This document shows, piece by piece, positions 1-18,227 of a DNA stretch of 18,227 bases. This DNA is from Bacillota bacterium (GTDB lineage Bacteria > Bacillota_I > Bacilli_A > Acholeplasmatales > Acholeplasmataceae): NCBI GenBank assembly GCA_006226985.1, contig SBGC01000166.1:1-18227 (forward strand), written 5' to 3'. Within the stretch, counting starts at the first letter, position 1; each line of letters opens with the position of its first letter. The notes under the pieces were generated by a model that made no database searches, was not told the DNA's origin, and saw nothing but the letters and a program-made list of their open reading frames with translations. The translations under genes and the position numbers were made by a program.

Positions 1-6
1 TGCGTG

Positions 7-1140
7 ATGCATAAACTACTCGATTCATATATTGATAACATCATGAAGAAATCTACACCTGATGCTCCTTATTGGAATATTGAGTCCATTAGACAAGGTA
101 AGAAACCCCATTGGAATTATATTGATGGTTGTATGATGATTTCTCTTTTAGAGCTCTATAAAGAAACGAAAGATGAGAAGTATTTTAACTTCGTTGAAAA
201 TTTTGTTGATTACTATGTTTTTGAAGATGGTTCGCTAAGAGGATATGATCAACAAACATACAATTTAGACGATATCAATGAAAGTCGTGTTTTGTTTGAT
301 TTATTTGAACGGACTAAAAAAGAAAAATATGAAAAAGCTATTTTCAACACCTATAAACATATCCTTGAGCAACCAAGAACTTCTCAGGGTAATTTTTGGC
401 ATAAAAAAATATATCCAAATCAAGTGTGGTTAGATGGACTTTTTATGGCACAACCTTTTTATGCAAAATACTTAAGTACCTATAAAAGTCATATGACTTA
501 TGATGATATTATCATGCAATTTGAAAATGTCAGAAAATATATGTTTAATGAAGATAAAAAACTTTATTATCATGGTTATGATGCATCCAAATCCATTTTT
601 TGGGCGAATAAAGAAACAGGAGTATCTAAAAACTTTTGGTTAAGGGCTATGGGGTGGTTTGTGGTTGCTATTGTTGATGTTTATAGTTTCTTACCAGAAG
701 ATTATAAACCTAAAGAACATATACTAAAACCGATGCTAAAAGAGATTGTTGATGGGCTTCTTCAATATCAAGACTCAAAAACAAAACTTTTCTACCAAGT
801 TGTTGATCAAGGAGGGCGAGCAGGAAACTATCTAGAAGCCAGTGGTTCTTCTCTTATATCGTTTGCAATCCTTAAAGGAGCACGATTAAATGCTCTACCA
901 CAAACATATTCAAAAATTGGTGAAGGTATATTCCATGGTGTATGTAATACGTACTTAACTGAAAAAGATGGTGAACTCAATCTTGGAGGTATCTGTTTAG
1001 TTGCAGGACTAGGACCTGAAAACAACCTAAGACGTGATGGAACTTATGAATATTACATCTCTGAACCTATCGTCAGTAATGATGCGAAAGGTGTAGGCCC
1101 ACTCATTATGGCGTACACAGAGATTAGAAAATTGAAATGA
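7..1140 (+). CDS. GH105 unsaturated rhamnogalacturonyl hydrolase (YteR-like)
   Basis: Cytoplasmic (alpha/alpha)6-barrel hydrolase expected to remove the unsaturated uronic acid left at the non-reducing end of pectin or rhamnogalacturonan oligosaccharides after lyase cleavage. No signal peptide is visible. Family signatures are clear: an LDDIN segment near residues 87-91, WLDGLFMAQPFYAKY near 141-155, His near 189, and W-L-R-A-M-G-W near 211-217. These fall within one residue of the active-site D88, D143, H189, R213 and W217 that I recall for Bacillus YteR, and the length (377 aa) matches, so the protein looks complete. The ATG at 7 is chosen by that length match. A GTG at 4 is the alternative, and the frame is open to the window edge, so the ribosome binding site cannot be judged. 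It ends in TGA, 55 nt before the next plus-strand gene, which may be co-transcribed. Exact substrate is not resolved. Confidence 0.86.
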   Translation: MHKLLDSYIDNIMKKSTPDAPYWNIESIRQGKKPHWNYIDGCMMISLLELYKETKDEKYFNFVENFVDYYVFEDGSLRGYDQQTYNLDDINESRVLFDLFERTKKEKYEKAIFNTYKHILEQPRTSQGNFWHKKIYPNQVWLDGLFMAQPFYAKYLSTYKSHMTYDDIIMQFENVRKYMFNEDKKLYYHGYDASKSIFWANKETGVSKNFWLRAMGWFVVAIVDVYSFLPEDYKPKEHILKPMLKEIVDGLLQYQDSKTKLFYQVVDQGGRAGNYLEASGSSLISFAILKGARLNALPQTYSKIGEGIFHGVCNTYLTEKDGELNLGGICLVAGLGPENNLRRDGTYEYYISEPIVSNDAKGVGPLIMAYTEIRKLK

Positions 1141-1195
1141 TAATATCATTGCTGATAAGCAATTCAATAAAAAAATTTAATAAGGAGTCTTTAAT

Positions 1196-1633
1196 ATGTC
1201 AAAATCTTTTGATTTAGTTACTTTAGACATGAAGTATTTAGCCATGGCGATGGCTGACACCAAAGAAAACTCAGAAAACATACTCAATCTGTATTTACAT
1301 GAACATGCAATTCAAAACACTGAACTATTTGAATTCCAGTTTCGAATCTCGCAAGGAGGGCAAAAACATATTCTCTATCTTTCCTATGCAGTCATTCCTG
1401 AACAGTTAAAAGCGAAAAGCCCCATGCAAGTTGTAAAACTTAATACTAACCTTTTTATGCATTTTACAGTAACACATCATGAATATAATCAAGTTCTTGA
1501 TGGAGAATTTAAGAACATCTATGATGAGTTCCTAAAAGCTCATGATTTAGTTTTAGATATATCAAGTATCTTTGGACTCTTTAAAGAAAATGATCAAGGA
1601 TACGATGTTTATATCCCTTGTAAAAAGAAATAA
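1196..1633 (+). CDS. Small GyrI/AraC-effector-like ligand-binding protein (putative)
   Basis: A 145-aa soluble protein with no membrane segment or DNA-binding domain. The C-terminal half (about residues 75-143) resembles the end of stand-alone GyrI-like (SRPBCC-related effector-binding) domains. A hydrophobic strand with FMHFTVTHHEYNQ is followed by a helix with IYDEFLKAH, and the protein closes on YDVYIPCKKK, where family members often end in a strand of the form x-V-x-I-P-x-K. Such domains usually bind small hydrophobic or cationic ligands. The start has a strong AAGGAG Shine-Dalgarno at 1182-1187. It lies 55 nt after the GH105 gene with no convincing terminator between them, so co-transcription is plausible, and a strong terminator follows. 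The family call rests on pattern memory only; a hypothetical protein is the fallback. Confidence 0.45.
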   Translation: MSKSFDLVTLDMKYLAMAMADTKENSENILNLYLHEHAIQNTELFEFQFRISQGGQKHILYLSYAVIPEQLKAKSPMQVVKLNTNLFMHFTVTHHEYNQVLDGEFKNIYDEFLKAHDLVLDISSIFGLFKENDQGYDVYIPCKKK

Positions 1634-1646
1634 GTCACATAAACAT

Positions 1647-1676
1647 AAAAGTCAAGTTCAACCGAACTTGACTTTT
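1647..1676. terminator. Bidirectional intrinsic terminator
   Basis: A perfect 13-bp inverted repeat (AAAAGTCAAGTTC at 1647-1659 against GAACTTGACTTTT at 1664-1676) with a 4-nt loop. It is followed by a T-run on the plus strand and a T-rich tract on the minus strand. It sits between the convergent ends of the plus-strand GyrI-like gene and the minus-strand glutamate dehydrogenase gene, and so can serve both. Confidence 0.9.
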
Positions 1677-1700
1677 TCATTTTATTCTTTAATGATGTGA

Positions 1701-3047
1701 TTATACGCCTTGTTGTAACATCGCTACATAAACTTTTTGGAATCCAGCAATGTTTGCACCAACAACGATATTATCTGGTTTACCCGTATATTTTAAGGAT
1801 GCATCATGGCACATCTTGAAGATATTCTTCATAATTTCATGGAGTTTTTCATCAATTTCTTTAAATGTCCAATTCATAAACATCGCATTTTGTGCCATTT
1901 CTAATCCAGAAACAGCAACACCACCAGCGTTTGCTGCTTTACCTGGTGCAAATAATACACCATGGTCTAATAAATACTTAGTCGCATCAATCGTCGTAGG
2001 CATGTTTGCACCTTCTGCAACTAACCAGCATCCATTAGCAACTAAATCTTTAGCTGAATCTAAATAAATTTCATTTTGTGTTGCACAAGGCATTGCGATA
2101 TCACATGGAATCTTCCAAATAGCTTTTGTATCTGTACTAAAGATAGCTTCTGGACGATATGTTCTGTACTTATCCATAATGATGGTGTTTGATTGTGATA
2201 GACGTTTAATCAATTTAACATCGATACCTGCTTCATCATGAATAACACCTGAAATATCACTCATACCAACAACTTTTCCACCAAGTTCAATCACTTTTTC
2301 TGCTGCCATTGATCCAACTTTACCAGATCCACTGATAATGACTCTCTTACCTTTAAATGTTTCATTCTTAAATGTTGAAAGCATTTCTTCAACAAAGTAA
2401 CATAAACCATATCCGGTTGCTTCTGCTCTTCCTAAAGAACCGCCTGATTCAATACCTTTGGATGTGAATGTACCACTGAATTCATTTTCAATCCGTTTGT
2501 ACATGCCATACATATAACCGATTTCTCTAGCACCTACACCTAAATCTCCAGCAGGTACGTCCATACGTGGTCCAATATGACGATAAAGCTCTAAGATATA
2601 GTTTTGGCAGAATCTCATAATTTCATTATCGCTTTTACCTTCAGGATCGAAATCAGAACCACCTTTTGCCCCACCCATTGGTAGACCTGTTAGTGAATTT
2701 TTGAATGTTTGTTCAAATCCTAAGAATTTGATAATCGATTCGTTCACATTTGGATTAAATCGAATACCACCTTTGTAAGGCCCGATTGCAGAGTTAAACT
2801 GAACTCTCATAGCACGGTTCACTTGAACTTTGCCAGAGTCATCTACCCATGATACTCTAAACTTAATAATTCTTTCGGGTTCTACAATACGTTCTACAAT
2901 AGCGTCTTGCTTGATTCGAGGATCTTTATCTACGATAAAATCAATCGAACAAAAAAATTCTTCGACAGCTTGTAAAAATTCTGGTTGGTCTGCGTAACGT
3001 TTTGATAAAGCTGCAAAGACATCAATTAGATAAGTACTTTTAAACAA
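1701..3047 (-). CDS. gdhA: NADP-type glutamate dehydrogenase
   Basis: Interconverts 2-oxoglutarate plus ammonium and glutamate, in the cytoplasm, normally as a hexamer. The 448-aa length is that of the bacterial NADP-dependent class (E. coli GdhA 447 aa). Visible signatures are VQVNRAMRVQFNSAIGPYKG (residues 74-93), the catalytic PMGGAKGG loop at 123-130 with Lys128, PAGDLGVGAREIG from about 165 with Asp168, GSLGRAEATGYG at 203-214, and a Rossmann G-S-G-K-V-G at 240-245. The start is TTG at 3047, preceded by GAGG at 3057-3060 with 9-nt spacing. No ATG fits the family N-terminus better. It is monocistronic, with a promoter about 130 nt upstream and the bidirectional terminator downstream. A cre-like element in the promoter spacer suggests catabolite control of nitrogen assimilation. 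NADP preference is inferred from subfamily resemblance. Confidence 0.96.
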   Translation of the reverse strand: MFKSTYLIDVFAALSKRYADQPEFLQAVEEFFCSIDFIVDKDPRIKQDAIVERIVEPERIIKFRVSWVDDSGKVQVNRAMRVQFNSAIGPYKGGIRFNPNVNESIIKFLGFEQTFKNSLTGLPMGGAKGGSDFDPEGKSDNEIMRFCQNYILELYRHIGPRMDVPAGDLGVGAREIGYMYGMYKRIENEFSGTFTSKGIESGGSLGRAEATGYGLCYFVEEMLSTFKNETFKGKRVIISGSGKVGSMAAEKVIELGGKVVGMSDISGVIHDEAGIDVKLIKRLSQSNTIIMDKYRTYRPEAIFSTDTKAIWKIPCDIAMPCATQNEIYLDSAKDLVANGCWLVAEGANMPTTIDATKYLLDHGVLFAPGKAANAGGVAVSGLEMAQNAMFMNWTFKEIDEKLHEIMKNIFKMCHDASLKYTGKPDNIVVGANIAGFQKVYVAMLQQGV

Positions 3048-3077
3048 TTTGAATTACCTCTCTTTTTTATGATATGA

Positions 3078-3092
3078 TGCGATATAATCGCA
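3078..3092. promoter_or_regulatory. Inverted repeat in the gdhA leader
   Basis: Perfect palindrome TGCGAT-ATA-ATCGCA inside the roughly 130-nt untranslated leader of gdhA, about 30 nt before its start codon. It could be a small operator or a short RNA hairpin. It is too short to call more firmly. Confidence 0.3.
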
Positions 3093-3184
3093 AGAGTTCA
3101 CTATTTTTATATAATTCGCAACAAAAAAAACATAGGATGAAAGTTTATATGATTGAAAGTTTATGTCTTAGTATCGTCATATCT

Positions 3185-3212
3185 ATTATACTATGAAAGC
3201 GCTTTATTTCAA
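3185..3212 (-). promoter_or_regulatory. Sigma-A-type promoter of gdhA
   Basis: On the minus strand a -35 TTGAAA (3212-3207) and a perfect -10 TATAAT (3190-3185) are separated by 16 nt. They point at gdhA, with transcription expected to start near 3178 and leave a leader of about 130 nt. The spacer carries a cre-like palindrome (annotated separately). Confidence 0.75.
3194..3207. promoter_or_regulatory. cre-like (CcpA) operator in the gdhA promoter
   Basis: The sequence TGAAAGCGCTTTAT carries the central AAAGCGCTTT palindrome and matches the catabolite-responsive element consensus (TGWAANCGNTNWCA) at all but the last two bases. It lies wholly between the -35 and -10 boxes, where bound CcpA would be expected to repress. 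No ccpA gene lies in the window. Confidence 0.6.
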
Positions 3213-3289
3213 GTCCATATCTGCAATTTTAGAAAATTAATCATTTTAATGGATTCGATGTAAAATGATGGTGAAAGGATGTGTTGAAT

Positions 3290-3646
3290 ATGTCTTTAAA
3301 ACTCATCACATGGACTCCTCGAGTGCTTTCAATTTTACTTGTATTAATACTATTTATGCTTTCATTCGATGTTTTTGAAGAAGATGATATATGGTATATG
3401 CTTATGCTCGGTTTTTTAATTCATAATATCCCAGTCATGATCTTAATCACTACGATTATTATTTCATGGAAAAGACCTTTGTTTGGTTCATTTATCTTTT
3501 TACCGCTCGGAGTCTTTTACGCAGTTTACATGCTGATTAAAAATGGTTCTAGTTTTTTGCTTGCTGTCATATCATTAGGACTGCCAGCAATCATCATCGG
3601 TTTGTTTTATATGTGGGATGATCATAACCGTAGAAAATCCGCTTAA
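3290..3646 (+). CDS. Small four-helix integral membrane protein, unknown function
   Basis: A protein of about 118 aa with four hydrophobic segments (roughly residues 10-30, 37-60, 66-84 and 88-108). A short acidic stretch (FEEDDIW) follows the first helix, and the C-terminal tail is charged (DDHNRRKSA). It resembles widespread small membrane proteins without assigned function; I do not recognise a mechanism. The ATG at 3290 is preferred over the GTG at 3281 and TTG at 3284 because AAAGGA at 3274-3279 gives ten nucleotides to the ATG but too few to the others. It is divergent from gdhA, and its stop lies 15 nt from the convergent stop of the McrC-like gene, with only a 6-bp hairpin there. Confidence 0.7.
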   Translation: MSLKLITWTPRVLSILLVLILFMLSFDVFEEDDIWYMLMLGFLIHNIPVMILITTIIISWKRPLFGSFIFLPLGVFYAVYMLIKNGSSFLLAVISLGLPAIIIGLFYMWDDHNRRKSA

Positions 3647-3661
3647 GCATTAAGTAAATAC

Positions 3662-5230
3662 TTACAATTTGTCATGCACCTTATTACAATATGGGCATAT
3701 AATATCACCATGTTGATTAATCTTTGTAATATTTCGGTAATACATGAGTGATTCAACTTGTTTTTCATAGTACCAATAATCATCGTGTTTAAAATCTGAT
3801 TTATGAAGCACGTATTTCTTTAAATGTGCAATATCTGTATAGAAAAATGGTTTATGCGTTTCTTGACAGGTACCTTCTTTAATTTGCGTCATACAATTGT
3901 TGCATTGATAAAAACCTTGGTATGGATCTTTTGAAAGTTGACCACCACAAAATGGACATATATCTCTCTTTGAGTCTGAATAGATCATACCTTTTAAGAT
4001 AACCTGTTGAATTCTTCTAAAGGAATCAATATCTTCCATGCTAATATGAACATCTTTTCGCTCAAGATAATCATCATCAAACTGATTAACGACAACCACC
4101 TCATTGATTCCATAATTTTTTTTATACGTATTAAATGCTTTAACATCGTATTCACTACCTATAAGAATCATCTTATAGGTTTTTTCTTTTGTGAAATATA
4201 ACAATGTTTCTTTTTTATTATTACTAAAAATATCTAACTTCCAGCCTTTATATGTAAAAGACATATCGAGTGAGCTCAAGTTTATCTTAAATTGAGGGTC
4301 GATTTCAAAATTAAAATGTCCAACAGCAAATATCGTAAGTATTTGAACATACGATAAATAGTTCTCTCTCATGAGATCAAAATCGACTGCAACATCTTTT
4401 TCTTCAAGTTTGACCTGATTACCTAATAAATACTTATACGTCTTATATACCAATCGGTAATCTTTTTGCATCAAAAAGATGTTCGTTTTCTTTAAAGCGA
4501 GATTCCGATTTCTTGTAAGATTTTTGCGGTAGATAGGTTTATGCAATCTTGGATTAATCGCTTGACTAATGATCGATAGTTCATTGAGTAATTCTTTGGA
4601 TAAATTAAAATATTGACTAAAATCTCGAATATAACCTGTATGTAATTTACCTAATGCTAAAAAATAATTCACATGATTGACTTTTTCAAGTAAATTAAAC
4701 TTCATAATATTACTTGCATATAATAGACTGTTTAAAGTTCTACGATTTCTTTTGATGAGTGAGAGAATTTCATCAATAAAATTACAGAAAATAATGTTTT
4801 CATAAATACTGTAATCATCTTCATAGATACGTGTAAGTAATTTTCGAGGTTTTACACCTTTTTGAGTTAAATTTGAAACATATTGGCTATGATTAGCTAG
4901 ATGAAGTAAAGTATTTTGATTAATAATACGCGTATTTTCTACAGGTAATACATCATCAGAATCTTTTAAGATGATAATAGGTTTACTAAAAATACGTTTA
5001 ATCGCTGGTGTTGATTTACGAATGTATGCGATCATTTTACTTAGTTTTTGGAAGTCAAAGTCGGGTTCAATAGAAAACAATGTCATATCATGAACGACAT
5101 AATAGTCAAACTCTATATAGGACACTATTTGATGTTTCTTAACAAAATGATTGATACCCTCTAAAAGGGATGCGAAACGTTGATACTCTTCAATATTCAT
5201 TTTGTTAATACTTTTGTTCGGATTATTCAT
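3662..5230 (-). CDS. McrC/DUF2357-like partner protein with C-terminal zinc ribbons
   Basis: A 522-aa soluble protein, second gene of a coupled pair. The N-terminal region (about 1-135) is mixed alpha/beta. A central part is reminiscent of DUF2357/McrC-type proteins: YEDDYSIYENIIFCNFIDEI near 136-155 is like the family's E-N-R-F-containing helix, and a long basic helical stretch follows near 225-268. The C-terminus has a zinc ribbon, CPFC at 425-428 with CNNC at 443-446, then Cys455 and another CPYC at 512-515, so one or two zinc sites. I do not see a convincing PD-(D/E)xK nuclease motif, which canonical McrC proteins carry. Its ATG overlaps the end of the ATPase gene by 8 nt, indicating translational coupling and likely a complex. 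The family assignment comes from context plus weak motif resemblance. Confidence 0.55.
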   Translation of the reverse strand: MNNPNKSINKMNIEEYQRFASLLEGINHFVKKHQIVSYIEFDYYVVHDMTLFSIEPDFDFQKLSKMIAYIRKSTPAIKRIFSKPIIILKDSDDVLPVENTRIINQNTLLHLANHSQYVSNLTQKGVKPRKLLTRIYEDDYSIYENIIFCNFIDEILSLIKRNRRTLNSLLYASNIMKFNLLEKVNHVNYFLALGKLHTGYIRDFSQYFNLSKELLNELSIISQAINPRLHKPIYRKNLTRNRNLALKKTNIFLMQKDYRLVYKTYKYLLGNQVKLEEKDVAVDFDLMRENYLSYVQILTIFAVGHFNFEIDPQFKINLSSLDMSFTYKGWKLDIFSNNKKETLLYFTKEKTYKMILIGSEYDVKAFNTYKKNYGINEVVVVNQFDDDYLERKDVHISMEDIDSFRRIQQVILKGMIYSDSKRDICPFCGGQLSKDPYQGFYQCNNCMTQIKEGTCQETHKPFFYTDIAHLKKYVLHKSDFKHDDYWYYEKQVESLMYYRNITKINQHGDIICPYCNKVHDKL

Positions 5231-7910
5231 TATCTAGACGTTTAATAAACTCTGCACAAAGGTTCAAATTCAGTTTTTCAAATTCCATTTCAAGCTTTTC
5301 TTTATCATCAATGGTTTTAACTTCGAGTTTAGCTACAACTTTGCTGAGTAGTATTTTTTCAATGGCTTCACTCTCAACATCTTCTTTTGGAAAACACGCT
5401 TTATAAATATTGACGAATTCTTCGATTTGTTTTAAAATACGGTTCCCAAATGAAATGTTGTATGGAGCTAAAAGTGTTTCAACACTCTTAATGAGATCGC
5501 TATTTTCTGCATCAAAATTGCCACTTTCTTTCGCTGCATTGAAAAGAGTATTCATCGTTTGATAGTCATAAAATTGTTTCGAAATAGGGTTCGTGTAGTT
5601 ACGAACCTTTGGTGCACGTTTTGTAAAGTTCATCGTATGTGCACGGTCATAAACTTTATCAGAAATCACAAACGTTGATTCATCACGATTTGCAGTTCCG
5701 ATAAACCAAACATTAGGTGGAACTTTGAGTGTGTTTCCGTGATCTAATGCTAAATAGTCAATCTCTTGACTTTCTTCTTTTCGACTTAGTTTAATGTTGA
5801 TGAGTTTAATCTCTCGTTGATTCTCTTCATTTTCCATTAATGATAAGAAGTCTGAGAAATAATACTCAATACGCGATAAGTTCATTTCATCAAGCAAGAT
5901 AAATGTGAAAACATCACGGTTTAATGCAGCTTTATATAGCGCTAATGTAAACTTTTTAGGTGTATACTTCATGGAAAACTCATTATAATAACCTAATAAT
6001 TCGTTCTTGTCTTTCCATGATGATTCAACTTCAATGATTTCACAATTACCAAATACTGCTTCAGAAAATATCTTAGGTAAACTTGTTTTACCTGTCCCGG
6101 ACATACCTTGTAAAATAGAGAGACGGCTTGCTCCAAGCCCAGCAACAAACGTTGCGATATCTTCTGGCGTATAGGAAAGATGTAATCTCGAGTTTTTAGC
6201 ATACTCTACAATAAAATGAACGAGATCATTTAATGATGTATCTTTCGTTTTAAGTGCTTTTCGTTTCTCTAAATCTTGATGAAAAGCATCCATACGTGAA
6301 TCCAGTTCTGTGAATGCTGGACATGGATCAAATTGTTCAAAGTTATCTTCACTGTAAGGTTCACCAGATGACGACGTGCTCGAAGCTTCAGATGCATTTT
6401 CTGATGATGTAAGGTTGGCTTCTAATACACTTAAATCTTCTCGATCAAACGATTTTCTTAAAAACATCACAATTAAAACGACAAGAGATGCGATGAGTGC
6501 ATAGATGGCATCTGTACTAATTTTATAATCATATTCTAATACGCTAGGTAGGTCAATACCATAGAGTGCAAAAATCTCTATGAGTACACTTTGATTAATT
6601 TCTTTTGCTATTTGGAAATAATAACCTGAGATTGCAATAATAAAAACAAAGAAAATATTGACGATGGTTGCTAATTTTACCATTGAGCTAAATTGTTTAT
6701 GTTTTGATAAATAACTGGATAACGCTACAACAAGTGTTATACCTGTAGAAATTAACATCGTTACAAGTAAAAATGCAACCAAACGATAACCAGGATCTAA
6801 ATCTGCATAATCTCTTAAGATTTTTAACCCGGAAAGTTCAATAGAGTTTGTGTAATCTCCATATGATATTTGTATTTTAATAATATAGAGCAATAGCATT
6901 AATGTTGATACGATGGTTAATAAAAAGATATATAAAAGCGGTTCAATTCGAGGATATCTTACTTTTGATTCATCAATAGAGATTTGAGCGAAGGCGCTAT
7001 ATTTACCTCTAAAAATAGCATATACAAAAATGACAACACACATCAATAACATCGGAATATATGCCGATGTTTGTGAAGTTGATCCAACTAATGTGTAATA
7101 AGTGTCAAGTCCTAGACCTGTAATAAAGAAGATAATTGTCGAAATGAATATAAAATTAATTAAACTCTTTGATTTGGTTATAAATTTGGATTTGTCAAAG
7201 AAGTAATAGGTCAAACACTTAGCTAAATATAAAAATACACTTAAAAAGATAATAAAATTGACAAAGAAATAAATGATAACATCATAATTCATGTCACTTG
7301 AGAATAAGACAGAAACGATGATAGCACGATATGTTGTATCTAACTCAAGTGTGTAAAGAGGGATAAAGAAAGTGGTTAGAAATACTGCGATAGCAACTAA
7401 ATCAATAATGAATACACTTAAAGGTATCTTTGTTTCAGTTAATTTGATTTCTTTCTCGTCTTTTTCAAACTCTTTACTTTCTAATAACATCTTATTTCTA
7501 AAAATAAGTAGAACAAAGATGCCAGCCATTAATAAGAAGTTAAAAATAATCAATATAATAGCAAATACTGGTAAAGCGTTATAGCTTGATTGATAGACAA
7601 TTAAGCCAGTATCAAATCCTAAAAAGTAAATAAGTCCAGAAATGAAACCCCAGTTAGTTTTTTTGAAGAAACTAAGTACAGATAATAAAATAGGCACAAG
7701 CGATACATAAAATACCCATCTAAAGACATAGGAAAAGATATTGATGTATAACCCATCAGATAATCTACCTGCTAAAGACATCATCGTATCATCTTGATAC
7801 GGAGCTTTTAATTTTAATGACATGACCCAAAGGTTAATAAAAAACATGATGATTAATACTCCAATGATGAGTGTTCCAATGAACCATGATTTTTTAAATA
7901 AGGTTTTCAT
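5223..7910 (-). CDS. Polytopic membrane protein fused to an McrB-like AAA+ ATPase
   Basis: An 895-aa fusion. Residues 1-485 hold about 12 hydrophobic segments (around 9-30, 59-82, 87-106, 114-137, 163-186, 210-230, 250-268, 284-300, 323-344, 376-400, 410-431 and 469-484). A Ser/Glu-rich linker (about 495-525) leads to a cytoplasmic helical region and an AAA+ domain. Its motifs are Walker A GMSGTGKTS (602-610), Walker B ILLDEMN (671-677) followed by the McrB-typical LSRIEYYFSDFLSLME, sensor GTANRDEST (738-746) and an arginine-finger-like YDRA (754-757). The usual McrB GTPase signature reads N-T-A-D-R-S; here it is N-R-D-E-S-T, so nucleotide preference may differ. The ATG at 7910 has a strong AGGGGAA Shine-Dalgarno. 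The McrC/DUF2357-like partner overlaps its 3' end. A membrane-bound remodelling or defence machine is inferred. Confidence 0.85.
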   Translation of the reverse strand: MKTLFKKSWFIGTLIIGVLIIMFFINLWVMSLKLKAPYQDDTMMSLAGRLSDGLYINIFSYVFRWVFYVSLVPILLSVLSFFKKTNWGFISGLIYFLGFDTGLIVYQSSYNALPVFAIILIIFNFLLMAGIFVLLIFRNKMLLESKEFEKDEKEIKLTETKIPLSVFIIDLVAIAVFLTTFFIPLYTLELDTTYRAIIVSVLFSSDMNYDVIIYFFVNFIIFLSVFLYLAKCLTYYFFDKSKFITKSKSLINFIFISTIIFFITGLGLDTYYTLVGSTSQTSAYIPMLLMCVVIFVYAIFRGKYSAFAQISIDESKVRYPRIEPLLYIFLLTIVSTLMLLLYIIKIQISYGDYTNSIELSGLKILRDYADLDPGYRLVAFLLVTMLISTGITLVVALSSYLSKHKQFSSMVKLATIVNIFFVFIIAISGYYFQIAKEINQSVLIEIFALYGIDLPSVLEYDYKISTDAIYALIASLVVLIVMFLRKSFDREDLSVLEANLTSSENASEASSTSSSGEPYSEDNFEQFDPCPAFTELDSRMDAFHQDLEKRKALKTKDTSLNDLVHFIVEYAKNSRLHLSYTPEDIATFVAGLGASRLSILQGMSGTGKTSLPKIFSEAVFGNCEIIEVESSWKDKNELLGYYNEFSMKYTPKKFTLALYKAALNRDVFTFILLDEMNLSRIEYYFSDFLSLMENEENQREIKLINIKLSRKEESQEIDYLALDHGNTLKVPPNVWFIGTANRDESTFVISDKVYDRAHTMNFTKRAPKVRNYTNPISKQFYDYQTMNTLFNAAKESGNFDAENSDLIKSVETLLAPYNISFGNRILKQIEEFVNIYKACFPKEDVESEAIEKILLSKVVAKLEVKTIDDKEKLEMEFEKLNLNLCAEFIKRLDNE

Positions 7911-7951
7911 ATAGTACTTCCCCTTTTTGATATATAGTACTCTTTATTACC

Positions 7952-7960
7952 ATTGTAACA
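7952..7960 (-). promoter_or_regulatory. Extended -10 promoter candidate for the AAA+/McrC-like operon
   Basis: Minus-strand TGTTACAAT (an extended -10 with TG-N before TACAAT) lies about 40 nt upstream of the ATG at 7910. No good -35 is seen at 17 nt. The same TGTTACAAT occurs in the promoter of the protease pseudogene. Confidence 0.4.
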
Positions 7961-8013
7961 TATGTAATTAAGCAAGATTACAACAAAGTATTTGTTATAT
8001 CTATGATATAAGA

Positions 8014-8047
8014 TAAAAAAACACGCTCCAATAGTTAAGGAGCGTGT
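8014..8047 (-). terminator. Intrinsic terminator downstream of the 8171-8737 gene
   Basis: A 9-bp perfect stem (ACACGCTCC at 8021-8029 with GGAGCGTGT at 8039-8047), followed on the minus strand by a run of seven T. It lies 120 nt beyond the stop of the minus-strand membrane-protein gene and isolates it from the AAA+ operon. Confidence 0.85.
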
Positions 8048-8170
8048 ATTCTTAAAGCAAAATATCCTTAATGACTATCTAAACATAATACATATTAATC
8101 TAAATAAATCATCACTCTTGTTTTGACATTTTTATGTAAATACTTATGGATATTTAAACACTTGATGTCT

Positions 8171-8737
8171 TTAATTTCCTATAGGTTTAGAATTTATTGG
8201 AGTATTCTTATCTATATAATCCCTTTTTGTGACGATGAGGTATGTACTTCCAACACCAAATGCAATCAATATTGAAAAAGGTACTATCATCGTCCGATAA
8301 AATCTATTTTTAAGTGACTGATATACTGCGATTAGGTTAGATACCCCAGTTTCATAATTCAAAAATGTGATACCTTCTTTTTCAATCATGACTATTGGAT
8401 AATCACTGGAATCACCCCAACCATGACGACCATATATTAGTGTAATCTGATTACCTACTTGAATCGAATCTAAACCTCCATTTTCTACAAAAACTACGAG
8501 GTTTTGTCCTTCTAGTACATAATATGATTCAGTAAAATTTAGTTGTTCTATAACCACTTGTTCATCTTCTACGACGATGTTGCCTATTGTTATGGTGATT
8601 GTTTGATAATCGTTAAATTGTGAATAGTCTACATGAAAACTCAAAAGAGCTGATCCAATAAGGTACAAAACAACATTAATGACTAACGTGATGATTGTCC
8701 CAATATGAAAAAATATGGATAATAAAGTTCTTTTCAT
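8171..8737 (-). CDS. Two-helix membrane protein with an extracellular beta-rich domain, unknown
   Basis: A 188-aa protein with a hydrophobic segment near residues 10-33 and a second near 148-168. Between them lie about 110 residues rich in alternating beta pattern (TITITIGNIVVEDEQVVIEQ, and LVVFVENGGLDSIQVGNQ). The likely topology places this central domain outside and both ends inside, with a short basic C-terminal tail. I do not recognise a family; a small surface or nutrient-sensing protein is possible. The start follows a short AT-rich leader containing GGAGT-TAT-ACTCC-type inverted repeats (8772-8784). It is a single gene with its own terminator, at the edge of the tRNA-Thr accessory region. 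Confidence 0.65.
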   Translation of the reverse strand: MKRTLLSIFFHIGTIITLVINVVLYLIGSALLSFHVDYSQFNDYQTITITIGNIVVEDEQVVIEQLNFTESYYVLEGQNLVVFVENGGLDSIQVGNQITLIYGRHGWGDSSDYPIVMIEKEGITFLNYETGVSNLIAVYQSLKNRFYRTMIVPFSILIAFGVGSTYLIVTKRDYIDKNTPINSKPIGN

Positions 8738-9093
8738 AATTTGTATCTATACTCAAACACTTTTACTATTTGGAGTATAACTCCCTTTCTTCCTATTATT
8801 ATTGTAGTTTAAAGAATTCGATGACTATATGCAAAAAGTGGTGCCGAAAAGATGACCCGAAGTTTATACATATACTTTTAAAATTTATCACCTAAATGAA
8901 TTGTCTTTTTCTTTATATAAATATGTTTTCTGACAACAATAATCCTTTACCCTGCTGTCTATGGCAATAAATTGTAATATTTTTAATCATGATACTATCA
9001 GAACATGAAGAAGTATTACTTCGGACTCAACATGTAGTTTTCTATCAATGTATTCGAAAAATACCCTTTATGAGGAATGCTCTGTATAACTAA
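8738..9093. other. Gene-free stretch holding a tRNA 3'-end fragment
   Basis: About 356 nt between two minus-strand genes. It holds the leader of the 8171-8737 gene with an imperfect palindrome at 8772-8784 (GGAGT/ACTCC arms). It also holds the 36-nt degenerate tRNA-Thr 3' end at 8839-8874. The rest (8875-9093) shows no ORF, hairpin or promoter that I can support and may be eroded coding sequence. Confidence 0.5.
8839..8874 (-). repeat. Degenerate tRNA-Thr 3'-end fragment, copy 1
   Basis: Read on the minus strand, this ends in TTTCGGC-A-CCA, identical to the acceptor 3' strand, discriminator and CCA of the intact tRNA-Thr at 11840-11915. It is preceded by a T-loop-like TTCGGGT in the correct register. 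The T-stem no longer pairs and no 5' half exists. It matches copy 2 (10746-10781) at 32 of 36 positions, including TTTATACATATA on the plus strand, which is not in the tRNA. The two fragments therefore share a common history, as expected for attachment-site remnants or a duplicated segment. Confidence 0.7.
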
Positions 9094-9855
9094 CTATGAA
9101 TTATTGATTGTATCAATATATGGTTGTATGATTGATTTTACTAATTCTGACTGTTCATGTACTGATAGATCGAGGTTATATGAAAATAAATCTTGTATAT
9201 TAAAACCCGGATAAAACAAAGTATAGTTATTTTCATGAATATCAAAATCAGAGTAATAATCACTATCACTAGGTCTAGTGAAAATCAAATAACATTTATT
9301 GACATCAAGTTCCTTTGGATAATTTATGTAATAGTAAGTGAGATATGATGAGTATGAACCACCTCGAACAACAATATAATCTTGATTCATATGACCTATA
9401 AGATTTTCAATGATTTCAATTTGATAATGTGTAGCAACTTTGTCCAACTCGAGTCCATCACTCGTAGTTGTTTTTATCTTATTTAAAACTCGAATAATTT
9501 TTATGTCTGTAAAGTTTTCTAAAGCTGTTAAAGGATTCGAAATATCTATAAATAATGGGGTGGATTCCAATATCGTCCATTTTGCATGAAGTGTAATATT
9601 CGTTTCGATGGCCTGATTAAAATCAAATAGCTGATTCTCAAAATACCAACCTTCAAAAATCCAAGATTGAGAAGGACTTACAAACTGCGGATCTATGGCT
9701 TGTTTTCCATGTTTTATTGTTTGTGGTTCTATCGCACTTAAATGAGGATGTTCCATTGTCATACTAAAAGAAACAAGATACGTTTTATTTTCTCTGCATG
9801 CCACTAAAAATAAGATGACAAATATACTTAATATCAATATGCAACTTTTTCTCAT
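9094..9855 (-). CDS. Secreted lipoprotein with an InlB B-repeat-like domain
   Basis: A 253-aa protein beginning with a type II signal peptide: basic MRKS, hydrophobic ILILSIFVILF, then lipobox L-V-A-C with the lipidated Cys at about residue 20. Residues about 24-92 resemble a Listeria-Bacteroides (InlB B / Flg_new) repeat: a strand, then IKHGKQAIDP, then W-I-F-E-G-W-Y-F and a closing N-I-T-L-H-A-K-W. The remaining 160 residues (including YIVVRGGSYSSYLTYYYINY and a C-terminal helix) match nothing I recognise. It is anchored on the outer face of the membrane. Its ATG overlaps the TGA of the upstream protease remnant (ATGA), so the two were one operon. The remnant's reading frame is broken, which may affect translation of this gene. 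Confidence 0.8.
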   Translation of the reverse strand: MRKSCILILSIFVILFLVACRENKTYLVSFSMTMEHPHLSAIEPQTIKHGKQAIDPQFVSPSQSWIFEGWYFENQLFDFNQAIETNITLHAKWTILESTPLFIDISNPLTALENFTDIKIIRVLNKIKTTTSDGLELDKVATHYQIEIIENLIGHMNQDYIVVRGGSYSSYLTYYYINYPKELDVNKCYLIFTRPSDSDYYSDFDIHENNYTLFYPGFNIQDLFSYNLDLSVHEQSELVKSIIQPYIDTINNS

Positions 9856-10381
9856 AATGGGTTAAAACCTTCCTTCCATCTTTGATGATACAACCTAATA
9901 TCGACAGGTCCCAACTTATCGACCTCATTATAACCATCCTTCATTAAACTCCCATAATAATTATTTGGAAGATGTGGTAAACCTAAAGCATGACCAATTT
10001 CATGTGCTATCACATATACTCTCTTTGCCATATGTGTTTGACCAATCCAATTGTCAAAATAGAAAGAGTTTAGCTTAATTTCTAAATATTCATAACTATA
10101 GCTACCGTATATGTTAGTGTTACTAATAAATATTTCTCTAGCTATTATAGTAGAATCCATAAAATTGTTAGTAATATATACCTTCCCAGAATCTAAAATA
10201 TTCCAAATATTTTGGATTCTTCGATAATAATCCCTTTAAAATCATGGTTAGTATCATACACCTTATTGTCATATTAGGCATAGTTTCTAATTACTTCTAT
10301 CTCTTGAACTGAATTATTAACGGACTGAACCATCACAGTGAATAACAAAAAAATCGAAACGTTAAACAGTTTAGTTACCAT
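9852..10381 (-). pseudogene. Broken secreted matrixin-like zinc metalloprotease
   Basis: Two pieces of one gene. From an ATG at 10381, preceded by AGGGGG and a good promoter, the frame encodes a signal peptide, MVTKLFNVSIFLLFTVMVQS, and continues NNSVQEIEVIRNYA to a TAA at 10276-10274. The frame past that stop stays coding-like (YDNKVYDTNHDFKG) until about 10210. There a shift is needed to enter the frame reading RIQNIWNILDSGKVYITNNF, which runs into the catalytic part. That part has the full zinc motif HEIGHALGLPH (about 10005-9973) and a Met-turn-like SLM, ending in TGA at 9852. At least one nonsense change and one frameshift separate export signal from catalytic domain. The intact-looking 102-aa ORF (9852-10160) lacks a signal peptide. 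A sequencing error could mimic part of this, but two independent lesions make decay likelier. Confidence 0.72.
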
Positions 10382-10424
10382 TATGCCCCCTTAATTTTTT
10401 TTAAAATCCATATATTGTAATCAT

Positions 10425-10453
10425 ATTGTAACATAGTTTAAGTAACGGATCAA
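10425..10453 (-). promoter_or_regulatory. Promoter of the protease pseudogene / lipoprotein operon
   Basis: On the minus strand TTGATC (10453-10448) and TACAAT (10430-10425) are 17 nt apart, and the -10 is extended (TGTTACAAT). Transcription should begin near 10418, giving a short leader to the signal-peptide ATG at 10381. An active-looking promoter in front of a broken gene suggests recent decay. Confidence 0.65.
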
Positions 10454-10606
10454 ACCATTGTTCAATAGTGTAAGTTATAATGAAACTGTATAGAGCTCGG
10501 CTGTACTTGGATTTCGAAGGAGTTCTTAATAAAATAAAATTAACTTAGGTAGATCTAATATTCTTATAGATTTAGACTCTAGATATTCATGAGTGGGATT
10601 AAATTC

Positions 10607-10745
10607 AAATCAACCCTTTTGACCTTAGAAGTTCATGATTTACATTTCTTTTCATCACATCAAAAAGAAGCGTTCTTCTTCACTATAAAAACAAAAGACC
10701 ATTGAACTTCAATGATCTTTCTCTACAAAATAATTGTTTAATAAG
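10607..10745. repeat. Duplicate of the tRNA-Thr downstream segment (copy A)
   Basis: This aligns over its length with 11700-11839 at a nearly constant offset of about 1,094 nt. Shared blocks include CTTTTGACCTTAGA, GTTCATGATTTA and AAAAGACCATTGAAC, then TCAATGATCTTTCTC. It keeps the terminator hairpin (stem arms 10694-10705 and 10709-10720), now stranded behind a tRNA fragment. Small indels in the middle show divergence since duplication. Confidence 0.75.
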
Positions 10746-10781
10746 TGGTGCCGAAAAGAGAATCCGAATTTTATACATATA
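10746..10781 (-). repeat. Degenerate tRNA-Thr 3'-end fragment, copy 2
   Basis: The minus strand reads T-loop-like TTCGGAT, then TCTCT, TTTCGGC, A and CCA, aligning without gaps to positions 54-76 of the intact tRNA-Thr 1,094 nt away. No D-arm or anticodon arm remains. Together with copy A it forms a continuous duplicate of tRNA 3' end plus downstream flank, in the same orientation as the intact gene. Confidence 0.75.
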
Positions 10782-10921
10782 TTCATCACTATTTACGGCT
10801 TAACGAAGCCACCAAAAATAACTTCTGTAATTACAAAAATCACTAGGTATTATCATATGTGTTGTTTAAAACAAACAATTCTTAGTTATTGCCTCCAATT
10901 TATGGTAGTTAAAACATTTTT

Positions 10922-11506
10922 TTAACCTACTATTTCAATTATTGCATAAAATGAAACGAAGCCAAAATAGAGTATAGACAAGAAACTAAAAAGCAAGGCA
11001 AGTAAGGCAATTAATTTACTTTTTTGTTTGAACTGTAAATGGATTATTTGTAAATTTCGATAAATCAAGAATAAGCCTATGACGATGCTTATAAGTCTTA
11101 TGGTATTTGTTAGTATTTGCATCATAACTAATTCAGTTTTAAAACTAGAGCCTATAACTAGTAAAGTGAAGATTAAGATGAATATCGAGAAAATGATGCT
11201 ATCAAAACCAGGTTTTTGCGATAATGGTTCACTTTTAATATTTTGTGATTCAATGACTGTTTTTTTATAATCCCCAAAAGTGAAATAACTGAATAAAAGT
11301 CGATTGCTGATTAACCAAGAAATACGTTTACTTTGATTTTTTTTGATCTTTTTTATCTCTTCAGCACGTTCCTCACTATTTAGTTCTTGTAACAATTTCC
11401 TGTGCTTATATGCCAAAATCGTATTGAATAAAAGTGATAATAGCGAAAAGAGAACATAAATCAAAATTATTGAAGCAACAGCATTGAAAATAATCTCATG
11501 AATCAT
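10922..11506 (-). CDS. Four-helix membrane protein with a central cytoplasmic basic region, unknown
   Basis: A 194-aa protein with hydrophobic segments near residues 8-30, 103-120, 132-148 and 165-190. Between the first and second lies a roughly 70-residue highly charged region (LNSEERAEEIKKIKKNQSKR) likely in the cytoplasm. No family is recognised. The ATG at 11506 is preceded by a GGGGGTG Shine-Dalgarno, and an extended -10 promoter lies about 35 nt upstream. It is the only gene between the tRNA fragment at 10746 and the intact tRNA-Thr, so it may have arrived with that segment. Function is unknown; a small immunity or stress membrane protein is one possibility, unsupported by motifs. Confidence 0.65.
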   Translation of the reverse strand: MIHEIIFNAVASIILIYVLFSLLSLLFNTILAYKHRKLLQELNSEERAEEIKKIKKNQSKRISWLISNRLLFSYFTFGDYKKTVIESQNIKSEPLSQKPGFDSIIFSIFILIFTLLVIGSSFKTELVMMQILTNTIRLISIVIGLFLIYRNLQIIHLQFKQKSKLIALLALLFSFLSILYFGFVSFYAIIEIVG

Positions 11507-11541
11507 CTTGACACCCCCAAATATATAAACTAATTTAGTTC

Positions 11542-11550
11542 AGTATAACA
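11542..11550 (-). promoter_or_regulatory. Extended -10 promoter for the 10922-11506 gene
   Basis: Minus-strand TGTTATACT gives TG-N before a TATACT -10 box, about 35 nt upstream of the ATG at 11506. The -35 region is poor, as is common for extended -10 promoters. Confidence 0.5.
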
Positions 11551-11699
11551 TATTTATTAACTCGCATTACATAGTGTAAAAATTTTTGGTGAAAGTGAAA
11601 AACGAATTAATACTCATAAAATTGATAGAAAAGCATAAAATTGTTTGTGCTGATTTCGATGAAGTGTTTACAAGAAATTTCAAGCGTCACGTCAAAACA

Positions 11700-11839
11700 C
11701 AAATCACCTCTTTTGACCTTAGATGTTCATGATTTATATTTTTACCTATTGTATCAAATAATCATCACTCTTCTTGACCATAAATATAAAAGACCATTGA
11801 ACATCAATGATCTTTCTCAAAAATGAATTATCTTAATTA
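11700..11839. repeat. tRNA-Thr downstream segment (copy B, next to the intact tRNA)
   Basis: Direct repeat of 10607-10745, here attached to the complete tRNA and its working terminator. Copy B is probably the ancestral or restored arrangement. The match runs to the tRNA 3' end and continues into it for about 25 nt. Confidence 0.75.
11785..11815 (-). terminator. Terminator of tRNA-Thr transcription
   Basis: A 12-bp stem with one G-T wobble (arms 11789-11800 and 11804-11815) and a 3-nt loop, followed on the minus strand by TTTTATATTTA. It lies about 25 nt past the tRNA-Thr 3' end. The hairpin recurs in copy A at 10694-10720. Confidence 0.75.
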
Positions 11840-11915
11840 TGGTGCCGAAAATAGGACTCGAACCTACGACCTGCTGATTACGAGACAGCTGCTCTACCAA
11901 CTGAGCTATTTCGGC
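11840..11915 (-). tRNA. tRNA-Thr (anticodon CGT)
   Basis: A complete 76-nt cloverleaf with encoded CCA. The acceptor stem is GCCGAAA/TTTCGGC with discriminator A, the D-arm is GCTC-AGTTGGTA-GAGC, and the anticodon loop CTCGTAA has CGT at 11882-11880. The T-arm is GTAGG/CCTAT with TTCGAGT loop, where the second pair is T-A and the closing pairs are intact. There is a T-T mismatch at 31/39 of the anticodon stem. Overall it closely resembles the E. coli tRNA-Thr(CGT). It decodes ACG, a rare codon in such an AT-rich genome. It lies 32 nt after the methyltransferase-like gene and may share its transcript. Its 3' end is repeated twice downstream. Confidence 0.95.
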
Positions 11916-11947
11916 CTGATGGTTGATTGATCAAATAACTAATTAAT

Positions 11948-12550
11948 TCATCTTAACATAAAAATATAATTTGTTGGGTTGAATTTATACTTTGGTCCTT
12001 TCATTTCAGTTTTAACTTTATCAAGATCTATGGATCTATTTCGTGCAAATTTGAAATATTTGTCGAGTTCATTTGTTTCAATGGTATTATTTGATAAAAC
12101 TACGCCTATGAAATCATAATCATCATCTAAATATGCTAATGTAGCATCTCCATGACTATCATTACAAAGTAATATTCCACCTTTTTTCAAATATCTTTTG
12201 GTAGCCTGTCCAACAAATCCTGCAAATTGTGAAATGATCATATCAACCTGTTCTATGTTGATATAATCTGTGTAGTCAGACCCAAAAAACTTTATCGAGC
12301 ATTCTTCTGAATACACTTTATGTTTCTCAACATATCTTTTGATTTCATCCATATGATTAAAAAAATGAATAGCTCCATTGAAGTTATCAATATATGTTAC
12401 ATCAGGTAACACAAAGGATGGACTAATATCAATATAACTACCGGGATATAACGCTCTCGTAGCATTAAATTTTCTAGCTACTAAACTATACAATGATTTT
12501 CTGTCACCGATTTTTGCGATATAGTCTTCAAATTCTTTCATACAATTCAT
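11948..12550 (-). CDS. Class I SAM-methyltransferase-like protein, function unknown
   Basis: A 200-aa soluble protein. The N-terminal part holds a motif I-like segment, Y-P-G-S-Y-I-D-I-S-P-S-F-V-L-P followed by VTYIDN (about residues 35-56). An acidic-strand region with VDMIISQFAGFVG (near 103-115) resembles motif IV, and KKGGILLCNDSHGDA (near 122-136) fits the strand-loop after it. This pattern is shared by a family of stand-alone methyltransferase-fold proteins, with no substrate known to me. The ATG at 12550 has AGGAG eight nucleotides upstream. The gene sits between tRNA-Leu (70 nt before) and tRNA-Thr (32 nt after), all on the same strand with no terminator between, so one transcript is possible. 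A nucleic-acid substrate would be a guess from position only. Confidence 0.55.
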   Translation of the reverse strand: MNCMKEFEDYIAKIGDRKSLYSLVARKFNATRALYPGSYIDISPSFVLPDVTYIDNFNGAIHFFNHMDEIKRYVEKHKVYSEECSIKFFGSDYTDYINIEQVDMIISQFAGFVGQATKRYLKKGGILLCNDSHGDATLAYLDDDYDFIGVVLSNNTIETNELDKYFKFARNRSIDLDKVKTEMKGPKYKFNPTNYIFMLR

Positions 12551-12619
12551 GGTAAGTTCTCCTATTCATTGCATCCTGTAAAAAAGTTTCATCTTTACAA
12601 TGTTAATTTTCTATAGTAA

Positions 12620-12705
12620 TGGTGCAGATGATGAGATTTGAACTCACATGACCTATTGGTCACAGGCTTCTGAGACCTGCGTGTCTACCGTTCCACCACA
12701 TCTGC
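12620..12705 (-). tRNA. tRNA-Leu (anticodon CAG)
   Basis: An 86-nt class II tRNA with encoded CCA and a long variable arm. The acceptor is GCAGATG/CATCTGC with discriminator A. The anticodon stem CAGGT/GCCTG (last pair T-G) holds the loop CTCAGAA with CAG at 12672-12670. The variable arm has GACC/GGTC pairing, and the T-arm is GTGAG/CTCAT with TTCAAAT loop. The T-GGTGGAA start and GGTAGACACG are typical of bacterial tRNA-Leu. It decodes CUG. A TATAAT -10 lies 11 nt upstream of its 5' end. Confidence 0.96.
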
Positions 12706-12715
12706 TTTATGTATT

Positions 12716-12721
12716 ATTATA
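12716..12721 (-). promoter_or_regulatory. -10 box of the tRNA-Leu promoter
   Basis: A perfect minus-strand TATAAT sits 11 nt upstream of the mature tRNA-Leu 5' end. The -35 is not clear, because the upstream sequence overlaps the T-run of the gnd terminator. Confidence 0.55.
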
Positions 12722-12737
12722 TACCTTTTTTAAGCAT

Positions 12738-12766
12738 AAAAAAACTGTTTGCTACAAACAGTTTTT
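12738..12766 (-). terminator. Intrinsic terminator of the kinase-gnd operon
   Basis: A stem of about 12 bp (arms 12740-12751 and 12755-12766, AAACTGTTTG type) with a 3-nt loop, followed on the minus strand by a T-run (the A-run at 12738-12744). It lies about 80 nt past the gnd stop and directly before the tRNA-Leu promoter. Confidence 0.85.
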
Positions 12767-12843
12767 GTTATAATTCATCTTCTTGTTATGGCTCTATTCT
12801 GTGTATTTAATAGGAATGAACATCTTTCAATGACTTTCTTTCG

Positions 12844-14295
12844 TTACACATTATATGTTGTAGATGATGTGTCGCCACCACGTCCAGTCCAATTCGTATG
12901 AAAAAATAGACCCCGTGGCTTATCTATTCTCTCATAGGTGTGCGCACCAAAGAAATCTCTTTGTGCTTGTAAAAGATTTGAAGGTAATTTTTCTGTCTTA
13001 TATCCATCAAAATAACTGAGCCCTGCGGCCATCGAAGGTGTAGGAATACCATTTAACACTGCGGTTGAGACAACTTTGCGCCATGAATCTGTAAGTGATT
13101 CAATAGTGTTTTTGAAGTATGGGTCTAATAAGAGATTAGTTAATTGAGGATTCTTATCAAATGCTTCTTTTATTTTTCCTAAAAATACTGAACGAATGAT
13201 ACATCCTCCACGCCACATGAGAGCAATGCCACCATAGTTTAAATTCCAGTTATATGTTTGTGCGGATGCTCTCATAAGGGCATACCCTTGTGCATAGCTA
13301 ATAATCTTAGATGCATATAAAGCTTTACGAATATCTTCAATAAAAGCTTTTTTATCACCAGTAAATGTAATTGGTGTTTGTTTAAACACCTTGGATGCGA
13401 TCACACGTTCATCCTTCATAGAAGATAAGAATCTCGAATAAACAGATTCACCAATAAGTGTTAGTGGAACGCTTTCTTCCATCGATGTAACGGCTGTCCA
13501 TTTGCCAGTCCCTTTTTGTCCTGCCGTATCTAATATCTTATCAACAAGAGGTTGTCCATCTTCATCTTTAACAGCTAAAATATCTGCTGTAATTTCGATT
13601 AAATAACTATCGAGTTCTGTCTTATTCCATGTTTTAAATACTTCATGCATTTCATCAGCACTCATGCCTAAAACATTTCTCATTAAATGATATGCTTCGG
13701 TAATGAGTTGAATATCTCCGTATTCAATACCATTATGGACCATTTTAACAAAATGACCAGCACCATCTTCTCCAACCCAGTCACAGCATACAGATCCATC
13801 TTCAATCTTAGCTGCGATTGCTTGAAAAATAGGTTTCACATGTGGCCATGCTTCTTTTGATCCACCTGGCATAATGGAAGGTCCGAGTAACGCTCCTTCT
13901 TCTCCACCAGAAACGCCTGTTCCAATATAATATAACCCTTTAGATTCAACATAAGCTGTACGTCTTGCTGTATCTGGATAATGGGAATTTCCACCATCAA
14001 TAATGATATCGCCTTTTTCTAAATAGGGTATAAGTTGTTCGATAACATCATCAACAGGTTGACCTGCTTTAATCATCATCATCACTTTTCTTGGTTTTTC
14101 AAGTGAATCAACAAGTTCTTTTATAGAAGATGTTCCAATTATTGATTTTCCTTTTGCACGACCATTTAAGAAATGATCAACTGCTTCTTGACGTCTCGCG
14201 TATGCAGTCACTAAAAATCCTTTAGATGCCATGTTTAAAACAAGGTTTTCACCCATCACTGCAATACCAATAAGTCCAATATCTGATTTTCTCAT
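12844..14295 (-). CDS. gnd: 6-phosphogluconate dehydrogenase, decarboxylating
   Basis: Oxidatively decarboxylates 6-phosphogluconate to ribulose 5-phosphate with reduction of NADP (or NAD), in the cytoplasm as a dimer. The 483-aa length is that of the long GndA class. Motifs are the dinucleotide fold GIAVMG at 10-15, IIDGGNSHYPDT (about 97-109), GVSGGEEGALLGPSIMPGG (127-145), and the catalytic block FVKMVHNGIEYGD (182-194) with Lys184, His187, Asn188 and Glu191. The C-terminal segment, with HTYERID and HTNWTGRGG, completes the partner subunit's active site. The ATG at 14295 has an AAAGGAG about ten nucleotides upstream that overlaps the stop of the kinase gene, so the two are co-transcribed and probably translationally coupled. 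Cofactor choice is not certain. Confidence 0.96.
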   Translation of the reverse strand: MRKSDIGLIGIAVMGENLVLNMASKGFLVTAYARRQEAVDHFLNGRAKGKSIIGTSSIKELVDSLEKPRKVMMMIKAGQPVDDVIEQLIPYLEKGDIIIDGGNSHYPDTARRTAYVESKGLYYIGTGVSGGEEGALLGPSIMPGGSKEAWPHVKPIFQAIAAKIEDGSVCCDWVGEDGAGHFVKMVHNGIEYGDIQLITEAYHLMRNVLGMSADEMHEVFKTWNKTELDSYLIEITADILAVKDEDGQPLVDKILDTAGQKGTGKWTAVTSMEESVPLTLIGESVYSRFLSSMKDERVIASKVFKQTPITFTGDKKAFIEDIRKALYASKIISYAQGYALMRASAQTYNWNLNYGGIALMWRGGCIIRSVFLGKIKEAFDKNPQLTNLLLDPYFKNTIESLTDSWRKVVSTAVLNGIPTPSMAAGLSYFDGYKTEKLPSNLLQAQRDFFGAHTYERIDKPRGLFFHTNWTGRGGDTSSTTYNV

Positions 14296-14310
14296 AGTTT
14301 TAATTCTCCT

Positions 14311-15384
14311 TTAACGTTGAACGCGTGCGTTCTCTTCCCAAATACTCCATACTTGAGCTTCATCTGCAGGAAGTGCATAGTCTTCTATAACTGTTGTTGC
14401 AAGAGCACCTGTTGCCCATGCAAATTGACAGCATTTTTCTGATGACCACCCTTTTAAGAAACCGTAAAGTAAACCGCCTACAAATCCATCTCCACCACCA
14501 ATACGATCCAGGACTTGAATTTCTCGTGGTTCAATAACTGTCCACTCATCTCCATTAAGTAAAATAGCTCCCCATTGGTGCTGATTAGCATTCTTAACTT
14601 CACGTAATGTACTAGCAAATAGTTCTACATTTGGAAATTCTTCTTTAACATTATATATCATCGTCTTAAACGATTCAATTACGTGACTTAATTGTTTCCC
14701 ACCAACAGCAGGTCCACAGATGCCTAAAGCAAGCTGATAATCTTCTTCATTGCCAATAAGAATATCGCTTAAGGATGCTATTTCTCTAAATTTTTCTCGT
14801 AGTTCATCTTCACGATTTTTCCAAAATGAGCTGCGATAGTTCAAATCAAAAGAAACTTTTGTTCCATATTTTTTAGCAGTTTTTACAAGCTCTAAACACA
14901 ATGCAAATGTATCATCTGATAGCGCTAATACAATACCCGATAAATGAAGTACTTGAACGCCTTCTTCGCCGAATATACGCTCAAGATTAAAGTCTTTACT
15001 GCTTAGCAATCTTCCTACCTCACCTGCTCGATCATTATGAACACGTGGTGCTCTTATACCATATCCACTATCTGCAATATTGAATTGATGCCGATATCCC
15101 CAAGGTCCATTTTGCTTAACTTCTTTTCCTTCAAATTGTATATTTCTTCTTAATAAGTCTTGTTTAATGAGTTGAGCAATTGGACTTTCTGATACAAATG
15201 CAGTCAATACTTTTGTAGATAAACCCAATGCGGAAGAAATGGATAAAACATTTGTTTCTGCGCTAGATGCACGCATCATAAAAGTATCCGAGATATGAAC
15301 AGGTTGCCTGTTAGTGGGTGTCAATCTAATACCCATGCTTGATGGTGAAATTATTGCGTATTTATATTTATTAATAAATTCCAT
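14311..15384 (-). CDS. PfkB-family sugar kinase, 2-keto-3-deoxygluconate kinase-like
   Basis: A ribokinase-fold ATP-dependent kinase. The C-terminal PfkB signature reads D-R-I-G-G-G-D-G-F-V-G-G, with the catalytic Asp near residue 299. S-F-D-L-N-Y-R-S-S-F-W-K, near 180, is typical of KdgK-type enzymes, and an N-terminal S-S-A-E-T-N-V segment lies where the substrate-binding G-G-A-x-x-N is usual. At 357 aa it is somewhat longer than Bacillus KdgK (about 320). The ATG at 15384 is chosen because GAGG at 15391-15394 gives correct spacing; the upstream TTG at 15396 would overlap that site. It lies 15 nt before gnd in one operon. KDG is the family's substrate, but pairing with gnd makes gluconate or a related acid possible. 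No KDPG aldolase is present in the window. Confidence 0.75.
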   Translation of the reverse strand: MEFINKYKYAIISPSSMGIRLTPTNRQPVHISDTFMMRASSAETNVLSISSALGLSTKVLTAFVSESPIAQLIKQDLLRRNIQFEGKEVKQNGPWGYRHQFNIADSGYGIRAPRVHNDRAGEVGRLLSSKDFNLERIFGEEGVQVLHLSGIVLALSDDTFALCLELVKTAKKYGTKVSFDLNYRSSFWKNREDELREKFREIASLSDILIGNEEDYQLALGICGPAVGGKQLSHVIESFKTMIYNVKEEFPNVELFASTLREVKNANQHQWGAILLNGDEWTVIEPREIQVLDRIGGGDGFVGGLLYGFLKGWSSEKCCQFAWATGALATTVIEDYALPADEAQVWSIWEENARVQR

Positions 15385-15473
15385 AGTATACCTCAAATGT
15401 ATAATGACTCTTGTTTTGATTAATCGTTTATTTCTTAGTTAATCCTATAGAAAACATTTCTCTACTTAATATT

Positions 15474-15479
15474 ATTATA
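15474..15479 (-). promoter_or_regulatory. -10 box for the kinase-gnd operon
   Basis: Minus-strand TATAAT lies about 90 nt upstream of the kinase start. The best -35 candidate, TTGTAG at 15504-15499, is 19 nt away, which is longer than ideal, so only the -10 is called. Confidence 0.4.
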
Positions 15480-15533
15480 CTTGATGTTTATCTTAATCCT
15501 ACAATATTGATATCAGAACAAATCATATGTCTC

Positions 15534-15563
15534 AAAAAAATAAAACCACCTTAGGGATGGTTT
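15534..15563 (-). terminator. Terminator of the SPT-like/SDR/FNT operon
   Basis: A hairpin of about 8 bp (AAACCACC at 15543-15550 against the GATGGTTT region ending at 15563, one wobble), followed on the minus strand by ATTTTTTT. It begins immediately past the stop of the channel gene at 15568. Confidence 0.8.
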
Positions 15564-15567
15564 AATC

Positions 15568-16191
15568 TTAATTTTGGGGATTTAATTTTACCTCAATCAC
15601 ATTGAGGAGTACTCCACCAATGCCATTACCAATGACCATAATCATGATCCATAGGAAGGATTGAAAGGTGAACTTATTTCCAATAAATAGATAAAGCATA
15701 TTGGCTATACTATGTTCAAACTTAGCTAGGATGAAGATAGCAACTGGCATAATAACGAGTAAAACTTTCAAACTATCTAATTTTGCTTTTTTATAAGAGT
15801 CAACTGCAATATACATCATCATGCCACAAAATATGGATAAGATGAGTGTTTGATAAAATGCATTATCGAGTTTTAAATCATATAATAACGTTCCTCGCTC
15901 AACCACTGCACTAACTCCAGAGAATCTAAAAAGTCTTGCAACTGAGAATACCCCAAGTGCATTACCTAAGAGTGTTTTGAGTAACATTACCATATAACCT
16001 TTATTATAAGGTAAGAGATAGCCTACTTTCCCTGTATATAGATAATAACCTCTTGATAGAATAACAAGCAGACCAAAACTAAAAAATAGCGCACCAATCA
16101 CAGTGTTTTCCACACTTAAATAGATGAGTCCTGCAATTCCAATGTATACCCCTGCCATGATAGCCTTTAGAAATGTTTGCTCATGTTTCAT
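15568..16191 (-). CDS. Formate/nitrite transporter (FNT) family channel
   Basis: A 207-aa membrane protein with about six helices. The family's key positions are present: the omega loop LYTGK with Thr53, Lys107 before the fourth helix, the signature KFEHSIANM with His160, and IGNGIGG with Asn189. These correspond to T91, K156, H209 and N262 as I recall them for FocA. Such pentamers conduct formate, nitrite, hydrosulfide or other small monovalent anions. It is shorter than usual (260-280 aa), mainly at the N-terminus. The ATG at 16191 is chosen over an upstream TTG inside the SDR gene, because AAGGA lies just before it and it starts 1 nt after the SDR stop. Its position in this operon is unexpected. 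The exported anion is unknown. Confidence 0.85.
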   Translation of the reverse strand: MKHEQTFLKAIMAGVYIGIAGLIYLSVENTVIGALFFSFGLLVILSRGYYLYTGKVGYLLPYNKGYMVMLLKTLLGNALGVFSVARLFRFSGVSAVVERGTLLYDLKLDNAFYQTLILSIFCGMMMYIAVDSYKKAKLDSLKVLLVIMPVAIFILAKFEHSIANMLYLFIGNKFTFQSFLWIMIMVIGNGIGGVLLNVIEVKLNPQN

Positions 16192-16192
16192 T

Positions 16193-16990
16193 TTATTTTT
16201 CCTTTTTGAACCCGTAAATTGCACCTACAACAAAGTTGGCAAATTTTGCAGGTAATAATTTATGCAATAAAACAAAAATTTTATATTTGAATCCTATAGT
16301 TTTATAAAGAGGAAGTCTTTTTTTGTTTAGTAATTTAGAAATGATTTTTGCGGGTAATTCAGGATCCATCCCGTTTCTTTCATCTTCTTCCATAACTGAA
16401 ACCGAACGATCAACACGATTTTTATAGCATTCGCTATCCACTTCATTTTTCTTTCTGTTTTTTGTAAATCCTGTACGAATATCACCAGGCATTAATATAC
16501 ACACCTTAATGTTAAATGGTGATATTTCATTAGCTAAAGCTTCAGAGAAAATATTGATAGCTGCTTTGGAACTACTATAAAACGATTGAAAAGGAATCGC
16601 AAGTTTAGATGCGACTGAGCTCATGTTAAAAATTTTGCCACCACCTGATGCTCTCATGTGGGGTAAAACCGCTTTTGTTGATAGGAAGACACCCATAAAG
16701 TTAACATCCATTAGATAATTAGCATCATCAGGTGTGGTATCTTCAGCACTTCCTGAGATACCCATACCTGCATTGTTAATTAACACATCTATTCTTCCTT
16801 CAATATCAAAAATCTCTTGGTATGCTTCTTTTAGTTCATCAAATCTTGTGACATCAGCTTGAATGCTTTTCACATTTTTTTCATGAACTTTGGAACGAGA
16901 GATTCCATAGACTTTATGTCCTTTTTGTCCTAAATATTGGGCAATGGATAACCCGATTCCAGAGGAAGCCCCTGTAACAATAATAACCAT
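16193..16990 (-). CDS. Classical short-chain dehydrogenase/reductase, possible 3-ketosphinganine reductase
   Basis: A 265-aa NAD(P)H-dependent oxidoreductase. The Rossmann motif TGASSGIG is at 6-13, the NNAG motif at 72-75, and the catalytic set is Ser125, Tyr138 and Lys142 (Y-S-S-S-K). PGDIRT lies at 168-173, and a C-terminal hydrophobic stretch (LLPAKFANFVVGAIYGF) could touch the membrane. An Arg/Ser after the second strand (SRSK) fits NADPH use. It begins 3 nt after the SPT-like gene and ends 1 nt before the FNT gene, so all three are tightly coupled. In sphingolipid-making organisms a ketone reductase of this type follows serine palmitoyltransferase. That role is inference from context; the SDR motif set itself is certain. 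Confidence 0.88.
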   Translation of the reverse strand: MVIIVTGASSGIGLSIAQYLGQKGHKVYGISRSKVHEKNVKSIQADVTRFDELKEAYQEIFDIEGRIDVLINNAGMGISGSAEDTTPDDANYLMDVNFMGVFLSTKAVLPHMRASGGGKIFNMSSVASKLAIPFQSFYSSSKAAINIFSEALANEISPFNIKVCILMPGDIRTGFTKNRKKNEVDSECYKNRVDRSVSVMEEDERNGMDPELPAKIISKLLNKKRLPLYKTIGFKYKIFVLLHKLLPAKFANFVVGAIYGFKKEK

Positions 16991-16993
16991 AAT

Positions 16994-18181
16994 TTATTCC
17001 TCAAAACCTTCTAAGCTTTGGAGTACTGCAGCGATTTTTTCAATTGCAATATCCATCAATTCTTTTGTATGTGTAGCTGTATAACTTGTTCTTATTAAAC
17101 ATTCCCCAACAGGTGTTGCTGGTGGAACAACTGGATTTACATAAACACCTTGTTCAAATAACATATTACATGCAATCATCGTACGTAATGGCATGTAGGT
17201 GAAAATGGGGATAATCGGTGTTTTGGATTCTCTAATCTTAATCCCTTTAGCTCTTAAGCCGTTTCGCATATATTCAGAAATATCATGAAGTGCCTTGACT
17301 CTTTCTGGCTCTCTTTTAATAATTCTTAACGCTTGAAGAGCTGCAGCTGTATTTGCTGGTGGAATCGCTGCAGAGAATATATATGGACGTGAATTATGTC
17401 TTATATAATCGACAACATCGCTTTCAGCAGCAACATACCCGCCTAAAGATGCGAGTGACTTCGAAAAAGTGCCCATAATAATGTCAACTTCTTTTTCTAA
17501 ACCAAAATGTTCAGCAGTTCCTCTACCTGTAGGTCCCATGACACCAAAACCATGTGCATCATCAACCATAACTCTAGCACCATATTTCTTAGCTAGATGA
17601 ACAATTTCAGGAAGTTTAGCGATATCTCCGCTCATGGAGAAGACACCATCCGTAATAATTAATTTACCCTTAGCCTCTGGAGCTTTTGCTAATTTAGCCT
17701 CTAAATCATCCATATCACTATGTTCAAAACGAATCACTTCAGCATAACTTAAACGTGTTCCATCGTAGATAGATGCATGATTTTCTTTATCTGAAAAAAT
17801 GATATCATTTCGACCAGCAATTGCTGAAATAATACCTAAATTAGATTGAAATCCTGTACTAAAAATCGTGCAATCTTCTTTGTTTAAAAAAGTTGCAAGT
17901 TCTTTTTCTAATGTTTTATGTAAATTTAATGTACCGTTTAAAAAGCGTGATCCAGAAACACCCGTTCCATATTTTAGTGTAGCATCAACAGCTGCTTGAA
18001 TGACTTCAGGGTGTGAAGTAAGTCCAAGATAGTTGTTTGATCCAATCATAATCATTTCTTTGCCTTCCATGTGAACAACCGTATCTTGTTTACTTGTTAG
18101 TTCATGGAAGTATGGGTAATATCCTGCTTCTTTTGCTTTTTTAGCGGTATCATAGGTATAACATTTTTTAAATAAATCCAT
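16994..18181 (-). CDS. Alpha-oxoamine synthase, serine-palmitoyltransferase-like
   Basis: A 395-aa PLP enzyme of fold type I that condenses an amino acid with an acyl thioester and releases CO2. Visible motifs are NYLGLTSHP (50-58), GSRFLNGTLNLH (77-88), His135 that stacks on PLP (ENHASIYDG), VDDAHGFG (206-213) with Asp207 and His210, and the PLP lysine Lys241 in GTFSKSLASLGG. The N-terminal YYPYFHEL, the MIGSNNYLGLT block and the closing TATHTKE resemble bacterial (Bacteroides-type) serine palmitoyltransferases more than BioF or Kbl, as I recall them. No biotin or threonine-degradation gene is nearby. The start at 18181 has AGAGGAATG upstream, with a -10 TATAAT at 18216-18221. It is the first gene of a three-gene operon with an SDR reductase next. 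BioF or Kbl remain alternatives. Confidence 0.82.
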   Translation of the reverse strand: MDLFKKCYTYDTAKKAKEAGYYPYFHELTSKQDTVVHMEGKEMIMIGSNNYLGLTSHPEVIQAAVDATLKYGTGVSGSRFLNGTLNLHKTLEKELATFLNKEDCTIFSTGFQSNLGIISAIAGRNDIIFSDKENHASIYDGTRLSYAEVIRFEHSDMDDLEAKLAKAPEAKGKLIITDGVFSMSGDIAKLPEIVHLAKKYGARVMVDDAHGFGVMGPTGRGTAEHFGLEKEVDIIMGTFSKSLASLGGYVAAESDVVDYIRHNSRPYIFSAAIPPANTAAALQALRIIKREPERVKALHDISEYMRNGLRAKGIKIRESKTPIIPIFTYMPLRTMIACNMLFEQGVYVNPVVPPATPVGECLIRTSYTATHTKELMDIAIEKIAAVLQSLEGFEE

Positions 18182-18215
18182 TGCTCATTCCTCTTTTCAA
18201 AAAACCACTATTTCT

Positions 18216-18221
18216 ATTATA
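18216..18221 (-). promoter_or_regulatory. -10 box for the SPT-like operon
   Basis: Minus-strand TATAAT lies about 35 nt upstream of the ATG at 18181. The -35 would fall outside the window and cannot be checked. Confidence 0.5.
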
Positions 18222-18227
18222 TTACAA

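Follow-up and report, generated by a model that had tools for sequence, protein, structure and literature searches.

Described systems of the NxD branch

In the NxD branch of McrB-like GTPases the NxxD signature is replaced by NxD, usually followed by E or D, and Bell et al. (2024; PMC11090510) include the CoCoNuTs and CoCoPALMs in this branch. CoCoNuTs are recognised there by a long coiled-coil fused to, or encoded beside, McrB or McrC, the Type II CnuB-CnuC being among the systems described, and CoCoPALMs by an operon with signal-peptidase and pilus-assembly genes. Where the McrC nuclease of coiled-coil NxD systems is inactive or missing, a HEPN or other nuclease is, according to section 7 of that text, always adjacent. 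The same source states that no NxD McrB has been characterised so far. In the main texts of the open-access literature we found no multi-TM NxD McrB.

Architecture of the gene pair

The window, an 18,227-nt stretch of an Acholeplasmataceae genome, carries on its minus strand the genes of a membrane-embedded NxD McrB-like AAA+ protein of 895 aa (5223..7910) and of a CnuC/McrC-like zinc-ribbon partner of 522 aa (3662..5230). The two genes overlap by 8 nt, as had been noted in a preliminary description of the sequence, and they adjoin in 23 of 26 loci, the remaining three being cut, so that the pair is also found together elsewhere.

Hydropathy and AlphaFold2 place 12 helices in residues 8-486 (6453..7889, minus strand, as are all features below), which bears out the earlier siting of the ATPase in the membrane. 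This region has a mean identity of 46% across 45 orthologs. It is followed by a variable Ser/acid-rich linker (residues 491-526; 6333..6440) with 18% mean identity and low pLDDT, and by the AAA+ core and lid (residues 557-895; 5226..6242), which is supported by fold matches and has mean identities of 84% (residues 557-765) and 73% (766-895). Membrane helices, Ser-rich linker and a full McrB-like AAA+ core are thus united in one chain, as originally described. The Walker A motif GMSGTGKTS (602-610; 6081..6107) is invariant, as are residues 673-677 of the Walker B motif LLDEMN (672-677; 5880..5897), and the signature N741-R-D743-E744 (5679..5690) is unchanged across 45 aligned rows. The preliminary description had called this signature (NRDEST) altered. 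It is indeed not NxxD, but it is no oddity either, as it corresponds to the NxD variant of the branch outlined in PMC11090510, whose motif the ATPase carries.

A search for free-standing relatives of the membrane domain gave 12 hits (410 to 858 aa), which we interpret as fragmentary or truncated representatives of the pair's own family. The membrane domain and the partner co-vary (rho 0.94, 18 loci). Internal repeats were not supported by hhalign among the three thirds of the domain (probabilities <1%), and matches to Kv channels (E 0.03 to 0.13) were attributed to hydrophobic composition.

The partner resembles CnuC and lacks the catalytic acid

Residues 66-517 of the partner align with the CnuC-like protein of a CoCoNuT locus (L097; hhalign E 9e-26), that is, over most of its length and including the SFRR.Q motif and the zinc cysteines; as judged from these alignments, CoCoNuT CnuC is its closest likeness. 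The portion in common with CoCoPALM McrC proteins is a DUF2357-type region (residues 62-260; 4451..5047). The partner itself has no match in Pfam. We count homology to the DUF2357 region as given because the partner profile aligns with three McrC-type proteins that have matches to PF09823 (4.8e-10, 5.3e-6 and 5.2e-5, the third narrowly below the threshold); among the proteins matching PF09823 is the CoCoPALM McrC of the pair's own genome. The McrC/DUF2357-like assignment made earlier is upheld. Foldseek returned nothing for the partner at E 0.001 or better, and eL43-type matches (E 0.06 or worse) were confined to the ribbon.

Strand order in the predicted model, a weak McrC structure match and conservation point to a PD-(D/E)xK-like domain at residues 305-420 (3971..4318). 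At the position of the DxK of active McrC, present as VDAKYY in E. coli McrC and in a Klebsiella-plasmid McrC, the partner has F346-T347-K348 (4187..4195). Position 346 is acidic in none of 55 partners, which indicates that the catalytic acid has been lost throughout the family. The suspected lack of a nuclease motif therefore holds for the canonical site, and the replacement of the acid by F346 likewise agrees with the view that this is not classic modified-DNA restriction. The C-terminal zinc-ribbon region (residues 421-522; 3665..3970) contains CPFC, CNNC, C455 and CPYC, all seven cysteines being invariant in the 55 partners.

Relationship to the described systems

In the AAA-domain tree the window-type ATPases form a single clade (99/100), nested with CoCoPALM and CoCoNuT-like rows in a clade of 35 rows (100/99). 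This larger clade should be read with caution, since it also takes in E. coli McrB, whose branch has length 10, and since several branches are long. Two CoCoNuT instances, on a human-gut contig deposited as phage (L097) and on the Deinococcus sp. AJ005 plasmid p96k (L096), are Type II-like by our own assignment from their operons. They share with the pair the NxD motif, the CnuB-CnuC gene order and the AAA domain (39% and 37% identity, respectively). However, their CnuB has no TM helix by hydropathy, where the pair's ATPase has its 12-helix anchor, and their operons add an SF1 helicase and another gene (in L097 a kinase with CxxC motifs), which the pair lacks. As regards the long coiled-coil of CoCoNuTs, residues 8-486 of the ATPase are membrane helices, and the predicted partner model shows one helix of 39 residues (143-181).

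The CoCoPALM-like copies (L032-L036), one of which lies in the pair's own genome (contig C14), are alike in the NxD motif, in an AAA domain about 38-43% identical, in a membrane-linked McrB and in an McrC whose DUF2357-type region matches partner residues about 62-260. They differ in that McrB has a short membrane segment at its N-terminus where the pair's ATPase has 12 helices, in that McrC lacks CxxC, and in that the operon contains secreted and signal-peptidase-like genes, whereas no signal-peptidase, pilus-assembly or pilin-like neighbour is common to the 26 loci of the pair. Classic McrBC of E. coli K-12 is more distant: its McrB is merely 22% identical to the ATPase (E 1e-4), it combines an NxxD motif with a methylcytosine reader domain (literature) where the pair has NxD, and its McrC keeps DAK and does not align with the partner profile. 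In PADLOC, the AAA part of the ATPase matches the candidate PDC-M26A (E 1.8e-51), as does a CoCoPALM-like McrB (E 6.2e-40); PDC-M26A is a candidate model without description, and no publication under this name was found in the open-access literature. Profile searches place the pair beside a described family. The preliminary description would have counted placement in a well-described family of known function against its own reading; for this family, the relevant parts of PMC11090510 gave no function established by experiment.

Distribution

Of the 395 genomes in the class sample, 22 carry orthologs, spread over 8 families; within the family of the present genome the count is 15 of 88. At E 0.001, 564 related proteins were counted. 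In a sample of the phylum, 20 of 157 genomes match at E 1e-20, every one from the same class. The partner tree rejects the monophyly of one host family (f22; p-AU 3.8e-7) and of a further group (g10; p-AU 0.004), both of which are grouped by RpoB. Between the sister species G022 and G025 the partner is 68% identical, compared with 97% for RpoB, 95% for CoCoPALM McrB and 89% for CoCoPALM McrC, and one copy of the pair, in G022, is broken. Taken together, these genomes and trees indicate a patchy and partly horizontal distribution, and an accessory, mobile character of this kind suits the defence role proposed earlier. Among plasmid records the partner was matched in three and among phage records in one, none covering >80% of the query; a search of viral contigs with two patterns gave 23 pattern matches, none of which was confirmed.

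Proposed function

On balance, the pair is probably a defence system of the NxD McrBC type, mobile and anchored in the membrane, in which the membrane domain takes the place of the nuclease. In favour of this reading are the invariant NxD-E motif, the AAA-domain tree, the alignment with CnuC, the family-wide loss of the catalytic acid, the lack of a recurrent neighbour family, the signs of mobility, the defence-type neighbours at one site, the PDC-M26A match and the co-variation of membrane domain and partner. It would be a CnuB/CnuC-type pair with a 12-helix anchor where CoCoNuTs have their coiled-coils, and without a canonical nuclease. The AAA+ domains may assemble into a membrane-tethered ring, activated by the DUF2357-type stalk of the partner by analogy with the activation of McrB by McrC. 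The zinc ribbons, together with the variable nuclease-like domain, would serve to recognise nucleic acid of the phage, which might be RNA, the target proposed for CoCoNuTs. The motor would next act on the membrane domain, and the response would therefore occur at the membrane and not by cleavage: entry could be blocked, or membrane integrity lost with abortive infection. A more tentative suggestion is a class of McrBC/CoCoNuT-type immunity with the membrane instead of a nuclease as effector, in which nucleic-acid recognition by an inactive McrC is converted by the ring and the 12-helix domain into a block of entry or a disruption of the membrane.

The main competing idea, to which we give a low probability, is an envelope machine like that of the CoCoPALM cousins, in which the AAA+ ring powers or gates a membrane-domain step of surface-protein assembly or export. 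In the pair's own genome, an NxD McrB and a DUF2357 McrC share an operon with FAWF-type secreted proteins, one very large surface protein and, judged by eye, signal-peptidase-like proteins. Moreover, three loci (L023, L112, L113) have a 4-TM McrB whose partner carries CxxC, accompanied by secreted proteins and by an ABC transporter, and in L023 this system directly follows a window-type pair. However, the pair has no shared neighbour of this kind, it agrees less closely with RpoB than the CoCoPALM copies do, and a single clade of the window family and the 4-TM group is disfavoured (p 0.04). Somewhat less likely still is a defence by a hidden nuclease, either a non-canonical active site in the partner or a recruited host nuclease, with the membrane only positioning the machine where phage DNA enters. 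The conservation of K348 (54/55) and of E377, R405, R406, Q408 and Q409 (55/55) in the nuclease-like domain would fit it, as would the rule in PMC11090510 that another nuclease is always a neighbour of CoCoNuTs whose McrC nuclease is inactive. Against it stand the loss of the acid at the DxK position, the low conservation of residues 305-400, which rank near the bottom within the partner (45%, compared with 71% for 62-260), and the finding of no recurrent nuclease gene among the neighbours in the 26 loci (commonest 25 of 77 neighbour families; single cases possible). A MoxR-like chaperone or membrane stress machine with no phage role appears improbable, given the McrC-like partner, the patchy distribution and the broken copy.

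If the favoured defence reading holds, an McrBC motor would be uncoupled from cleavage, and the action of the motor itself would become testable. As far as the 26 loci show, the family departs from the nuclease-neighbour rule in PMC11090510, having a large membrane domain instead of a canonical nuclease site or a recurrent nuclease neighbour. It is also intermediate between the CoCoNuT line, presumed to target RNA, and the envelope-linked CoCoPALM line.

Gene neighbourhood

The neighbours comprised 76 ORFs (at most two per side, at most 1500 aa), of which 75 were scanned after an ATPase fragment in L021 had been dropped. Among the commonest 25 of 77 families none occurs in more than three of the 75 proteins, the commonest being Rce1-like. 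A tRNA was found in only two of 25 loci and is not a general feature; Rfam detected two tRNAs and nothing else in the window and four loci. The matches listed by PADLOC for the 75 neighbours (25 of 76 families) include two members each of Csa3, HTH_VI, RmrA and mad8 and one SoFic. By raw count, defence neighbours stand out at a single site, shared by the two sister species with 68% identical partners, and are few elsewhere. At this site AbiEii lies beside the pair together with DRT3a/3b (L012) or HipA (L040). L023 is exceptional in that a CoCoPALM-like operon adjoins the window-type pair.

Anatomy and co-inheritance of the two-gene unit

Re-reading the ORFs in the window bore out the positions and the 8-nt overlap that the preliminary description gives for the 895-aa membrane ATPase (5223..7910, minus strand) and its 522-aa CnuC/McrC-like partner (3662..5230, minus strand). 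The source genome, in which the window is contig C73, measures 1.29 Mb at 88% completeness; its named relatives are Acholeplasmataceae, Tenericutes bacterium MO-XQ and Izemoplasmatales. The ATPase is membrane-anchored: hydropathy predicts 12 helices, in agreement with the ~12 proposed earlier, and 11 to 13 across 45 aligned orthologs (12 in 34). In the AlphaFold2 model (mean pLDDT 78) long helices continue up to residue 486, followed by a linker modelled at low confidence and then by an AAA+ fold. The nucleotide-binding motifs do not vary among the aligned orthologs, and the core is complete, as claimed for this protein.

The two genes are adjacent at 23 of 26 loci, with gaps of -32 to +16 nt, and at the other three the sequence is cut at the partner; the pair recurs in other genomes, a point on which the original proposal had been made to depend. 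No other gene cluster is present in more than 5 of the 26 loci, and any one Pfam family is shared by at most 3 of 75 neighbour proteins (best 25 of 77 families). The upstream neighbour shares the strand of the pair in 11 of 17 cases, the downstream neighbour in 11 of 23. The pair is co-inherited, the partner identity matrix correlating with those of the TM domain (0.94) and the AAA domain (0.87) over 18 loci, with 0 of 2000 permutations as high.

A nuclease-like domain without its catalytic acid

The DxK site reads VDAKYY in McrC of both E. coli and a Klebsiella plasmid, and the corresponding strand of the partner, matched by eye, reads YFTK. None of the 55 rows has an acidic residue at position 346, while K348 is retained in 54; the catalytic acid is lost, and no nuclease motif is evident, as had been noted. 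Compared pairwise, residues 305-400 average 45% identity and residues 261-304 average 47%, as against 71% for 62-260 and 79% for 401-420. This low conservation fits better with a role of the variable region in recognition than in catalysis. Since E377, R405, R406, Q408 and Q409 are invariant, the partner may nevertheless retain a non-canonical nuclease active site.

Position among McrB-like GTPases

According to PMC11090510, a major McrB-like branch carries NxD where others have NxxD, and the next residue is usually E or D. The window family reads N-R-D-E, invariant in the aligned orthologs. The signature NRDEST, described earlier as altered, does depart from NxxD but is no oddity, being the NxD variant of this branch. 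A tree built from 41 AAA domains gathers the 11 rows of the window family into a single clade (99/100), nested in a 35-row clade (100/99) that includes 17 CoCoPALM-like rows, 4 rows of a group with four TM helices and two CoCoNuT-like CnuB. E. coli McrB also falls inside this larger clade, on a branch of length 10, a placement that is not trusted. The closest row comes from a contig of the human gut whose deposit calls it phage (83/85, not starred). Grouping the window family with the four-helix group is disfavoured (p 0.04); grouping it with the CoCoNuT-like rows (p 0.5) or with all PALM rows (p 0.30) is not rejected.

Over the 26 loci the pair has no recurrent nuclease neighbour, unlike CoCoNuTs, and not the operon of CoCoPALMs, and it is not of the classic McrBC kind. 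We place it as a new variant within the NxD McrBC-like branch; the open-access literature searched, including passages of PMC12458937, yielded no description of such a pair.

The four-helix NxD McrB group (L023:4578-12899, L112, L113 and L120) has a CxxC-bearing partner of 374-477 aa and adjacent secreted proteins; an ABC transporter adjoins it in L023, L112 and L113.

Distribution and mobility

Partner orthologs occur in 15 of 88 host-family genomes (E below 1e-40): genus g1 accounts for 10 (of its 20 genomes), g10 for 4 (of 5) and g13 for one. Seven genomes of g1 or g10 that are 93-99% complete lack them. At E below 1e-50 partner orthologs are found in 22 of 395 genomes of the class sample, spanning 8 families; 67 further class genomes give weaker matches only, mostly at partner residues about 62-260.

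The pair is mobile. The partner tree, built on 20 sequences, rejects a clade of family f22 (p-AU 3.8e-7) and one of genus g10 (p 0.004), whereas RpoB of the same genomes groups both (0.985 and 0.995); f2 and f3 cohere, and f1 is neither shown nor rejected as a clade. CoCoPALM-like McrB and McrC served as a control in 8 genomes, where agreement with RpoB was higher (rho 0.82 and 0.81) than for the partner (0.69). Identities of RpoB, CoCoPALM McrB, McrC and partner are 97, 95, 89 and 68 between genomes G022 and G025, and 96, 93, 90 and 66 between G200 and G225. As the rho of the partner is positive, also over 190 pairs (0.27), its sequences show a vertical signal as well.

Genomic surroundings

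In G025 (L012/L039) and G022 (L040) the pair adjoins the same conserved operon, in opposite orientations; a search of 8 genomes recovers this operon in 6, G022 among them. Both sites carry an AbiEii/DUF6088 pair, accompanied in G025 by DRT3a and DRT3b and in G022, where the ATPase gene is broken, by HipA and an HTH gene. The same flank in four other genomes holds different genes (G026 shows under 5 kb). This variable site is likely a defence hotspot of this family. Overall, what it carries is either AbiEii/DUF6088, HipA or DRT3 or else genes unrelated to these. At other loci known defence genes are few among the matches listed, which include one SoFic match among neighbour proteins; PDC-S37 is matched near the pair in L006, and a mad3 match in L008 resembles a general ABC ATPase.

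In the window, two remnants of the 3' end of a tRNA-Thr(CGT) gene lie downstream of that gene, the three features being at 8839-8861, 10746-10768 and 11840-11915; allowing up to 3 mismatches gives 3 matches, against 0 in 200 shuffles. Each remnant is preceded by a similar ATATATGTATAAA stretch; these are probably islets inserted in tandem at the tRNA. The pair lies 0.9 kb past the last remnant, and no further one was found within the window. Between the two remnants, a 102-aa ORF (9852-10160, minus strand) has an M10-type metallopeptidase motif just over the Pfam cut-off and is apparently the peptidase end only.

Proposed working

PMC11090510 gives it as established that the DUF2357 domain of McrC activates the McrB hexamer, so that the partner likely stimulates hydrolysis by the ATPase here. 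Recognition would reside in the variable domain and zinc ribbons of the partner, and the output would pass through the membrane. On balance we slightly favour a defence system of this design; that the membrane itself is the effector is a more tentative proposal. An envelope role, as for the CoCoPALM-like cousin, is supported by contig C14 of the same genome, where a CoCoPALM-like operon with an NxD McrB and a DUF2357 McrC also encodes SipW-type signal-peptidase-like proteins, a surface protein of very large size and secreted proteins whose signal regions are of the FAWF type. The peptidase and pilin-like identities in this operon were assigned by eye; no Pfam peptidase match was obtained there, and camelysin reached only E 0.025, below its cut-off. 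Such genes are, however, lacking around the pair, and we regard an envelope role as unlikely.

Other CoCoPALM-like loci (L032, L033 and L036, in G038, G040 and G024) each carry two copies of the NxD McrB, spaced by about 14-15 kb, the second being cut by the stretch in L036; the copies flank a secreted protein of 2.3 kilo-residues along with several small ones of the FAWF type, also secreted. Two NxD McrB-like genes of G009 (L037:8331-9680 and 11489-12922) lie amid large surface-protein genes, their AAA stretches identical in the tree alignment and their N-termini different.
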